Positions 1-64,000 of a stretch of 64,000 bases of DNA are shown here, piece after piece. The stretch lies in NCBI RefSeq assembly GCF_009882935.1, contig NZ_WTVA01000015.1, positions 124,001-188,000 of the forward strand, read 5' to 3'. Below the pieces are notes generated by a model. That model was not told where the DNA came from. It worked only from the letters and a program-made list of their open reading frames with translations, and did not search any database. The stretch is from Sneathiella chungangensis (GTDB taxonomy: Bacteria; Pseudomonadota; Alphaproteobacteria; Sneathiellales; Sneathiellaceae). Every line of letters starts with the position of its first letter. Position 1 is the stretch's first letter. A program made the translations under genes and the position numbers.

Positions 1-738
1 GATCAAAGGGGAAGCCGGAGCGTCATATCCATGTGCACGGAGGGCCGCTATCCCTGGCACATTCTGGGACGCCATGGTCACGATAAAGAGCGGAATGCCG
101 ACACCGATCAAGGTGGGGAGGTCAAAGCTGGGCATCACGAAAACCGGCCGGGTGAGCGTGAAATCGGTGTCAATCGACGAAATCTGCCCCCCGATCAGCG
201 CAATCACAACCCCGGTTAGCAAGGTGAGCGGGATGACGTAGCGGGGCATGAACTGCTTGGCCGCAAGGAAGACTGCCACCATTGCGCCGACCATGACGAC
301 ATCCGCCTCGAGCGCGACAAAGGCATCGAGCCCAAAGCGCAGGAGCACCGCCGCCAGCAAAGCCGACGCGAGCGATTGCGGCACAAAGGCCATGATTTTC
401 TGAAAAAGGCCGGTTACGCCGCAGAGGGTAAGAAGGAGCGAGCTAAAAATAAAGGCCCCAATCGCATCCCCCATCGGCACCCCTGGCAGGCTGGTGGCGA
501 GGAGTGCCGCCCCGGGCGTCGACCAGGCGATCAGGATGGGCTGACGATAAAAGAGCGTGAGGCCAATGCTGCTGACCCCCATGCCGATCCCGACCGCCCA
601 GAGCCAGGAACTGATCTGATCCGGCGTCGCACCCGCGGCATTCGCCGCCTGAAAGACGATCGCCCCCGCTCCGGCGTATCCCACCAATACGGCGACAAAA
701 CCAGCGGAGATATAGCTGGGCGAGAAGAAGCGAAGCAT
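1..738 (-). CDS. benE: BenE-family benzoate/H+ symporter (partial, C-terminus outside window)
   Basis: Inner-membrane transporter of the BenE family, which imports benzoate with protons. The first 246 residues are present; the frame stays open to base 1. The start is the ATG complementary to 736-738, with GGAAGG upstream. I recognise the family from the opening MLRFFSPSYISAG, the STPGAALLAT stretch at residues 73-82 and the run of hydrophobic helices. It diverges from an XRE-cupin regulator across a 99-base gap with two operator-like repeats, a common arrangement for this family, so that regulator probably controls it. The substrate is inferred from the family alone; no benzoate-degradation genes are visible in the window. 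Confidence 0.85.
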   Translation of the reverse strand, partial: MLRFFSPSYISAGFVAVLVGYAGAGAIVFQAANAAGATPDQISSWLWAVGIGMGVSSIGLTLFYRQPILIAWSTPGAALLATSLPGVPMGDAIGAFIFSSLLLTLCGVTGLFQKIMAFVPQSLASALLAAVLLRFGLDAFVALEADVVMVGAMVAVFLAAKQFMPRYVIPLTLLTGVVIALIGGQISSIDTDFTLTRPVFVMPSFDLPTLIGVGIPLFIVTMASQNVPGIAALRAHGYDAPASPLI

Positions 739-766
739 CTTGATCTGTACCTTCCATCGGAATATA

Positions 767-784
767 CGTTATAACGCACAAGCG
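767..784. promoter_or_regulatory. Operator-like repeat, copy 1 (benE/regulator gap)
   Basis: CGTTATAACGCACAAGCG. It matches the copy at 805-822 in 16 of 18 positions, 38 bases away in the same orientation. Its first ten bases, CGTTATAACG, are a perfect palindrome. Lying between benE and the XRE-cupin gene, it is a likely binding site for that regulator (inference). Confidence 0.55.
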
Positions 785-804
785 GCGCCAATCTAACAGA
801 TGTG

Positions 805-822
805 CGCTATAACGCTCAAGCG
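805..822. promoter_or_regulatory. Operator-like repeat, copy 2 (benE/regulator gap)
   Basis: CGCTATAACGCTCAAGCG, the second copy of the repeat at 767-784. It ends 15 bases before the regulator's ATG at 838 and would overlap the coding region if the GTG at 802 were the start, which favours the ATG. The position fits autoregulation. Confidence 0.55.
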
Positions 823-837
823 AAAAATGGACCCCGT

Positions 838-1404
838 ATGAAGGATTTGAAAGATCATCTGTCGACCACCCTTAAACAGCTCCGTAAGGATCGCGGCTGG
901 AGCCTGGACGCGGCCGCCGCGGCAACGGGTGTAAGCAAGGCCATGCTGGGGCAGATAGAACGCGGCGAATCAAGCCCGACAACCGCCGTCCTCTGGAAAC
1001 TGGCCACCGGCTTCAAGGTTTCCGTCTCCTCCCTGATGGAGCCGTTGCCGGAAATCACGGCGGACACGGTCATCCGGGACGCTCAAGTCATCCGCAATAT
1101 TCCCGGGGATAAAGGCATGGCCGTCGCGCCGCTTTTCCCGTTCGAGCCACGCTTCGGCTTTGATTTGATGGAACTGACATTTATGCCGGGGTACGAGCGT
1201 CTATCGGAGCCCCATGAACCCGGCGTTATCGAGCATATTACCGTCATCTCCGGAAAGATGGAGATTTTGACCGATGATATCTGGCATCCGCTTGAAATGG
1301 GGCAAACGATCCGCTTTCGCGGCGACCGGACCCATGGCTATCGGAACCGGAGCGATGAAAAGGCCGTGACCTTATCAGTGATCCATTATCCGCATCGCGC
1401 CTGA
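838..1404 (+). CDS. XRE-family HTH regulator with C-terminal cupin domain
   Basis: DNA-binding regulator of 188 residues. Residues about 10-64 form an XRE-type helix-turn-helix (LKQLRKDRGWSLDAAAAATG, then a recognition helix around MLGQIERGESSP). Residues about 110-185 form a cupin fold, probably a small-ligand sensor. I chose the ATG at 838 over the in-frame GTG at 802 because the GTG falls inside the second operator-like repeat and upstream of the normal family N-terminus. It is divergent from benE, and proteins of this type usually control their neighbouring transporter. The ligand is unknown; an aromatic acid would fit the context. Confidence 0.85.
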   Translation: MKDLKDHLSTTLKQLRKDRGWSLDAAAAATGVSKAMLGQIERGESSPTTAVLWKLATGFKVSVSSLMEPLPEITADTVIRDAQVIRNIPGDKGMAVAPLFPFEPRFGFDLMELTFMPGYERLSEPHEPGVIEHITVISGKMEILTDDIWHPLEMGQTIRFRGDRTHGYRNRSDEKAVTLSVIHYPHRA

Positions 1405-1504
1405 ATTTTGCGGAAATCTGCCCCTTGCGAAGCCTTCACTTTTCCCCTAGTTTGCGCGCTGCAAATTTGCCTGAATAACAGATTCCCTATTGAGGTTCCC
1501 TGTC

Positions 1505-2713
1505 ATGTCCGAAGAAATCAAAAAAGTCGTCCTCGCCTATTCCGGTGGTCTGGATACCTCCGTCATTCTGAAATGGCTGCAAACGACCTATAACTGCGAA
1601 GTCGTTACCTTTACGGCGGATCTGGGGCAGGGCGAAGAGTTGGAACCGGCGCGCGCCAAGGCGGAAATGCTGGGCATCAAGGAAATCTATATCGATGATC
1701 TCCGCGAAGAGTTCGTCCGCGACTTTGTCTTCCCGATGTTTCGCGCCAATGCCGTCTATGAAGGGCAGTATCTTCTCGGCACCTCAATTGCGCGGCCGCT
1801 GATCTCAAAACGGCAGATCGAGATCGCGAAAGAGGTTGGCGCCGATGCGGTTGCCCATGGCGCAACCGGTAAAGGCAATGACCAGGTTCGCTTTGAGCTT
1901 GGCTACTACGCGCTCAACCCGGATATCAAGGTGATCGCTCCCTGGCGGGAATGGGACCTCAACTCCCGCACCAAGCTGATCGATTTTGCCGAGAAAAACC
2001 AGATCCCGATTCCGAAGGACAAGCGCGGCGAAGCGCCCTTCTCGGTCGATGCGAACCTCCTCCATATCTCGGCAGAAGGCAAGGCGCTGGAAGATCCGTG
2101 GGAAGAAGCCGGGGAATATGTTTATTCCCGGACAGTTGCGCCGGAAGATGCGCCGGATACGCCGACCTATATCGAGATTGACTATGAAAAAGGCGATCCG
2201 GTTGCCATTGACGGCAAACGGATGAGCCCGGCGGAACTGCTGACCGCGCTCAACAAACTCGCGGGTGACAACGGCATCGGGCGGCTTGACCTTGTGGAAG
2301 GCCGGTTTGTCGGCATGAAGTCGCGCGGCATTTATGAAACGCCAGGCGGCACCATCATGCTCGAAGCCCATCGCGGGATCGAGCAGATCACCCTCGATCG
2401 CGGGGCGATGCATCTGAAAGATGACATCATGCCACGCTATGCGGAGCTGATTTATAACGGTCTCTGGTTCTCGCCGGAACGCGAGATGCTGCAGGCCCTG
2501 ATCGACAAGAGCCAGGAAAAAGTCACCGGCACCGTACGTCTCAAGCTCTACAAAGGACGCGTAAGTGTTGTCGGCCGCAAGAGCCCCTACTCCCTCTATT
2601 CGATGGAGCATGTAACGTTCGAGGAAGATACGGTGTATGACCAGCGGGACGCTGAGGGCTTTATCAAACTGAACGCCCTTCGCCTGCGGCTCCTGCATCG
2701 CCAGAAAACCTGA
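1505..2713 (+). CDS. argG: Argininosuccinate synthase
   Basis: Cytoplasmic enzyme joining citrulline and aspartate with ATP to give argininosuccinate, the penultimate step of arginine synthesis. The 402-residue length is normal. The nucleotide-binding PP-motif SGGLDTS is at residues 13-19, and the conserved [14 protein letters not shown] segment lies near residues 117-130. The ATG at 1505 gives the expected [15 protein letters not shown] start; an in-frame TTG at 1490 would add five residues. No other arginine gene is adjacent, so it appears to be a stand-alone unit. Identification is secure. Confidence 0.97.
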
Positions 2714-2765
2714 TCATGGCGCCAGTCGCACCGCCTACGAGCGGTCATAGGGGAAAGGCTGCATA

Positions 2766-3614
2766 ATGCCGCCGATCGTGAAGGCAGCCCTCTGGATGGG
2801 CGGCGCGCTGATGTCGTTTATAACGCTTGCGGTCGCCGGCAGGGAGCTTTCTTCAGACTACGGGACATTTCAGATCCTGTTTTACCGCGGTGTGATCGGT
2901 CTCGTCATCGTTCTATTCTTTCTCTGGCGGAGCGGATTTGCACAAATCTATCCACGACATCTCGGCGTCCATATTGTCCGCAACAGTTTTCACTTCGCCG
3001 GTCAGGCGGCTTGGTTTTACGGTATTGCGGTAATTTCGCTGGCGGAGGTTTTCGCAATTGAATTCACCACGCCCATCTGGACGGCATTGCTGGCGACCAT
3101 CCTGCTGGGCGAGAAACTCTCTTGGACACGCGTCTTTGCCATCGCCATGGGGTTTGCGGGCATCCTGATCATTCTGCGCCCCGGCCTTGTCGTCATGACG
3201 ACCCCGGCCTTGATCGTACTTGCCGGAGCGGTCGGCTTTGCCGTTACCGCAACCCTGACGAAGAAGCTTTCGGGCGATACAACGGCCCTTGCCATCCTGT
3301 TCTATATGGCGCTCATTCAGCTGCCCATGGCCATGATCCCGTCGATCATCGACTGGCAGCCGCCGACCTGGCAGGCAATGCCCTGGTTCATTGCTGTTGG
3401 AATCACCGCGCTGTCCGCGCATTACTGTATCGTCAAGGCGTTCCAGAATGCCGATGCGACCGTCGTGGTTCCCATGGATTTCCTGCGGGTGCCACTGATC
3501 GCCGTCGTGGGCTTCCTTCTCTATTCGGAAGCCTTCGATCCATGGGTTCTGGTCGGGGCCGTGATTATTTTTGCCGGCAATCTCACAAACTTGGTGGCGG
3601 AACAGCGCAAATAG
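2766..3614 (+). CDS. EamA/DMT-superfamily transporter
   Basis: Inner-membrane protein of 282 residues with about ten hydrophobic helices in two repeated halves, the layout of EamA-type drug/metabolite exporters. The first half includes GELL-like helices and the segment AEVFAIEFTTPIWTALLA typical of the family. It follows argG by 52 bases on the same strand and could be read from the same transcript. Its stop is 6 bases from that of the convergent gene at 3621-3935. The substrate cannot be read from the sequence. It is the first of three EamA proteins in the window. Confidence 0.85.
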   Translation: MPPIVKAALWMGGALMSFITLAVAGRELSSDYGTFQILFYRGVIGLVIVLFFLWRSGFAQIYPRHLGVHIVRNSFHFAGQAAWFYGIAVISLAEVFAIEFTTPIWTALLATILLGEKLSWTRVFAIAMGFAGILIILRPGLVVMTTPALIVLAGAVGFAVTATLTKKLSGDTTALAILFYMALIQLPMAMIPSIIDWQPPTWQAMPWFIAVGITALSAHYCIVKAFQNADATVVVPMDFLRVPLIAVVGFLLYSEAFDPWVLVGAVIIFAGNLTNLVAEQRK

Positions 3615-3620
3615 CCTCGG

Positions 3621-3935
3621 TTACCTGTCGCGCCTGTCGTTCGAGAAATCATCGCCCTCCTCCTCGAAATCGGGGACTTCCTCCACGTAAGGAATATATC
3701 GATCCTTGATAAATAGCGCGGCGGCGAACACCGCTCCGGCGATCGCTCCCACTGTCATGATCAGTGGCATCGAAGGGATCCATGGCAGAGTCCAGCCGAT
3801 ATCGAACGCGCCTAAGATAAAAAGCACACCGGCCATTGGCAGCGCGATAAATAGAATGCTGAAAACAATCCCCACCAACGCGCCTGTTGCGGCGAATTTT
3901 GCAAATCGGACAAGAATCTGGCGGGAAAATCGCAC
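3621..3935 (-). CDS. Small hypothetical membrane protein
   Basis: 104 residues that I do not recognise. A basic N-terminus (MRFSRQILVRFAKF) leads into two or three hydrophobic segments at about residues 15-45 and 52-74. The C-terminus is strongly acidic then basic (VEEVPDFEEEGDDF, ending DRRDR). It lies 9 bases downstream of folD on the same strand, so it is probably the last gene of the yggT-DUF167-folD group. The conserved position and membrane helices argue that it is real; its function is unknown. Confidence 0.65.
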   Translation of the reverse strand: MRFSRQILVRFAKFAATGALVGIVFSILFIALPMAGVLFILGAFDIGWTLPWIPSMPLIMTVGAIAGAVFAAALFIKDRYIPYVEEVPDFEEEGDDFSNDRRDR

Positions 3936-3944
3936 TATCGGCGT

Positions 3945-4829
3945 TTAAACCTCCGGTTCATCTATTCCTGCCTGACGACAGGCCGCGGTGACGGTATTCG
4001 CCAACAGGCAGGCAATTGTCATCGGGCCGACGCCGCCCGGGACCGGCGTAATCGCCCCGGCCACCTCGACCGCCTCATCAAAGCAGACATCGCCGACCAG
4101 ACGGGTCTTGCCATCCTCCTTCGGGATGCGGTTGATGCCGACATCGATCACGGTCGCGCCGGGCTTCACCCAGTCACCGCGGATCATTTCCGGACGTCCC
4201 ACGGCTGCCACCAGGATATCGGCGCCTCGGCAAACGGCGGGCAGATCGCGGGTTCGCGAATGCGCGATGGTGACCGTGCAATTTTCGGATAGAAGCAAAC
4301 TCGCCATCGGTTTACCAACAATATTCGAGCGACCGACAACCACCGCATTCAGACCGGAGAGATCGCCAAGCGTGTCTTTCAGCATCATCAGGCAGCCAAG
4401 CGGCGTGCAGGGCACCATCGCGGGCAATCCAACCGCCTGCCGGCCGGTATTGATGACGTGAAAACCGTCGACATCCTTCATCGGGTCAATGGCATCGAGG
4501 ACCGCCATCTCATCCACCTGCTTGGGCAGCGGAAGCTGCACGAGAATGCCGTGAATGGTCGGATCGGCATTCAGCCGGTGAACCACATCCAGGACTTCCT
4601 GCTCGGTGGCGGTGACGTCGAGACGGATTTCTTCAGACTTCATTCCCGCCTCAACCGTCGCCTTGCCCTTGTTTCGGACATAGACCTGGCTTGCCGGATC
4701 CTCACCCACGAGGACGACAGCGAGCCCCGGGGTCAGGTCATGCTGTTCCTTCAGTACCATGACTTTCCTGCCCGCCTCCGCGCGAACCCGGGCCGAGAAG
4801 GCTTTGCCATCAATAATCGTTGCCGTCAT
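3945..4829 (-). CDS. folD: Bifunctional methylenetetrahydrofolate dehydrogenase/cyclohydrolase
   Basis: Cytoplasmic folate enzyme that oxidises 5,10-methylene-THF to methenyl-THF with NADP and hydrolyses it to 10-formyl-THF, supplying one-carbon units. 294 residues, normal for FolD. Diagnostic motifs are VYVRNKGKA (with the active-site lysine), [15 protein letters not shown] for cofactor binding and [10 protein letters not shown] near the C-terminus. The start chosen is the ATG at 4829, which has GGAGG just upstream (complement of 4833-4837); an upstream start at 4865 would add 12 unrelated residues. It is co-oriented with DUF167 and yggT. Confidence 0.96.
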
Positions 4830-4861
4830 AAATTCCTCCCCCTGCCGGTCGTCTCGTCCGG

Positions 4862-5179
4862 TCAAAACTGCTCAAGCCATAGTTTCAGTTCAGCTTCCGT
4901 CTCTGACGGGTCGCCTTTTACCAGCACCGTCTTGTTGCGATCAAGCTTGCCGGCAATAATGTCAAAGCTTCCCCGGGCATGCTTGATTGATTTCGACAAT
5001 AATTTGACCAATGCGCCGTTGGCTTTCCCTTTTTCCGGCACTGCCGTGACCTTGACCTTCAGACGCGGACGTCCTTCACCGTCGATGAAAATAGTTTCAA
5101 TACGGTTTTGCGCCGCATTCGGAGACAGCCGGATATCGAGCAAAACTCCGTCGTCACTTTTTCTGATAGGCAGGGTCAC
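4862..5179 (-). CDS. DUF167 (YggU-like) family protein
   Basis: 105-residue small cytoplasmic protein of the DUF167/YggU family, recognised from [13 protein letters not shown]-type phrasing near the N-terminus, [23 protein letters not shown] in the centre and the [15 protein letters not shown]-terminus. Its start overlaps the yggT stop by four bases (5176-5179), which points to translational coupling. The biochemical role of the family is not established. The yggT-DUF167-folD order is common in alphaproteobacteria. Confidence 0.88.
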
Positions 5180-5463
5180 ATCATTTGCGGCGCATACTCG
5201 AACAGGAGATTGCGTAGGAAGATAAGCAGCAGGATCAGGATCACCGGTGAAACATCAAGCCCGCCCATCGTCGGAATGACCTTCCTGATCGGCCGCAGCG
5301 GCGGCTCGGTTATCCGGTAGAGGAAATTACCCACTGTCGAAACGAACTGATTGCTCGTATTGACCACGTTAAACGCCACGAGCCAGCTCAGAATGGCATT
5401 CGCGATCAAAAGCCAAATGAATATGTTTATGATCGCACTGATCAGAAGGAGTAAGGATGTCAT
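5176..5463 (-). CDS. yggT: YggT-family membrane protein
   Basis: 95-residue inner-membrane protein with two hydrophobic segments (residues about 4-28 and 68-88) separated by the typical YggT loop containing YRITEPPLRPIRKVIP. It heads the minus-strand group yggT-DUF167-folD and overlaps the next start by four bases. YggT proteins have been linked to osmotic or ion stress and to membrane protein assembly, but the molecular role is unclear. Confidence 0.9.
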   Translation of the reverse strand: MTSLLLLISAIINIFIWLLIANAILSWLVAFNVVNTSNQFVSTVGNFLYRITEPPLRPIRKVIPTMGGLDVSPVILILLLIFLRNLLFEYAPQMM

Positions 5464-5507
5464 GTATATACCTGCTCGATTTAATCCACCCTACATTTAG
5501 GCGCTAA

Positions 5508-5535
5508 GCCCGCAAAAGGCAACCGTTCTGCGGGC
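5508..5535 (-). terminator. Possible terminator hairpin between AsmA-like gene and yggT
   Basis: A 7-base perfect inverted repeat (GCCCGCA / TGCGGGC, 14-base loop) lies 33 bases after the stop of the gene at 5568-6218. No clear U-run follows on the minus strand, so it may instead be a processing or Rho-dependent end. Confidence 0.3.
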
Positions 5536-5567
5536 GCATGCCAGCGCAAATCGTCAGATTCTCTCGC

Positions 5568-6218
5568 TCACGGGTGAAGCGCCGAGGTCGTCGCCTGATT
5601 AACCACCTGGGTCAGAACCGCCTGAACGAAATCCGCCTGGCTCATGCCGTCGCCGCTGCTGCCCAAATTGCTCATCTTGATGTCGGGTAATGTCAAAGAA
5701 ACCTTGGTCGATAGCGGGTAAATTTTACCGGACAGCTTCGCACCGGTAATCGTCAGGTCATCGACGCGGAGTTTTTTCGCCTTATTGCCGGATTTATCGG
5801 CGGTAACGGCATACGCGGCCGCGGCAGCGAGGATGATCGTGAGGTTTGAACTCGTGGCACTCGTTTCAAGATCCACCGCCGGATTGGTAATCTCGATTGA
5901 CCTGATATGAAGCGGCCCCCACAGGATGCTCCAGGGGACAATCCTGATTTCGGCCTTGTCGACCACGAAACTTGTGGGCGACGACCCGATGCCGGAATTG
6001 GGAACCGTCAATCCATTGATCGTTCCCCGGCCGGTAAAAATGCTGACATCGAAGGCATCCAGGGTCACTTTTTCTCCTGTCGCCGCGCTTCCGACCAGTG
6101 TAATGGCATTCCAGCCCGTGGAATTGACATGCCGCTCGGCCTCGCGGACACCGACGACGACGGCCGCCACAATGACGACAAAGAGGCCGCCTTTGACAAG
6201 AAGAGAGGTAATTTTCAT
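5568..6218 (-). CDS. AsmA-like membrane-anchored protein
   Basis: 216 residues. An N-terminal hydrophobic anchor (residues 5-24, LLVKGGLFVVIVAAVVVG) is followed by a beta-rich domain resembling the N-terminal part of AsmA-type proteins: VTLDAFDVSIFTGRGTINGL, a RIVPWSILWGPLHIRSIEI segment, then a VDDLTITGAKL strand near residue 150. Such proteins face the periplasm and are linked to lipid traffic or envelope integrity; the role here is inferred. Full AsmA proteins are much longer, so this is a short family member rather than a truncation I can prove. Its ribosome-binding site is buried in a hairpin (6224-6265). Confidence 0.6.
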   Translation of the reverse strand: MKITSLLVKGGLFVVIVAAVVVGVREAERHVNSTGWNAITLVGSAATGEKVTLDAFDVSIFTGRGTINGLTVPNSGIGSSPTSFVVDKAEIRIVPWSILWGPLHIRSIEITNPAVDLETSATSSNLTIILAAAAAYAVTADKSGNKAKKLRVDDLTITGAKLSGKIYPLSTKVSLTLPDIKMSNLGSSGDGMSQADFVQAVLTQVVNQATTSALHP

Positions 6219-6223
6219 GAGAC

Positions 6224-6265
6224 TATCTCCGGTTCCCGAATAAAAAAGTTCAGGAATCGGAGATA
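6224..6265 (-). promoter_or_regulatory. Hairpin enclosing the Shine-Dalgarno site of the AsmA-like gene
   Basis: On the minus strand two 17-base arms (6249-6265 and 6224-6240) pair at 16 of 17 positions: 15 Watson-Crick pairs, one G-U and one mismatch, with an 8-base loop. The 3' arm contains CCGGAGAUA, whose GGAG sits 8 bases from the AUG at 6218. The Shine-Dalgarno sequence is therefore fully paired with CUCC in the 5' arm, which should limit translation until the stem opens. No U-run follows, so it does not look like a terminator. Confidence 0.65.
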
Positions 6266-6328
6266 ATCATTAGTTGTTTTTATTCAATATTAAAACACTT
6301 TTTAAGGGAATCTATAGGATCGAGCCGG

Positions 6329-7189
6329 TTATTTGAACTCAGGTTCCTCCCACCAGGGGTAAAAATCCGGCATATCCACGGACGGGCGCATGGAGAATTT
6401 GGCCGGGCGCTTTTCAAGGAAGGAGGTCACGCCCTCTGCAACATCCGGGCTCTGGCCCATCATGGCGATACCGCGGCTGTCTATTTTATGGGCTTCCATG
6501 GGATGGTCGGCGCCAAGCATCCGCCACATCATCTGCCGGCAAAGCGCCACGGAAACCGGCGCGGACTCGGCTGTCATCTCCTTGGCGAGGCGGCGGGCGG
6601 CGGGGAGCAGGTCCTCTTGCGGATGAACCGCCTTGACGAGCCCGCCGGCCTTCGCCTCATCGGCCGGAAAAATCCGCCCGGAATAAACCCATTCCGCCGC
6701 CTGGGAAATACCGACTAGGCGCGGGAGGAACCAACTGCTGCAAGCCTCCATCACGATACCCCGGCGGGAGAAAACGAACCCGATCCGCGCCTTGTCCGAG
6801 GCAAGGCGAACGTCCATCGGCAGCGTCATTGTCGCGCCGATCCCGACCGCCGGGCCATTGATCGCGCCGATAATCGGCTTTTTCGACTGATACATCCGGA
6901 GGGTGACGCGCCCGCCGCCATCGCGGTGCAGCTCCCCCTCCTTCTGCACACCGCGCGCCTTGTAGTTAAAGGTGTCCTTGCCGGCACCAAGATCAGCCCC
7001 GGCACAGAAGGCGCGCCCGGCGCCGGTGACGATAATGGCGCGGACGTCATCATCCGCATCCGCCTTGTCATACGCATCGATCAATTCGTCGCGCATCGTG
7101 ACGGTAAAAGCATTCAGATTATCTGGGCGATTCAGGATAATGGTAAGAATCTGGTCTTCAACATCATACAGGATATGTTCGTAGGACAC
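6329..7189 (-). CDS. Enoyl-CoA hydratase/isomerase (crotonase) family protein
   Basis: 286-residue crotonase-fold enzyme acting on acyl-CoA thioesters. The oxyanion-hole segment GAGRAFCAGADLGAG and the second helix PIIGAINGPAVGIGATM are clear. A C-terminal MWRMLGADHPMEAHKID segment resembles enoyl-CoA hydratases used in fatty-acid or aromatic degradation. The start is a GTG at 7189 preceded by CCGGAGG at good spacing; the longer form from 7240 lacks such a site. It diverges from the DOPA-dioxygenase family gene. The exact substrate is unknown. Confidence 0.88.
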   Translation of the reverse strand: MSYEHILYDVEDQILTIILNRPDNLNAFTVTMRDELIDAYDKADADDDVRAIIVTGAGRAFCAGADLGAGKDTFNYKARGVQKEGELHRDGGGRVTLRMYQSKKPIIGAINGPAVGIGATMTLPMDVRLASDKARIGFVFSRRGIVMEACSSWFLPRLVGISQAAEWVYSGRIFPADEAKAGGLVKAVHPQEDLLPAARRLAKEMTAESAPVSVALCRQMMWRMLGADHPMEAHKIDSRGIAMMGQSPDVAEGVTSFLEKRPAKFSMRPSVDMPDFYPWWEEPEFK

Positions 7190-7316
7190 GGGTTTTCCTC
7201 CGGTTATTTTGTTTTTTATGGTGCCGGGCTGTCTTGCCATGACATGGCGGCGGCGAATGACTATGTTAACTTTGATAGGCTTGAGAAGGCCAGTGAATTT
7301 TCAGAGGAAGATCGCC

Positions 7317-7667
7317 ATGGCAAAGGATGCGGCGCAATTGATTACCGGCTATCACGCCCATGTCTATTATCAACCGGAGACCAAGGCGGCGGCCGGGGAA
7401 ATCCGCGACCAGCTCGGCGAGCGGTTTGACGTGACCCTGGGTCGCTGGCATGACGCACCGGTTGGCCCGCATCCGATTTCGATGTATCAGGTGGTCTTCG
7501 CGGTGACGGAGTTTTCGAAAATCGTTCCCTGGCTGATGCTCAACCGTCAGGGGCTCGACATTCTGGTTCATCCGGAAACGGGCAACGATCTTGAAGATCA
7601 CCGCGACAACGCGCTTTGGCTCGGCGAGAAATTGAAGCTGAACCTGGCGATGTTCGAAACCGCCTGA
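7317..7667 (+). CDS. DOPA 4,5-dioxygenase family protein
   Basis: 116-residue protein of the DOPA_dioxygen family: small extradiol-type aromatic ring-cleaving enzymes, or relatives, with histidine metal ligands. Visible motifs are GYHAHVYY near the N-terminus and LVHPETGNDLEDHRDNALWLG in the C-terminal half. The ATG at 7317 has AGAGGAAG just upstream; the longer frame from 7209 adds 36 unlike residues. It stands alone facing gcrA, with 9 bases between stops. The natural substrate of bacterial members is mostly unknown. Confidence 0.85.
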   Translation: MAKDAAQLITGYHAHVYYQPETKAAAGEIRDQLGERFDVTLGRWHDAPVGPHPISMYQVVFAVTEFSKIVPWLMLNRQGLDILVHPETGNDLEDHRDNALWLGEKLKLNLAMFETA

Positions 7668-7676
7668 ACCGACCGC

Positions 7677-8000
7677 CTAGCTGTTGTCCTTGCTCTGATA
7701 GGCCATATTGCAGTGTTTCAGGCAGTAAGGCTTGCTCGGCACCGCTTCATCACCACAAAAATGAAAATTATCTTCGCCCGGATGACCGATCGGCCATTGG
7801 CAGGCCCGGTGCGCCGGAATGACTTTCTTCTTGGGTTTTGCTGCGGCGGGCGTCGACTTCGACGAAAGGCCAAGACGGTTCGCCTTTCCGATGACGGCAT
7901 TACGGGTAACGTCGCCCAGTTCTTCGGCGATTTCGGCAGCGGTCTTGCCAGAGCCCCAAAGCTTCTTCAGCTTCTCAATTCGTTCGTCGGTCCAACTCAT
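7677..8000 (-). CDS. gcrA: GcrA-type cell-cycle regulator
   Basis: 107-residue regulator characteristic of alphaproteobacteria. GcrA acts with sigma70 RNA polymerase at promoters carrying GANTC sites methylated by CcrM. The N-terminal helix-turn-helix (WTDERIEKLKKLW, then TRNAVIGKANRLGL, residues about 3-46) is the family hallmark. The C-terminal region holds RACQWPIGHPGE and cysteine-bearing FCGDEAVPSKPYCLKH. The ATG at 8000 gives the standard MSWTDERI start; an upstream start at 8084 would add 28 residues. Two GANTC sites lie in the 132-base gap upstream. Confidence 0.95.
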   Translation of the reverse strand: MSWTDERIEKLKKLWGSGKTAAEIAEELGDVTRNAVIGKANRLGLSSKSTPAAAKPKKKVIPAHRACQWPIGHPGEDNFHFCGDEAVPSKPYCLKHCNMAYQSKDNS

Positions 8001-8132
8001 ACCCAAATCTCTTGTTGCGTTTGCATTCTGTCCGTTAGCGTGCCACGAAATACACAAAAGTCGAAACGGCCGCCAAAGCTCCATTCATATATCCTTGCTC
8101 GGCGGCAGAGTCTACAGATATCCGATTCGCAA

Positions 8133-9377
8133 CTATTCTGAATAGGAAATCCGCCAAACCGTCTGGCTTACCGCATCGGCGACAAGAAGCGCGCCATCCG
8201 CCGCCACGGCCAGCCCGACGGGCCGCCCCCAAACCTTGGCCGCCCCCGGATCTTCAACTTCAATCCGGAAACCGGTCGCGAAATTCTGATAGGACCCGGT
8301 CGGACGGCCGTCTTTAAACGGCACCCGGACAATCTTGTATCCGGTCGGTTTCGAGGCGTTCCATGAACCCTGAAAAGCGACGAAGGCGTCATTCACATAT
8401 TCCTTGGGAAACTGCGATCCCTTATAAAAGACCAGCCCGAGGGGGGCTGAATGCGACTGGAAAAGAACATCGGGCAGGATGGATTTTGCGACCATTTCCG
8501 GCGCGTCTTCGCCGTAGTCCGGATCGGGAATTTTACCCGAATAGGCGTAGGGCCAGCCATAGAATCCGCCCTTTTGCACTTCCGTGAGATAGTCCGGGAC
8601 GAGGCCGTCGCCATAACCATCGCGTTCATTGACAACGGTGTAAAGGCTCCCGGTTACCGGATTGAAATCGATGCCGACCGGATTGCGCAGGCCGGTCGCA
8701 ATCGTTTCCATCCGTTTCTCATCAAGATAATATTTCTGGATACTCGCCCTTGGCAGCGGCTCGATGCCTATGTTCGACGCGCTGCCAACGGAAATATAGA
8801 GCGCATTATCCGTTGAATCATAAAGGAGAATGCGCGTCCAATGACCGCTGCCATCGCCAAGCGATCCTGGCGCCGTGACCTCCTCGCGCGGGCCAGACGG
8901 CTCAAGATCGCCGACTTTGAAGGGAACGCGGCTGAGGTGCGTTTCCTCGCCGATATAGAGCCAGTCGCCAATAACCGCCATGCCATGCGGCATTTCAAGA
9001 TCATCGACCAGCGTTTTTTTTATCTCCGCCGCACCGTCCCCGTCGGCGTCCCGAAGGATCGTTATCTTTTCCCCGCGCGGCTCCGCGAGCAGGACATCGC
9101 CATTTGAAAGGACATACAGCCATCTTGCATGGGTAAGGCCCTTGCGAAAGGCATTGACCTTGAATCCGGGCGGCAGATTGAGCTGCCCCTCCTTGTTCGT
9201 GCTGACATGCCTCGGGCTCAGCGCGTCGACCGGCGTTTGGTAGGGTTCGGGAAGATCCTCGGCGCGGATGGTGATCATGGCGCCCACTTCGTTGCTATCT
9301 TGCGCGCCCGCACCTATCGGAAGCAACGTCGTCAACGCCGCGATAAGTGCCGCGGAAAATTTCAGAAAAGCCATCAT
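8133..9377 (-). CDS. Exported PQQ-type sorbosone/glucose dehydrogenase-like beta-propeller
   Basis: About 414 residues with a signal peptide (FLKFSAALIAALTTLLPIGAGA) and a GSDH-type beta-propeller. Family phrases include RWLYVLSNGDVLLAEPRG, DLEMPHGMAV, DGSGHWTRILLY and GLRNPVGIDF. Such periplasmic proteins oxidise sugars or aldoses with PQQ in characterised cases, but many relatives are uncharacterised. The start could be any of the ATGs at 9386, 9377 or 9374; a purine-rich GGAAGAGATGAGAG precedes them. It is divergent from the amidotransferase gene and lies upstream of gcrA on the same strand with a 132-base gap. Confidence 0.82.
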   Translation of the reverse strand: MMAFLKFSAALIAALTTLLPIGAGAQDSNEVGAMITIRAEDLPEPYQTPVDALSPRHVSTNKEGQLNLPPGFKVNAFRKGLTHARWLYVLSNGDVLLAEPRGEKITILRDADGDGAAEIKKTLVDDLEMPHGMAVIGDWLYIGEETHLSRVPFKVGDLEPSGPREEVTAPGSLGDGSGHWTRILLYDSTDNALYISVGSASNIGIEPLPRASIQKYYLDEKRMETIATGLRNPVGIDFNPVTGSLYTVVNERDGYGDGLVPDYLTEVQKGGFYGWPYAYSGKIPDPDYGEDAPEMVAKSILPDVLFQSHSAPLGLVFYKGSQFPKEYVNDAFVAFQGSWNASKPTGYKIVRVPFKDGRPTGSYQNFATGFRIEVEDPGAAKVWGRPVGLAVAADGALLVADAVSQTVWRISYSE

Positions 9378-9519
9378 CTCTCTCATCTCTTCCGTCTGGT
9401 AATCAATTGCCAACCATTTTCGTATAATATTCGGATATGGTCTTGTTTCCACCCGAAGGAAAGCTAAACTGGGGTAGCAGCCGGATTCATGTTACATTTC
9501 AGGGTATTTGATCCATATT

Positions 9520-10239
9520 ATGTCGCAAAAAGTACTACTAGTTCTCCATCAGGCAACCTCCGATCCCGGCCGCGTCGGCGAAGCCATCCGCACCCGCGGA
9601 TTTGAGCTTGATATGCGCATCCCGGCAATTGGCGATCCGCTGCCGCCAACAATGGACGACCATGCGGCCGCCGTCATCTTCGGCGGCCCGATGAGCGCCA
9701 ATGACGACCATGAGGACTTTATCCGCCAGGAAACAAAGCTGATCGACGTGCTGCTCAAGAGTGAAACCCCCTATCTCGGGATTTGCCTCGGTGCTCAAAT
9801 CATGGCCCGGGCGCTGGGTGCGCGCGTTGCCGAACATGAAAAGGGGCTTCGCGAAGTCGGCTATTACCAATTGACGCCGACCGACAAAGGCAGCCCGCTT
9901 TTCAAAGATCCGATGATGGCCTATCAATGGCACCGGGAGGGTTTCGACCTGCCATGCGGCGCCACATTGCTGGCGAGCGGTGAGTTTTTTCCAAATCAGG
10001 CCTATCGGGTCGGCAAGAATGCCTATGGCATCCAGTTTCATCCCGAAGTGACGGAGGCCATGAACCGCCGCTGGGCGACGAAGGCGGCCCATATGCTCAG
10101 CGATCCGGGAGCGCAATCACGGGAAGCGCAACTTGAGGGACGGCGGAAATATGACGCCGAGGTCCATCGCTGGCTCGAAAATTTCCTCGACCACTGGCTG
10201 CCGCCACTGGCGCAGCGGCAGGCCGCAACCGGGAGCTAG
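9520..10239 (+). CDS. Class I glutamine amidotransferase-like protein
   Basis: 239-residue stand-alone class I amidotransferase-like protein. The catalytic triad is apparent: Cys89 in LGICLGAQ, His174 and Glu176 in IQFHPEV. The GGPMSAND segment near residue 60 is also typical of the GMP-synthase-type subfamily. No partner synthetase domain is fused or adjacent, so the acceptor is unknown; relatives hydrolyse gamma-glutamyl compounds. The ATG at 9520 is preferred over a TTG four codons earlier. Its stop shares CTAG (10236-10239) with the convergent CoA-transferase gene. Confidence 0.88.
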   Translation: MSQKVLLVLHQATSDPGRVGEAIRTRGFELDMRIPAIGDPLPPTMDDHAAAVIFGGPMSANDDHEDFIRQETKLIDVLLKSETPYLGICLGAQIMARALGARVAEHEKGLREVGYYQLTPTDKGSPLFKDPMMAYQWHREGFDLPCGATLLASGEFFPNQAYRVGKNAYGIQFHPEVTEAMNRRWATKAAHMLSDPGAQSREAQLEGRRKYDAEVHRWLENFLDHWLPPLAQRQAATGS

Positions 10240-11426
10240 ATTACGCGCTTTTGCCGTAAATCCGCGATCTCCTCGGAAGAATAACCCAGGCTTTTCATGA
10301 TTTCATCCGTATGTTCGCCGAGTGTCGGCGCCCGGCGTTTAAGCTTGGTGTCCGTCTTCGACATTTTGATCGGCAGTTCAGAAACCGGAATCTTTTTGTC
10401 AAATCCCGGATACTCGATTTCCGTCAATTGCCCCATGGCCTTGAGATGTGGATCGTCCAGCACCTCCTGAGGCGACATGACGGGCCCGCAGGGAAGGCGC
10501 ACGGCATCCATCTCGGCCAGCGCCTCCTTTGTGGTTCGCTCGGCGCACCATTTCGCCATGCGTTCCGATAAAATTTCATTGTGATCGCCACGGCTCTGGT
10601 CCGTCTTGAAGCGGGGATCGCTAAGCCAATGATCCTCGCCGATCAACTTGGTCCAGCGCTCAAACAGCGGCCAGCCGAGGGACTGGACAAGAACCCAGCC
10701 ATCTTTCGTCTTGAAGGTATCTGCCGGCCCCGCCCCTTGCGCGCGGTTCGCTGTGCCAACCCTGTTTAATTGGAGCATCGCCTGCTCCATCAAGGACACA
10801 CTGGATATCAGTACCGAAGAACCGAAGAGCGACGTGTTGATTACCTGCCCTTCCCCAGTCATATCGCGATGGCGAAGGGCCGCCATGGTTCCGATTGCCC
10901 CCATCAGAGCTGTCGTAAAATCCACATAGGGTCCGTAAAGCTTCCGTGGCTCGCCGTTACTGCCCGAGAGATACATCGCACCGGACATCGCCTGGCCGAG
11001 ACCATCAAACCCAACCCGGTTCTTATACGGGCCCTCATCACCGAAGGCGGAGCCATGGGTCAGGATAATGTCTTCCTTGATGGCCTTAAGGCTTTCATAA
11101 TCAAGCCCCATCGCCTCGAGTGTCTCGATGGGCAGGTTGGCAACAACCACATCGGCGGTCTTCACCAGCCGCTTGACCACCTCACGACCTTCGGGCTTCA
11201 TGGGATTAAGGGTCAAGCCCTTCTTGTTCTGACCCATTTGCATGAACAGCCCGCCATCGCCGGTCTGATCTTCCTTGAGCGGTGTGATATAACGGTCCTC
11301 ACTGCCCGCGAGTTTCTCGATCCGGATAACTTCCGCGCCGAAGTCGGATAGAACCGTCGCGCAGTAGGGGCCCGCGATATAGCGCCCGAAGTCCAGAACC
11401 CGAATTCCCGTTAAAACATTTGACAT
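10236..11426 (-). CDS. CaiB/BaiF-type CoA-transferase
   Basis: 396-residue family III CoA-transferase moving CoA between carboxylic acids. Recognised from the opening VLDFGRYIAGPYCATVLSDFG, the LNPMKPEGREVVKRL segment, VDFTTALMGAIG (holding the likely catalytic aspartate near residue 170) and RLPCGPVMSPQEVLDDPHL in the C-terminal part. Length is standard. The acid substrate is not evident; the nearest CoA enzyme is the crotonase 3 kb away. An inverted repeat at 11501-11520, 75 bases upstream, may be an operator. Confidence 0.92.
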   Translation of the reverse strand: MSNVLTGIRVLDFGRYIAGPYCATVLSDFGAEVIRIEKLAGSEDRYITPLKEDQTGDGGLFMQMGQNKKGLTLNPMKPEGREVVKRLVKTADVVVANLPIETLEAMGLDYESLKAIKEDIILTHGSAFGDEGPYKNRVGFDGLGQAMSGAMYLSGSNGEPRKLYGPYVDFTTALMGAIGTMAALRHRDMTGEGQVINTSLFGSSVLISSVSLMEQAMLQLNRVGTANRAQGAGPADTFKTKDGWVLVQSLGWPLFERWTKLIGEDHWLSDPRFKTDQSRGDHNEILSERMAKWCAERTTKEALAEMDAVRLPCGPVMSPQEVLDDPHLKAMGQLTEIEYPGFDKKIPVSELPIKMSKTDTKLKRRAPTLGEHTDEIMKSLGYSSEEIADLRQKRVI

Positions 11427-11500
11427 TACCTGCCCTCCTGATCGTTCTTGTTATTTTTCTCAGGTGTCTCTGCATCCCGTTTGGCGGCAAGAGTGCCCTT

Positions 11501-11520
11501 AATTGCCACATTTGGCAATT
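11501..11520. promoter_or_regulatory. Perfect inverted repeat upstream of CoA-transferase gene
   Basis: AATTGCCA-CATT-TGGCAATT, with 8-base arms matching perfectly. It lies between the cold-shock gene's stop (11546) and the CoA-transferase start (11426), both on the minus strand. No U-run follows on that strand, so an operator is more likely than a terminator. On the plus strand GTTTT follows. Confidence 0.45.
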
Positions 11521-11545
11521 GTTTTAACGGCAGAGATAATGGAAA

Positions 11546-12064
11546 TTACTCGCAGGCGGGCGTTTCGCCGGTCAGGATTTGCAGCCCTTCGGCCGTCGGT
11601 CCCTTTTCGTTGTCCAGGACCTTCAGGCGGACCCGCTGACCCTCCTGCAGGGCACCAAGACCCGATTTTTCCAGCGCCTTCATATGCACGAAAATATCCG
11701 TTCCGCCGTCATCCGGCGTCGCGAAGCCGAAGCCCTTGCGGTTATTGAAAAACTTGACGGTCCCGAGAACGAAGCGGCAGGAAAAGTTGTCATTCTCCAG
11801 CACCGGCGCCGGGCCGAGATCTATTATATTCGTTACCTGCAATCCCCGTTCGCCGACATCAAGATCGCAGGTTATCGATGCGCCTTCCGGCAACCCCTGA
11901 AGATTATGGGGAATCAGGGCGGAGATATGAACGAAGGCATCCTCGGTACCATTTAGCGGCGCCACAAAACCGAAGCCTTTCGTCGTATTAAACCATTTCA
12001 CCTTGCACTTCACCGCCCGTTGAGGCGCTGTCGTCAATTGTTTTGAGCTCCCTAAATTCTGCAT
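11546..12064 (-). CDS. Two-domain cold-shock protein
   Basis: 172 residues with two cold-shock domains that bind single-stranded RNA and DNA. The first (about 18-85) carries KWFNTTKGFGFV and DAFVHISAL; the second (about 103-165) carries KFFNNRKGFGFA and DIFVHMKAL. The linker has few recognisable features. Double-CSD proteins of this size are normal in alphaproteobacteria. The upstream 218 bases contain several inverted repeats (12137-12177, 12202-12219) and may form a structured leader, as is known for cold-shock mRNAs. Confidence 0.93.
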   Translation of the reverse strand: MQNLGSSKQLTTAPQRAVKCKVKWFNTTKGFGFVAPLNGTEDAFVHISALIPHNLQGLPEGASITCDLDVGERGLQVTNIIDLGPAPVLENDNFSCRFVLGTVKFFNNRKGFGFATPDDGGTDIFVHMKALEKSGLGALQEGQRVRLKVLDNEKGPTAEGLQILTGETPACE

Positions 12065-12136
12065 GAAGCGACCTCGACCCTGCTCGCCGTCTCCCTCGCG
12101 CAGTAGCGACGGAAAACGGCTAATTCCCTCGAACTA

Positions 12137-12177
12137 TGCTGCGAATGCACGATATTCCATCGGCAAAATTCGCAGCA
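12137..12177 (-). promoter_or_regulatory. Long hairpin in cold-shock gene leader
   Basis: Arms TGCTGCGAAT and ATTCGCAGCA pair perfectly over 10 bases; the 21-base interior contains a second short stem (CGAT/ATCG). It begins 73 bases before the cold-shock start. A weak promoter-like pair on the minus strand (TTGAAT, 17 bases, ATATCT) would place the transcript's 5' end close to this hairpin. No U-run follows it. Confidence 0.45.
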
Positions 12178-12201
12178 GATATGTTCTTGGGTACAGCGGA
12201 T

Positions 12202-12219
12202 TCAATGCCGGAGCATTGA
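12202..12219 (-). promoter_or_regulatory. Short hairpin or operator upstream of cold-shock gene
   Basis: TCAATGC-CGGA-GCATTGA: perfect 7-base arms and a tetraloop, 138 bases before the cold-shock start. It may be a leader hairpin, an operator, or the 3' end of the upstream peroxiredoxin-like transcript; no U-run favours the last. Confidence 0.35.
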
Positions 12220-12282
12220 TTTGCGTCAAATATGTCTCAACGATGCATCCAGCCGGATTTCACCGGCCGGGCGGGCGCGATA

Positions 12283-12810
12283 TTAAACGGAATGGGTTCC
12301 GCGGACGGGATAGTCGTTCTCCCGGATAAACTTGATGCCCCTTAAAATCGAACTGAGATCGGGCCGTGCGAAGGGTGCATTGGAAATATCGATAATCTGG
12401 ATCGCGTTATCCGGACGCAGAACGAAAAGGCCAGGTTCCGGAAAGGGCTGATCGGTTTCCTTGGGCGAGCGCGGATCAGACACATACAGCCCAAGCTCGG
12501 CCATCTGCGGGATCGTCAGGTTATAGCCAACGGGAAAGGTGAGATTATGCTCTGCCGCGACGGCCTTGGCCTTCTCCGCGCCATCGCCCGAGACGGCCGT
12601 AACAGCGACGCCCGCTGCCTCAAAGTCGGCCTTGAGGCTTTCGAGCTGGCCGAGATACCGCATGCAGATCGGGCAATGCTTGCCGCGATAGATTATCACA
12701 AGCTGCCATTGGTCCGTTCCGTCGGCTCCCAATGTCGCAGTGCCGCCGGAGACAAGCGGGACCGTGATTTTCGGAAATTGCTGCCCCGCCGCCAGTTTAG
12801 TACTCGTCAT
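12283..12810 (-). CDS. Peroxiredoxin-like (AhpC/TSA fold) protein
   Basis: 175-residue thioredoxin-fold protein. A CPIC motif (Cys46, Cys49) sits in YRGKHCPICMRYLGQLESL, at the place of the peroxidatic cysteine in AhpC/TSA proteins. The C-terminal half holds DPRSPKETDQPFPEPGLFVLRPDN, usual for this peroxiredoxin-like subfamily. It probably reduces peroxides or a thiol partner in the cytoplasm; no signal peptide is seen. It is divergent from cobT, and the gap carries three TTCCAAT half-sites (12846-12873) close to its start. Confidence 0.85.
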   Translation of the reverse strand: MTSTKLAAGQQFPKITVPLVSGGTATLGADGTDQWQLVIIYRGKHCPICMRYLGQLESLKADFEAAGVAVTAVSGDGAEKAKAVAAEHNLTFPVGYNLTIPQMAELGLYVSDPRSPKETDQPFPEPGLFVLRPDNAIQIIDISNAPFARPDLSSILRGIKFIRENDYPVRGTHSV

Positions 12811-12845
12811 TTGCCGGATCCTTTTTCACCAGGTCGTCTTTAAAA

Positions 12846-12873
12846 TTCCAATTATTGGAACGATCATTCCAAT
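12846..12873. promoter_or_regulatory. Operator-like cluster of three TTCCAAT half-sites
   Basis: TTCCAAT (12846-12852), its complement ATTGGAA (12854-12860) and TTCCAAT again (12867-12873). The first pair forms a 15-base perfect palindrome; the second pair forms ATTGGAA-N6-TTCCAAT. The repeated half-sites are 21 bases apart, two helical turns. It lies 36-63 bases upstream of the peroxiredoxin-like start and probably binds a dimeric regulator. Confidence 0.5.
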
Positions 12874-13025
12874 TACATAGTAGAGTTTTTGGTGGAGAAC
12901 AACAAGCACGTTTTTCACGTACGGATTTTTGAAAATTTTTGTCGCTATGCGGATTGCAATATGATGGACGCCGACTAGAATAGCCCGAATTTTCACTGCT
13001 CCTTTTCCAGTATAGGTTTTACATT

Positions 13026-14045
13026 ATGACAGCCATGCCAATGCAAGCGTTTCGCGACCAGCTTACCGGTTTGACGGACATTAATCAGGCGGCCGCCGAT
13101 GCGGCGATTGCGCGGGACGCTGTTCTCACCAAACCGGCCGGTGCGCTTGGCCAACTGGAGACACTGGCGGTCTGGCTGTCGGGATGGCAGGGGCAGCACC
13201 CACCCCGCTACGCGAAACCACAGGTGATTATCTTCGCCGGCAATCACGGTGTCTGCGATCAGGGCGTTTCCGCTTTCCCGCAGGAAGTTACCGCCCAGAT
13301 GGTTGCGAATTTTAAATCAGGCGGCGCCGCAATCAATCAGCTTGCGCTTGCCTTCGGCGCCAGCTTCACAGTCGAGGCGCTCGACCTCGATAATCCTACT
13401 GCCGATTTCACCGCAGGCCCGGCGATGACCGAGAGCGAGACGGCCGCCGCGCTCTCCGCCGGATGGAATGCCGTTGACGAAACGTCAGATATCCTGGTTG
13501 TCGGCGAAATGGGGATAGGCAATACGACCGTCGCCGCCGCGTTATCGGCGGCGCTCTTCGGTGGTGGCGGCGCCGACTGGGCGGGCCCCGGAACCGGGGT
13601 TTCCAGCGACGGCGTCAAACGGAAGGCGCAGGTGATCGACGCCGGATTGAAACGGCATAAGGATAATCTGGCGGATCCGCTTGAAATTTTGCGATGCCTC
13701 GGCGGCCGGGAGATTGCCGCCATGGCGGGCGCCATTCTGGCAGCGCGGCAAAAGCATGTCCCGGTTCTTCTCGACGGATTTGTGGCGTCGGCCGCCGCCG
13801 CCGTTCTTTACAAGGCCAGCGGTCGCGCACTCGATCACTGCGTCGCGGCCCATGTCTCGGCCGAGCCGGGGCACCGGAGATTGCTCGACGCCCTGGATAA
13901 AGAACCACTGCTGTCGCTCGGCATGCGCCTTGGCGAGGGCTCCGGTGCGGCGCTGGCCCTTGCTATCATCAAGGCCGCTGTTGTCACCCACAACGGCATG
14001 GCGAGCTTCGCGGATGCGGGCGTAAGCGGCGAAAAACCCGCCTAG
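13026..14045 (+). CDS. cobT: Nicotinate-nucleotide-dimethylbenzimidazole phosphoribosyltransferase
   Basis: Cobalamin lower-ligand enzyme that transfers ribose phosphate from nicotinate mononucleotide to dimethylbenzimidazole, giving alpha-ribazole phosphate. 339 residues. Characteristic segments are IFAGNHGVCDQGVSAFPQEV (about 75-95), GEMGIGNTT (about 160) and LGEGSGAALAL near the C-terminus with the catalytic glutamate (Glu304). The likely next enzyme, an alpha-ribazole phosphatase-type protein, is encoded convergently and shares the CTAG stop overlap at 14042-14045. I see no cobalamin riboswitch upstream. Confidence 0.95.
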   Translation: MTAMPMQAFRDQLTGLTDINQAAADAAIARDAVLTKPAGALGQLETLAVWLSGWQGQHPPRYAKPQVIIFAGNHGVCDQGVSAFPQEVTAQMVANFKSGGAAINQLALAFGASFTVEALDLDNPTADFTAGPAMTESETAAALSAGWNAVDETSDILVVGEMGIGNTTVAAALSAALFGGGGADWAGPGTGVSSDGVKRKAQVIDAGLKRHKDNLADPLEILRCLGGREIAAMAGAILAARQKHVPVLLDGFVASAAAAVLYKASGRALDHCVAAHVSAEPGHRRLLDALDKEPLLSLGMRLGEGSGAALALAIIKAAVVTHNGMASFADAGVSGEKPA

Positions 14046-14680
14046 CGTCGCAAGTGCCCCTCTCCGCCCCGGTCGTTCAGGAAATTGATCCGCCAACTGA
14101 CCTCATCGTCGCGCGAGAAGGATGTCAAATGAGTGACCGAGAGCGGATCGATGGCGAGGGCGAGCATTTTCTGCGGTGCGATACCAAGTGCCCGACCGAC
14201 CATCGCACGGATCAGACCGGCATGTGTCACGATGACCAATTGCCGCGACGTCATATCCTGAAGTAGATTCTTTATTTCCTGATCAACGCGGCGAATCAGG
14301 TCCTGAAAACTCTCTCCTCTTTCCGTTTTAGCCTGCGCCGGATCGGCCCAGAACCTGCGGTAGGCGTCAGGCTCTGATTTTTCGATTTCCGCATGGGTTC
14401 GTCCCTCCCAGGCGCCGAAGTTTTGCTCACGCAGGCCCGCGCGGATATCCAGATTTTTTGCGAATTTTTCATGGGTCTGAAGACCTCTCGCGGTCTCGAT
14501 GGACCGCGAGAGGTCGCTGGTAATGAAACGGCTGCCTTCCGGCAGCATCCGGGCGATTTCGGCGAGCCTTTGCGTATCGGAGAAATCCGCCTCGAGATCA
14601 AGATGACCATAAATTTTATCAGTATTTACCGGCGCATGACGAACCAGCCACCATTCGTGGATCACATAATCTTCGCTCAT
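14042..14680 (-). CDS. Histidine phosphatase, probable alpha-ribazole phosphatase
   Basis: 212-residue histidine phosphatase. The phosphoaccepting His15 lies in LVRHAPVN, a variant of the usual RHG motif; the second catalytic histidine is in VTHAGLIRAMVGRALG near residue 150. TSDLSRSIETA and EQNFGAWEGRT are family hallmarks. Being next to cobT suggests the CobC role of removing phosphate from alpha-ribazole 5'-phosphate, but the family is broad and this is inference. The two genes face each other rather than forming an operon. Confidence 0.82.
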   Translation of the reverse strand: MSEDYVIHEWWLVRHAPVNTDKIYGHLDLEADFSDTQRLAEIARMLPEGSRFITSDLSRSIETARGLQTHEKFAKNLDIRAGLREQNFGAWEGRTHAEIEKSEPDAYRRFWADPAQAKTERGESFQDLIRRVDQEIKNLLQDMTSRQLVIVTHAGLIRAMVGRALGIAPQKMLALAIDPLSVTHLTSFSRDDEVSWRINFLNDRGGEGHLRR

Positions 14681-14698
14681 CCAATCAGCCGGCAGGCG

Positions 14699-15217
14699 CT
14701 ATTCCACCGTCAGCTTGGTCAGTTGCCAGATCGAACGCGCATAGTATTTTTCCTGCGCGAGTTCCTTGTCTGTGTCATAGGGGTAAATGATCCAGAATGG
14801 CGCATAGACTCCCTCCTCCAGCCATTCCCCATCCATTTTATAGGCAATGATAACGTCAAAATCCGTGGCGTCGGATACGGGGATCTCGACGGTATAGCCG
14901 TCAACGGCGGAAGCCTTCAAAATAGAGCCTTTGGCCTGCACCTTTTCCAGAAGCTCACGAAGGAGCACACCGCGAAATCGCGTTTTCCCTGTGGTCCAGG
15001 GGCTGCTCGTCACAACCTCTATCTGTTTGGCGGCGGCCATGTCGCCGCGACTGAAATAGATGGCACCATGTTCGGACTGTATCTTGCCGGTAATCATCAA
15101 TTTCTGCTCGTCCGCCTGCGCCGGCGCCATTCCGGCCAGAAGCAAAACAACCATGACAGTCAAAACCACGAGTTCACGACCCGCTTTCAAAGAATTTCTA
15201 TACGCGGAAATGTTCAC
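14699..15217 (-). CDS. Exported molybdopterin-oxidoreductase-fold protein (small)
   Basis: About 172 residues. A signal peptide (hydrophobic LVVLTVMVVLLLAGMAPAQA) precedes a domain resembling the sulfite-oxidase molybdopterin-binding fold: FRGVLLRELLEKVQA, DGYTVEIPVSDA, then APFWIIYPYD and ARSIWQLTKLTV. The mature part has no cysteine, so the usual molybdenum ligand is absent and a redox role is doubtful; such small relatives may act as sensors or binders. The start is probably the GTG at 15217 (or TTG at 15220); the longer frame from 15382 would add 55 residues and bury the signal sequence. It lies 18 bases upstream of the phosphatase. Confidence 0.7.
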   Translation of the reverse strand: MNISAYRNSLKAGRELVVLTVMVVLLLAGMAPAQADEQKLMITGKIQSEHGAIYFSRGDMAAAKQIEVVTSSPWTTGKTRFRGVLLRELLEKVQAKGSILKASAVDGYTVEIPVSDATDFDVIIAYKMDGEWLEEGVYAPFWIIYPYDTDKELAQEKYYARSIWQLTKLTVE

Positions 15218-15371
15218 CAAAGACCTGCTCCCAATCAAATTTTCCCTGCACGCGGCGGCGCAAGGACCCAAAAATATTGCCGCCACTCCGCTCACAAGCA
15301 TAAAAGATGGAGGCAAATGCAATAATCGTATATGTAGCCGATACCGAAGATTACGTTCAAAGGTTATTTTA

Positions 15372-16340
15372 ATGAAGCGCACATTGTTTGTCGCCTCAAA
15401 CCGGTTGGGAGACGCCGTCCTGACGACCGGCGTGCTCCACTATCTACTGGAAACCGAGCCGGAAGCCGCCGTTACGGTCGTTTGCGGCGATATTCCGAAA
15501 AGCATCTTTGAGGGCATTTCCGGCGTTGAACGTGTTATCGGCGTCCGCAAGCGCCGGTTCAGCCTGCACTGGCCCGAAGTCGCGATTTCCCTGGGGCCCG
15601 TCTTCTGGCACCGGATCGTCGACTTCCGGGGATCCCTCCTCGGGTTTCTTCCTGGACGGCACCGCCACGTCTGGCGCGGCGGCAAGGATGACATCCACAA
15701 GGTCGTCGCCAATGCGCGGCTGATCGGCGTGGACACCCCCCTTCCGCCCCGCATTACACCAACAGCGGCGCAAATCGACGCGGCGGGCAAATGGCTCGGC
15801 CCGGCGATCGACCGCCCGCCGATCCTCGCACTGGCGCCGACAGCCAACTTTTATCAGAAGCAATGGCACTTCGAGAATTATATCCGCCTCGCCCAGAAAT
15901 TGACGGAAGCAGGCGGGATAATGGCGGGGGCCCGGGTCGCCGTATTCGGGGCGCCCGGCGAAGAGGCGCAGGCGATGCCCGTCGTCAAGGCGCTTGCCAG
16001 GAACCAGGTCATCGATCTCGTCGGCAAAACATCACCGATGGAAGCGGCAACGGTCCTCTCGCAATGTACGCTCTTTGTCGGCAATGATTCCGGGCTCATG
16101 CATTCGGCCGTCGCTGTCGGTATTCCGACAGTCGCGCTTTTCGGGATCGGCAAGCCCGCCGTATATGGTCCGTGGGGCGATCGGTCCCTTTGCCTTAAAA
16201 GCACGCCGCCGGGCACGGCCATCATACGCCCGGAAAACGGCAGGGGAGATGGCGAAGACGAACCCCTGCCATTTTCACAGGTGCTTCGTGAAACGGAGTC
16301 CTTTTACAAACGCATCAGTGCACCAGAAAGCGGTTCCTAG
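15372..16340 (+). CDS. Glycosyltransferase family 9 (heptosyltransferase-type) protein
   Basis: 322-residue GT9 enzyme, the family of ADP-heptose:LPS heptosyltransferases acting at the cytoplasmic face of the inner membrane. Evidence: KRTLFVASNRLGDAVLTTGVL at the N-terminus, LALAPTANFYQKQWHFENY (about 155-175), and LFVGNDSGLMHSAVAVGIPTVALFG (about 235-260). The ATG at 15372 is the normal start; an ORF open from 15060 would add 104 residues lying opposite the molybdopterin-fold gene. It ends with a 4-base stop overlap (CTAG) against msbA, which fits a shared role in lipopolysaccharide assembly. Confidence 0.88.
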   Translation: MKRTLFVASNRLGDAVLTTGVLHYLLETEPEAAVTVVCGDIPKSIFEGISGVERVIGVRKRRFSLHWPEVAISLGPVFWHRIVDFRGSLLGFLPGRHRHVWRGGKDDIHKVVANARLIGVDTPLPPRITPTAAQIDAAGKWLGPAIDRPPILALAPTANFYQKQWHFENYIRLAQKLTEAGGIMAGARVAVFGAPGEEAQAMPVVKALARNQVIDLVGKTSPMEAATVLSQCTLFVGNDSGLMHSAVAVGIPTVALFGIGKPAVYGPWGDRSLCLKSTPPGTAIIRPENGRGDGEDEPLPFSQVLRETESFYKRISAPESGS

Positions 16341-18139
16341 GACTTGACCCCACGGAACGGCGTGACGCGCCCTTCGAAAGAAAACTGGTGATTATAGAGG
16401 TCCGCATAGACCCCTTCTTTTTTTAGCAGCTGGTCGTGTGAACCACTTTCTACGATTTCACCGGCGACCACGACATTTATGGTATCCGCATCCAGAATAG
16501 TGGAAAGCCTGTGAGCGATCACGAGGGAGGTGCGCCCCTTCATCAGCTGTTTCAGCGCCATCTGGATTTTCCGCTCCGATTCCGTATCCAGCGCGGACGT
16601 CGCCTCGTCAAGCAACAGGATCGGGGCATCCTTCAGCATGGCGCGGGCAATCGCGATCCGCTGTTTCTGTCCCCCCGACAACCGCACGCCATGACTTCCG
16701 ACAAGCGTCTCATATCCATTGGGCAGGGCCGAGACAAAATCATGCACCGCCGCCGACTTCGCCGCGGAGATAATTTCTTCATCCGTCGCATCGTCGCGGC
16801 CATAGGCGATATTCACCTTGATCGTATCGTCGAATAGGAAGACATCCTGACTGACGAGCGCAATTTTCTGGCGGAGCGACGCCATTGTCACATCCCGGAC
16901 GTTCTGCCCGTCGACCATGATTTCTCCGCTATCGACATCATAGAAGCGCGGGATGAGGTTGAGAATTGTCGATTTGCCGCCCCCCGACGGACCGACCAGC
17001 GCGACCCGCTTGCCGGCCTCCAGTTTGAGCGATATTCCCCGCAGCACGACTTCTTCCGGATGATAGGAGAACTTCACGTCGCGGAATTCGACCTCCCCCC
17101 GATGGAACTCAAGGGGCGTTGCCTCCGGTTTATCGACGACATTATGCTCGATATCCAACAGCGCAAAGATCCGTTGCGCCGCGGCAAGGCCCGTCTGCAT
17201 GCGCGGGAACAGCTTGGCGACACTCTTGATCGGCTGGTAGGCGAGCATGATCGCCGTAATAAAGGCGAAGAAAGTACCCGGCGTCGTCGTGCCGTCGATA
17301 ACGTTGCTGGCCCCATAAAAAATCACACCGGCGATCAGGAACCCGGCCAATGTCTCGACAATCGGGCTGCTGGAGGCCTCGATACGCGCCGCCTTGAACT
17401 GCGTCTTGAAACGGTCTTCAATGACGCCATCGCCCTGGCGCACCGCTTGATTTTCGCGATCGTACGCCTTGACCACGCGGATACCATGGAAATTTTCCTC
17501 AAGGAAGGCGCTGAAGTCCGCTGTCTGCTCGAGAACCTTGCTCGATGCCTTGCGCGACCTTTTGCCCAGCTGGCGGATCGCCAGGGCGCCGGGCGGCAAC
17601 GCAATGAGCGTGAACAACGCCATCTGCCAGTCATAATAAAAGAGGGACGCGATAAGGAAAATCGCCGTCAGACTGTCCTTGGTCAACACCACCAGGGTCT
17701 GGGTGGCGACGGTTTTCAGATAATTGGTATCAAAGACAAAGCGCGAGATCAGATTGCCGGTCGAGTTGTCATGAAACCAGGCAAGGTCCGCGAAGACCAG
17801 TTTCTTGAACAGCTTTTTCTGAATATCCGAAACGACCCGGTTCCCGATCCAGTCCATGACAATCGTCTGCCCGTAAGTCGCGAAACCACGGGCGGCGAAA
17901 ATTCCGATAACGGCTATGGTCGTGTAGAAAACAAATTCCGGATTCTTGTCGAAAAACACTTCATCGATGATCGGCTTCATCACAAAGGCGGTTGCCGTCG
18001 CCGTCAGCGCGCTCACGATCATGAAGAAAATGGCAAGAAACAGCCGCCATTTATAATGCGACACATAGTCCCGCACCAACCGGCCATATAATGCGAAGGT
18101 CGCCGTTGTCGGCGGTAATTCGTGATTCGGTTTGGTCAA
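16337..18139 (-). CDS. msbA: ABC transporter, MsbA-type lipid flippase
   Basis: 600-residue half-transporter with an N-terminal membrane domain (six helices, about 25-330) and a C-terminal ATPase. Walker A GPSGGGKST is near residue 385, signature LSGGQKQRIAIARAML near 490 and Walker B ILLLDEATSALD near 515, with the switch histidine in VIAHRLSTI. Length and layout match MsbA, which flips lipid A-core to the periplasmic leaflet; a multidrug role cannot be excluded. The convergent GT9 gene supports the lipopolysaccharide assignment. Confidence 0.85.
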   Translation of the reverse strand: MTKPNHELPPTTATFALYGRLVRDYVSHYKWRLFLAIFFMIVSALTATATAFVMKPIIDEVFFDKNPEFVFYTTIAVIGIFAARGFATYGQTIVMDWIGNRVVSDIQKKLFKKLVFADLAWFHDNSTGNLISRFVFDTNYLKTVATQTLVVLTKDSLTAIFLIASLFYYDWQMALFTLIALPPGALAIRQLGKRSRKASSKVLEQTADFSAFLEENFHGIRVVKAYDRENQAVRQGDGVIEDRFKTQFKAARIEASSSPIVETLAGFLIAGVIFYGASNVIDGTTTPGTFFAFITAIMLAYQPIKSVAKLFPRMQTGLAAAQRIFALLDIEHNVVDKPEATPLEFHRGEVEFRDVKFSYHPEEVVLRGISLKLEAGKRVALVGPSGGGKSTILNLIPRFYDVDSGEIMVDGQNVRDVTMASLRQKIALVSQDVFLFDDTIKVNIAYGRDDATDEEIISAAKSAAVHDFVSALPNGYETLVGSHGVRLSGGQKQRIAIARAMLKDAPILLLDEATSALDTESERKIQMALKQLMKGRTSLVIAHRLSTILDADTINVVVAGEIVESGSHDQLLKKEGVYADLYNHQFSFEGRVTPFRGVKS

Positions 18140-18314
18140 TTATCTGTCCAGCTTCACCGTTTCAAACAGCCCAACCGCTATCATAGGTCCCTGCCGGGAA
18201 ATAGATAAAACGGTCCTTTTTTCATAATATCGCAACAAACAAGGGCTGAGATACAACAGTCGGGTACCGGCAAACCGACATGGTGCCGGCTTTTCCATAA
18301 ATCTAAAATTTTTT

Positions 18315-18344
18315 ATTGCGAATGATTATGAGTTTCACTATTAG
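18315..18344 (+). promoter_or_regulatory. Promoter-like repeat 1 with Fur-box-like spacer
   Basis: TTGCGA (18316-18321), a 17-base spacer and TATTAG (18339-18344), resembling a -35/-10 pair. GCGAATGATTATGAG at 18318-18332 resembles half of a Fur box. The same end blocks recur 35 bases downstream (18350-18379). Located 49-78 bases before the iron-operon start. Confidence 0.5.
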
Positions 18345-18349
18345 TCCAA

Positions 18350-18379
18350 ATTGCGAATAAAAATCAAACTCACTATTAG
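18350..18379 (+). promoter_or_regulatory. Promoter-like repeat 2 ahead of iron operon
   Basis: Second copy of the repeat at 18315-18344: TTGCGA (18351-18356), 17 bases, TATTAG (18374-18379). The end blocks ATTGCGAAT and CACTATTAG are identical in both copies while the middle has diverged (23 of 30 bases agree overall). If used as a promoter its start point would lie only a few bases before the ATG at 18393. Confidence 0.45.
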
Positions 18380-18392
18380 AAAGTCAGAGTAG

Positions 18393-19475
18393 ATGGTACG
18401 TTACCGCTCAATGTCAACGCAGCTGGCGCTTGCACTTGTTGTTGCGGCACCTTTTTCCCTGATCAGTCCCGGCGCCGTTGCGGGGGAAAATCAATATCCG
18501 ACGATCACGGGAGAGCTTTTGATCGAGATCGAGAATGACTGGACATACCGGTCTGACGATCCCGCAGCAGAGATCAATGACCTGTATCCAACCGTCGTTC
18601 TCGGCACCAGCGTCGGCCTCAACGAGCATTTCTCGTTGAATTTCGAGGCGACGATGGAACCGGTGGAGGATCCGACAGGCGATCGGGCATTCGAGGATCT
18701 GGGCGGATATCTCAACATCATCACGGCAAATTACGACGGCGAGACATTTTCGGCTTTTGCCGGAAAATTCACCCCGAACTTCGGCATCGCCTGGGAAATC
18801 GCGCCGGGCATCTTTGGCACCAACCTCAACGAAGATTATGAACTGGCCGAGATGATCGGTTTCGGCGGCGGATTTAATTTCGAAGCCGCAGGCGTGCATA
18901 GGATTTCCGCCAGTACATTCTTCCAGGACACGACATTTCTAAGTAATTCCGTCGGCACCAAGCGCGGACCGGTGCGGCTGTCCGATGGCGGCCCCGCAAA
19001 TACGGAGGATTTCTCGTCTTTCGCCGTCGCCCTTGACGGTGAGTTCCAGCGACTGGCGGGATTTCGCTATCACACGGCCTTTTCGTCCCTTGGTGAAGGT
19101 GAGGGAAGCGATGCCCGGCAACTCGGTTATGCCATCGGCGCGGAATATGCCTTCAACATCGGAGACGACCTGACGATTTCACCGATGACGGAGTTTGTCT
19201 ATTTTGACAACTACGGCGGCACCGACGGAGATACGGCGAAATACATCACCGCCGGAATTGCCCTGAACTTCCAGAATTGGGTTGCCTCCACAACCTATCA
19301 ACGCCGGGATACCAAGCTGGCCGGACTTTCCAGCGATGACCATGTCGTCGATTTTACAATCGGTTATGACTTTGACATGGGCCTTGGTGTCGCCGCCGCC
19401 TGGCGCGGGGCGGAAGAAGATGGCGTCCAGTCAGAGGGGCTTGGCCTCCTGCTTTCCTACGCCGTCGATTTTTAA
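18393..19475 (+). CDS. Outer-membrane beta-barrel protein of an iron-type operon
   Basis: 360 residues, no family I can name. A signal peptide (basic VRYRS, then LALALVVAAPFSLISPGAVAG) is followed by alternating polar and hydrophobic strands, many ending in aromatic residues, and the chain closes with LLSYAVDF; a terminal phenylalanine is the usual outer-membrane insertion signal. Repeated short strands and about 16 barrel-like segments suggest a porin-like channel. An alternative ATG at 18411 removes the basic residues, so 18393 is preferred. It is 15 bases upstream of an imelysin gene, so iron or heme passage is a reasonable guess only. Confidence 0.65.
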   Translation: MVRYRSMSTQLALALVVAAPFSLISPGAVAGENQYPTITGELLIEIENDWTYRSDDPAAEINDLYPTVVLGTSVGLNEHFSLNFEATMEPVEDPTGDRAFEDLGGYLNIITANYDGETFSAFAGKFTPNFGIAWEIAPGIFGTNLNEDYELAEMIGFGGGFNFEAAGVHRISASTFFQDTTFLSNSVGTKRGPVRLSDGGPANTEDFSSFAVALDGEFQRLAGFRYHTAFSSLGEGEGSDARQLGYAIGAEYAFNIGDDLTISPMTEFVYFDNYGGTDGDTAKYITAGIALNFQNWVASTTYQRRDTKLAGLSSDDHVVDFTIGYDFDMGLGVAAAWRGAEEDGVQSEGLGLLLSYAVDF

Positions 19476-19490
19476 TAAATGAGGAATACA

Positions 19491-20720
19491 ATGAAAAAAA
19501 TCAGCCTTTTTATGAGCGCTTCCTGCATTGCGCTTGCCGCCGTTTCCCTGGCGGATGCCTCACAAACCGATCCGGTGCGTAATATTTCAAGCTATGCGCT
19601 TGATAAGGAATCGGCGGGCTATGTCCCCGAATATGATGCCTATCCGGTCATCGCCAATTATGCCCATCTGGTCGCCGCGACCTATCAGCAGGCTCTGATG
19701 GACGCCAAGGATCTACAATCTGCGATCGATGCTCTCCTGGAAAAACCGTCCGAGGAAACGATGAATGCCGCCCGCAACGCCTGGATCAATGCGCGGACCA
19801 GCTATCTTCAGACAGAGGCTTTTCGCTTCTATGAAGGCCCCATCGATTTCGTGGATGAAAAAGCCGGGACGGAAGGACCGGAAGGGCGGCTGAATGCCTG
19901 GCCCATGAACGAAGGGTTCATCGATTACGTCGACGGCAATCCCGATGCCGGTATTATCAACGACACCTCCATCGAGATCACAGCGGATCTCATTCGCGAA
20001 AAAGATCAGGTGGAAGACGAAGCCGATGTCACCACCGGGTATCACGCCATAGAATTCCTGCTGTGGGGCCAGGACATGAGCAACGCCGGTCCCGGCAACC
20101 GGCCCTATACGGATTATCTGGCGGGCAAGGGAAACAACGACCGGCGCCGGCTCTATCTGAAAACCGTCACGGAAATGCTGGTGACCGATCTCGATGGTCT
20201 GGTCACGGCCTGGGATGTCAGTTACCCCGACAGCTATGCCGTAAAATTCAAGGAATATTCCGACCGCGAGGCGCTCGGGCGGATACTCACCTCCTTGGCG
20301 ACACTGAGCGAATTCGAGCTCGCGCTTGAACGGATCGCCACCGGTCTCGACAGTGGCGATCAGGAAGACGAGCAATCCTGTTTTTCCGACAACACCCTCA
20401 ATGACGTCATCTATGACCAGCGGGGCATCCGGAATGTCTATTTCGGCAGCTACGGCAACGTCAGCGGACCCGGAATTGACAGCCTTGTCGGCCGCCTCGC
20501 GCCGGATCTGAACAGCCGGATGATCGCCGCGCTCAACCGGACCGACGCCGCCATCGCCAATCTCAACTACCCCTATGACACCATCCTCGCATCGGCGCCC
20601 AACAGCCGCGCGCGAGAAGAGGCGGAAGCCGTTATTTCGGCGCTTCAGGCGCAATCCGATGTCCTCAAGGACATCGGCAAGCTGCTCGGCGTCAAGGTGA
20701 TCGTGCCGACGGGCGGCTGA
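19491..20720 (+). CDS. Imelysin (peptidase M75/IrpA-like) periplasmic protein
   Basis: 409 residues with a signal peptide (KKISLFMSASCIALAAVSLADA). The imelysin GxHxxE signature appears as GYHAIEFLLWGQD (His185, Glu188), and WINARTSYLQTEAFRFYEGPID matches the N-terminal helical half. Imelysins such as IrpA and EfeO-type proteins act in iron uptake and bind metal in the periplasm; protease activity is doubtful. The ATG at 19491 is preceded by GAGGA, and an earlier ATG at 19479 overlaps that site. It is flanked by a barrel protein and a di-heme oxidoreductase in one apparent operon. Confidence 0.92.
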   Translation: MKKISLFMSASCIALAAVSLADASQTDPVRNISSYALDKESAGYVPEYDAYPVIANYAHLVAATYQQALMDAKDLQSAIDALLEKPSEETMNAARNAWINARTSYLQTEAFRFYEGPIDFVDEKAGTEGPEGRLNAWPMNEGFIDYVDGNPDAGIINDTSIEITADLIREKDQVEDEADVTTGYHAIEFLLWGQDMSNAGPGNRPYTDYLAGKGNNDRRRLYLKTVTEMLVTDLDGLVTAWDVSYPDSYAVKFKEYSDREALGRILTSLATLSEFELALERIATGLDSGDQEDEQSCFSDNTLNDVIYDQRGIRNVYFGSYGNVSGPGIDSLVGRLAPDLNSRMIAALNRTDAAIANLNYPYDTILASAPNSRAREEAEAVISALQAQSDVLKDIGKLLGVKVIVPTGG

Positions 20721-20738
20721 CGCAACAGGAGGCGACCC

Positions 20739-22136
20739 ATGAAACGGGTGCTTTGGATCATCGCGGCGGCGCTGCTGCCTTTACTCTCCCCGGCGCAGGC
20801 GGCCAACACGCCCGGTGATTCCTTTGCGCATATTTCAGATGCCCCCGGTGGCGACACCACGCAACCGACCCGGGGCAAAAACTCGTTTGCCCTGCCCGCC
20901 GCCAACATAAATCGCGAACAGCTGCGGGTTTTCTTCTTTGGCAACAAGCTGTTCAACACCAACTGGGTGATCGCGCCGGCGTCGGTAAAGACGCTCGATG
21001 GGCTCGGCCCTACCTTTAACCGCGTCTCCTGCTCGGGCTGTCATTTGCGCGACGGGCGCGGCCAGCCGCCCGAACATGAGGGCGATGAACTCCTGTCGAT
21101 GCTGATCCGCCTGAGCGTGCCGGGAGAAAATGCGCAGGGCGGGCCGAAATCGCATCCGGTCTATGGCGACCAGTTGAACGATCGCGCCATTCCCTCCGTG
21201 CCGGCGGAGGGCCGCGCCCTCATCAAATATGAAGAAATCGCGGGAAGGTTCGGCGATGGGACGCCCTACTCCCTCGCGCGGCCAAGCTATCACTTTACGG
21301 ATCTTGCCTTCGGCCCGCTCGGCGATGAGGTCCTGATTTCACCGCGCGTCGCGCCGGCGGTTATCGGGCTTGGCCTTCTCGAAGCCATTTCCGACGCGGA
21401 CCTGCGCGCCCTTGCCGATCCGGAGGACAAGGACGGAGACGGCATATCAGGCCGCCTCAATCATGTCTGGGACGTGACGGACAACAGTAAGCGAATTGGC
21501 CGCTTTGGCTGGAAATCCAATGTCGCCACCCTGCGCCATCAAAATGCGGCGGCCGCGGTGGGCGACATCGGCCTTACCTCGAGCCTGTTCCCGGACCAGA
21601 ACTGCCCGAAAGCACAGACGGCCTGCGCCGCCGCGCCGCTCGGCAATTCGCCGGAACTCAGCGATACGTTTCTTGACAAGCTGACCCTCTATACGCAGGT
21701 GCTGGCTGTCCCGACGCGCCGTGACATCGACAAGCCGGATGTCCTGGCCGGTGAGGAGCTGTTCACCAATATCGGCTGCGCGGCCTGTCATGTGCCAACA
21801 TTTACGACCGGCACGCATCCCACGCTGTCGCTTCTTTCTGATCAGATTATACATCCGTTTACCGATCTGCTGCTTCATGACATGGGCGAGGAACTTGCGG
21901 ACGGGCGTCCGGATTATGAGGCAACCGGCCGCGAATGGCGGACGGCCCCGCTCTGGGGGATCGGCCTTGTGGAAGCGGTCAACAAGCATACCCGCTTTCT
22001 GCATGACGGCCGCGCCCGGTCGATCGAGGAAGCCATTCTCTGGCATGGCGGCGAGGCAGAGAATGCGAAAGAGGCCTACCGCAATCTCACAGCGACGGAG
22101 CGCCGGCAAATTCTCGCGTTTCTCAATTCGCTATAG
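20739..22136 (+). CDS. Di-heme c-type oxidoreductase (DUF1111/DHOR)
   Basis: 465-residue periplasmic protein with a signal peptide (VLWIIAAALLPLLSPAQA) and two CxxCH heme sites: CSGCH at residue 98 and CAACH at residue 347. The second lies in a thiol-oxidoreductase-like region with a C-terminal HDGRARSIEEAILWHGGEA typical of the MauG/CcpA-related di-heme group. It probably carries electrons or acts as a peroxidase in the periplasm. Genes of this family often sit next to imelysins in iron-regulated operons, as here, 18 bases downstream. No inner-membrane iron permease is visible nearby. Confidence 0.9.
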   Translation: MKRVLWIIAAALLPLLSPAQAANTPGDSFAHISDAPGGDTTQPTRGKNSFALPAANINREQLRVFFFGNKLFNTNWVIAPASVKTLDGLGPTFNRVSCSGCHLRDGRGQPPEHEGDELLSMLIRLSVPGENAQGGPKSHPVYGDQLNDRAIPSVPAEGRALIKYEEIAGRFGDGTPYSLARPSYHFTDLAFGPLGDEVLISPRVAPAVIGLGLLEAISDADLRALADPEDKDGDGISGRLNHVWDVTDNSKRIGRFGWKSNVATLRHQNAAAAVGDIGLTSSLFPDQNCPKAQTACAAAPLGNSPELSDTFLDKLTLYTQVLAVPTRRDIDKPDVLAGEELFTNIGCAACHVPTFTTGTHPTLSLLSDQIIHPFTDLLLHDMGEELADGRPDYEATGREWRTAPLWGIGLVEAVNKHTRFLHDGRARSIEEAILWHGGEAENAKEAYRNLTATERRQILAFLNSL

Positions 22137-22140
22137 TTTC

Positions 22141-23319
22141 CTAGTTGTCCTCCCGCGGCAAATGGTCTGCGCGGCGCACGCGTATCCACAGGATGACGGC
22201 AAGCAAAAGGCCAACGCCGGATAAGAATGCCATAAAAAAGAAGCTGTACGATCCGTCCAGCTGATGCAGCCAGCCCGCCGCGATGGTGAATATCCCGAAG
22301 AAAATACCCATGGCGAGCGTATCATAAATCCCCTGCGCCGAGGCGGCGATTGCGGGCGGGACACGCTTGCCGATAAAGCCGATGAACGACATATAGAGCA
22401 GCGCAAAGGTAAGCGCGTGAAGTGTTTGCGCCAATCCGATAACAACCGGTGAGACGCTGGTCGCCAATAGCAGCCACCGTACCATGCCCCCAAGAGCGCA
22501 GACCGCTATCATCGGCGTCGCTCCGAAACGGCCGATCAGGCGCCCCGATATGGCAAACATGCCGATTTCCGCGATCACCCCGATCACCCAGAAAATGGTG
22601 ATTTCCGCATTGCTGTAGCCGAGATTGGCCCAATGGATGGCGCTGAAACCATACAGACCGGCATGGGTCGACAGCAGAAGGGAAACGGTCACGACGAACA
22701 GCGGGAAATTGGGCAGGGAAAGCGGCTTGAAAAATGGAACCTTTCCCGGGTCCGGCTGCGTGCGGATCGCCGGCAGCATGAAGGCCGCAAACACCAGGAA
22801 CACCGCCGTCAGCAGCATCGCCACATATATCGCATCAATTCCCTGACTATCCGCCGCCCGCCCGACAAGGATGGAAAAGACAATAAAACTGAGCGATCCC
22901 CAGAGCCGGGCCTTGCCAAAATCGACCCCGACCGTTTGCTGGGCGCGCAAGGTCAATCCATCGGAAAGCGGAACGGCGGACGACAGCGCCGCGCCGGCCG
23001 CGCCCCATATCAACGCATAGAGAAGCCATCCACTGACATTCGGCAAGGCGGCCAGCGCCGCAACCACGAAAATGGAAAGGGTGATCAGGATGGTTTTCCG
23101 GTTACCTGTGGCGTCGGCAATCCAGGATGTCATGGGTACGAACAGAAGCTTTCCCCAATAGGCGGCGCCCATCACCAAGCCGACATATTCGACCGACACA
23201 TGATATTCCAGCCAGCGAGGCCAGAGCGGTATGGCGATCCCGTACATGGAAAAGAACGCAATATAGAAAAGCGACATGCGAAGATATGCGGATCGCTTCG
23301 AATAGCCAACATTAACCAT
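22141..23319 (-). CDS. MFS transporter, HcaT-like (phenylpropionate permease group)
   Basis: About 392 residues with twelve hydrophobic helices. The N-terminal SLFYIAFFSMYGIAIPLWPRWLE and the following GLVMGAAYWGKLLFVPMTSW resemble the MFS_1-like group that includes HcaT. The likely start is the ATG at 23319; an ATG at 23364 would add 15 residues and neither has a strong ribosome site. Its stop is 4 bases from that of the di-heme oxidoreductase on the other strand. Substrate unknown; an aromatic acid or nucleoside would fit relatives. Confidence 0.78.
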   Translation of the reverse strand: MVNVGYSKRSAYLRMSLFYIAFFSMYGIAIPLWPRWLEYHVSVEYVGLVMGAAYWGKLLFVPMTSWIADATGNRKTILITLSIFVVAALAALPNVSGWLLYALIWGAAGAALSSAVPLSDGLTLRAQQTVGVDFGKARLWGSLSFIVFSILVGRAADSQGIDAIYVAMLLTAVFLVFAAFMLPAIRTQPDPGKVPFFKPLSLPNFPLFVVTVSLLLSTHAGLYGFSAIHWANLGYSNAEITIFWVIGVIAEIGMFAISGRLIGRFGATPMIAVCALGGMVRWLLLATSVSPVVIGLAQTLHALTFALLYMSFIGFIGKRVPPAIAASAQGIYDTLAMGIFFGIFTIAAGWLHQLDGSYSFFFMAFLSGVGLLLAVILWIRVRRADHLPREDN

Positions 23320-23426
23320 ATACCGATAACCCGCAAAAACAGCAGAGCCATACTCATACCCCATAGAACGGCAAGGTCAAAAGCGGAATTACCCTTACTT
23401 CGGGTTCATTGTGACATTCCTTTCAT

Positions 23427-23448
23427 AAATGTGACGGACATCACTTAC
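23427..23448 (+). promoter_or_regulatory. CRP/FNR-family binding site upstream of nitroreductase gene
   Basis: AAATGTGA-CGGACA-TCACTTAC, close to the CRP consensus TGTGA-N6-TCACA with one mismatch in the second half-site. A -10-like TATTAT lies at 23462-23467. The centre would then be about 37-41 bases before the start point, suiting activation. Confidence 0.5.
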
Positions 23449-23505
23449 ATTCCTTAGAATATATTATACGCTATGGAGAAATTAACGGATAAGGGAGACA
23501 TAACC

Positions 23506-24660
23506 ATGAACCGGCGCAAATTTATCAAGACGATGGGCGGAAGCGGAATCATCCTCGCAGCCTCCGGCTTTACATTGACGGGATGCGATGAAATGCCGGA
23601 GAGCGCCATCGCCCCCTGGAACGGGCCGGCAGAGGGCCTTCCCGATCGCGAATGGATGCTCAGCCACGCCATTCTGGCCCCCAATCCGCATAATCGGCAG
23701 CCCTGGCTCGTCGATCTGTCAAAGCCGGACGAGATAACCCTTTTTGTCGATGCGGAAAGGCTGCTCCCGCACACCGATCCTTTCGGACGGCAGGTGCTGA
23801 TCGGTCAGGGCACCTTTCTGGAACTTCTTGATATCGCCGCCCGGGAAAAAGGATATGAAGCCACCATCACGCTGTTTCCGGACGGAGAACCGGCGCCGCA
23901 AAGCCTCGAGATTGCTTCACTGCCTGTTGCGCGAATAGAGCTCGTGAAAAATTCACGCATAAGAAAAGATCCGCTGTTCGCCGAAATCCTGAACCGTCGG
24001 TCGAACAAGGAACCCTATGAGGAAAAATACCTCAGCGATGATCACAGGGCGTGGCTGGAAAATGCGCCGCTTATGGACGGACAATTCGCGGGTTTCGCGA
24101 CGGAAGAAAAGTCGGTCGCCCCGCTGCGCGAATTTGCACGCCTTGCGGTGCTCAAGGAGATTGAAACGCCGCGCACGCTTCTCGAAAGTGTTGAACTATT
24201 GCGGATTGGCGCCGAGGAAATTGCGCAAAATCCGGATGGGATCGATCTTAACGGGCCGCTTTTCTGGTGGCTCAAGAGATTCGGTCTGATGACAAGAGAA
24301 AAGTCAATGACCCCGGGGACAATCGCCTATAAAGGTGGCATCGATTACGCCATGGGCTGGGTCGACGGCACCTATAGCATGGGCTGGCTTGCAACCGCGG
24401 AGAATTTCAGAAGCGCCCAGGTGAACACCGGCAGAACCTATGTCCGCCTCAATCTGATGGCCGCAAAGGCGGGAATTGCGATGCATCCCGTCAGCCAAGT
24501 CCTGCAGGAATATCCGGAAATGCACGATATTCAGGCGGCGTTCCTCGATCATTTGGGGATTACCGCCCCGCAAACGGTGCAGATGTTCTACCGGCTGGGA
24601 TATAATTCCGTCGTTTCTCCCTCGCCGCGCCGCAAAATGCCTGATATACTTATCGGATGA
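23506..24660 (+). CDS. Exported nitroreductase-family lipoprotein (Acg-like)
   Basis: 384 residues. The N-terminus combines a twin-arginine motif (NRRKFIK, residues 2-8) with a lipobox TLTGC ending at Cys27, so it is probably exported folded by Tat and lipidated. The body resembles Acg-type FMN-binding nitroreductases: PNPHNRQPWLVDL near residue 65, DPFGRQVLIGQGTFLELLDIAA, and RTYVRLNLMAAKAGIAMHPVSQ near residue 315. Flavin binding and substrate are inferred. The ATG at 23506 has GGGAGA upstream. The MarR gene overlaps its end by four bases. Confidence 0.82.
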   Translation: MNRRKFIKTMGGSGIILAASGFTLTGCDEMPESAIAPWNGPAEGLPDREWMLSHAILAPNPHNRQPWLVDLSKPDEITLFVDAERLLPHTDPFGRQVLIGQGTFLELLDIAAREKGYEATITLFPDGEPAPQSLEIASLPVARIELVKNSRIRKDPLFAEILNRRSNKEPYEEKYLSDDHRAWLENAPLMDGQFAGFATEEKSVAPLREFARLAVLKEIETPRTLLESVELLRIGAEEIAQNPDGIDLNGPLFWWLKRFGLMTREKSMTPGTIAYKGGIDYAMGWVDGTYSMGWLATAENFRSAQVNTGRTYVRLNLMAAKAGIAMHPVSQVLQEYPEMHDIQAAFLDHLGITAPQTVQMFYRLGYNSVVSPSPRRKMPDILIG

Positions 24661-25139
24661 GCGCGCGAAGAGAGAATGAGAAATATGACCGGAAGGAGGA
24701 ACTTCCCTCCTCGGATTTTCGGATCATCAACTGGATCGGCATTATCAGTCAGTTGACCGATACGAAGATGCGGCAGCTTCTTGACGGTACGGACGTGCCG
24801 CCGCCGCAATTTATCCTTCTCAACCATTTCATCCATCATCCCGACGAAGGGAAGACGGTATCCGGGATCGCCTGGGCGATGCAGCAGCCGCAGCCGGGCA
24901 TCACGAAGACGGTTGCCAAGATGCTGGCCAAAGGGTTCCTCCGGGCCGAGGACAATCCAGAGGACGGCCGCTCCAAGATTCTTTATCTCACCGATGCCGG
25001 CATAAAGGCCCATGCGCAAGCGAAAGAGCGGCTGGAACTCGCGCTTGCGGATACCTTTGACGGCTGGCGCGAATGGGAGAAGAAAGATTTCTTCGGATTT
25101 CTCGACCGGCTTAAAGTCTATCTCGACGAGAACCGCTAA
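24657..25139 (+). CDS. MarR-family transcriptional regulator
   Basis: 160 residues. A winged helix-turn-helix is seen at about residues 45-115, including TVSGIAWAMQQPQPGITKTVAKMLAKGFL as recognition region and EDGRSKILYLTDAG as wing. The start overlaps the nitroreductase stop (ATGA at 24657-24660), implying translational coupling and probable control of that operon. MarR proteins usually sense small aromatic ligands. Its stop shares CTAA (25136-25139) with the convergent EamA gene. Confidence 0.9.
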   Translation: MSARRENEKYDRKEELPSSDFRIINWIGIISQLTDTKMRQLLDGTDVPPPQFILLNHFIHHPDEGKTVSGIAWAMQQPQPGITKTVAKMLAKGFLRAEDNPEDGRSKILYLTDAGIKAHAQAKERLELALADTFDGWREWEKKDFFGFLDRLKVYLDENR

Positions 25140-26020
25140 GCCTCCGGTATTGCCTCGGCTTTCGTACTTTTCTTCGCGGTTCTGAGGTTAATGATCGCAA
25201 CCCCGACAAGCGTTATAGTGCCGCCGATCACGAACCGGAGCGTTATCGGTTCGGAAAACAGGATAACACCGAACGCGATGCCGAATATGGGCGCCAGAAG
25301 CCCAAAGGGCGTCAGCACAGAAATCGGATATCGCTGCAAAAGATAATACCAGCCTCCATGCGCGATGATGGTCGTCACGATAACGACGAAGGCAAGCGCG
25401 CCGGCGGCTTCCCAGCCGATGTTGGCGAGCGCTGCCGCCTGCCCGGTTTCCATGGTGAACGAGATGAGCAACAGGGGGAGCGCGGAAATCGCGCCTATCC
25501 AGGCCTGCATTGTCATCGTCCGGACATTCTGGATCTGCCGCATGAGGATGAGGCCAACCGACATAAATAACGCCGCGACCGTTACCAGCGCAACGCCCTC
25601 CAGCTGGTCGAAGATGACCGGATCAAAACCGAGAAACATCACGCCGCCGAATGCCATAATTATCCCGAGGACACGCTTCCAGCCAATGGATTCCTTCAGC
25701 ACGACAACCGCCATGATGACCGAAAACGGTGCGATGAGCTGGCTCGTGATTGCGACCGCCGTGACACCGCCGGCGGCATAAATCCCAAGATAGAGGAAAG
25801 TGAAATGAAATACGCCAACGGTGAGGGCTATCCAGAAGACCGCCTTCATCCGCCCCTTGACAATCCGCAGGAAGGGCGACAGCAGAAGTGCCACCAGAAG
25901 AAACCGCAGCGCGGTGAAGAAAAGCGGCGGAAAATGATCGAGCCCGACCTTCGACGCCACGAAGGAAAACCCCCAGATCGCGCTCACCACAAGGGCTAGA
26001 AAAAGGTGCGGAAAAGACAT
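25136..26020 (-). CDS. EamA/DMT-superfamily transporter
   Basis: 294-residue inner-membrane protein with ten hydrophobic helices in two EamA repeats; IWGFSFVASKVGLDHFPPLFF at the N-terminus and HGGWYYLLQRYPISVLTPFGLLAPIFG in the second half are typical of YdcZ/RhaT-type exporters. It faces the MarR gene, with a 4-base overlap of stop codons. Substrate is unknown; amino-acid or metabolite export is the usual role. Confidence 0.87.
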   Translation of the reverse strand: MSFPHLFLALVVSAIWGFSFVASKVGLDHFPPLFFTALRFLLVALLLSPFLRIVKGRMKAVFWIALTVGVFHFTFLYLGIYAAGGVTAVAITSQLIAPFSVIMAVVVLKESIGWKRVLGIIMAFGGVMFLGFDPVIFDQLEGVALVTVAALFMSVGLILMRQIQNVRTMTMQAWIGAISALPLLLISFTMETGQAAALANIGWEAAGALAFVVIVTTIIAHGGWYYLLQRYPISVLTPFGLLAPIFGIAFGVILFSEPITLRFVIGGTITLVGVAIINLRTAKKSTKAEAIPEA

Positions 26021-26239
26021 ATGACGGGCTTTCTGACCTCACGCCGGATCCGCATGACGACGCGACGGGTAATAGAATTGGACAGGAACCGCTACGGAAT
26101 AAATAATGGAAAGTCCATGGAAAAGCGCCGGAACGGAATTGCTTTAACTATTTCAGCATCGGACCTGCAATGCAATTGCGAAGTTGAAAATCAGCTTTGC
26201 GGGGTTAAATTATCGCTGTGGTCGGCGGAAGGAAAGTAG

Positions 26240-27244
26240 ATGGATTCGGTAACACAGTTTCTTCTGGGCGCAAGTATTTCCGGCGCCATCCTCGGTCCGC
26301 GCATCGGCGCGAAATCACTGCTAATTGGCGGCCTTGTGGCAACCCTCCCGGATCTCGACAGCTTCATCCCCCTCGATAACGACATCGATAACATGACCTA
26401 TCACCGGGGCTTCAGCCATTCGGTCATTGTCCAGACAATTGTCGCGCCGGTTATCGCGCTGGCAATCGGAAAGCTGGTGCCGTCGACATGGTCGCATAGA
26501 AAGCTGCTTTTCCTGACGGTCTGGCTTGCGTTGATCACGCACAGCCTACTCGATTCGCTCACGACCTATGGAACGCAGATATTCTGGCCGCTGGAAGTGG
26601 GACCGCCGGTCGCGCTGCCGGCGGTGTTTATCATCGATCCTGTGTATACCCTGATCCTTTTCAGCGGAATCGCGACGGTATTCTTCGCGCGAAAGCGGCC
26701 GGGCGGCGGGTTCCGGGTCAATAGAATCATGCTTGCGCTCAGTTGTGCCTATCTCGCCGCCGGACTGGTCGGCAATACAGTTATCTCCAGCCGCGCGAGT
26801 GCCGATCCGGCCTTTCGTGACATGCGTCTTCACGTTCAGCCAACGGCTTTCAATCTGTTGATCTGGCAGGTGACCGGCGTATCCGATGACCGGCTCGCGA
26901 CCGGGTTGATGAGCCTGACCAATAGCTGTGGCGTCCGCCAGCTTGTTACCGCGGAGCGGCGCAAAGCCCCGCGCGGCCTGAATGAAATCCCGCCATCCGT
27001 CAAACGCCTCGAATGGTTTACCAACGGATTTTTCTCCTACGGTGAGAAGGACGGCGCACAGACCATCACGGATCTTCGTATCGGCTTTTATCCAAGCTAT
27101 GCCTTCTCGTTCAAAATCGCCGAGGATTCGAGTGGCAGGGCCATCCCGATCGCGCCGGAACGCATACGAATATCCTACGAACAACGGGCGGGGGACCTTT
27201 TCGAGAAAATGGCCGATACACTGGAAGGATGCGGCGGAAGTTAG
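26240..27244 (+). CDS. YdjM-like membrane-bound metal-dependent hydrolase
   Basis: 334 residues. The N-terminal half matches the YdjM/DUF457 group: TQFLLGASISGAILG, LPDLDSF, then YHRGFSHSVIVQ with histidines and aspartates likely to bind metal, and several hydrophobic helices up to about residue 190. The C-terminal part (190-334) is soluble and unrecognised. A good ribosome site, GGAAGGAAAGTAG, precedes the ATG. Relatives are thought to hydrolyse phospholipid-like substrates, but this is not established. Confidence 0.82.
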   Translation: MDSVTQFLLGASISGAILGPRIGAKSLLIGGLVATLPDLDSFIPLDNDIDNMTYHRGFSHSVIVQTIVAPVIALAIGKLVPSTWSHRKLLFLTVWLALITHSLLDSLTTYGTQIFWPLEVGPPVALPAVFIIDPVYTLILFSGIATVFFARKRPGGGFRVNRIMLALSCAYLAAGLVGNTVISSRASADPAFRDMRLHVQPTAFNLLIWQVTGVSDDRLATGLMSLTNSCGVRQLVTAERRKAPRGLNEIPPSVKRLEWFTNGFFSYGEKDGAQTITDLRIGFYPSYAFSFKIAEDSSGRAIPIAPERIRISYEQRAGDLFEKMADTLEGCGGS

Positions 27245-27424
27245 AGGGTTTCGTTCGGCTGTTCCGGAATATCCGACGCGCTTATTCGCAATTCTTTTTT
27301 TAAGCCTGGTCTGAAAAATAAAGCTGGCGAAGCTCGGCCGCGATAGATACTCTTGATCGGGAATTCCAGTTTCCCGGGACAGGCCACCCATTTTTGGCGC
27401 TATCAGCACAATTCGGATATCGCG

Positions 27425-28126
27425 ATGTTTTCAATACTTTCACTTGGGTTTTTAATTGGCATACGCCATGCCCTTGAAGCGGATCATGTGGCGGCGGTTG
27501 CCAGCCTCGCGACCGGCAGCAAGAGTGTGAAAGAGACGATCTTTCATGGCGCACTCTGGGGGTTCGGTCATACAATCACGCTGCTTGCCATTGGGTCGTT
27601 TGTCATCGTGATGAGCAGTACCGTGCCGGAAACGCTCGCTCACTGGCTCGAATTTACTGTTGGCATGATGCTGGTTCTGCTTGGCGCCGACGTGATCCGC
27701 CGGATGGTCCGCGATCGCATTCATTTCCATTTCCACCAGCATGGTCCGGCCAGCCGCCCGCATCTCCATGCGCATTCCCATCGGGGCGAAGGACGTCATG
27801 AGCTGTCCGCCCATAAGCACCGGCATGGAAAAGGGATGTCCGCGCGGGTGCTTGCCGTCGGCATCATGCATGGCCTGGCCGGTTCCGCCGCGCTGGTTCT
27901 GCTGGTCGCCGGCACGATCGAGAATACGTTCACCGGTATTCTCTATATTGTTCTGTTCGGTTTCGGCTCTGTCGTCGGAATGGCGGCGCTCTCGGCGGTT
28001 ATCGCCATCCCCTTGCGCTATTCGGCCACGTCGATGACCTGGGCGTACAACGGATTGCAGGCGGTTGTTGGCACTGCCACCATGTCTCTCGGCGTCTACA
28101 CCATGTATAGCCTTGGCTTCGCCTGA
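27425..28126 (+). CDS. Nickel/cobalt transporter-like protein (UreH/NixA type)
   Basis: 233-residue membrane protein with the RHALEADHVAAV motif (HX4DH, residues about 12-23), the hallmark of NiCoT and UreH-type nickel/cobalt carriers. A histidine-rich cytoplasmic loop follows at about residues 98-138 (HFHFHQH, HLHAHSH, HKHRH), probably metal-binding. The ATG at 27425 is used; the longer ORF starts with TTG at 27353. No urease or hydrogenase gene is in the window, so cobalt for cobalamin (cobT at 13026) is one possible use. Confidence 0.82.
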   Translation: MFSILSLGFLIGIRHALEADHVAAVASLATGSKSVKETIFHGALWGFGHTITLLAIGSFVIVMSSTVPETLAHWLEFTVGMMLVLLGADVIRRMVRDRIHFHFHQHGPASRPHLHAHSHRGEGRHELSAHKHRHGKGMSARVLAVGIMHGLAGSAALVLLVAGTIENTFTGILYIVLFGFGSVVGMAALSAVIAIPLRYSATSMTWAYNGLQAVVGTATMSLGVYTMYSLGFA

Positions 28127-29039
28127 AAACAGCACCGGCAGCGACGCGGCGCCGCTTTCAACCGTTCTTCTGCCGCATCTTGCCCTGCTTTTGTCGGTGG
28201 TGGCACTCGGGCTTTCGTTCGTAGGCATTCGCGCCATCATGGCGGATGAGGACGCCGCCGCTTCGCTCGGATTTCTCCGCTACGGCATTGCCACCCTGCT
28301 GCTGCTGCCCTTCCTCTGGCGGCGGAGAGTTATCATGCCGCCGCTCAGGATCATTGCCATGGTGGCCCTGCTTGGCATCCTTCAGTTTGGCCTTTTCCAT
28401 TTATTCGTGAACACCGCCCTCGAAGACATACCGGCCTCCCGCGGCGCGGTGATTTTTGCGTTGATCCCAATCATGACCATGCTGATTGCCGCCCTCGCCG
28501 GACGCGATACACTGACCGGGATCAAGCTTTTCGCGGCCTTCCTGTCAATTATCGGCGTCTCCCTTGCCATTGGCGAGAAGGCCTTCGCATCGGAGGCCAC
28601 GGCAACCGGCTGGACGGGAGAACTCCTCTTCTTCATGGCCGTCTGTTGCGGCGCCACCTATAACGCCTTTTCAAGCCGCCTGATGCAAAACCGGTCTGTC
28701 CTGCTGCTGACGATCATCGGCATGAGCGCCGGCACCTTGGTGATTTTTCCCGTCGCCTATGGCGAGGGAATTGCGGAGGTCATTTTGCATTACGATCTGC
28801 GGGACTGGCTCTGGATCGCATATCTTGCCGGTCCCGCCGCCGCGTTCAGCCTTTTCCTGTTTAACTGGGGCCTGCAACAGCTGTCCCCGTCTCAGGCGGC
28901 GATCTATGTTCCGATCGCGCCGATCATGGCCGCGGCGTTCGGCGCCCTCATTCTCGGAGAACATCTCTCGAACCTGTTCCTTGTCGGCCTCGCCTGCGCC
29001 GTCGCCGGACCGGTGATTATGAACTGGCGTCGCCGATGA
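28113..29039 (+). CDS. EamA/DMT-superfamily transporter
   Basis: About 308 residues, ten hydrophobic helices in two halves, EamA type ([21 protein letters not shown]-like first half, and a second half ending [21 protein letters not shown]). The start is uncertain: the TTG at 28113 gives normal length and overlaps the nickel/cobalt transporter gene by 14 bases; the frame is open further upstream. Expression is probably coupled to that gene. Substrate unknown. Confidence 0.78.
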
Positions 29040-29115
29040 TCGGCGCAGTATCGTAAACGTGACTACACAGGCGACCTTCCCGCCGATAAGATCGGCCAAA
29101 AGGATGAGAGGGAAA

Positions 29116-30354
29116 ATGACGGAAATCTGCAAGTTTTTGAAGACAGGCATAATGCTGTCGCTGCTGGTCCTGCTGGGCGGCACGGCGGCGATCGCGGCGG
29201 AACCGGTTTCTGTTGGACCGCGCCCGCTTTACCTGATTGACGACATGGACGACGGCGACCTCAAGGAACAGCTTCTCCAATGCCGGGGAATGACGGCAAA
29301 ATCAGCGGATTTCTCGATAGGTCATCGGGGCGCCTCCCTGCAGTTTCCCGAACATACGAAGGAGGGATATCTTGCGGCCGCGCGGATGGGCGCAGGCATA
29401 ATCGAATGCGACGTGACCTTCACCAAGGACAAGGAACTCGTCTGCCGCCATTCGCAATGCGATCTGCATCAAACGACGGATATTCTAAGCCGCCCGGAAC
29501 TCGCCGCGAAATGCTCTGTTCCCTTCTCCCCGGCGAGCGAGAATGGCGGAAAACCGAATGTGAAATGCTGCGCCTCCGATCTCACTCTTGCCGAATTCAG
29601 GACATTGCGCGGAAAGATGGATGGGGCGAACAGCAAGGCCGAAACGATCGCCGACTATCTGAAGGGCACGCCGGAATGGCGCACAGATCTTTATGCGACG
29701 AAAGCAACCCTGATGACCCATCGGGAGAGCATCGCCCTTATCGACAGTCTTGGCCTTAAATTTACGCCGGAGCTTAAATCCGTTGATGTTTCAATGCCTT
29801 ACGAAGGCTATAGCCAGGGCGACTATGCAAAGGCCCTGATCGCGGATTACAAGGCTGCGGGCATTGATCCGGCCCGCGTCTTTCCGCAATCCTTCAACCT
29901 TGATGACGTCCTTTACTGGATCGAGAAGGAGCCGGAGTTCGGCGCGCAGGCCGTGTTCCTGGATGGGCGGTATCGCGGCAACCGCCTGAACCCGGACGAT
30001 CGGGCAAGCTTCTCACCCAGCATGCAGGAGCTTGCCGATAAGGGTGTGAACTATATCGCGCCGCCGATCTGGATGCTTCTATCGTTGGATGAGAGCGGTA
30101 AAATAATTCCCTCCGCCTATGCGCGGGAGGCAAAAAAGGCGGGCCTTAAAATCATCACCTGGACGCTGGAGCGGTCGGGCCCCCTCGATGAGGGCGGCGG
30201 CTGGTATTATCGCAGCGTCCAGGACGCCATCAATAACGATGGCGATGTCATGACAGTCCTTGACGTTCTGGCGAAAGAGGTTGGTGTCGTCGGCGTCTTT
30301 TCCGACTGGCCGGCGACGACAACCTACTATGCCAACTGCATGGGACTGAACTAG
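29116..30354 (+). CDS. Glycerophosphodiester phosphodiesterase, exported
   Basis: 412 residues with a signal peptide (basic MTEICKFLK, hydrophobic [17 protein letters not shown]). The GDPD fold shows [20 protein letters not shown] with His70, then [22 protein letters not shown] holding the catalytic acid residues and second histidine. It probably cleaves glycerophosphodiesters from phospholipids in the periplasm, giving glycerol 3-phosphate. The ATG at 29116 has GAGAGGGAAA upstream. Its stop is 2 bases from the putA stop on the other strand. Confidence 0.9.
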
Positions 30355-30356
30355 CC

Positions 30357-33300
30357 TTACGCCTCGTTTGCGGCGAGGAGCTTGGTATTGCCGCCTGACG
30401 CGGTCGTATCGATACAGAGCGCCCTCTCGCAGACGAAATCCTCCCAACTCTCCGCCCCCACAATCAGCGGAAGGATCGCGCCGTCGCGCGCCGCAAGGGC
30501 GCGGCGGTAGGCGGCAAGATCATAGGCACCCGGCGTCACCGCCAACCCGGCCAGGGACGGAAGCGCCGTCACGAGCCCCGGTGACAATGGCGCGTCGCAT
30601 TTCGCGACAAGGCCCTTTAGGCGCTTGTCGGTGCTAAAGGCGCTGATCAAGGCGTCCAATTCCTTTGGTGCATCCGCCAGCAGTACCGCGTTTCCGGTCA
30701 GCAAGGCCGTCGCCGCCAAAGACGCCGCCCCATCTCCGGCGCATAAAATGACGCCCCGGCCATGGAGGCTGAGCCGGTTGCTCTCGCCCGTCGGGCCGGT
30801 AAGGTTTTTCGGCTGCGGGCTATAATCGGCCATTTCGCGCAGAACATCGGCAACCGCCGACGCAACCTCCTTATCCGCCAGCGCGGCAAATTTCTCGAGA
30901 ACTTCCCGGCGGTCCTCCCGGCGATCCCAGATGGCCTGCGCCTGTTGCGCAAGGGAAATCAACCGGAACGTTTCACGTGAAACAGTAACTTCACCCCTGG
31001 ATTGTGGATCACTTATGGCGGAAGACGACGGCGCGCCTATTCGTTTCATAAACCGGTGAAGGTACAACGGGCCGCCCGCCTTCGGGCCCGTTCCGGAAAG
31101 CCCCTCCCCGCCAAATGGCTGCACACCGACGACGGCGCCGATCTGGTTGCGGTTGACATAGAGGTTCCCCACATGCGCCCGGTCGCACACATCCTGCACA
31201 CGGGTATCAACGCGGGTATGCAGGCCGAGCGTCAGGCCATAGCCGGTCCTGTTGATATCCTCGACGACCTTGTTGACGTCCTCCGCCTTGAAGGTTGCGA
31301 CATGCAGGACGGGGCCGAACACCTCCCGTTCCAGCGCGCTGATGTCCGCGATCCGATAGGCGGCCGGCGCGACAAAGCACCCGTCTTTCGTAGGAGTGGG
31401 AAGTGCCAGTTTCTTGATCAGTTGTCCGGATTTCTCCAACGTGGCGCAATGCGTCTCGATCATCGATTTCGCATCGGCGTCGATTACCGGACCGAAGTCG
31501 ACAGAGATATCCCAGGGATTGCCTATTTTAAGTTCCGCCATGGCGCCTTCCAGCATATGGATGACCTTATCGGCGACGTCCTCCTGAACATAGAGAACAC
31601 GAAGGGCCGAGCATCGCTGGCCCGCGGACTGGAAGGCGGAGGCGATAATATCCCGCACCGCCTGTTCGGGCAGCGCGCTCGAATCCACGATCATCGCATT
31701 GAGGCCGCCGGTTTCCGCAATGAGAGGGGCTTCGGGATCGGCATTCTCCGCCATCGCCCGGGCAATCCGCTGCGCTGTCTCCGTCGATCCCGTAAAGCAG
31801 ACGCCCTTGATCTCCGGTTGCGAGACAAGCGCCGCCCCGACAATCGCGCCATCGCCCGGCAGAAGCTGAAGAACATTCGCCGGCACCCCGGCCTCCTGCA
31901 TCAGCGCGACCGCGCGCGCGGCAATCAGCGGCGTCTGCTCCGCCGGTTTGGCAATAACCGTATTCCCGGCGACGAGTGCCGCAACGATCTGCCCGGTAAA
32001 AATCGCCAGCGGAAAATTCCATGGTGATATGCAGACAAACAGTCCACGCGCCTCACGCCCGCCATTTGCCTTATCCTCCCGCATGCGCACTGCATAATAG
32101 CGGCAGAAATCTGCGGCCTCGCGCACTTCGGATATGCCGTCCATCAACGACTTTCCAGCCTCCCGGGAGAGCAGCGCCATGAGCTCGACACGGTTTTCCT
32201 CATAAAGATCAGCAATCTTCTCCAGGATATCCGCGCGGGTGTCGGCCGCCGTGTTGCGCCAGGCCGGCGCGGCGGAACTTGCAACGGCAATGGCTTCGCG
32301 GACGTCTTCCACCGTCGCGTCGATGCATTTTCCGACGATATCCGCCCGGTTGGATGGATTGCGCACCTCATGCCCGTCGCCCGGCTTCGTCCTGCCATCG
32401 ATAACCGGGGCGGCCTGCCATGAGGCCGCCTTGAAGGCGTTTCTCGCCGCGTCAAAATCGTCGAGAACCGACGGATTCGCGAAATTGATCCCGGCCGAGT
32501 TTTTCCGTGCGGCGCCGTACAGGGCCCGCGGGCTCGGGATTTTATCGTTCGCAATCGTTGGATACCCGAGGATCGTCGCGACTGGATCGCGCACCACCTG
32601 CCGGGGCGGCACCTTTTCGTCGAGAACCTGATTGACGAAGGAACTGTTGGCGCCATTTTCCAAAAGCCGTCGCACAAGATAGGCAAGCAGGTCTTCATGC
32701 ACGCCGACGGGCGCGTAAATCCGGCAGCGGTTGCCGTTCTTCTTCATGACAAGGTCATGCAGCCCCTCCCCCATGCCATGGAGGCGCTGAAATTCGAAAT
32801 TCTCAACCCCGTCCGCCATGTCCAGAATGGCCGCAATGGAATGGGCATTGTGGGTGGCGAACTGCGGATAGAGCCGGTCCGTCATCGCAAGCAGTTTTTT
32901 CGCGCAGGCCAGATAGCTGACATCCGTCGCCGCCTTGCGGGTGAAAACCGGATATCCTTCGTACCCCATCACCTGGGCGAGCTTTATTTCCGTATCCCAG
33001 TAGGCGCCCTTCACGAGCCGCACCATAATCTTCCGGTCAAGCCGCTTCGACAGCGCATGGAGCCAGTCGATGACATATGCGGCGCGCGGGCCATAGGCCT
33101 GCACGACCACGCCGAACCCGTCCCAGCCCTTGAGGTCGGGGCTCGCCAGCACGGCCTCGATGATATCCAGCGAAAGATCGAGACGGTCCGCCTCCTCCGC
33201 GTCGATATTGAATCCCATATTGGCATTCTTGGCCTGAAAAACGAGGGATGAGAGGCGCGGGACAAGTTCATCGAGGACGCGTTTCCTCTGTGTATATTCA

Positions 33301-34058
33301 TAGCGCGGATGCAGGGCGGAGAGCTTTACCGAAATTCCGGGGTTGGACCGGATATCGGCGTTTCGGCTATGTTCCGAAATGCTGGAAATCGCTTTCGAGT
33401 AGGCCATGAAGTACCGCTGCGCGTCCTCTGCGGTGCGCGCCGCCTCCCCCAGCATATCGTAGGAGTAGGTGTAGCCCTTCTTCTCCATGCCGCTGGCGCG
33501 GGTCATTGCTTCCCCGATGTTCCGGCCAAGCACGAACTGGTGCCCGAGAATTTTCATCGACTGGGCGACTGCCGTGCGAATAACCGGCTCCCCCACCCGT
33601 TTGACCAGCTTGCGAAGCTGCCCGACGACATCGAGCGTCCCCTCGCCGAGCGGATGCACGACCTTGCCCGTCAGCATCAGACCCCAGGTCGAGGCATTTA
33701 CCAGCGGCGAGGCGGAGTGGCCGAGATGCTTGCTCCAGTCCGCCGGGGCGATCTTGTCACTGATCAGGGCGTCCATGGTTATCTCATCGGGAACGCGCAG
33801 AAGCGCTTCGGCAAGACACATCAGCGCGACGCCCTCCTCCGTGGAAAGGCCATACTCACCGAGAAAGGTTTCCATGACACCGGGACTATCCGCGCGCCGC
33901 AATTCCTCGACGAGTCCGGCGGCCGTGTCGACGATCCGCTCCCGCGCTGCATCGGGCAAGTCCAGATCATCGATAAGCCGGCGAACCGCTGCCGCCTCGT
34001 CCGTGAGATAATGCGCGCGGATTTCAGCGCGAAGTCGCTGGAGATGTTTTACGGGCAT
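30357..34058 (-). CDS. putA: Bifunctional proline dehydrogenase / glutamate-semialdehyde dehydrogenase
   Basis: 1233 residues. Oxidises proline to pyrroline-5-carboxylate (FAD-dependent N-terminal half) and then the semialdehyde to glutamate (NAD-dependent C-terminal half), with channelling. The PRODH barrel includes RLVKGAYWDTEIKLAQ near residue 345. The aldehyde dehydrogenase part includes FTGSTETAQ, Glu near 783 in AETGGLN and Cys near 818 in GQRCSALRV. No ribbon-helix-helix is present at the N-terminus, so this is a non-regulatory type; the length fits long-form PutA with a C-terminal extension. Phased A-tracts lie upstream (34146-34187). Confidence 0.96.
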   Translation of the reverse strand: MPVKHLQRLRAEIRAHYLTDEAAAVRRLIDDLDLPDAARERIVDTAAGLVEELRRADSPGVMETFLGEYGLSTEEGVALMCLAEALLRVPDEITMDALISDKIAPADWSKHLGHSASPLVNASTWGLMLTGKVVHPLGEGTLDVVGQLRKLVKRVGEPVIRTAVAQSMKILGHQFVLGRNIGEAMTRASGMEKKGYTYSYDMLGEAARTAEDAQRYFMAYSKAISSISEHSRNADIRSNPGISVKLSALHPRYEYTQRKRVLDELVPRLSSLVFQAKNANMGFNIDAEEADRLDLSLDIIEAVLASPDLKGWDGFGVVVQAYGPRAAYVIDWLHALSKRLDRKIMVRLVKGAYWDTEIKLAQVMGYEGYPVFTRKAATDVSYLACAKKLLAMTDRLYPQFATHNAHSIAAILDMADGVENFEFQRLHGMGEGLHDLVMKKNGNRCRIYAPVGVHEDLLAYLVRRLLENGANSSFVNQVLDEKVPPRQVVRDPVATILGYPTIANDKIPSPRALYGAARKNSAGINFANPSVLDDFDAARNAFKAASWQAAPVIDGRTKPGDGHEVRNPSNRADIVGKCIDATVEDVREAIAVASSAAPAWRNTAADTRADILEKIADLYEENRVELMALLSREAGKSLMDGISEVREAADFCRYYAVRMREDKANGGREARGLFVCISPWNFPLAIFTGQIVAALVAGNTVIAKPAEQTPLIAARAVALMQEAGVPANVLQLLPGDGAIVGAALVSQPEIKGVCFTGSTETAQRIARAMAENADPEAPLIAETGGLNAMIVDSSALPEQAVRDIIASAFQSAGQRCSALRVLYVQEDVADKVIHMLEGAMAELKIGNPWDISVDFGPVIDADAKSMIETHCATLEKSGQLIKKLALPTPTKDGCFVAPAAYRIADISALEREVFGPVLHVATFKAEDVNKVVEDINRTGYGLTLGLHTRVDTRVQDVCDRAHVGNLYVNRNQIGAVVGVQPFGGEGLSGTGPKAGGPLYLHRFMKRIGAPSSSAISDPQSRGEVTVSRETFRLISLAQQAQAIWDRREDRREVLEKFAALADKEVASAVADVLREMADYSPQPKNLTGPTGESNRLSLHGRGVILCAGDGAASLAATALLTGNAVLLADAPKELDALISAFSTDKRLKGLVAKCDAPLSPGLVTALPSLAGLAVTPGAYDLAAYRRALAARDGAILPLIVGAESWEDFVCERALCIDTTASGGNTKLLAANEA

Positions 34059-34145
34059 TGCACGCGTCGTCCTTGAAATAGAGTGAGCACCAAACCTCGC
34101 ACATAATACTATTCATCGCGAAGGCAATGTGACCAAACTATTACC

Positions 34146-34187
34146 AAAAACTATCCTAAAATCCGCAAAATTGCCCTGAAAATTGCC
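34146..34187. promoter_or_regulatory. Phased A-tracts upstream of putA
   Basis: Runs AAAAA (34146-34150) and AAAA (34158-34161, 34167-34170, 34179-34182) have centres 9-12 bases apart, near one helical turn, and the last two lie in repeated AAAATTGCC. Such phasing bends DNA and is typical of Lrp-type regulator targets. It lies 88-130 bases before the putA start. Confidence 0.4.
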
Positions 34188-34239
34188 AAATAGCCTATCA
34201 ATTAGCGAATTGGCAGGTGATCGGACCGTTTGAATTCCA

Positions 34240-35787
34240 TCAGGGGCGCACCCGGAAGGTAGAAACCCCGGTCTCCCGCAATGGTGCGGCCATCTCCGCG
34301 AAATCACACAGCAGTTTGCGGGTATCCCTCGGGTCGACAATCTCTTCGATCATGAAGCGCTCCGCCGTCCGGAAAGGAGAGCGTAGCAGGTTGAGCCTCT
34401 CCTCGATCTCGTCAAGTTTGGCCTTGGGATCGTCGGAGGCTTCAATCTCCGATTTATAGGCCGCCTCCAGACCGCCCGCGATCGGGAGCGATCCCCAGTC
34501 ACCCGATGGCCAGGCATAGCGGAGATTGAAACGGCCGGAATTCATATGTGCGGCACCCGCGACACCATAGGTTTTACGCACCAGGATGGCGCACCAGGGA
34601 ACGGTCGCCTGCGCAATCGCGGCCATCGCCCGGACGCCATGCCGGATCGTCGCTTCTTCCTCCGCCTGCCGGCCAACAAGGAATCCCGGAATATCCGCAA
34701 GATGGGCGACCGGCAAATGGAATGTCTGCGCCAGATCGACGAAGCGCACCACCTTTTGCGCGGCATCCGCCGTCCAGGCCCCGGCATAATGGTAGGGATC
34801 ACTGGCCATGATGGCGACGGGCCAGCCGTCGAGACGGGCGAACCCGGTGATGACCGAGCGCCCCCATTTTTTGCCAATCTCGAAGAAGCTGTCCTTGTCG
34901 ACAACGGCCTCGATAATCTTGCGCATCTTGTATACCTTGCGCGGGTCGCGCGGGATGGCGTCAATAAGCCACTCCTCGCGCCGGTTCGGGTCATCCCCCG
35001 TCTCCACCCGCTCCGGGAGTTCGAAAACCGACGGTGGCAGGTAGGACAGGAACCGCCGCGCCTTTTCAAACGCCTCCTCCTCCGATTTCGCCTCGTCATC
35101 GACGGCGCCGTTCCGGGTATGGATATCCGAGCCGCCAAGTTCGTTCTTGGTCAGGTTCTCGCCGGTGCGCGCAACGACCGGCGGGCCGGCGACGAACATC
35201 TGCGACGTCTCCTTGACCATAACGGAATAATGGCTTGCCGCGACACGGGCCGCGCCAAGCCCTGCTGTCGATCCCAGCGCCAGCGCGACGACCGGCACCT
35301 TCGACAGATTTTCGATGACCGTATCCCAGCCACGCACCTCGGGAACATAGGTGCGCCCCTCGGTTTCAATCGTCTTGACCGACCCGCCGCCGCCCGTGCC
35401 ATCGACAAGACGGATGAGCGGCAGATGGAGGGATCCGGCCATATTCTCCACATGGATGAGTTTTTCGCGAATGCCCGCATCATTGGCGCCGCCGCGAACC
35501 GTAAAGTCATCCCCGGCAACGACCACACGCCGACCATTTACACGGCCCCGCCCGGTAATCAGATTCGCCGGTTGCATGCTGACGATATTGCCATCCGCGT
35601 CATATTCGACCTTGCCGGTGATGGAGCCGACTTCCTCAAAAGTTCCGTCATCGAGAATTTTCTCAATTCGCTCGCGCACCGGGAGTTTGCCGGCATTGAT
35701 ATGACGCGCGAGTTTTTCCTCCCCGCCCATTTTCTTGGCATGGGCCTGACGGAGTCTCAACTCTTCAATTTCTTTTTCCCAACTCAT
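34240..35787 (-). CDS. Acyl-CoA carboxylase carboxyltransferase subunit
   Basis: 515 residues, the carboxyltransferase (beta) subunit of a biotin-dependent acyl-CoA carboxylase such as propionyl- or methylcrotonyl-CoA carboxylase. Two crotonase-like halves are present: GGSVKTIETEGRTYVPEV and GSTAGLGAARVAASHYSVM in the first, IPGFLVGRQAEEEATIRHG and TYGVAGAAHMN in the second. No biotin carboxylase or biotin carrier gene is adjacent, so its partner is elsewhere. A 12-base palindrome (35850-35861) lies 63 bases upstream. Confidence 0.9.
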   Translation of the reverse strand: MSWEKEIEELRLRQAHAKKMGGEEKLARHINAGKLPVRERIEKILDDGTFEEVGSITGKVEYDADGNIVSMQPANLITGRGRVNGRRVVVAGDDFTVRGGANDAGIREKLIHVENMAGSLHLPLIRLVDGTGGGGSVKTIETEGRTYVPEVRGWDTVIENLSKVPVVALALGSTAGLGAARVAASHYSVMVKETSQMFVAGPPVVARTGENLTKNELGGSDIHTRNGAVDDEAKSEEEAFEKARRFLSYLPPSVFELPERVETGDDPNRREEWLIDAIPRDPRKVYKMRKIIEAVVDKDSFFEIGKKWGRSVITGFARLDGWPVAIMASDPYHYAGAWTADAAQKVVRFVDLAQTFHLPVAHLADIPGFLVGRQAEEEATIRHGVRAMAAIAQATVPWCAILVRKTYGVAGAAHMNSGRFNLRYAWPSGDWGSLPIAGGLEAAYKSEIEASDDPKAKLDEIEERLNLLRSPFRTAERFMIEEIVDPRDTRKLLCDFAEMAAPLRETGVSTFRVRP

Positions 35788-35849
35788 TTGGATGTCCCTT
35801 TTTATTGTTCTTCTATGGGCACGGGCCGCAACACGGATGCCCCCCCTGC

Positions 35850-35861
35850 ATTACCGGTAAT
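35850..35861. promoter_or_regulatory. 12-base palindrome upstream of carboxyltransferase gene
   Basis: ATTACCGGTAAT, a perfect palindrome 63 bases before the start at 35787. It could be an operator, but palindromes of this length are expected by chance in a window this size. Confidence 0.25.
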
Positions 35862-35944
35862 TTAGCTCGGAAAACATCAAAGCCTTGTATGGGATCGCTG
35901 TCAACTGCTTCGACGCAACAAGCGCGTGTATGTTGATCACAGGG

Positions 35945-36820
35945 TCATTCAGGCAATGGTACGTAGCCATCGTCGCCCGGCACGGGGTCAAATCGCCGGG
36001 CGCGCCAATCGTTTTTCGCCTGTTCAATTCGCTCGCGGCTTGTCGAAACGAAGTTCCAGTACATATGGCGGGGCTCCGGAAGGGCGTCACCGCCGAAAAC
36101 CGCAAATACGGTTTCCTTCATTGTTGTCAGCGTCACTTCCGGATGCGCATCAAGGACGGCAAGCGTCCCGGCGTCAACAGTGGTGCCGTCGATATCCAGC
36201 TCCCCTTCCACGACATAAACCGCCGCTTCTTCATAATCCGGTGCGAACAAGAGTGACGTCCCGGCATCGGCCCGAATATCCGCGAAAAACAGGCGGCTCA
36301 ATGTCGCAACAGGCGACGTTTTTCCGTAAAGGCTTCCGGCGATCAGGCGACCCTGCCAACCCTCTCCGGACAGCTCCGGCAACGCCGATTTCGGCGTATG
36401 AACGAACGCGGGTTCCATCTCCTCGCATTCCCTGGGCAGCGCCACCCACATCTGAAGCCCATGGACAGTCCGTTCGGTGGCCCGCGCCGCCTCGCTGCTT
36501 CGTTCGGAATGGACGATACCGCGCCCGGCCGTCATCCAGTTGACGTCGCCCGGCGAAATCTCCTGTTCGGAGCCAAGGCTGTCGCGGTGAAAAATAGACC
36601 CTTCATAGAGATAGGTGACGGTAGCGAGGCCGATATGCGGATGCGGTCCGACATCCATCCCCTCTCCCTTCGCGAGCAGTGCCGGTCCCATGTGATCGAG
36701 GAAAACAAACGCGCCGACGGAACGCCGCTGCGCGACCGGCAGAAGACGGCGCACCTCAAACCCGCCGATATCCTTCGGCTTTCCGGTAATTTTGAGACCT
36801 ATGCTATCCGCGCCCGCCAT
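35945..36820 (-). CDS. Pirin-family protein
   Basis: 291-residue bicupin. [54 protein letters not shown] and [23 protein letters not shown] give the N-terminal cupin with its metal-binding histidines; the C-terminal cupin is less conserved. Some pirins act as quercetin dioxygenases, others bind regulators; the function here is unknown. It starts 15 bases after the 3-hydroxybutyrate dehydrogenase stop on the same strand, so the two genes are probably an operon. Confidence 0.9.
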   Translation of the reverse strand: [291 protein letters not shown]

Positions 36821-36835
36821 GGCTGTTCCGTCCGT

Positions 36836-37618
36836 TTATTGCGCTGTCCAGCCGCCATCGATGACCTGCAGGCTGCCGGTGATATTTTCCGCCGCCTCAC
36901 CGCACAGGAAGAGGGCTAGCGCCGCGACCTGCTCGATCGACGTGAATTTTTTCGTCGCCGCCGACGCCAGCATAACGTCGTTGATAACCTCTTCCTCCGT
37001 CATTCCGCGGGTCCGCGCCGTGTCGGGAATCTGCTTTTCGACCAAAGGCGTCCAGACATATCCGGGGCAAATCGCGTTCACAGTGATGTTGTCCCGCGCA
37101 ACCTCCAGCGCCGCGGTCTTCGTCAGGCCGGCAATGCCATGCTTGGCGGCGACATAGGCACTCTTGTTGGGGGAGGCCACCAGCGCATGGGCTGATGCCG
37201 TATTGATGATGCGGCCCCAGCCCCGTTTGGTCATGATCGGGATGGCGTGATGCATGGTATGAAAGGCGGAGGAGAGGTTAATCGCGATGATCGCATCCCA
37301 TTTCTCCGTCGGGAATTCCGCGATCGGCGAGACATATTGGATGCCTGCATTATTTATCAGGATATCGACGCCGCCCAGTTCCCGGACCGTCATCTCGAAC
37401 ATCTCGGCAATTTCATCCGGCTTGGTCATATCCGCCGGGCTATACAGGCAGGTAATTCCGTAATCCGCTTCAAAGGACGCGCGCAAGGCTTCGATTTCCG
37501 AGGCGTCACCGAAGCCGTTGATCACCAGATGGCATCCCTCTTTCGCCAGCGCCCGGGCGCATCCCTCCCCGATACCGGAGGTTGAGCCTGTAATCACAGC
37601 CACTTTGTTCTTCAGCAT
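36836..37618 (-). CDS. bdhA: 3-Hydroxybutyrate dehydrogenase (SDR)
   Basis: 260-residue short-chain dehydrogenase. NAD-binding TGSTSGIGEG at residues 10-19, NNAG near 90 and the active-site tyrosine and lysine in SAYVAAKHGIAG near 155. The stretch ICPGYVWTPLVEKQIPD and the QVIDGGWTAQ C-terminus match bacterial D-3-hydroxybutyrate dehydrogenases, which convert 3-hydroxybutyrate to acetoacetate in ketone-body and polyhydroxybutyrate use. It heads a probable operon with the pirin gene. Confidence 0.92.
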   Translation of the reverse strand: MLKNKVAVITGSTSGIGEGCARALAKEGCHLVINGFGDASEIEALRASFEADYGITCLYSPADMTKPDEIAEMFEMTVRELGGVDILINNAGIQYVSPIAEFPTEKWDAIIAINLSSAFHTMHHAIPIMTKRGWGRIINTASAHALVASPNKSAYVAAKHGIAGLTKTAALEVARDNITVNAICPGYVWTPLVEKQIPDTARTRGMTEEEVINDVMLASAATKKFTSIEQVAALALFLCGEAAENITGSLQVIDGGWTAQ

Positions 37619-37675
37619 GTCTACGACCTTTTAAATCTTCTATGGGTTAAATTTTCTCTATAAAACCGTCGCTTG

Positions 37676-39451
37676 TTAAAGCGGCCAGAAAAAGAGTATC
37701 GACGGAATGGCTACGGCTATCACGAGTATCTCAAGCGGCAATCCCATGCGCCAGTAATCGCCGAATTTATAACCGCCCGGCCCCATAATCAACGTGTTAT
37801 TCTTGTGACCGATAGGCGTGAGAAAGGCGCAGGACGCGGCCACGGCAACGACCATCAGAAACGGATCGGGATTGGCGCCGAGCCGGTTGGCGATATCGAC
37901 AGCAATCGGGGCGCCGATAACCGCCGTCGCCGTGTTGTTGAGCACGTCGGAGAGGGTCATGATCACCACCATCAGGACGGTCAGAACCACGATAACGGGA
38001 AGACCGGCCGTAAGGTCCACGATGCTTCCCGCGATCAGCCCGGTACCCCCTGATTCTTCAAGGGCGGTACCAAGCGGGATCATCGACCCGAGCAAGACAA
38101 TTACCGGCCATTCAATATGCTGGTAGACCTCCTGGATCGGAACGATATCGAGCACCACATAAGCCGCAACGACAATCGCCAGAGCAACGGCAAGATAAAG
38201 CCAGCCGAAACTGGCAACGGCAATGGCAACGGCAAAAATGCCGGCCGCGAGACCGGCCCGCTTATACTGGGTGACCGAAAGACCCCTTTCCGCCAGCGGC
38301 AGGACACCAAGCCATTGGGCAACTTCCGGAACCCGGTCGACCGGGCCGAGCAGCAGCAGGATATCGCCCGCCTGAATATCAAGCTTGCGGACGCGGTCGC
38401 GAAATTTCTGCCCCTGACGCGACACACCCAGAAGAGTCACCCCATGGCGCATCAGCAGTCGAAGCGACATCGCCGAACGCCCCTCGATGCGGGCGTAGCG
38501 CGGCACCACGAATTCCATCAGCACCATGCCGCCCGCGACCGCTTTTTCGTGGCGTTTCTCGCCATCGAATTCGAGCTTCATCGCGCCGCGAAACTGATCG
38601 ATCCCCTTGGCGACTGCATCCACGACCAAAATGTCGCCGGCGCGGATTTCGACGTTTCGCGCCTGACCGGCGAGCCGCTTGCCGTTCCGGACAAGGCCGA
38701 CAACGGCGGCGTCACTGTCATCCGCCACCTGATCGAGCTCCCGCACCAGCATGCCGATGGCCGGAGATTCCTTGGGCACCAGCAATTCCGCGAGATAGCC
38801 CTCCTGATCAAGAAGGTCGACCGTCGGCGCCTTACTGTCCCGAGATCCCGGGATCAGTCGCCAGCCGATGACCGTAATGAACACGATACCGATAATCGCA
38901 CAGGCGAGGCCGACCGGCGCAAAATCGAACATCCCGAAAGGCTCCCCCAGCGCGCTTTCCCGATAGGCGGCAATGATGATGTTCGGCGGTGTCCCGATCA
39001 GCGTGATCAGGCCGCCCAGAATGGTCGCAAATGCAAGCGGCATGAGGGTGACGCGCGGCGCGCGCTTGGCCTTGGCGGACGCCTGCAAATCCACCGGCAT
39101 CAACATGGCAAGCGCCGCGACGTTATTCATGAAGGCTGAGAAAATCGCGCCTAATCCGCTCATTGCGGCGATATGGCTGGAAAGCTTCAAGTCCAGCGAG
39201 GTCAGTCGTCGCGTAATCAGGTCGACCGCCCCGGAATTCACGAGCCCCCGGGAGACGACAAGCACCAGCGCAATAATAATTGTCGCCGGATGACCGAAGC
39301 CGGCAAAGGCCTGCTCCGTCGGGACAAGGCCGAGAACAAGGGCGATGACGAGCGCCACGAAGGCAATGAGGTCATATCGCCATCGGCCCCAGATCAGGAG
39401 CGCGAAGACAATACCAAACAGCGAAAACAGCAGAATTTGATCAGTCGTCAT
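37676..39451 (-). CDS. SLC13-type permease with two TrkA-C domains
   Basis: 591-residue inner-membrane protein. Hydrophobic helices in the first 190 residues (LLFSLFGIVFALLIWGRW, then GTPPNIIIAAYRES) and in the last 200 belong to the divalent-anion symporter (SLC13/CitT-like) type. Between them, residues about 200-400 hold two TrkA-C-like domains (IGMLVRELDQVADDSDAAVVGLVR and MSLRLLMRHGVTLLGVSRQ), thought to bind a regulatory ligand. Substrate may be a dicarboxylate or sulfate; it cannot be decided here. It lies 57 bases upstream of bdhA. Confidence 0.9.
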   Translation of the reverse strand: MTTDQILLFSLFGIVFALLIWGRWRYDLIAFVALVIALVLGLVPTEQAFAGFGHPATIIIALVLVVSRGLVNSGAVDLITRRLTSLDLKLSSHIAAMSGLGAIFSAFMNNVAALAMLMPVDLQASAKAKRAPRVTLMPLAFATILGGLITLIGTPPNIIIAAYRESALGEPFGMFDFAPVGLACAIIGIVFITVIGWRLIPGSRDSKAPTVDLLDQEGYLAELLVPKESPAIGMLVRELDQVADDSDAAVVGLVRNGKRLAGQARNVEIRAGDILVVDAVAKGIDQFRGAMKLEFDGEKRHEKAVAGGMVLMEFVVPRYARIEGRSAMSLRLLMRHGVTLLGVSRQGQKFRDRVRKLDIQAGDILLLLGPVDRVPEVAQWLGVLPLAERGLSVTQYKRAGLAAGIFAVAIAVASFGWLYLAVALAIVVAAYVVLDIVPIQEVYQHIEWPVIVLLGSMIPLGTALEESGGTGLIAGSIVDLTAGLPVIVVLTVLMVVIMTLSDVLNNTATAVIGAPIAVDIANRLGANPDPFLMVVAVAASCAFLTPIGHKNNTLIMGPGGYKFGDYWRMGLPLEILVIAVAIPSILFFWPL

Positions 39452-39476
39452 TGTTCACAGCCATTTTGCAAGAAAA

Positions 39477-39875
39477 TTACATTACTTTCGCGGATTTAGT
39501 CAGCATCGACGCCATCATCTGATGAACAAGATTTATCGCCTTTAGTGGCCGGATCATCACCTTGAAATCGGTAATCCGGCCATCGTCGCCCCAGTGGATG
39601 ATATCTACGCCATTAATATCGATGCCGTCTATGGTTGTTGTGAATTCGAGTACGGCATCCGACGGGCCGACAACCTCGCGCACATAGGTAAAGCTGTCGC
39701 CGTTCAATACCTTGAAGGCGGCCATCAGATACATGAACGTAATTGACTTGCCACGTTGCGGCGTATGAACAACGGGGCTGTGGAAGGTCGCGTCTTCATG
39801 CAGAAGCGCGTCCAGTTTCACCGGATCGCCCGTTTCGACGCATTCATGCCAGGCCGCAATGGTATTTTCGATCAT
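39477..39875 (-). CDS. NTF2-like (SnoaL-type) protein
   Basis: 132-residue protein with the NTF2-like fold pattern: AAWHECVETGDPVKLDALLHEDATFHSPVVHTPQRGKS at the start, then FTYVREVVGPSDAVLEFTTTIDG and IDIIHWGDDGRITDFKVMIRPL. Such domains act as small-molecule enzymes or binders; the function is unknown. It lies 15 bases downstream of the mechanosensitive channel gene and 25 upstream of the SLC13 gene, so it is probably cotranscribed. Confidence 0.8.
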   Translation of the reverse strand: MIENTIAAWHECVETGDPVKLDALLHEDATFHSPVVHTPQRGKSITFMYLMAAFKVLNGDSFTYVREVVGPSDAVLEFTTTIDGIDINGVDIIHWGDDGRITDFKVMIRPLKAINLVHQMMASMLTKSAKVM

Positions 39876-39890
39876 TTTATACCCTTGTTT

Positions 39891-41180
39891 TCAGGATTGG
39901 TTTTTGGCGTCGACCATTTCAACACGAATATCTCGCTGTGGAAAGGGGACATTGATCCCTTCCTTTCGGAATAAAGCCCAGACGCTGACCAGGACATCGC
40001 TGGTGACATTCCGGCAGCCCTCTTCGGGATCGGCGATCCAGAAACGAAGCTCAAGATCGATGGAACTATCGCCGAACCCGCGCATCAGACAACGCGGCGC
40101 CGGGTTTTCAAGCACTCGGGGAACATCCTTCGCCGCCCCTTCAATCAATTTCAGCGCCTTCGGGATGTCCGTGTCATAAGAGACGCCGATCGGTGCGCGC
40201 ATCCGTACATTCTTTGAACTGTAGGACCAGTTGATCACCTGTTGGGTGATCAGGTCTTCGTTCGGAATGAGAAATTCCGTGGCATCACGGGTAATCACCG
40301 AGGCGTAGCGCGCGCCCATGGCATTGACCCTGCCATAGGTTTGTCCGACCTCGATGACATCGCCAGGCTTGATACTGCGATCGAGCAGCAGAATGATGCC
40401 GCTGATGAGATTGGACACGATTTTCTGAAGGCCGAAACCAATGCCAACGCCCAGCGCACCACTGAAGACGGCAAACGCCGTGATGTTTATGCCGGAGTTG
40501 GAAAGTATGATCAGGACGGCCGCCGATATCAGTCCGACGCGGACCAGTTTCGCGGTCAGCACCTGAACCGACGGCGTCAGGGCCCGCGACTTATGGATCC
40601 GCGCCTCCAGAAAGCGGGACAGCCCGAAGGTAATCCAGAAAACGATGATGCCGGCGACGACGGCCTTGGCGACGCCCAGCATCGAGATGCGGGTATCTCC
40701 GAGATTGAAGGCCAGGTTTTCGAGAAAAACCAGTGTCGGAGTTAGCAAGCCCAGGATATTGAGCGCCGCTATTGTCCAGGCGCAGAACGCGACCAGGCGC
40801 GCCCAGATTTTATTTTCCGCAAGGCTGGTGACGACATTGATGACAATCCAGGCGACCAGCAGGGAACAGATCGCGCTGATGATGTGGGACGGCGGCCCCA
40901 CGCCCTGAAAAATTGCGAGAATTGCAAATTCGATCGCCAGCCAGATCAGCGGCAGCGACAACCCCGCCAGTATTTCAAGCCCCCTTGCGAACGGCGAGCG
41001 CGGCGGAAAATGACCTTGCAGACTGAGGAGAGCAGTCTTTAGCTGGCGGCGCGTGAAATAGGCGACGAGCAGCCCGCCAATGACCGCCAGAATCTGGGAA
41101 ATAATATTCACGTCCGACCCGAGAGCCGTAATATGCCCCAGCGTCTGCTCCAGAAACTCTCGTATTTTATCTGCGTTCAT
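39891..41180 (-). CDS. MscS-family mechanosensitive channel
   Basis: 429 residues with several N-terminal hydrophobic helices and the MscS core near residues 235-300: FAVFSGALGVGIGFGLQKIVSNLISGIILLLDRSIKPGDVIEV, followed by the beta domain with GRVNAMGARYASVITRDATEFLIPNEDLI. It should open to release solutes on hypo-osmotic shock. The start is probably the ATG at 41180; an earlier TTG-type start at 41216 is possible. Divergent from the MFS gene at 41327. Confidence 0.88.
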   Translation of the reverse strand: MNADKIREFLEQTLGHITALGSDVNIISQILAVIGGLLVAYFTRRQLKTALLSLQGHFPPRSPFARGLEILAGLSLPLIWLAIEFAILAIFQGVGPPSHIISAICSLLVAWIVINVVTSLAENKIWARLVAFCAWTIAALNILGLLTPTLVFLENLAFNLGDTRISMLGVAKAVVAGIIVFWITFGLSRFLEARIHKSRALTPSVQVLTAKLVRVGLISAAVLIILSNSGINITAFAVFSGALGVGIGFGLQKIVSNLISGIILLLDRSIKPGDVIEVGQTYGRVNAMGARYASVITRDATEFLIPNEDLITQQVINWSYSSKNVRMRAPIGVSYDTDIPKALKLIEGAAKDVPRVLENPAPRCLMRGFGDSSIDLELRFWIADPEEGCRNVTSDVLVSVWALFRKEGINVPFPQRDIRVEMVDAKNQS

Positions 41181-41326
41181 TGAATTCAAGCTTACTCGCT
41201 TCTCCCCAATTATCAAACAACTATCCGCGTTCGATCAAAAGGGATGCAGGGCCCCTGCCGGCTGTGATAGGGTGGATCGAAAATCAACAAAAACCATCGC
41301 CTTGTTCGCGGGAAAGGGCGTTTCTC

Positions 41327-42574
41327 TTGTCTATCTTTTCGTCTCAGAGTTTGCCCGGGACACCCTATCTTGACAGCGGTTATTCCTGGGTTCGCCTTTG
41401 CGTATCCGTGCTCATCTCCCTTGTCGGAAGTGCCGGAATGTGGGCCGTTGTTGTCGTCCTGCCAGCGGTACAGGAAGAATTCGGCATTGATCGCTCCGAA
41501 GCGTCAATCCCCTATACGACGACGATGATCGGCTTCGCCCTCGGCAATTTCGTATTCGGGCGCCTCGTCGACCGGTTCGGCATCGTATTACCGATGATTG
41601 TCTCCGCCCTGATGCTGGGTGCGGGATTTGCGCTTGGATCCCTCTCGGGGAATGTCTGGATATTCGCTGCGGTACAGGGCATTTTGATCGGATCCGGATC
41701 CGCGGTCACATTCGGCCCGCTCATCGCCGACTTATCGCACTGGTTTGAACGCAACAGGGGCATAGCCGTCGCCGCCGCCGCCAGCGGTAATTATCTCGCC
41801 GGCACATTCTGGCCGCTCGTCCTGAAAGAGGTCATGGCGTCGGATGGATGGCGCGACGCCTATATGCTGGTCGCCGTTGTCTCCGTTTGCGTCATGATAC
41901 CGGTGGCGTTTCTCCTGAAGAAGCGCATACCGGCGCATGTGGTGGATATCTCATCGGCCCCGGACGCCCTTCCGGTCACCAAGCGCCGCATCGATATTTC
42001 GCCGCGCGCCCTTCAAATCCTGCTATGCATCGCGGGGATCAGCTGCTGCGTCGCCATGTCCATGCCGCAGGTCCATATCGTCGCCTACTGCGCCGATCTC
42101 GGCTTCGGTGTCTCCGCCGGGGCGGAAATGCTGTCCATTATGCTCGCAGGCGGAATAGTCAGCCGCCTGCTTTCCGGTTTTCTTGCCGACCGTATCGGCG
42201 GTGTCCGGACGGTGCTGTTGGGCTCCTTCCTGCAATGTCTTGCGCTCTTTTTATATATCCCGTTCAACGGTCTCGCCTCCCTGTACATCGTCTCCCTTGT
42301 CTTCGGGTTGTCGCAGGGAGGTATCGTGCCGAGCTACGCCATTATCGTCCGCGAATATCTGCCCGCAAAAGAGGCAGGGGAGCGGGTTGGCCTTGTCATC
42401 ATGATGACCGTTGTCGGGATGGCGCTCGGCGGCTGGATTTCCGGCCTGATTTATGACCTGACGGGTTCCTATCAGGCGGCCTTCATCAACGGCATTGCCT
42501 GGAACATGCTGAATATGGGCATCATGGCGCTCCTGCTCTGGCGCACGGGGGAGAGGCGAACCGCAAATGCCTGA
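41327..42574 (+). CDS. MFS transporter
   Basis: About 415 residues with twelve hydrophobic helices. MWAVVVVLPAVQEEFGIDRSEASIPYTTTMIGFALGNFVFGRLVDRFG is the first loop region with the RxxDRxG-like MFS motif. Related to monocarboxylate and oxalate/formate antiporter-type carriers. The start is uncertain: a TTG at 41327 has GGAAAGGG upstream, while the open frame extends back over the mscS promoter to 41180. The next gene, a cupin, follows without a gap, so they are probably cotranscribed. Confidence 0.82.
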   Translation: MSIFSSQSLPGTPYLDSGYSWVRLCVSVLISLVGSAGMWAVVVVLPAVQEEFGIDRSEASIPYTTTMIGFALGNFVFGRLVDRFGIVLPMIVSALMLGAGFALGSLSGNVWIFAAVQGILIGSGSAVTFGPLIADLSHWFERNRGIAVAAAASGNYLAGTFWPLVLKEVMASDGWRDAYMLVAVVSVCVMIPVAFLLKKRIPAHVVDISSAPDALPVTKRRIDISPRALQILLCIAGISCCVAMSMPQVHIVAYCADLGFGVSAGAEMLSIMLAGGIVSRLLSGFLADRIGGVRTVLLGSFLQCLALFLYIPFNGLASLYIVSLVFGLSQGGIVPSYAIIVREYLPAKEAGERVGLVIMMTVVGMALGGWISGLIYDLTGSYQAAFINGIAWNMLNMGIMALLLWRTGERRTANA

Positions 42575-42605
42575 AGCCGCCAACAAAAAACTGACGGGGA
42601 GAAAA

Positions 42606-42977
42606 ATGAAACTATCTGTAAGCCATGCGGAAGACTCCGAATTCACCAGCGGCCTTCGCGGCTTTTTCGAGTATCGCGACCTCGGTATCAAAGAGGCGAC
42701 GGACGGACGCTTCGGCGCGCATGTCATCCGCGCCGTTCCGGGACAACATGCTGTCGGCGACAGGCATGTCCATGAGCTGGAATTCCAGATGGTCTACATT
42801 CTCAAAGGGTGGGTCAATTTCTGGTATGAAGGCACAGGCGAAGTCACACTCAAGGCTGGCTCCTGTGTGCATCAACCGCCCGGCATCCCGCACCAGGAAC
42901 TCGCCTATTCCGATGATCTTGAAATGATCGAAATAGTTTTGCCCGCCGAATTCGAAACCCTTGAAGTGGCTGAATAA
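42606..42977 (+). CDS. Cupin-domain protein
   Basis: 123-residue single cupin. HVHELEFQMVYILKGWVNFWYEG and LKAGSCVHQPPGIPHQEL carry the histidines and acidic residue of a metal site. The ATG at 42606 has GGGGAGAAAA upstream; a start at 42567, overlapping the MFS stop, would add 13 residues. Enzyme or sensor role is unknown; the position suggests a partner of the carrier. Confidence 0.82.
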   Translation: MKLSVSHAEDSEFTSGLRGFFEYRDLGIKEATDGRFGAHVIRAVPGQHAVGDRHVHELEFQMVYILKGWVNFWYEGTGEVTLKAGSCVHQPPGIPHQELAYSDDLEMIEIVLPAEFETLEVAE

Positions 42978-43039
42978 TTTGGCGGAACGGACGAATGCCC
43001 GCCATCCGCGGATAGTGGCGATCCAGAACCCTTATCATT

Positions 43040-43068
43040 TTGACATATTTCACGTGACCGGCTATGTT
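43040..43068 (+). promoter_or_regulatory. Sigma70-type promoter of RND operon with palindromic spacer
   Basis: TTGACA (43040-43045), a 17-base spacer and TATGTT (43063-43068). The spacer contains TCACGTGA, a perfect 8-base palindrome at 43050-43057 where a repressor could block polymerase. The start point would be near 43075, with the GTG start of the TolC-like gene at 43112. Confidence 0.6.
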
Positions 43069-43111
43069 TTTTGCTGATCGCCATTAAGAACGTGCTGGGG
43101 GGAAAGCTGCC

Positions 43112-44449
43112 GTGGTCAATTTACGTCCAGTCATGCCAACCCTACTGCTCGGCCTCGGCCTTGTAGCGGGCTCGGCGTTTGCGGCAGATGCGCCGTTGCT
43201 CACGCTCGCAGATGCCATCGAGATGGCCAAGGCGCAGAACTACCAATTACAGAATGCCGATCTTCAGATTGACGTCGTCGAAGAACAGAAGAAAGCCGTC
43301 GAAGCGAAGCAATATCCGCAACTCAGCGCACATGTTCACGGGCTGCAGAATTTCGTCGACAATGAATATACTTTCGAGAAAGGATCGCTCGGTACTGTCG
43401 GCGGCAGCCCTGTTCCCTCTTCGAACGTTTCTATCGATACGACGAACGGATTTACCACTCGCTATTCCTTGACGGCGACGCAGCCGCTCGTGGGCCTCTA
43501 TGAAATCGGCCTGAATGTTGACAAGCTGAAAACGCAGAAAGAAATTGCCCGCCAGCAATCCCGGCAAACGGAGCAATCCGTGACGTTGCAGGTAAAGCAG
43601 CTTTACTACCAGATCCTGAGCGACGAAAGCGCCATTGCCGCGACGAAATCCTCGGTCCAGTTCAATGAGGAACTCGTCAAGATCCTCAAGGACAATGTGG
43701 CCCAGAAGACGGAGCTTGAATATCAGCTCCTGAACGGAGAGGCGCAGCTCGCCTCCGCCCGCCACCAACTGCTGACCCAGCAGAACGACCTTCTGACGAC
43801 CAAGCAACAGCTCAATGCCCTGCTCGGCCGGGATATTTCAACGCCGTTCAGGGTAACCCCGGCAAATGCCAAGCCGGCACTTACTTTTGATGCCGAGCAG
43901 GCTGCCGATCAGGCGATTGAAAAACGCCCGGAAACCCAGGAAGCCCGGCTTCAGGTCAAGGCGGCAGAGACGGAAGTCGACATCCAGAAAAGCGGTTATC
44001 TGCCGGAGGTCAATCTTGTCGCCAGTTATGGCCGCGTCAACAACACGAACTTGCTGCCGGACGAGAGCCTTTATGTCGGATTTATCGCCAAATGGGATTT
44101 CTTCACCTGGGGAGCGGACGAGAGCAATGTGACGGGCTCCCGAATTGCCCTCCGGCAGGCGCAAAATTCCCTCCGCGATAACGAGGACCAAATCCGCGCG
44201 CAAGTGAGCCAGAGTATTCGCAACCTAGAAGTCGCGAGAGCCCTCGTGCCGGTGACCGAAATGGCCAAAAAAGCCGCTGAAGAAGAATTGCGGGTCAGCT
44301 TTAATCAATATAAGGCGAAAACCATTCTGCTGAGCGATCTGTTGAATGCCCAGGCACAGCTGCAACAGGCGAATGACAACTACCATCAGGCATTGCTCGG
44401 GGTCTGGAATGCCAGTGCCGCCCTCGAACAGGCACTGGGAGATGAATAG
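43112..44449 (+). CDS. TolC-family outer-membrane channel
   Basis: 445-residue outer-membrane factor of a tripartite pump. A signal peptide (LRPVMPTLLLGLGLVAGSAFA) is followed by the helical repeats of the family: LTLADAIEMAKAQNYQLQNADLQIDVVE, a repeat starting ADQAIEKRPETQEARLQVKAAE, and C-terminal LLSDLLNAQAQLQQANDNYHQALLG. The GTG at 43112 has GGGGGGAAAG upstream. It is first of a three-gene RND operon whose adaptor gene starts directly after its stop codon. Confidence 0.9.
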   Translation: MVNLRPVMPTLLLGLGLVAGSAFAADAPLLTLADAIEMAKAQNYQLQNADLQIDVVEEQKKAVEAKQYPQLSAHVHGLQNFVDNEYTFEKGSLGTVGGSPVPSSNVSIDTTNGFTTRYSLTATQPLVGLYEIGLNVDKLKTQKEIARQQSRQTEQSVTLQVKQLYYQILSDESAIAATKSSVQFNEELVKILKDNVAQKTELEYQLLNGEAQLASARHQLLTQQNDLLTTKQQLNALLGRDISTPFRVTPANAKPALTFDAEQAADQAIEKRPETQEARLQVKAAETEVDIQKSGYLPEVNLVASYGRVNNTNLLPDESLYVGFIAKWDFFTWGADESNVTGSRIALRQAQNSLRDNEDQIRAQVSQSIRNLEVARALVPVTEMAKKAAEEELRVSFNQYKAKTILLSDLLNAQAQLQQANDNYHQALLGVWNASAALEQALGDE

Positions 44450-45580
44450 ATGACATGGCAAGCGGCCTTGCGATATGGCTTGGCGATTGGCGTTTTGATG
44501 CTAACGGCCTGCGACTCGGAAGAGGCCCAGGAATCAGCTCCCCTGCAACCGGTCAGGGCGGCCGTTCTGACAGAGGATACGACGGCAAGCGATATCCGCT
44601 ACAGCGCCAATATTGAAGCCAATACACAGGTCAATGTGACATTCAAGGTAACCGGCTATGTCACGAAGCTTATGCAGATCAAGGGAGATGACGGAACGGA
44701 GCGCGCCGTTCAGGCCGGGGACAGGGTAAAGAAAGGGGATATCCTTGCGACGGTTGATTCCAAGGATATCCGGGACAGCCTGACACAGGCGGACAGCCAG
44801 GTCGCAGCGGCCCAGGCCAATCTCAACAAGGGCAAGCAGGATTATGACCGGGCGACCACCCTGTTCAAATCGGGCAGCATGACGGCGCCGGATTATGACA
44901 GCGCCAAGCAGGAATATGAAAATGCCGTCGCCCAGCTTGAAAATGCCAAGGCCGCGCAGAAGATCGCCCGGAATAACGTAAATGACTTTGATCTTGTCGC
45001 GCCACTCGACGGCGTTGTCCTGCAGCGCAATGTCGACGTTGGAACGCTCGCCAACCCGCAAACAGTCGCCTTCGTTATCGCCGATACGAACGTGGTCAAA
45101 GCCGTGTTCGGCGTTCCGGACAGCACCGTGCAATCGCTGAATATCGGGGACAGCCAGAATCTGACCACCCAATCCTATCCCGAAAAGGTTTTTACCGGCA
45201 AGATTTCCGAAATTGCCCCGTCTGCCGACACGAACAGCCGCGTGTTCGACGTGAAGGTCAATATCGATAACGGCGACGGCCTTCTGAAGGTTGGAATGAT
45301 CGCCTCGCTCAGCCTGCCGAGAGAGAGTGCCGGAACCCATCAGGGTCCGCTAATCCCGCTTGCCGCCGTCGTCAGGTCGAAGAATGATCCGAACGGATAT
45401 GCGGTTTTCGTGCTTGCGACGGAGGGTGACAAGACTATCGTCCGGCTGACCGACGTCGACCTTGGGGATGTGCATGGAAACCGGATCGCTGTTCTGAGCG
45501 GTCTGGATGCGAATTCACGGGTTGTAGTCAATGGCGCCTCGTTCGTCAGGGACGGCCAGCAAGTCGCGGTGATTCCGTAA
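44450..45580 (+). CDS. RND efflux periplasmic adaptor (lipoprotein)
   Basis: 376-residue membrane-fusion protein. A lipobox MLTAC places the lipidated residue at Cys21. The biotinyl-lipoyl-like and hairpin regions are visible: VTFKVTGYVTKLM, GDRVKKGDILATVDSKDI, a coiled-coil segment of about residues 110-175, FDLVAPLDGVVLQRNVDVG and beta-barrel VFGVPDSTVQSL. It links the outer-membrane channel to the pump. Its start immediately follows the TolC-type stop and the permease gene follows after 34 bases. Confidence 0.93.
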   Translation: MTWQAALRYGLAIGVLMLTACDSEEAQESAPLQPVRAAVLTEDTTASDIRYSANIEANTQVNVTFKVTGYVTKLMQIKGDDGTERAVQAGDRVKKGDILATVDSKDIRDSLTQADSQVAAAQANLNKGKQDYDRATTLFKSGSMTAPDYDSAKQEYENAVAQLENAKAAQKIARNNVNDFDLVAPLDGVVLQRNVDVGTLANPQTVAFVIADTNVVKAVFGVPDSTVQSLNIGDSQNLTTQSYPEKVFTGKISEIAPSADTNSRVFDVKVNIDNGDGLLKVGMIASLSLPRESAGTHQGPLIPLAAVVRSKNDPNGYAVFVLATEGDKTIVRLTDVDLGDVHGNRIAVLSGLDANSRVVVNGASFVRDGQQVAVIP

Positions 45581-45614
45581 TGTTGTCTTTGTTTGGGACA
45601 GGGGAGCCTAGCCA

Positions 45615-48600
45615 ATGAAGGACATTACGGAAACCCACAATACTGCCCGTTATTTTACCGAAAACCGGCATATTTCCTGGGTCCTGCTGATCGCCGTCTT
45701 CATGTGGGGGCTCTACGGATATTTCTCGATGCCGAAGGCCAAGGATCCGGCAATCCAGGTTCGCGTGGCGTCGGTCATTACAAGCTGGCCCGGCGCCGAC
45801 GCGACAAAAATAGAACAGCTGGTTACCCGCCCTATCGAGGAGCAGATCGCGCTCAGCTCAACCCTGCACCCCGTCAGCCCGACGAAATTTGCCGTTAAAT
45901 CCTTGACGCTTCCCAATCTCTCGATCGTCCAGATCCAGCTTGAAGAAACGCTGGATGATACCAAGGCGGCGTTCAACGAAATCGACCTGAACCTCAGATC
46001 CTTAAGTCTGCCGGCCGGCGCCGGGCCGATCCAGTTCAATGACGGTTTCGGCGATACAGCGGCGATCCTGATGACGGTGGCGAGCCCGACAGAAAATCCG
46101 GTGGAAATTTCCTTAAGGGCCCGGGATATCAAAACCGCGATCGAAAATGCCCGGAAAACCGGTGGTAAAAGCGAAGCCTCGCGCCGTTCCCTTGTTGTTG
46201 TCATGCCGCGTGATATCGCCCTCACCGCGCCCGGACGGAATATGGACCTGTTCAAGGACTACCTTGTCAAACGCGGGGATGTGTCCGATGCGGTTTTTAT
46301 AAAAGGCGCGGGGTTTATCGGGCTTGATTTCACAACCACCCTTTCTGATTCAGCGATCCTCAAGGAACTGGATGAGTTTCTACTGACGAAGCTCGCGCAG
46401 GTCAGTTTTCATGAAGATGCCTGGCCCGCCATCGTTATCGATGATCCGGAGAAAACAGACGAAAAGCTGCAGGCCTCGCCCGGCGGTAAATACAGCTACC
46501 GGGAGCTTGACGACTTTACGAACCTCATTATCCGCAATCTGCAGACAATTCCGCTGGTCACCGTCGTCAACAGCTCCGGCGTCGTCGATGAAAGGATCTA
46601 TCTCGAATATTCGCAGGATCTTCTTGCGTCCTACGGCCTGACGCCGAACGACGTGAGCAGCGCGATCGCCGCGCGGAACAGCGATATTTCCGGCGGCGAG
46701 TTTTACGCGAGCGGGTCCAGCGTCCTGGTCGAGCCAATCGGCAAATATACAAGCCCCGACCAGATCGGCGGCACTGCTTTCACGAAATCCCCCTCCGGCG
46801 CGCCGGTCTATCTCAGGGACATCGGCGAGGTTGTTCCGGGATATGTCTCCCCGCCCTCCTTCCTCAACTACTATAACTGGCGGGATGAGAACGGAAAATG
46901 GCAGCGCGGCAAAGCCATCTCGCTCGCCATCCAGATGCGCGACGGCGGTCAGATCGGCAAATTTGGCGAGGCCGTTGATCAGGTCCTGAAGGAGGTGCAG
47001 CCACACTTGCCCGACGACATCGTCATCGAGCGCATATCCAATCAGCCGTCCCAGGTCGCAGAGAATATCGACCTGTTCATGACCGCCCTGATCGAGGCCA
47101 TCGTGCTTGTCGTCGCGATTTCCTTCCTTGGCTTCTGGGAATGGCGCTCGGCTCTTCTGATGATGATATCGATCCCGATCACGCTCGCCATGACCTTCGG
47201 CATCATCGATACGCTGGGGATACAGTTACAACAGGTATCCATTGCGACATTGATCATCGCGCTCGGTCTGCTTGTCGATGATCCGGTTGTTGCCGGGGAC
47301 GCCATCAAGCGCGGCCTCGCCGCCGGGCAGCCGCGAATTCTTGCTGCCTGGCTCGGCCCCACCAAACTCGCCCATGCCATCATGTTCGCGACAATTACAA
47401 ATGTCGTGGCTTATCTTCCCTTTTTGCTGTTGACCGGCAATACGGGCGAATTCCTCTACAGCCTGCCGGTGGTGATGACGACGGCGCTGGTCTGTTCGCG
47501 GCTGGTCTCCATGAGTTTCCTGCCGTTTCTCGGCTATTACCTCCTGAGACCGCGCAACAAACATGAGCCGACGATTGAAGAGCGGCGGACGCGCGGGTTC
47601 AGCGGTCTTTATTTCCGCGTCGGCAGCTTCCTGATCGATCACCGCAAGAAAGCCCTGCTTGCGTCCTTGGCCTTTATCGCCTTGATCATCCCACTTAGTC
47701 AGACGCTGAAAACGTCGTTCTTTCCCGACGATGTGCAGTATCTTTTCTACGCCGATATAAATCTCCGGAATAACGCCACCATCCATGAAACCCAGAGGGT
47801 CACCGACCAGGCAGTCAGGATTGTTCAGGAAATCGCCGAAGATTTCGGCGCTAGCCTCGGCCCGGACGGCGGGGGCGATCCTCTCACCTTGATCGCGAGT
47901 TTTGTTGGGGGCGGCGCGCCGCGTTTCTGGTTCTCGGTCACACCGCAATTGCATCAGCGGAACTATGCGCAGCTTGTGATGCGGCTGAACAACAAGGAGC
48001 TGACGGCAGAACTGATCCCGCATCTGCAACAGGCCCTAAGTGCAAAAATTCCAGAGGCCGTCATCGACGTTCGGCAGTTGCAGACAAATCCGGTGCCCTA
48101 TCCTGTGGAAATCAGAATTTCCGCCAAATCCGCCGTTCAATCGGAAGGCCCGGAATCAGCAGCCGAGATTGCGACGCTGCGGCAACTGGCCGCCGAAATG
48201 GTGGCAATCCTTGCCGAGGCGCCGAATGCCGCGCGGGCACGCGATGACTGGGGCGAAGAATCCTTGCGCCTGCGCATCGAGATTGACCCGGACCGGGCGT
48301 TTCTGGCTGGCGTGACGAACCAGAATATCGCCGCGTCCTCGTCCGCCGGACTGAACGGCAATCAGGTAACGACCTTGCAACGCGGTGACAAGGATATTCC
48401 TGTCGTTTCCATATTGAAACCGTCGGAAAGGGCGCAGCTTTCCGATCTTGACAATCTCTATGTCTTTGCGACGACCAACAATAACAAGGTCCCGCTTGGC
48501 CAGATCGCGACCGTGGAATATCAACTGCATACGGAGCGCATTCTCCGCGAGGAGCATTTCCGCACCGTAAATGTACGCGCCTTTCCACTCGCCGGTGTTC

Positions 48601-49235
48601 TCCCCTCCGAGGTGATGAAGGCCATCGAAGAGGATCTTGACGCCTTCGCAAAGCGTCTGCCGCCCGGTTTCACCATGGAAATCACGGGAGAGCAGGCCAA
48701 TGCCCAGCAAGGCTTCAAGCAGTTGACCAAGGTGATGGGCATTTCCATAGGTCTGATTTTCGTTGCGCTCGTCTTCCAGTTCAAAAATGCGGTCAAGCCG
48801 CTGATCGTCCTGGCGGCCGTTCCCTATGGCGTTATCGGGGCGCTGGTCGCGCTCGCCGTAACCAACAGTCCGTTCGGGTTTATGGCGTTTCTCGGGATCG
48901 TAGCGCTGATCGGCGTGATTGTCAGCCATATCATCGTGCTTTTCGACTTTATCGAAGAAATGCACGAAAAAGGGGAACCCTTGCGCGAAGCCTTGCTTGA
49001 TGCCGGGATTGTCCGGCTGCGCCCCGTCCTGATTACCGTTGGCGCGACGGTGTTCGGCCTCGGCCCCCTGGCCTTGCATGGCGGACCCCTCTGGCAGCCG
49101 CTCTGTTATGCCCAGATCGGCGGCCTGACCATCGCCACCTTCACGACGTTGCTTCTTGTTCCCGTGATTTACTCCATTTTCGTGCTGGATCTGAAAGCGG
49201 TGAAATGGGAAGAGCGGGCAAGCGTTGCCGCATAA
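45615..49235 (+). CDS. RND efflux permease with enlarged first periplasmic loop
   Basis: 1206 residues, about 150 more than AcrB-type pumps. The first helix follows NTARYFTENRHISW; RND proton-relay aspartates are in ALGLLVDDPVVAGDAIKRG near residue 552 (AcrB has them near 407), while the distance from there to the C-terminus (about 650) is ordinary. The additional residues therefore lie before helix 4, in the first periplasmic domain. Helix-rich segments resume around 630-680 and 1020-1180. Substrate unknown; the group with SMPKAKDPAIQVR near the start is less studied than AcrB. Confidence 0.9.
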   Translation: MKDITETHNTARYFTENRHISWVLLIAVFMWGLYGYFSMPKAKDPAIQVRVASVITSWPGADATKIEQLVTRPIEEQIALSSTLHPVSPTKFAVKSLTLPNLSIVQIQLEETLDDTKAAFNEIDLNLRSLSLPAGAGPIQFNDGFGDTAAILMTVASPTENPVEISLRARDIKTAIENARKTGGKSEASRRSLVVVMPRDIALTAPGRNMDLFKDYLVKRGDVSDAVFIKGAGFIGLDFTTTLSDSAILKELDEFLLTKLAQVSFHEDAWPAIVIDDPEKTDEKLQASPGGKYSYRELDDFTNLIIRNLQTIPLVTVVNSSGVVDERIYLEYSQDLLASYGLTPNDVSSAIAARNSDISGGEFYASGSSVLVEPIGKYTSPDQIGGTAFTKSPSGAPVYLRDIGEVVPGYVSPPSFLNYYNWRDENGKWQRGKAISLAIQMRDGGQIGKFGEAVDQVLKEVQPHLPDDIVIERISNQPSQVAENIDLFMTALIEAIVLVVAISFLGFWEWRSALLMMISIPITLAMTFGIIDTLGIQLQQVSIATLIIALGLLVDDPVVAGDAIKRGLAAGQPRILAAWLGPTKLAHAIMFATITNVVAYLPFLLLTGNTGEFLYSLPVVMTTALVCSRLVSMSFLPFLGYYLLRPRNKHEPTIEERRTRGFSGLYFRVGSFLIDHRKKALLASLAFIALIIPLSQTLKTSFFPDDVQYLFYADINLRNNATIHETQRVTDQAVRIVQEIAEDFGASLGPDGGGDPLTLIASFVGGGAPRFWFSVTPQLHQRNYAQLVMRLNNKELTAELIPHLQQALSAKIPEAVIDVRQLQTNPVPYPVEIRISAKSAVQSEGPESAAEIATLRQLAAEMVAILAEAPNAARARDDWGEESLRLRIEIDPDRAFLAGVTNQNIAASSSAGLNGNQVTTLQRGDKDIPVVSILKPSERAQLSDLDNLYVFATTNNNKVPLGQIATVEYQLHTERILREEHFRTVNVRAFPLAGVLPSEVMKAIEEDLDAFAKRLPPGFTMEITGEQANAQQGFKQLTKVMGISIGLIFVALVFQFKNAVKPLIVLAAVPYGVIGALVALAVTNSPFGFMAFLGIVALIGVIVSHIIVLFDFIEEMHEKGEPLREALLDAGIVRLRPVLITVGATVFGLGPLALHGGPLWQPLCYAQIGGLTIATFTTLLLVPVIYSIFVLDLKAVKWEERASVAA

Positions 49236-49296
49236 AGCGAAAGCGTGACAAAGGGGCCGCAATCCAATTATAGTCTGCGCAATCAAAAGACGGCGT

Positions 49297-49311
49297 GCCG
49301 ATCCAATCGGC
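49297..49311. promoter_or_regulatory. Short inverted repeat upstream of TRAP binding-protein gene
   Basis: GCCGAT-CCA-ATCGGC, perfect 6-base arms, 35 bases before the TTG start. No U-run follows; it may be an operator or leader hairpin. Confidence 0.3.
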
Positions 49312-49345
49312 GCGACCGAAGTATTTGCATGAGGGAAGAATAACG

Positions 49346-50335
49346 TTGAGAACTTTTTTGGGCGCCTTCTTCGGCCTGATGCTTGTCGCGGGCATCACGA
49401 CCGCCGCCCAGTCGGCGGAAATCATGCGCTGCAGCCATCAGCTCCCGCCGGATAATCATATTGCCAAGATTATCGACCAATGGGCCGCGGAAATCGAAAC
49501 CCTCTCTGAAAATGCCATCGACGTTCAGGTGAACGGCGCCAACAGCCTGGTCAAAGCGCCGCGCAACGCCGCGGCTGTCCGTGCGGGCGAGATCGAATGC
49601 GCCTTTACAATGAACAGCCGCTGGGCCGAGAGCCTTCCCCTGATGGATGTTACGCTGGACCCCTTCGCGCTGCGCAATGTCGAGATTCTGAAAAAATGGA
49701 ACGGCTCTCGGGCGGCGAAGATACTGGAGCAGGAAGTCGCCGAAACCGGCCTGACAAATGTCGCCTGGCTTTTCACGACCTGGCGAACGGCGATCACATC
49801 AAAGGGCCGGTTCCTGACCAAGCCGTCAGATTTCAAGAATATCAGGATACAGGGGCTCGGCCCGATCTCCAATGCCGCCTTTGAGGCGATGGGCGCGACG
49901 CCCGTCGATATGTCCGACATGGCCGCCTATAAGGCGCTTGAAAAAGGCGAGCTGGATGCCGGGCTGACCAATATCTCAGCCGCTTTGTCGGCGCGATATT
50001 ACGATGTGCAGGATCATGTCACCATTCTGCCGCTGTTCACGATTTACTATAACGGCTATGTCAATTCGGAATGGTTCGACAAGCTTCCTGAAAAGAGCCG
50101 GCAGGCGATCCGGGAGGCCAGCGGCAAGGCCGCGCTTTGGGCGATCGAGGCCAGCGAAATTTCGGCCGCCGCCGCCCCCAAACTTCTGAAAGACGAAGGC
50201 ATGAAGGTTCATATCGCGACGGAGCCGGAAATCGAGAAATTGAAGGCAATCATGCGCCCGGCTTTCTCCAGGGCGTTTCTTGCCGCGACGGGTGCCGACG
50301 GCGAAGAACTGATCGATCTCTTGGAAGATATGTAA
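49346..50335 (+). CDS. TRAP transporter substrate-binding protein (DctP type), orphan
   Basis: 329-residue periplasmic binding protein. A signal peptide (RTFLGAFFGLMLVAGITTAAQSA) precedes MRCSHQLPPDNHIAKIIDQWAAEIE, and the TSKGRFLTKPSDFKNIRIQGLGPIS region carries the usual arginine/ligand segment of DctP. The start is a TTG at 49346 with GAGGGAAGAA upstream; starts further up give a poor signal peptide. No DctQ or DctM membrane component lies nearby, so its partner is elsewhere or it is a stand-alone sensor. A terminator follows at 50360. Confidence 0.88.
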   Translation: MRTFLGAFFGLMLVAGITTAAQSAEIMRCSHQLPPDNHIAKIIDQWAAEIETLSENAIDVQVNGANSLVKAPRNAAAVRAGEIECAFTMNSRWAESLPLMDVTLDPFALRNVEILKKWNGSRAAKILEQEVAETGLTNVAWLFTTWRTAITSKGRFLTKPSDFKNIRIQGLGPISNAAFEAMGATPVDMSDMAAYKALEKGELDAGLTNISAALSARYYDVQDHVTILPLFTIYYNGYVNSEWFDKLPEKSRQAIREASGKAALWAIEASEISAAAAPKLLKDEGMKVHIATEPEIEKLKAIMRPAFSRAFLAATGADGEELIDLLEDM

Positions 50336-50359
50336 ATTCAACGGCGTAGCGGATCGGGA

Positions 50360-50382
50360 CCGGGAAAAATATCCCGGCTTTT
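50360..50382 (+). terminator. Rho-independent terminator after TRAP gene
   Basis: CCGGGA-AAAATA-TCCCGG: a perfect 6-base GC-rich stem followed by CTTTTG, 25 bases after the stop at 50335. The U-run is short. Confidence 0.6.
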
Positions 50383-50464
50383 GAGAGTTCATTAACCGGT
50401 CCGGCGTAGTATCGAAGACGAAAATTGGTGGAAGCCGATCAATCGTCCTGTCTGGAGAAACGCG

Positions 50465-52090
50465 ATGAGCGCAGATATTTGGTCTGAACTGGCCGAATAT
50501 AATAAGGAAATCGAGGCGACCTCGCTTGTCGAACTCTTCGAGCGCGATCCGGCGCGCTTTGAGACCTTCTCGATTACGCTTGATGATATGTTGCTCGATT
50601 TCTCGAAAACCAGTCTCGACGAGACCGCCCGCAACCTGCTGGTCAAACTTGCAGAGGCGTCTGGCCTGGCGGACAAACGCGAGGCCATGTTCAAAGGCGC
50701 GCGCATCAATCGGACCGAAGGCCGTGCGGCGCTGCATACTGCCCTTCGCAATCGGAGCAACGAACCGGTCTTTGTCGGCGACGAGGATGTTATGCCGGGC
50801 ATCAATGACACTCTGGGGCAAATGGCCGCATTTGCGTCGGGAATCCGGTCCGGAGAGATTGGCGCCAGTGATAGCAGCGCATTTACGGATGTCGTCAACA
50901 TCGGGATCGGCGGGTCGGATCTGGGCCCGGCGATGGCAACCCGGGCTCTTGCCCCCTATCACAACGGCCCCCGGCTACATTTTGTCTCCAATATTGACAG
51001 TGCCGATATCGCCGACCTGTTGAAAAATCTTGATCCCGCAAGAACGCTTTTCATCGTCGCATCAAAAACCTTTACGACGATTGAAACGATGACGAATGCC
51101 GAAACGGCGAAAAGCTGGATGACCCGGGCCGTCGGGGACAAGGCAACCAATCATTTCGCCGCCGTTTCAACCGCGCTTGAAAGAACTTCCGCATTCGGCA
51201 TCGCGCCGGAACGCGTTTTCGGGTTCGAAGACTGGGTCGGCGGCCGATATTCGGTCTGGGGGCCCATTGGCCTTCCCCTGATGATCGCCATCGGCCCGGA
51301 GCACTTCACCGAGTTTTTGGAAGGCGGGCATGCCATGGATCGCCATTTCCGCAGGGCACCGCTTGACAAAAACATGCCCGTAATGCTTGGCCTGATCGGT
51401 ATCTGGCACAACAATATCCGCGGATATGGCAGCCGGGCGGTTCTGCCCTACGATCAGAGACTGGCGCGCCTTCCCGCCTATCTCCAACAACTCGATATGG
51501 AGAGCAACGGCAAGAGCATTACGCTTGAAGGTGAGGTTGTTCCCCAAAAAACCGGCCCTATTGTCTGGGGCGAGCCGGGAACCAACGGACAGCATGCCTT
51601 CTACCAGCTCATCCATCAGGGAAGCCAGGTGATCCCTTGCGAATTCTTGGTCGCCGCACAGTCTCATGAAACGGATCTGCAAAATCATCATCACCTGCTG
51701 CTCGCGAACTGCCTCGCGCAGTCGGAAGCGTTGATGCGCGGGCGCAGCCTTGCAGAGGTGATCGAAAACCTCACCGCCATGGGCGCATCGCAAGAGCGCC
51801 TCGACGCGGCGGTTCATCAGACCTTTCCCGGAAACCGCCCCTCCACAACGCTCATTTACCGGAAGCTGGATCCCTATACTTTGGGTCGGATAATTGCTCT
51901 GTATGAGCACCGCGTCTTTGTCGAAGGGGTAATCTGGGGGATCAACAGCTTCGATCAATGGGGGGTCGAGCTCGGTAAGGAACTTGCGGCAACCCTGCTG
52001 CCCTTGATCGGAGAGAAGAGCGGGCTTGACGAAAAAGACGGATCGACCCGCGGCCTCCTTGAAACCATTGCCCGCCTTCGACGTAAATGA
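50465..52090 (+). CDS. pgi: Glucose-6-phosphate isomerase
   Basis: Glycolytic and gluconeogenic enzyme interconverting glucose 6-phosphate and fructose 6-phosphate. 541 residues, normal. Sugar-phosphate-binding [19 protein letters not shown] is near residues 140-158, and [27 protein letters not shown] and [14 protein letters not shown] are highly conserved. No pentose-phosphate or glycolysis neighbour is present; it stands between an efflux module and a TRAP gene, with terminators on both sides. Confidence 0.97.
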
Positions 52091-52147
52091 TCCCTGCCTG
52101 AATTGTCGATAGGCACCGCCGTTCAAACAAATATTGCAGATCAAATT

Positions 52148-52182
52148 CCGCGACAGGCGCAGAAAATTTTCGCGGCGTTTTT
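52148..52182 (+). terminator. Rho-independent terminator after pgi
   Basis: CCGCGA and TCGCGG form a 6-base stem with a 16-base loop, followed by CGTTTTTC; 57 bases after the pgi stop. The loop is large, so strength is uncertain. Confidence 0.5.
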
Positions 52183-52259
52183 CTCACCGCAAGGTTTACG
52201 GAACGGGCAATAAATGAAACAATAAAATCCGGCTGAATTTATAAAATGGAGGGGGCCTC

Positions 52260-53390
52260 ATGCGACGGCTTTCCGGTCTTATTCTTGCGTCCCTCGTGCT
52301 TGTTGTCGTCAGTTTCGGGCCGGTCCATTTCGTCGCCGCGCAATCGGGCGCCGCCGGCGCGCCGGCCGCTCCCGCCGTTCTCGTCGCAAAGGTGATTGAG
52401 AAGGAAATTGCGAACGAATCCGTCTTTTATGGCCGGGTGGAGGCCACTGCCCGCGTCGAGATCAATGCCCGGATAGAAGGGTATCTCTCCGAAGTATCCT
52501 ACGTCGAAGGCAGCCGCGTGAATGCCGGAGATCTGCTCTTTAAGATCGAAAAAAGCATTTATGAGGCGAACGTCGCAGAGGCCCGCGCGAACCTGGCGAG
52601 CGCCGTCGCGACAGAAAAGCTGGCCAAACTTGATTATGAACGCTCAAAGGAACTGGTGGCGCGAAAGGCGGTTTCTCAGGCGCAACTTGATCAGGATCTC
52701 GCACAATATGAAGGTGCCCAGGCCACTGTCGCCGCGCGAAAGGCGGAACTTTCTCTTGCGGAAATCAATCTTGGCTATACCGAGATACGGGCGCCGATAA
52801 CAGGCCGCATCGGTAAGGCCAATGAAACCAAGGGATCCCTTGTCGGGCCATCAAGCGAGGCGCTCGCCCTGCTCGTCGCGCAGGATCCTGTTCACGTGGC
52901 CTGGCCCGTTCCCGACCGGCTTTTTACGGAAATCAGCAAACGGCGCCTCAACGCCGATGACGTGACGGTAAAATTAAGGCTGCCGGATGATACGCTTTAC
53001 CAGCAGGGGGGACGGATCATTTATGCGGACCCAAGCGCAAATGATGCGACCAATACCATAACGGTCCGCGCCGAATTTCCGAACCCGGATATGCTGCTGG
53101 TCGACCAGCAACTCGTCAGCGTCATTATCGAAAGCAAGGAAGCGCAAAAACATCTGGTCATTCCGCAAGACGCCTTGCTGCTTGATCAGCAGGGCCCCTA
53201 TGTCTTTACAGTCGAGGCGGATGACAAAGTGGCCGTCCGGCGCATTGTGACCGGCGCACAGCAGGGGCTTTCCCTGGTCGTTGAAAAAGGCCTCAACCTT
53301 GGTGATCGCGTCATTGTTGCCGGACAGCAGAAGGTCCGGAACGGCATATCCGTAAATCCCAAAACCGCCCCGCAGAGCGAGGCGAATTGA
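52260..53390 (+). CDS. RND efflux periplasmic adaptor
   Basis: 376-residue membrane-fusion protein with a signal peptide ([26 protein letters not shown]) and no lipobox. Typical adaptor features: [42 protein letters not shown], a helical hairpin at about residues 95-170, and [26 protein letters not shown]. The Shine-Dalgarno GGAGGGGG is very strong. Its stop overlaps the permease start by four bases (53387-53390), so the two are translationally coupled. No outer-membrane channel is encoded next to it. Confidence 0.94.
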
Positions 53391-56300
53391 TGATTTTCGA
53401 TTTTTTCATCCGCCGCCCGAAATTCGCCATCGTCATTTCTCTCGTCATCACGCTGGCGGGCATTCTGTCCATGTTCGTGATCCCGGTCTCCCAATATCCG
53501 GAAATCACGCCGCCGACGGTGCAGGTGACCACGACCTATTCCGGCGCTGATGCCAAGGTCGTCGCGGATACGGTCGCCCAGCCTATTGAGAGCGCGGTCA
53601 ATGGCGTCGATGACATGATCTACATGAAATCCGTCAGCAATTCCGACGGGAGCTACGCATTGACGGCGACTTTCGCCGTTGGCACCGATCCGGATCTTGC
53701 AACGGTGAATACACAGACGCGAGTAAGCCAGGCGCTGTCGTCCCTCCCCGATACGGTGCAGCAGAACGGCGTCACCGTGCAGAAACAATCAAGTTCGATC
53801 CTGCAGATTTTCGGTTTCTATTCGGAAGACGCCAGCCTCGATCAGCTTTTCATCAGCAACTATCTCACGATCAACGTTGTCGATCAGCTGAAACGTCTTC
53901 CCGGGGTTGGTGATGCCACCATTCTCGGCGCCTCCTCCTATGCCATGCGGATCTGGATCGATAATCCGACATTGATGGCCAATCTGAACCTGACAAATCA
54001 GGATATTATCGACGCGATCCGCAACCAGAATATCCAGGCCCCCGCTGGCCGCCTCGGGGCGCCGCCGATCTCCGATAACCAGAGCCTTCAACTCACCGTC
54101 AATACGAAGGGACGGCTTTCATCGGCGGAGGAATTCGGTAGCATCATCCTGAGGGCGCAGGACGACGGTTCGATCATTCGTATCAGGGATGTCGCCCGCG
54201 TCGAGCTCGGCGCACAAAGTGCGCAGCAGCAAATCAATTTAGGGGATGCCGAAGCGGCGGGCGTCGCCATATATCTCTCCCCCGGGGCCAATGCGGTGAT
54301 CACCGCGAAGGCCGTGGAAGAGAAAATCGCCGATCTATCGGAACGGTTTCCGACCAGTCTGGCCTACCACAAGTTCGTCGACAGCGCAGAATTCGTTGAT
54401 GACATGATCTCGAAAGTGATCGAGACACTGATAGAAGCCTTTGTGCTTGTCGCCATCGTCGTCTTCGTTTTCCTCGGGCGCTTTCGTGCGACCCTCATTC
54501 CGCTTTTCGCCGTTCCCGTCGCGATTATTGGCGCCCTCGCCGTCATTTACGCGCTGGGCTATACCGCGAATATCATTTCGCTTCTGGCGCTTGTGCTGGC
54601 TATCGGGATCGTTGTCGACGACGCCATCATCGTCGTCGAGAATGTGGAACGGGTGATGGAAGAGGATCCGCATCTGTCGCCTGCGCAGGCGGCACATAAA
54701 GCGATGACGGAAATCGCCGGATCGATTATCGCGATCACTTTCGTGCTGCTCGCGGTGTTTGTTCCCGTGGCGGTTCTGCCCGGCTCCTCCGGCGTATTGT
54801 TCCGGCAGTTTGCCGTTGCCATTTCCGCCGCGATGGTCATCTCGGCCATTAATGCCCTGACCCTCTCGCCCGCGCTCTGCGCTCTTTTCCTGCGCCCGGG
54901 CAAACCCGTCGTCTTTATGCGGCCGGTAACCGGTTTCATAAATAAAGTCGGCGATGGCTACGCCGGGATCATCAAGAAGCTTGTGCGTGTTTCGGCCTTG
55001 TCCCTTGCCGTCGCGGCGGGGTTCGGCCTGTTGGCGGGTTACGGTATAAAATCCACTCCGGCCGGCTTCGTACCGGAGGAAGACAAGGGCTATGTCATGG
55101 TCATCTTCCAGCTTCCGGCAGGCGCGTCCTTCAACCGCACCTTGAAGGTTGCAGAAATGACTTCCGCGGCGCTGAAAGGCGATCCGGCCGTCCGAATCAT
55201 CGGTCAAGTTACAGGCCTCGACCTTCTGAGCGGCAGCAACGCATCAAATGCCGGCGTCGTGTTTCTTAACCTCAAACCCTATGCGGAACGCAATTCGCCG
55301 GAATTAAGCGCCGGCGCGGTGCTTCAACGGGCGGCGCAAAAGCTCTCGGGTATCGCAGAGGCCGTCTATATCCCGCTCAATCCCCCGGCCATTGATGGCC
55401 TCGGGAATGCCGGCGGCTTCGAATATGTGCTGGAAGCATTGGAAGGGCAGGAACCGTTCGAGATGGGCGCCGTGCTGCGCAATCTCGTGGTCGAAGCCAA
55501 TCAGGACCCCGCGATCGCCAGCGCCTTCTCGACCTTTGAGGCAAACACCCCGCAGGTTTCCCTCAAGATCGATCGGGACAAGGCAAAAACGCTCGGGATT
55601 GAGATTTCCGACATATTTGCGGCGCTGCAAAGCCAGCTGGGCGGTTACTATGTCAATGATTTCAACCTCTTCGGCCGCACATGGACGGTATATGTGCAGG
55701 GAAGCGAGGAGTTTCGCGCGAAGATCGAGGATATTTACAAGATACAGGTCCGCAATTCCTCCGGCGAAATGGTCCCGATTTCCAGCTTCACGGAAGCCAA
55801 GCTCAGCAGCGGCCCGCGCCAGATCACCCGGTACAATAACTATCAGGCCGCCTCGGTTCTTGGTAATCCCGCCGCAGAGAGCGGGCTCGGCGTTGCCATG
55901 TCGAATATGGAAAAAATCTCCGCCAACAGCTTGCCGTCGGGTTACGCCTACGAATGGACCGGCCTGGCCCTGCAGCAGGTGGAGGCGGCTGGCAAGACCT
56001 CGCTGGTCATCAGCCTCGCCTTTGTATTCGCCTATCTTTTCCTGGTCGCGCTATATGAGAGCTGGAGCATTCCGATCGCCATTCTCGCCTCCGTCGTGGT
56101 TGCGGTGCTTGGCGCTCTCGCTGGCATCCGGATCGCGGGGCTGTCGTTCGATCTTTACGCGCAGATTGGTATCGTTGTGCTGATTGCGCTTGCGGCCAAG
56201 AATGCTATCCTTATCAATACCTTTGCCCTGGAACAACGCAATCTCGGTCACTCGCTCAACGAGTCCGCCGCCGATGGCGCAAGGCTTCGTTTCCGTCCCG

Positions 56301-56512
56301 TCATGATGACGAGCTTTGCCTTCATCATGGGCCTGGTCCCGCTGGTTCTGGCCAAGGGGGCAGGCGCGGGCGCGATGGTCGCCCTTGGCATCCCCGTTTT
56401 TTCCGGAATGCTGGCTGCCGCGACTGTTGGCATGCTTCTAATCCCCATGTTATACGTGGCCTTCCAGTGGCTGCGCGAGAAGGCAGGCTGGATCCCCATC
56501 GTTGCGAGATAG
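53387..56512 (+). CDS. AcrB-type RND efflux permease (HAE1 family)
   Basis: 1041-residue inner-membrane pump of the hydrophobe/amphiphile efflux family. [25 protein letters not shown] at the N-terminus and the proton-relay aspartates in [20 protein letters not shown] near residues 409-410 fit AcrB positions. [19 protein letters not shown] and the repeated second half are standard. It exports drugs, detergents or similar compounds as a trimer with its adaptor and a TolC protein supplied elsewhere. The copper ATPase gene starts 10 bases after its stop, an unusual partnership. Confidence 0.96.
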
Positions 56513-56522
56513 GACCACGACC

Positions 56523-58841
56523 TTGACTTCTGCGGAAAAAGAAACGGCAACCGACCCGGTGTGCGGTATGACAGTGACGCTGAACGCCGGCAAGCCGAAC
56601 CATGTTCACAATGACGAGACCTATCATTTCTGCTCGCAAAAATGCCATGACAGATTTGTGGCCGATCCATTTTTCTATTTGAGCGGCGGTCATAAAAAGC
56701 ACCAGAAATCCCAGCCCAAAGCGACGCAATATACCTGCCCGATGCACCCGGAAATTATCCGGGATCAACCCGGCGATTGCCCGAAATGCGGAATGGCCCT
56801 GGAGCCGATGGGCGCGCCCGGCGCCGACGATGGCCCAAATCCCGAACTTATCGATTTCACCCGCCGTTTCTGGGTGAGCACGGCGCTCGCCTTGCCGCTT
56901 CTTGTCCTTACGATGGGCGAAATGGTGGGATTGCCCTTTGACAGCTGGATCGGCGCGCGGCTTTCAACCTGGATCCAGCTTGCGCTGGCGACCCCTGTTG
57001 TCCTCTGGGCGGCAATTCCCTTCTTTAAACGGGGTTGGTCATCAATCATCAATCGCAGCCCCAATATGTGGACGCTGATCATGCTCGGCGTGGCCGCCGC
57101 CTATGCGTTCAGTCTTGTCGCAACACTGGTTCCCGGAAGCTTTCCGTCTTCATTTCGGACCGCCGCGGGAATTGTCCCGGTGTATTTCGAGGCCGCGGCG
57201 GTGATCATCGCCCTTGTCTTTTTGGGGCAGGTGCTTGAACTCCGTGCGCGCGAGCAGACGGGCTCGGCGATCAAGGCCCTGCTTGATCTGGCCCCGAAAA
57301 CGGCACGGCGGATCAACTCCGACGGATCAGAATATGATGTGCCGCTCGAGAATATTCTTGAAGGCGACAAGTTGCGCATTCGTCCCGGTGACAGCGTACC
57401 GGTTGACGGCGTCGTGCTCGAGGGGCATTCCGCGGTCGATGAGAGCATGATCAGCGGCGAGCCGGTGCCGGTCGAAAAAAGCGAGGGCGACAAACTCACC
57501 GGAGGGACCCTTAACGGCACGGGGACCCTCATTATGAAGGCCGAGCTTGTCGGTGCCGACACCATGCTCTCTAAAATTGTTGAAATGGTCGCCTCCGCCC
57601 AGCGTTCCCGCGCCCCCATTCAGGGCCTCGCCGACAAGGTCGCCGCCTGGTTCGTGCCGAGCGTCGTTGTCGTGGCAATTCTTTCCTTTCTCATCTGGGC
57701 TGTTTTCGGCCCCTCTCCGGCCATGATCCATGCGATCGTCGCCGCCGTCTCCGTTCTCATCATCGCCTGCCCCTGCGCCCTCGGCCTCGCGACGCCGATG
57801 TCAATCATGACGGCAACCGGACGCGGCGCGACGGCCGGCGTCCTCATCCGCGATGCCGAAGCATTGGAAAGATTTGCCTCCGTCGATGTCCTGGTTGTCG
57901 ACAAGACCGGCACGCTCACCGAAGGACGGCCGAAGCTGACCGATGTGATCGCCCTGCAAACCGGCGAGGACGATGCCCTTCTTACCATTGCGGCGGCGCT
58001 TGAGAAGGGTTCCGAGCATCCCCTCGCCGAAGCGATTGTTTCGGGCGCGGAGGCGCGCGGCCTGAAAATACCGCCCGCCGGCGATTTCAATGCGGTTACC
58101 GGCAAAGGCGTGGAAGGCACAGTCGAAGGCCGATCCGTCGCCCTTGGAAACCGCGCGATGATGGAGGAAAAAAACCTCGATCCCGGTGATTTCGAGAAAC
58201 GCGCCGCCGACTTGCAGCAAGAGGGAAAGACGGTCATGTATGTCGCGCGGGATAATGCTGTTGCCGGGATTGTCGCGGTTGCAGATCCCGTCAAGGAGAC
58301 GACAGAGGAGGCCATTCGCGCACTGCACGAGCTTGGCATCAAGATCATCATGGCAACGGGCGATAACGAACGGACCGCGAAAGCCGTTGCCAGCCGTCTC
58401 GGGATCGACGATGTCCGCGCCGACGTTCTGCCGGCGGATAAGAAGGCGCTTATCGAGGAACTTCGGGAAACGGGTCATCGCATCGCGATGGCGGGCGACG
58501 GCGTGAATGATGCGCCCGCTCTTGCCGCGGCCGATGTCGGGATCGCCATGGGAACCGGCGCGGATGTTGCGGTCGAAAGCGCCGGGATCACACTGGTCAA
58601 GGGCGACCTCACCGGCATCGTCCGGGCCCGCAAACTCGCGGTCGGAACGCTTCGCAACATCAAGGAGAATTTATTCTTCGCCTTCGCCTATAATGGGGCG
58701 GGCATCCCGATTGCCGCGGGAATACTCTATCCCTTCACGGGAACACTGTTATCGCCGATGATTGCGGCGGCAGCGATGAGCCTGTCGTCCGTATCAGTCA
58801 TTTCCAACGCGCTTCGCCTTCGCACGATTAAATTGAATTGA
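56523..58841 (+). CDS. copA: Cu(I)-type P1B ATPase with YHS and HMBD N-terminal domains
   Basis: About 772 residues. N-terminal YHS domain (about 12-58, DPVCGMTV and CSQKCHDRF), then heavy-metal-binding domain CPMHPEIIRDQPGDCPKCGM (about 71-90); no classical HMA domain is present. Helix-6 CPC near 414 (IACPCALGLATP), phosphorylation DKTGTLT near 460, then TGDN and GDGVNDAPAL, and C-terminal YN and MSLSS motifs indicate Cu(I) export. The start is a TTG at 56523 with AGGA upstream; an upstream TTG at 56502 overlaps the RND stop. Follows the RND gene by 10 bases. Confidence 0.94.
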   Translation: MTSAEKETATDPVCGMTVTLNAGKPNHVHNDETYHFCSQKCHDRFVADPFFYLSGGHKKHQKSQPKATQYTCPMHPEIIRDQPGDCPKCGMALEPMGAPGADDGPNPELIDFTRRFWVSTALALPLLVLTMGEMVGLPFDSWIGARLSTWIQLALATPVVLWAAIPFFKRGWSSIINRSPNMWTLIMLGVAAAYAFSLVATLVPGSFPSSFRTAAGIVPVYFEAAAVIIALVFLGQVLELRAREQTGSAIKALLDLAPKTARRINSDGSEYDVPLENILEGDKLRIRPGDSVPVDGVVLEGHSAVDESMISGEPVPVEKSEGDKLTGGTLNGTGTLIMKAELVGADTMLSKIVEMVASAQRSRAPIQGLADKVAAWFVPSVVVVAILSFLIWAVFGPSPAMIHAIVAAVSVLIIACPCALGLATPMSIMTATGRGATAGVLIRDAEALERFASVDVLVVDKTGTLTEGRPKLTDVIALQTGEDDALLTIAAALEKGSEHPLAEAIVSGAEARGLKIPPAGDFNAVTGKGVEGTVEGRSVALGNRAMMEEKNLDPGDFEKRAADLQQEGKTVMYVARDNAVAGIVAVADPVKETTEEAIRALHELGIKIIMATGDNERTAKAVASRLGIDDVRADVLPADKKALIEELRETGHRIAMAGDGVNDAPALAAADVGIAMGTGADVAVESAGITLVKGDLTGIVRARKLAVGTLRNIKENLFFAFAYNGAGIPIAAGILYPFTGTLLSPMIAAAAMSLSSVSVISNALRLRTIKLN

Positions 58842-58936
58842 ATGCACCGAGGCGAGAGATTTCCTCTTTCGCCATCCGCGACATTGCCCCTATAGTGTCG
58901 AACGAAGATCGATAAAAACTTCTGTAGGAGAGCGTT

Positions 58937-59521
58937 ATGAGTGACAATGTTCCGTCGAACCTTGAAGAGATGCGGCGATTAATGGCCGCTGAACTTGCGA
59001 AGCACTGGAAACTATTTCTCTTCCAGGGAATAATCGTCGGACTGCTGGGCGCGATCGCCATCATCGTTCCGCAAGTCGCCACGCTGGTCGTCGATCTGTT
59101 TATCGGCTGGATATTCGTATTTGGCGGTATTGTCCGCGGCCTGACATTGTTTCGCGGACGATCTCTTCCGGGCACATTCTGGTCACTACTGGCCGCCGTG
59201 CTTGCGGTGATCTTCGGTCTCCTTCTCGTCCTGAAACCGGCAGAGGGCGTATTGACCCTTACCATGATCATGGTCGCCTTCTTCATTATTCAGGGTGTTA
59301 TCTCGGTCCTGCTGGCATTACAGTTCCGCGCGCATATCCGCAGTTGGGGTTGGACCCTGCTGAGCGGCATCGTGGACCTGTTTCTCGCCTATCTCATCTG
59401 GCGCGGCTGGCCGGATACCGCAAGCTGGGCAATCGGCCTGCTCGTCGGGATAAATATGCTGTTTGCCGGAATGGCGCTGATCTTTACCGCGCTCGCGGCG
59501 CGCAACGGTGCCCCGGACTAG
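58937..59521 (+). CDS. HdeD-like (DUF308) membrane protein
   Basis: 194-residue inner-membrane protein of the HdeD/DUF308 group, with six hydrophobic helices and the typical WKLFLFQGIIVGLLGAIAIIVPQVATLVVDLFIGW opening and GWTLLSGIVDLFLAYLIWRGWP. HdeD is linked to acid resistance in enterobacteria; the general role is unknown. It follows the copper ATPase by 95 bases on the same strand and may belong to the same envelope-stress operon. Confidence 0.88.
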   Translation: MSDNVPSNLEEMRRLMAAELAKHWKLFLFQGIIVGLLGAIAIIVPQVATLVVDLFIGWIFVFGGIVRGLTLFRGRSLPGTFWSLLAAVLAVIFGLLLVLKPAEGVLTLTMIMVAFFIIQGVISVLLALQFRAHIRSWGWTLLSGIVDLFLAYLIWRGWPDTASWAIGLLVGINMLFAGMALIFTALAARNGAPD

Positions 59522-59531
59522 ACAGCGGCGC

Positions 59532-60446
59532 TCACGTCGTCGCGGCGATAAAGTCGGGAACGATGCCGCTATTTGCAACAAGCGGCGCAACATCCATGCC
59601 TTTGTAAAGTCCATGGTCAGTAATCAGCACCGTGCGAAGCCCTGCGGCCGCACCGCCGAGAATGTCGGTATGAAGCGTATCGCCGACCATGGCGATCCGC
59701 CGGCGGTCGGCGCCGGCCGCCAAAGCGGCCTGGATCGCGCGCTCAAATACATTTGCGTAGGGTTTTCCGTAAAAAAGCGGCTCAATGCCGAGGGTATCGG
59801 CAATTTCATGAGCAAAGAAACCGGGCTCCAGCGACAATCCTTCTTCCCTCGGCGCAACCAGGTCCGGATTGCCGACGATAAATGGTCTCGGATTTCGCCG
59901 AAGCGAGACGGACAGCAACGCCTGACGGGAGGCCGACCATTCGGCGGCACTCAAGAAGAGGAAGCCGTCAACCGCGTCATAAACCTGAGGATCATCGGAC
60001 AGCAGCCGTGTCGCGAACGGCATCTCCGCGATTCCTGATTGAGCCGTCGCGGCGACACCCCAGACGATTTCCTTCGAATATTGCTCCAGCGCGGCAGACG
60101 CGATATCGCGGCTGGAGATCACCTGTGCTGCGGCGAAATCAAAACCTAGAGCACGGTACTTGCGAAGCGCGTCCGCGCTGCCATAAGTCGCGCCATTGGT
60201 TATGACGAAAATCTGCTTGCCGAGCCGGGAAAGCTCTTCAAGGCGCTCCTTCGCGCCGGCAATTGCCCGCTCCCCGACGTTGAGGACGCCAAAGGCATCG
60301 AGCAGAAAAACGTCGATCTCCTCGGCAAGGGCGGCAAGATTTTCCACGGTTTTACTCGCGGCCGGGAAACGGGCGACAGGCAACCGCGACCGGATCGCCT
60401 CATACCGGGCGAATGCTTCTGCCGCGCTGATATTGGGAAGCGTCAT
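59532..60446 (-). CDS. HAD-superfamily class IIA phosphatase
   Basis: 304 residues. The opening VFLLDAFGVLNVGERAIAGA has the nucleophile aspartate, but the usual second aspartate of DxD is replaced (DAFG), as in a known branch of HAD-IIA proteins. FVITNGATYGSADAL is motif II and GKPYANVFERAIQAAL with MVGDTLHTDILGGAAAGLRTV gives motif III and IV. A small-molecule phosphatase is likely, if active. The start is the ATG at 60446, with GGAAAGAGCGGAAG upstream; a TTG at 60467 is less likely. Divergent from the SDR gene. Confidence 0.85.
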   Translation of the reverse strand: MTLPNISAAEAFARYEAIRSRLPVARFPAASKTVENLAALAEEIDVFLLDAFGVLNVGERAIAGAKERLEELSRLGKQIFVITNGATYGSADALRKYRALGFDFAAAQVISSRDIASAALEQYSKEIVWGVAATAQSGIAEMPFATRLLSDDPQVYDAVDGFLFLSAAEWSASRQALLSVSLRRNPRPFIVGNPDLVAPREEGLSLEPGFFAHEIADTLGIEPLFYGKPYANVFERAIQAALAAGADRRRIAMVGDTLHTDILGGAAAGLRTVLITDHGLYKGMDVAPLVANSGIVPDFIAATT

Positions 60447-60549
60447 CTTCCGCTCTTTCCTTTGCAAGCCGTTAAATCAAACAAGTTATGCTTTACTCTC
60501 TCGCCCCGGAGGCCGTAAAGTTCAAAAAAAAAGAAAAAGGGAGGCGCTT

Positions 60550-61284
60550 GTGACCGATCTGGATTTCACCAATAAAACAGCCCTTGTCGTCGGCGGATCG
60601 AGCGGGATCGGAAATGGCATTGCCCATGCCCTGAAAACGCGCGGTGCAGAGGTTTACGTATGGGGTACGCGGGCGTCAGCCGCGGATTATGACGGCGTTG
60701 CGGGATCGGACCTGAACGGACTTCACTATGACCAAATGGATGTCAGCGATTTTCAGGCGATCGCGGACTATAAGGCGCCATTTTCAAAACTCGATATATT
60801 GATCCTGTCGCAAGGAACGGTCGTCTACCGCCGTGGTGAGTTCGAGATGCCGGGGTGGATGAAGGTCGTCGATACGAATCTTAACAGCCTGATGGCCTGC
60901 GCATCGAAATTTCATGACATGCTGGCGAATACTGGGGGATCGCTTATTATCATCAGCTCGACCGCCGGCTATCATGCGACCAAGGGCAACCCGGCCTACA
61001 ACGCGTCAAAAACCGGAGCGATCGGGCTTACTCGCACTCTTGGTCAGGCCTGGGCCGGCGAAGGGATCCGCGTCAACGGCGTCGCGCCGGGCCTTGTCGA
61101 TACCAAGCTTACCAAGGTGACGACCGACAATCCACAGCGGCGGGAGGCGGCGATCTCTACCATTCCCCAGGAGCGCCTTGGCACGCCTGAGGACATAGCA
61201 GGCGCCGTGCTTTATCTCGCCTCACCGCTTGCAAGCTACGTCGTCGGCCAGACGATCGTCGTTGACGGCGGACTAATCCTCTAG
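60550..61284 (+). CDS. Short-chain dehydrogenase/reductase (SDR)
   Basis: 244 residues. NAD(P)-binding VVGGSSGIGNGIA near residue 15, catalytic tyrosine and lysine in PAYNASKTGAIGLT near 150, and APGLVDTKLTKV further on. The start is a GTG at 60550 with AAAGGGAGGCG upstream; the frame is open further upstream, but that part covers the HAD gene in antisense. It is followed by a second SDR gene in the same direction after 33 bases. The substrate is not known. Confidence 0.88.
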   Translation: MTDLDFTNKTALVVGGSSGIGNGIAHALKTRGAEVYVWGTRASAADYDGVAGSDLNGLHYDQMDVSDFQAIADYKAPFSKLDILILSQGTVVYRRGEFEMPGWMKVVDTNLNSLMACASKFHDMLANTGGSLIIISSTAGYHATKGNPAYNASKTGAIGLTRTLGQAWAGEGIRVNGVAPGLVDTKLTKVTTDNPQRREAAISTIPQERLGTPEDIAGAVLYLASPLASYVVGQTIVVDGGLIL

Positions 61285-61317
61285 CGTCCTTAATTTCAAG
61301 ACAAAAGGAATAGGTCA

Positions 61318-62097
61318 ATGGCAAGACTTTCGACATTGAGCCGGTCCATTGCGGGCAAAACAGCTCTCATTACCGGGGCGGCAAGCGGCATGGGCCGTGC
61401 AACTGCCCATCTTTTCGCCGACGAGGGCGCGAATGTCGCCGTAACGGACATCACCGAGGAAGGTGTTCAAAAGGTCGTCCGCGAAATACGGGAGGCGGGC
61501 GGGTCCGCCGAAGGGTGGGTTCTGGATGTCGCGAACAAGGCGCAGATCACGACCGTCGTTTCGGCAATTGCGGATCATTTCGGCGCGCTGGACATCCTGA
61601 TCAACAATGCCGGATTTTCCCATCACATGTCGGTCGAGGATGAGGATTTCGAGGCGAACTGGCAGCGGCATATGGATGTTCTGCTGACCGCGCATGTCCG
61701 CCTTGTCCGGGCGGCCCTCCCCCATCTGAAGGCATGCGGAGAGGGCCGGATTGTCAATATAGCGTCCACAGAAGGACTTGGGGCAACGCCGGAGATCGCC
61801 CCCTATACCTCCGCAAAACATGGCGTGATCGGGCTCACCCGCTCGCTCGCTGTCGAGCTTCCGAAATACGGCATAACGGTTAATTGTATCTGCCCCGGCG
61901 CGATCCACACCGGCATCACCGCGCGGATCAAGGACGAGCATAAAGAGATTTTCTCGCGCCGCCGCATACCGCTGAAACGATACGGAATTCCGGAAGAAGT
62001 CGCGCACGCGACACTCAGTCTGGTCCTGCCCGCATCATCCTATATCAACGGCGTGGCGCTCCCCGTTGACGCCGGCCTGACGATCAAGAACGCCTGA
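61318..62097 (+). CDS. Short-chain dehydrogenase/reductase (SDR)
   Basis: 259 residues. Cofactor motif ITGAASGMGRATAHLF near residue 18, NNAGFSHHMS near 96 and the YxxxK pair in APYTSAKHGVIGLTRSL near 165. FabG-like architecture but without certain substrate. A purine-rich stretch AAAGGAATAGG precedes the ATG. Together with the preceding SDR, an MFS exporter and a MaoC-like protein it may form a catabolic or biosynthetic set, although the last two lie on the opposite strand. Confidence 0.9.
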   Translation: MARLSTLSRSIAGKTALITGAASGMGRATAHLFADEGANVAVTDITEEGVQKVVREIREAGGSAEGWVLDVANKAQITTVVSAIADHFGALDILINNAGFSHHMSVEDEDFEANWQRHMDVLLTAHVRLVRAALPHLKACGEGRIVNIASTEGLGATPEIAPYTSAKHGVIGLTRSLAVELPKYGITVNCICPGAIHTGITARIKDEHKEIFSRRRIPLKRYGIPEEVAHATLSLVLPASSYINGVALPVDAGLTIKNA

Positions 62098-62108
62098 GGG
62101 AGGACAGA

Positions 62109-63530
62109 TCACTCGGCGAGCTCTTCCGCATTTTCCTTGCGCCACGGGAGCAGGTTATCCCGCGTTAGCGGGCCTGCAACATACAACAGGGATACGACCA
62201 AGGCGACGAGCGCCATAATCGCATTGACGAAAAAGGCACGGTCGATGCCGTCCGCCAGGGATGGTGCACTCACGACTATCGCCGTCGTCAGTCCGAGGCC
62301 AACGGCGCCGCCCGCATTCTGAACCATGAAAATAATGGCGCTCGCAAGACTGCTGCGTGCGGGATCGATAGAGGTAATCGCCGCCGTCGTGATGGAAGAG
62401 TAAAAAAGCCCCGTCCCGATCCCGACAATTAACATTCCGGGCACGAGAGAGGCGAAAGTGGTTCCGGCCTGCAGCCAGGACAGAATAAATACGCCCACCC
62501 CCAGGCAGAGCACGCCGATGCTGATCACGAGCTTGGGTCCCAGACGGTCATAGAGTGGCGCCGCGACAAAAGAGGAAAGCGCAAACATACCAAGCATCGG
62601 CAAAAGGCCGGCACCCGCCTGCAGCGCAGAAAATCCGAGATCCTTTACCATGAACTGCGGGAGATACAATAGCGTGCCAAAATAGATGGCGGAAACCAGC
62701 AATACGGAAATGTTTGAAAATCGAAAATCCTTGTTGGAGAAGACATCTTCGGGCACCAGCGCGTCCAACCCCGCTCTTTTCTCGATAAAGGCAAAGAGGG
62801 ATAAAAGGAAAATCGAGACGGCAAACATCGAAATTACCATCGGACTGAGCCAGCCAAAATCCGCGCTAATATCGAGAAGCAACATTAGCAGAAAAAGGCC
62901 AAGAGACAGCGCGAGGATACCGGGATAGTCAATTCCTTCCTTGGTATCGTCGTCACCATCTTTGGGAACAGCCCAGAATATGGCAAGAACTGCGATTATT
63001 CCGACTGGAACGTTAATGAAGAAAATCCAACGCCAGCTAAGATAGTCGGCAAAGAATCCTCCGAGCATCGGTCCCATGCCGTTGCCTATTCCGGCAACCC
63101 CCATCAAAAGTCCGCCCGCGAGCGCCGCGCGTTCCTCCGGCAGTAAGCCGTACATCATGCCGATCAAGGATGGCCAGATCATTGATCCGCCAATCCCCAT
63201 GAGGGCCCGTGCCCCAAGCAAGACCCACGCATTCTCCGCAAGGCCGCCAATAAGCGAGAACGAGCAAAAGATTGTCATTCCGATGAAGAAAATACGTCGG
63301 CGACCGAACATATCGGCAAGGCGACCGGCGGTTACAATACATACTCCGAATACCAACGCATATCCGCTGATCACCCATTGGGCGGTCGTGACGTCAACTT
63401 TGAAGGCCGTTTCGATCGACGGGATAACGACATTGAGCGCGGTGAAGTCGTTGCAGATGACCAACGTTCCAAGGAGAAGCGCCACAAGTCCTGCCAATTG
63501 CGTTGCCGTCAGTTTCTGCCGTCCCGCCAT
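62109..63530 (-). CDS. EmrB/QacA-type (DHA2) MFS exporter
   Basis: 473 residues with about 14 hydrophobic helices, as in the DHA2 drug:proton antiporters. ALNVVIPSIETAFKVDVTTAQWVISGYALVFGV and AGRLADMFGRRRIFF show the typical motifs of the first helices, followed by ARALMGIGGSMIWPSLIGMM. It probably exports hydrophobic compounds. Its 3' end is 11 bases from the convergent SDR stop; it lies 26 bases downstream of the MaoC-like gene. Confidence 0.9.
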   Translation of the reverse strand: MAGRQKLTATQLAGLVALLLGTLVICNDFTALNVVIPSIETAFKVDVTTAQWVISGYALVFGVCIVTAGRLADMFGRRRIFFIGMTIFCSFSLIGGLAENAWVLLGARALMGIGGSMIWPSLIGMMYGLLPEERAALAGGLLMGVAGIGNGMGPMLGGFFADYLSWRWIFFINVPVGIIAVLAIFWAVPKDGDDDTKEGIDYPGILALSLGLFLLMLLLDISADFGWLSPMVISMFAVSIFLLSLFAFIEKRAGLDALVPEDVFSNKDFRFSNISVLLVSAIYFGTLLYLPQFMVKDLGFSALQAGAGLLPMLGMFALSSFVAAPLYDRLGPKLVISIGVLCLGVGVFILSWLQAGTTFASLVPGMLIVGIGTGLFYSSITTAAITSIDPARSSLASAIIFMVQNAGGAVGLGLTTAIVVSAPSLADGIDRAFFVNAIMALVALVVSLLYVAGPLTRDNLLPWRKENAEELAE

Positions 63531-63556
63531 CGCAATCCCTTATGTGCATGCTCGTG

Positions 63557-64000
63557 TTAGTCAGCGTCCCGGCATTTAATCATACGAAGTGGTGTATATT
63601 CAATAACAACCTGACCGTGCTGGTTCACGATCTGATTACGTGTTCTGACAAGCCCGCGGGTTCCCTTCGAGGTGAGCCGCGCCTCAATCACTTCGCATTC
63701 GACATGCAATGTATCTCCGGCAAAGACCGGCGCACGGACATTGAGCTCCATATGGAGGAAAGCGAGACCGGTGTGCTGCATGGTGGATTGGACAAGCAAG
63801 CCTTCGGCAATCGTATAGGCAAGCGCACCCGGCGCAACGCGCCCGCGGATATCGGAATGGGCCTCCAGATACTCCATATCCGTGAAGAGCACCTCGGTCA
63901 TGCCGGTGCAATTGATAAAATTGACGATATCGGCCTCGGTGACCGTCCGGCCGATGGTCTGGAATTTGCGTCCGATCGGCAATTCCTCGTAATGCAGTCC
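63557..64000 (-). CDS. MaoC-like hydratase/dehydratase (partial, start outside window)
   Basis: Right-edge fragment of at least 147 residues. The frame is still open at base 64000 (GLHYEELPIGRKF leading into the visible part), so the true start lies beyond the edge. Hot-dog-fold features: DIVNFINCTGMTEVLFTDMEYL, RGRVAPGALAYTIAEGLL, and FLHMELNVRAPVFAGDTLHVECEV. It probably hydrates an enoyl-CoA or similar acyl thioester. The exporter gene 26 bases downstream is on the same strand, so the two may be cotranscribed. Confidence 0.85.
   Translation of the reverse strand, partial: GLHYEELPIGRKFQTIGRTVTEADIVNFINCTGMTEVLFTDMEYLEAHSDIRGRVAPGALAYTIAEGLLVQSTMQHTGLAFLHMELNVRAPVFAGDTLHVECEVIEARLTSKGTRGLVRTRNQIVNQHGQVVIEYTPLRMIKCRDAD

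Follow-up and report, generated by a model that had tools for sequence, protein, structure and literature searches.

The locus and its distribution

The window (the whole 64,000-nucleotide stretch of Sneathiella chungangensis DNA that was analyzed) carries on its minus strand a row of genes in the order enoyl-CoA hydratase (ECH), asmA-like, yggT, DUF167 and a gene that, from its product, we take to be folD (Table 1). The start of the ECH gene was set by us at the GTG at 7189, which follows a GGAGG, within an open frame that extends to 7240. The protein encoded between ECH and yggT scores 30.6 bits with the Pfam model DUF748, whose cut-off is 50; no model of the AsmA clan matches it above the curated cut-off, a scan of NCBIfam yielded no match, and confidence in its AlphaFold model is low (mean pLDDT 54.8). 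Among the seven orthologs of our protein alignment, A1, DUF748 is matched at E 0.01 or better in all and the AsmA and YhdP models in one each. By these profile matches, "AsmA-like" is a fair but weak label, and no firmer name is used because the DUF748 score lies below the curated cut-off.

Table 1. Features of the asmA-like locus, with positions counted in the window
Feature	Positions	Strand	Remarks
yggT gene	5176..5463	-	Downstream; syntenic anchor for finding the leader in distant species
asmA-like gene	5568..6218	-	216 aa; small AsmA-like (weak DUF748) membrane protein; masked Shine-Dalgarno site
3' arm	6221..6240	-	Carries the Shine-Dalgarno site; inverted repeat and predicted fold
Shine-Dalgarno site GGAG	6227..6230	-	8 nt before the AUG (6216-6218); fully paired in the predicted fold
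Loop CTTTTTTA	6241..6248	-	8 nt; differs among relatives
5' arm	6249..6268	-	Carries the anti-Shine-Dalgarno CTCC; inverted repeat I1, 85% complementary, and predicted fold
-10-like TATCTC	6260..6265	-	Putative; inside the 5' arm, 16 nt after the -35-like hexamer
-35-like TTGAAT	6282..6287	-	Putative, by sequence resemblance
ECH gene	6329..7189	-	Co-directional, upstream; presumed source of run-on transcripts

Across 24 genomes of the genus Sneathiella, an asmA ortholog was detected at E 1e-15 or better in 10, with ECH being traced in 20 and yggT in 21; named relatives with this locus are Sneathiella sedimenti, four Sneathiella MAGs and one Proteobacteria MAG (6 loci). A second layout, i.e., VanZ-like, asmA-like, yggT, is found in 10 genomes, wherein the VanZ assignment is supported by Pfam in all three proteins scanned (one slightly under the cut-off). 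The AsmA-like proteins of this vanZ type are distant from that of the window (14–26% identity in the five aligned): DUF748 was detected, below the cut-off, in six of the seven scanned, and eight of the ten genes reach E 1e-3 or better in comparison with the protein of the window, with those of G004 and G023 being assigned by position (G023 also has a DUF748 match). In G023 (L051/L088) the order ECH, vanZ, asmA, yggT appears in one row and links both layouts, which suggests an intermediate in the gain or loss of the VanZ-like gene. In G040, from another genus of the same order, the nearest AsmA-like match lies far from yggT, and no AsmA-like frame stands beside yggT among the frames of at least 85 codons.

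Leaders could be read in 18 of the 24 genomes, 8 of the ECH type and 10 of the vanZ type. The ECH-type leader of G002 (L042:1383-1435) is counted although most of asmA is deleted there; this genome retains a perfect stem and has a mutated -35-like site. Excluded were G017 (L040), which has lost the hairpin along with the 5' part of asmA; G020 (L014/L044), with a diverged leader, a diverged asmA (about 48–50% identity) and an uncertain start codon around which a different stem seems to form; G022, which has ECH and yggT with no asmA between them; and three incomplete or fragmented genomes that lack a yggT match and have their protein matches elsewhere (G012, G005, G007). Judging from these remnants, asmA is decaying in two relatives, G002 and G017. 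In G001 (L038/L013), asmA is interrupted close to its 3' end by two in-frame TAG codons, on account of which G001 was omitted from A1; its -35-like site is altered as well.

A hairpin that encloses the Shine-Dalgarno site

Directly ahead of the start codon, 17-base arms, TATCTCCGATTCCTGAA and TTCGGGAACCGGAGATA, pair at 16 of 17 positions, just as a preliminary description of this DNA had reported; there are 15 Watson-Crick pairs, one G.U and a single A.C mismatch. The same description had placed the GGAG completely within the stem and at good spacing from the AUG, and the predicted fold agrees, with all four of its bases paired at a probability of 1.0. The segment from -60 to +3 folds at -27.4 kcal/mol (z -6.8), a stability reached by none of 200 dinucleotide shuffles, and the 149-nt region around the hairpin retains a folding z of -3.1. 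Of the 35 genes in the window with a Shine-Dalgarno match of at least 4 bases, their starts being called by a simple script, asmA alone shows an upstream pairing probability of the site above 0.9. Among 41 genes from other loci of the same genome, 2 also lie above 0.9, but for all 41 opening the site is computed to cost at most 7.5 kcal/mol, versus 15.0 for asmA. Thus, a hairpin with the Shine-Dalgarno site wholly inside its stem is confirmed at the level of predicted folding.

Several commonplace identities for such a hairpin could be set aside. The stem has no U-run, and a scan of 5400-7400 finds no intrinsic terminator at it, so that the earlier remark that it is no plain terminator holds. 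No Rfam family is matched in the window at the gathering threshold, which speaks against a known riboswitch or other known RNA family, and the top matches below that threshold in 6000-6500 are unrelated ones that fall well short of their cut-offs. A dispersed repeat (REP, MITE) is not indicated either: apart from the locus, a DNA search of the own genome returned five chance matches of 14–26 bases. A covariance model, R1, built from the 8 ECH-type leaders and run over the 24 genomes, found the asmA leader of the same 8 genomes only, among the candidates scored; these were 150 of 472–1166 first-look candidates per genome, so that weak copies elsewhere could be missed. This model also matches the opposite strand at the same place in 5 of the 8 genomes and fails to recognize the stems of the vanZ type. 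Finally, a short upstream open reading frame of seven codons over the 5' arm (ATG ATT ATC TCC GAT TCC TGA) is present in the window, and none of the 7 other ECH-type leaders has an ATG at that place.

Masking is retained while the letters change

The preliminary description had proposed the presence of the stem in relatives as a test, and in the predicted folds of all 18 leaders both G of the Shine-Dalgarno GG pair upstream with a C or U partner. Pairing of this kind is common in such short segments, being seen in 33 of 64 other leaders that served as control (Fisher p 6e-5). Around the GG the pair types vary: the position before it is a G-C pair in 8 folds, A-U in 3, U-A in 1 and G-U in 1, and is unpaired in 5. 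For these counts the start of asmA in G011 and G023 was taken as the second ATG, and the Shine-Dalgarno position was set by hand in G013, G021 and G006; the automatic choice likewise gives 18 of 18. At the level of the ensemble, the median upstream pairing probability is 0.76 for asmA versus 0.12 for yggT and 0.19 for folD of the same loci (with 16 of 21 and 14 of 19 of these control leaders, respectively, having a Shine-Dalgarno site), with just 7 of the 18 asmA leaders exceeding 0.9. The median cost of opening the site is 7.9 kcal/mol in the 18 leaders versus 2.2 in the 41 other genes (p 5e-7). The fold z lies below -2 in 14 leaders, the exceptions being G004, G016, G011 and G003; G016 is exceptional also in its upstream pairing, which falls to 0.03 in a 100-nt context.

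Among the 8 ECH-type leaders, 94.2% of the 120 pair cells hold standard pairs versus 39–57% when the partner is slid by 1–3 columns. Compensatory changes, which had been suggested as a check on the stem, present a divided picture: the covariation score of 0.286 is reached by only 7 of 500 shuffles, whereas changes on both sides occur in 2 of the 15 stem pairs, a count equalled by 113 of 500. Between the ECH and vanZ types the letters of the stem are largely different, and the loop varies among relatives. Taken with the folds, this supports masking of the Shine-Dalgarno site being kept across the genus as its letters change. At the same time, a stem of this kind may persist without function, because G002 keeps its perfect form before a largely deleted gene.

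An inverted repeat might serve as DNA or as RNA, and the two leave different traces: a palindrome acting as DNA tolerates G.T and A.C mismatches equally, whereas on its own strand an RNA stem accepts G.U alone. In the alignment of 8 sequences, G.U cells number 15 and A.C cells 2, and the mRNA strand is predicted to fold more stably than its complement in 14 of the 18 leaders, the mean difference being 3.8 kcal/mol (Wilcoxon p 0.002); the leaders being related, neither count represents independent events. Because G.U outnumbers A.C and the mRNA strand is the more stable one, alignment and modeled folds argue that the hairpin is an RNA stem rather than a DNA operator.

A promoter-like block at the 5' arm

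In most genomes a promoter-like TTGAA-N16-TATATC adjoins the 5' arm, with the -10-like hexamer reading TATATC or TATATT in most relatives. Six of the 8 ECH-type leaders have TTGAAT; it is missing from G001 (TTTAAA) and G002 (TTTAGT), the same two genomes whose asmA reading frames are damaged. Among the vanZ-type leaders, TTGAA stands at exactly -22 from the start of the -10-like hexamer, with 4–5 of the 5 letters present in 8 of the 10 leaders and a mean match at this offset of 4.3 versus 2.9 at the next best one, a comparison for which the -10 anchors were placed by eye. An automatic search gives its best match with a 16-nt spacer in 12 of the 18 leaders, a descriptive figure since the pattern was derived from the same sequences. 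In the own genome TTGAA-N10..24-TATATC occurs 27 times versus 19 for the reversed pattern, at many spacings, and is hardly enriched; the block also goes undetected in a sigma-70 scan of 5400-7400. The -10-like TATCTC of the window is poor, and G001, G011, G008 and G003 are likewise without a good block.

According to PMC9320726, the dcmA promoter of Methylorubrum has a 16-nt spacer and the -10 element TATAGA, and the T at -7 is reported absent in Methylorubrum dcmA, Zymomonas and Caulobacter. The 16-nt spacer and the -10 without T at -7 seen here agree with these reports on alphaproteobacterial promoters (PMC9320726).

Two further motifs were observed in this region. Many leaders have what we read as a TTG-N8-CAA half-dyad inside the block, which could make the latter a transcription factor site instead. 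Upstream of the -35-like site, several ECH-type leaders (L040, L041 and others) carry a palindrome like CACTTTTAAAGTG, which is perfect in G017 and degenerate in the window (CCCTTAAAAAGTG, 6296-6308, minus strand); it could be an activator site.

A stem that may sort transcripts by their origin

These features can be joined in a tentative proposal, to which we accord slightly less than an even chance, that a cis-acting RNA stem masking the Shine-Dalgarno site sorts run-on transcripts from those of the gene's own promoter. Transcripts running on from ECH in the window, or from the VanZ-like gene in other species, would carry both arms; with both present the GGAG would be buried, and hardly any AsmA-like protein would be made from such mRNA. 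The -10 of the promoter-like block, in turn, lies at the base of the 5' arm, so that the gene's own transcripts would start within the arm, with the RNA beginning about 7 nt after the -10. Lacking the anti-Shine-Dalgarno, these would have a site that is far easier to open and would be translated. Computation shows the stem, its RNA-strand character, the retained masking, the conserved block and the lower opening cost once the arm is cut, whereas we infer that the block is a promoter, that its start point lies there, that run-on occurs and that translation tracks exposure of the site.

The folding side of this scheme was computed with the arm cut 7 nt downstream of the -10. Opening the stretch from the Shine-Dalgarno site through the AUG is then predicted to cost a mean of 5.0 kcal/mol in the 18 leaders, down from 12.0, and 6.2 in the window, down from 18.6; in G010, G011, G015 and G016 the cost changes little if at all. 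When 60 nt of coding sequence are included, the cut lowers the pairing probability of the site only from 0.84 to 0.76, because the site then pairs weakly elsewhere; we rely on the opening cost over the pairing probability, and another weighting is possible.

On the side of transcription, a terminator scan of the interval that separates asmA from the preceding gene is negative in 17 of the 18 leaders, the match in G021 being the hairpin itself. Where ECH does not stand directly before asmA, 6 of 9 genomes have a strong terminator after it (L047, L050, L052, L053, L054, L055); of two genomes with a decayed or diverged asmA, G017 has a weak match. Run-on transcription into asmA is plausible from these scans, as terminators are found after ECH in most genomes where asmA does not directly follow it and not, the hairpin of G021 aside, in front of asmA.

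The preliminary description had regarded a transcript beginning inside the hairpin as counting against its reading, and the conserved promoter-like block suggests just such a start; the hairpin would then be a mask on run-on transcripts and not idle. That the anti-Shine-Dalgarno arm is at the same time the stretch from -10 to +1 of a promoter belonging to the gene itself, with the choice of promoter alone deciding whether the mRNA can be translated, seems to us a credible idea with the balance tilting somewhat against it. The same guarded standing applies to the joint proposition that this overlap of arm and promoter is a genus-wide chromosomal feature, kept despite the exchange of the upstream gene (ECH or VanZ-like) and the replacement of most stem letters.

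Competing explanations

The stem might simply limit how much of a low-copy envelope protein is translated from any transcript, with the block being no promoter or irrelevant. This would explain the masking without a start inside the arm, and it sits well with the block having no general enrichment in the genome and with the poor -10 of the window. We nevertheless regard it as unlikely: it leaves unexplained the fixed distance of TTGAA while the spacer and the upstream gene change, and an opening cost of at least 10 kcal/mol, as computed for 5 of the 18 leaders, would nearly silence the gene.

The preliminary description had taken the element for a translational switch of the AsmA-like gene. 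What endures of this is an RNA stem that masks the Shine-Dalgarno site and is kept genus-wide; what does not are the particular devices that it named. An RNA thermometer is not supported, since in 17 of the 18 leaders the site is predicted to be exposed at less than 5% even at 60 C (G016 is open at every temperature tested). Nor is recognition of a fixed loop or sequence by a small RNA, ligand or protein, since the loop and many stem letters vary and the covariance model found no further copy in the 24 genomes among the 150 candidates scored in each. Both a thermometer and a loop-binding partner are unlikely because of this closure at 60 C and the variable loop; a trans-acting partner that co-varies with the stem is possible. 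In its general form, regulation would act on the transcript bearing the full stem, with an RNA-binding protein, a helicase, a species-variable small RNA or translation of the upstream gene serving to open it. The retained masking and the putative status of the promoter in the block are in keeping with such a switch, to which we grant a low probability in view of the changing loop and stem letters, the want of an Rfam family at the gathering threshold and the leaders that stay closed at 60 C. With respect to translation of the upstream gene in particular, the distance from its stop to the first ATG in the asmA frame is 31–97 nt in the 10 vanZ-type leaders and 110 nt in the window, a variation that makes a coupling mechanism common to the leaders unlikely.

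A long double-stranded stem between two co-directional genes might also act in mRNA processing or stability, e.g., by offering RNase III a cleavage site or by stabilizing the 5' end; this is quite improbable, for the stem includes the Shine-Dalgarno GG in all 18 predicted folds, a feature that a processing stem does not need. A DNA inverted repeat serving as a transcription factor operator could be accommodated by its overlap with a promoter-like block that bears the half-dyad in many leaders and is very improbable, given the excess of G.U over A.C, the more stable mRNA strand and arms too different between the locus types to leave a common operator.

Comparison with known systems and implications

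Stems that mask the Shine-Dalgarno site are well known, as is, in phage, the device of a promoter placed in one arm. In T4 gene e, according to PMC3014915, longer transcripts form an inhibitory structure, a helix holding the Shine-Dalgarno site and/or the AUG, that lowers lysozyme synthesis 100-fold. Promoters just upstream of the gene overlap the DNA for the 5' strand of this helix, and their transcripts are without that strand; the T4 soc, 49 and I-TevI leaders are described there as having a like device (PMC3014915). The locus described here resembles gene e in having the Shine-Dalgarno site in a helix on the longer transcript, predicted in our case in 18 of 18 folds (weakly for G016 in a longer context). 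It differs in that gene e is a phage gene with mapped starts and a measured effect, whereas ours is a bacterial chromosomal case built on predictions, with a vegetative-type promoter as a guess.

A parallel might also be struck with IS10 and IS50, in which transcription entering from outside yields run-on RNA whose fold covers the transposase gene's ribosome-binding site; those are mobile elements that use their terminal repeats, whereas the asmA stem is a single-locus element in one genus. The RNA thermometers ROSE and fourU likewise hold the Shine-Dalgarno site within a stem of the 5' leader, and in contrast to them the asmA stem is predicted to be too stable to open in the physiological range and has no Rfam match. 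Masking of the site is possible in riboswitches and sRNA-controlled leaders too, from which the asmA element differs in being about 50 nt long and having no conserved aptamer, loop or seed. A chromosomal case ahead of an AsmA-like gene was not found in our searches of the open-access literature.

Even without the promoter, masking of the Shine-Dalgarno site that is kept with little conservation of sequence would still be a clear case of a conserved function whose letters are not conserved. Other genomes can be screened for the anatomy itself, i.e., a promoter-like block adjoining an anti-Shine-Dalgarno arm. If the proposed sorting is true, such genes would be misjudged in RNA-seq and operon predictions, their run-on mRNA being silent. 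Moreover, it would mean that a chromosomal gene is insulated from its neighbor's transcription at the level of translation, with the overlap of promoter and anti-Shine-Dalgarno arm taking the place of a terminator.
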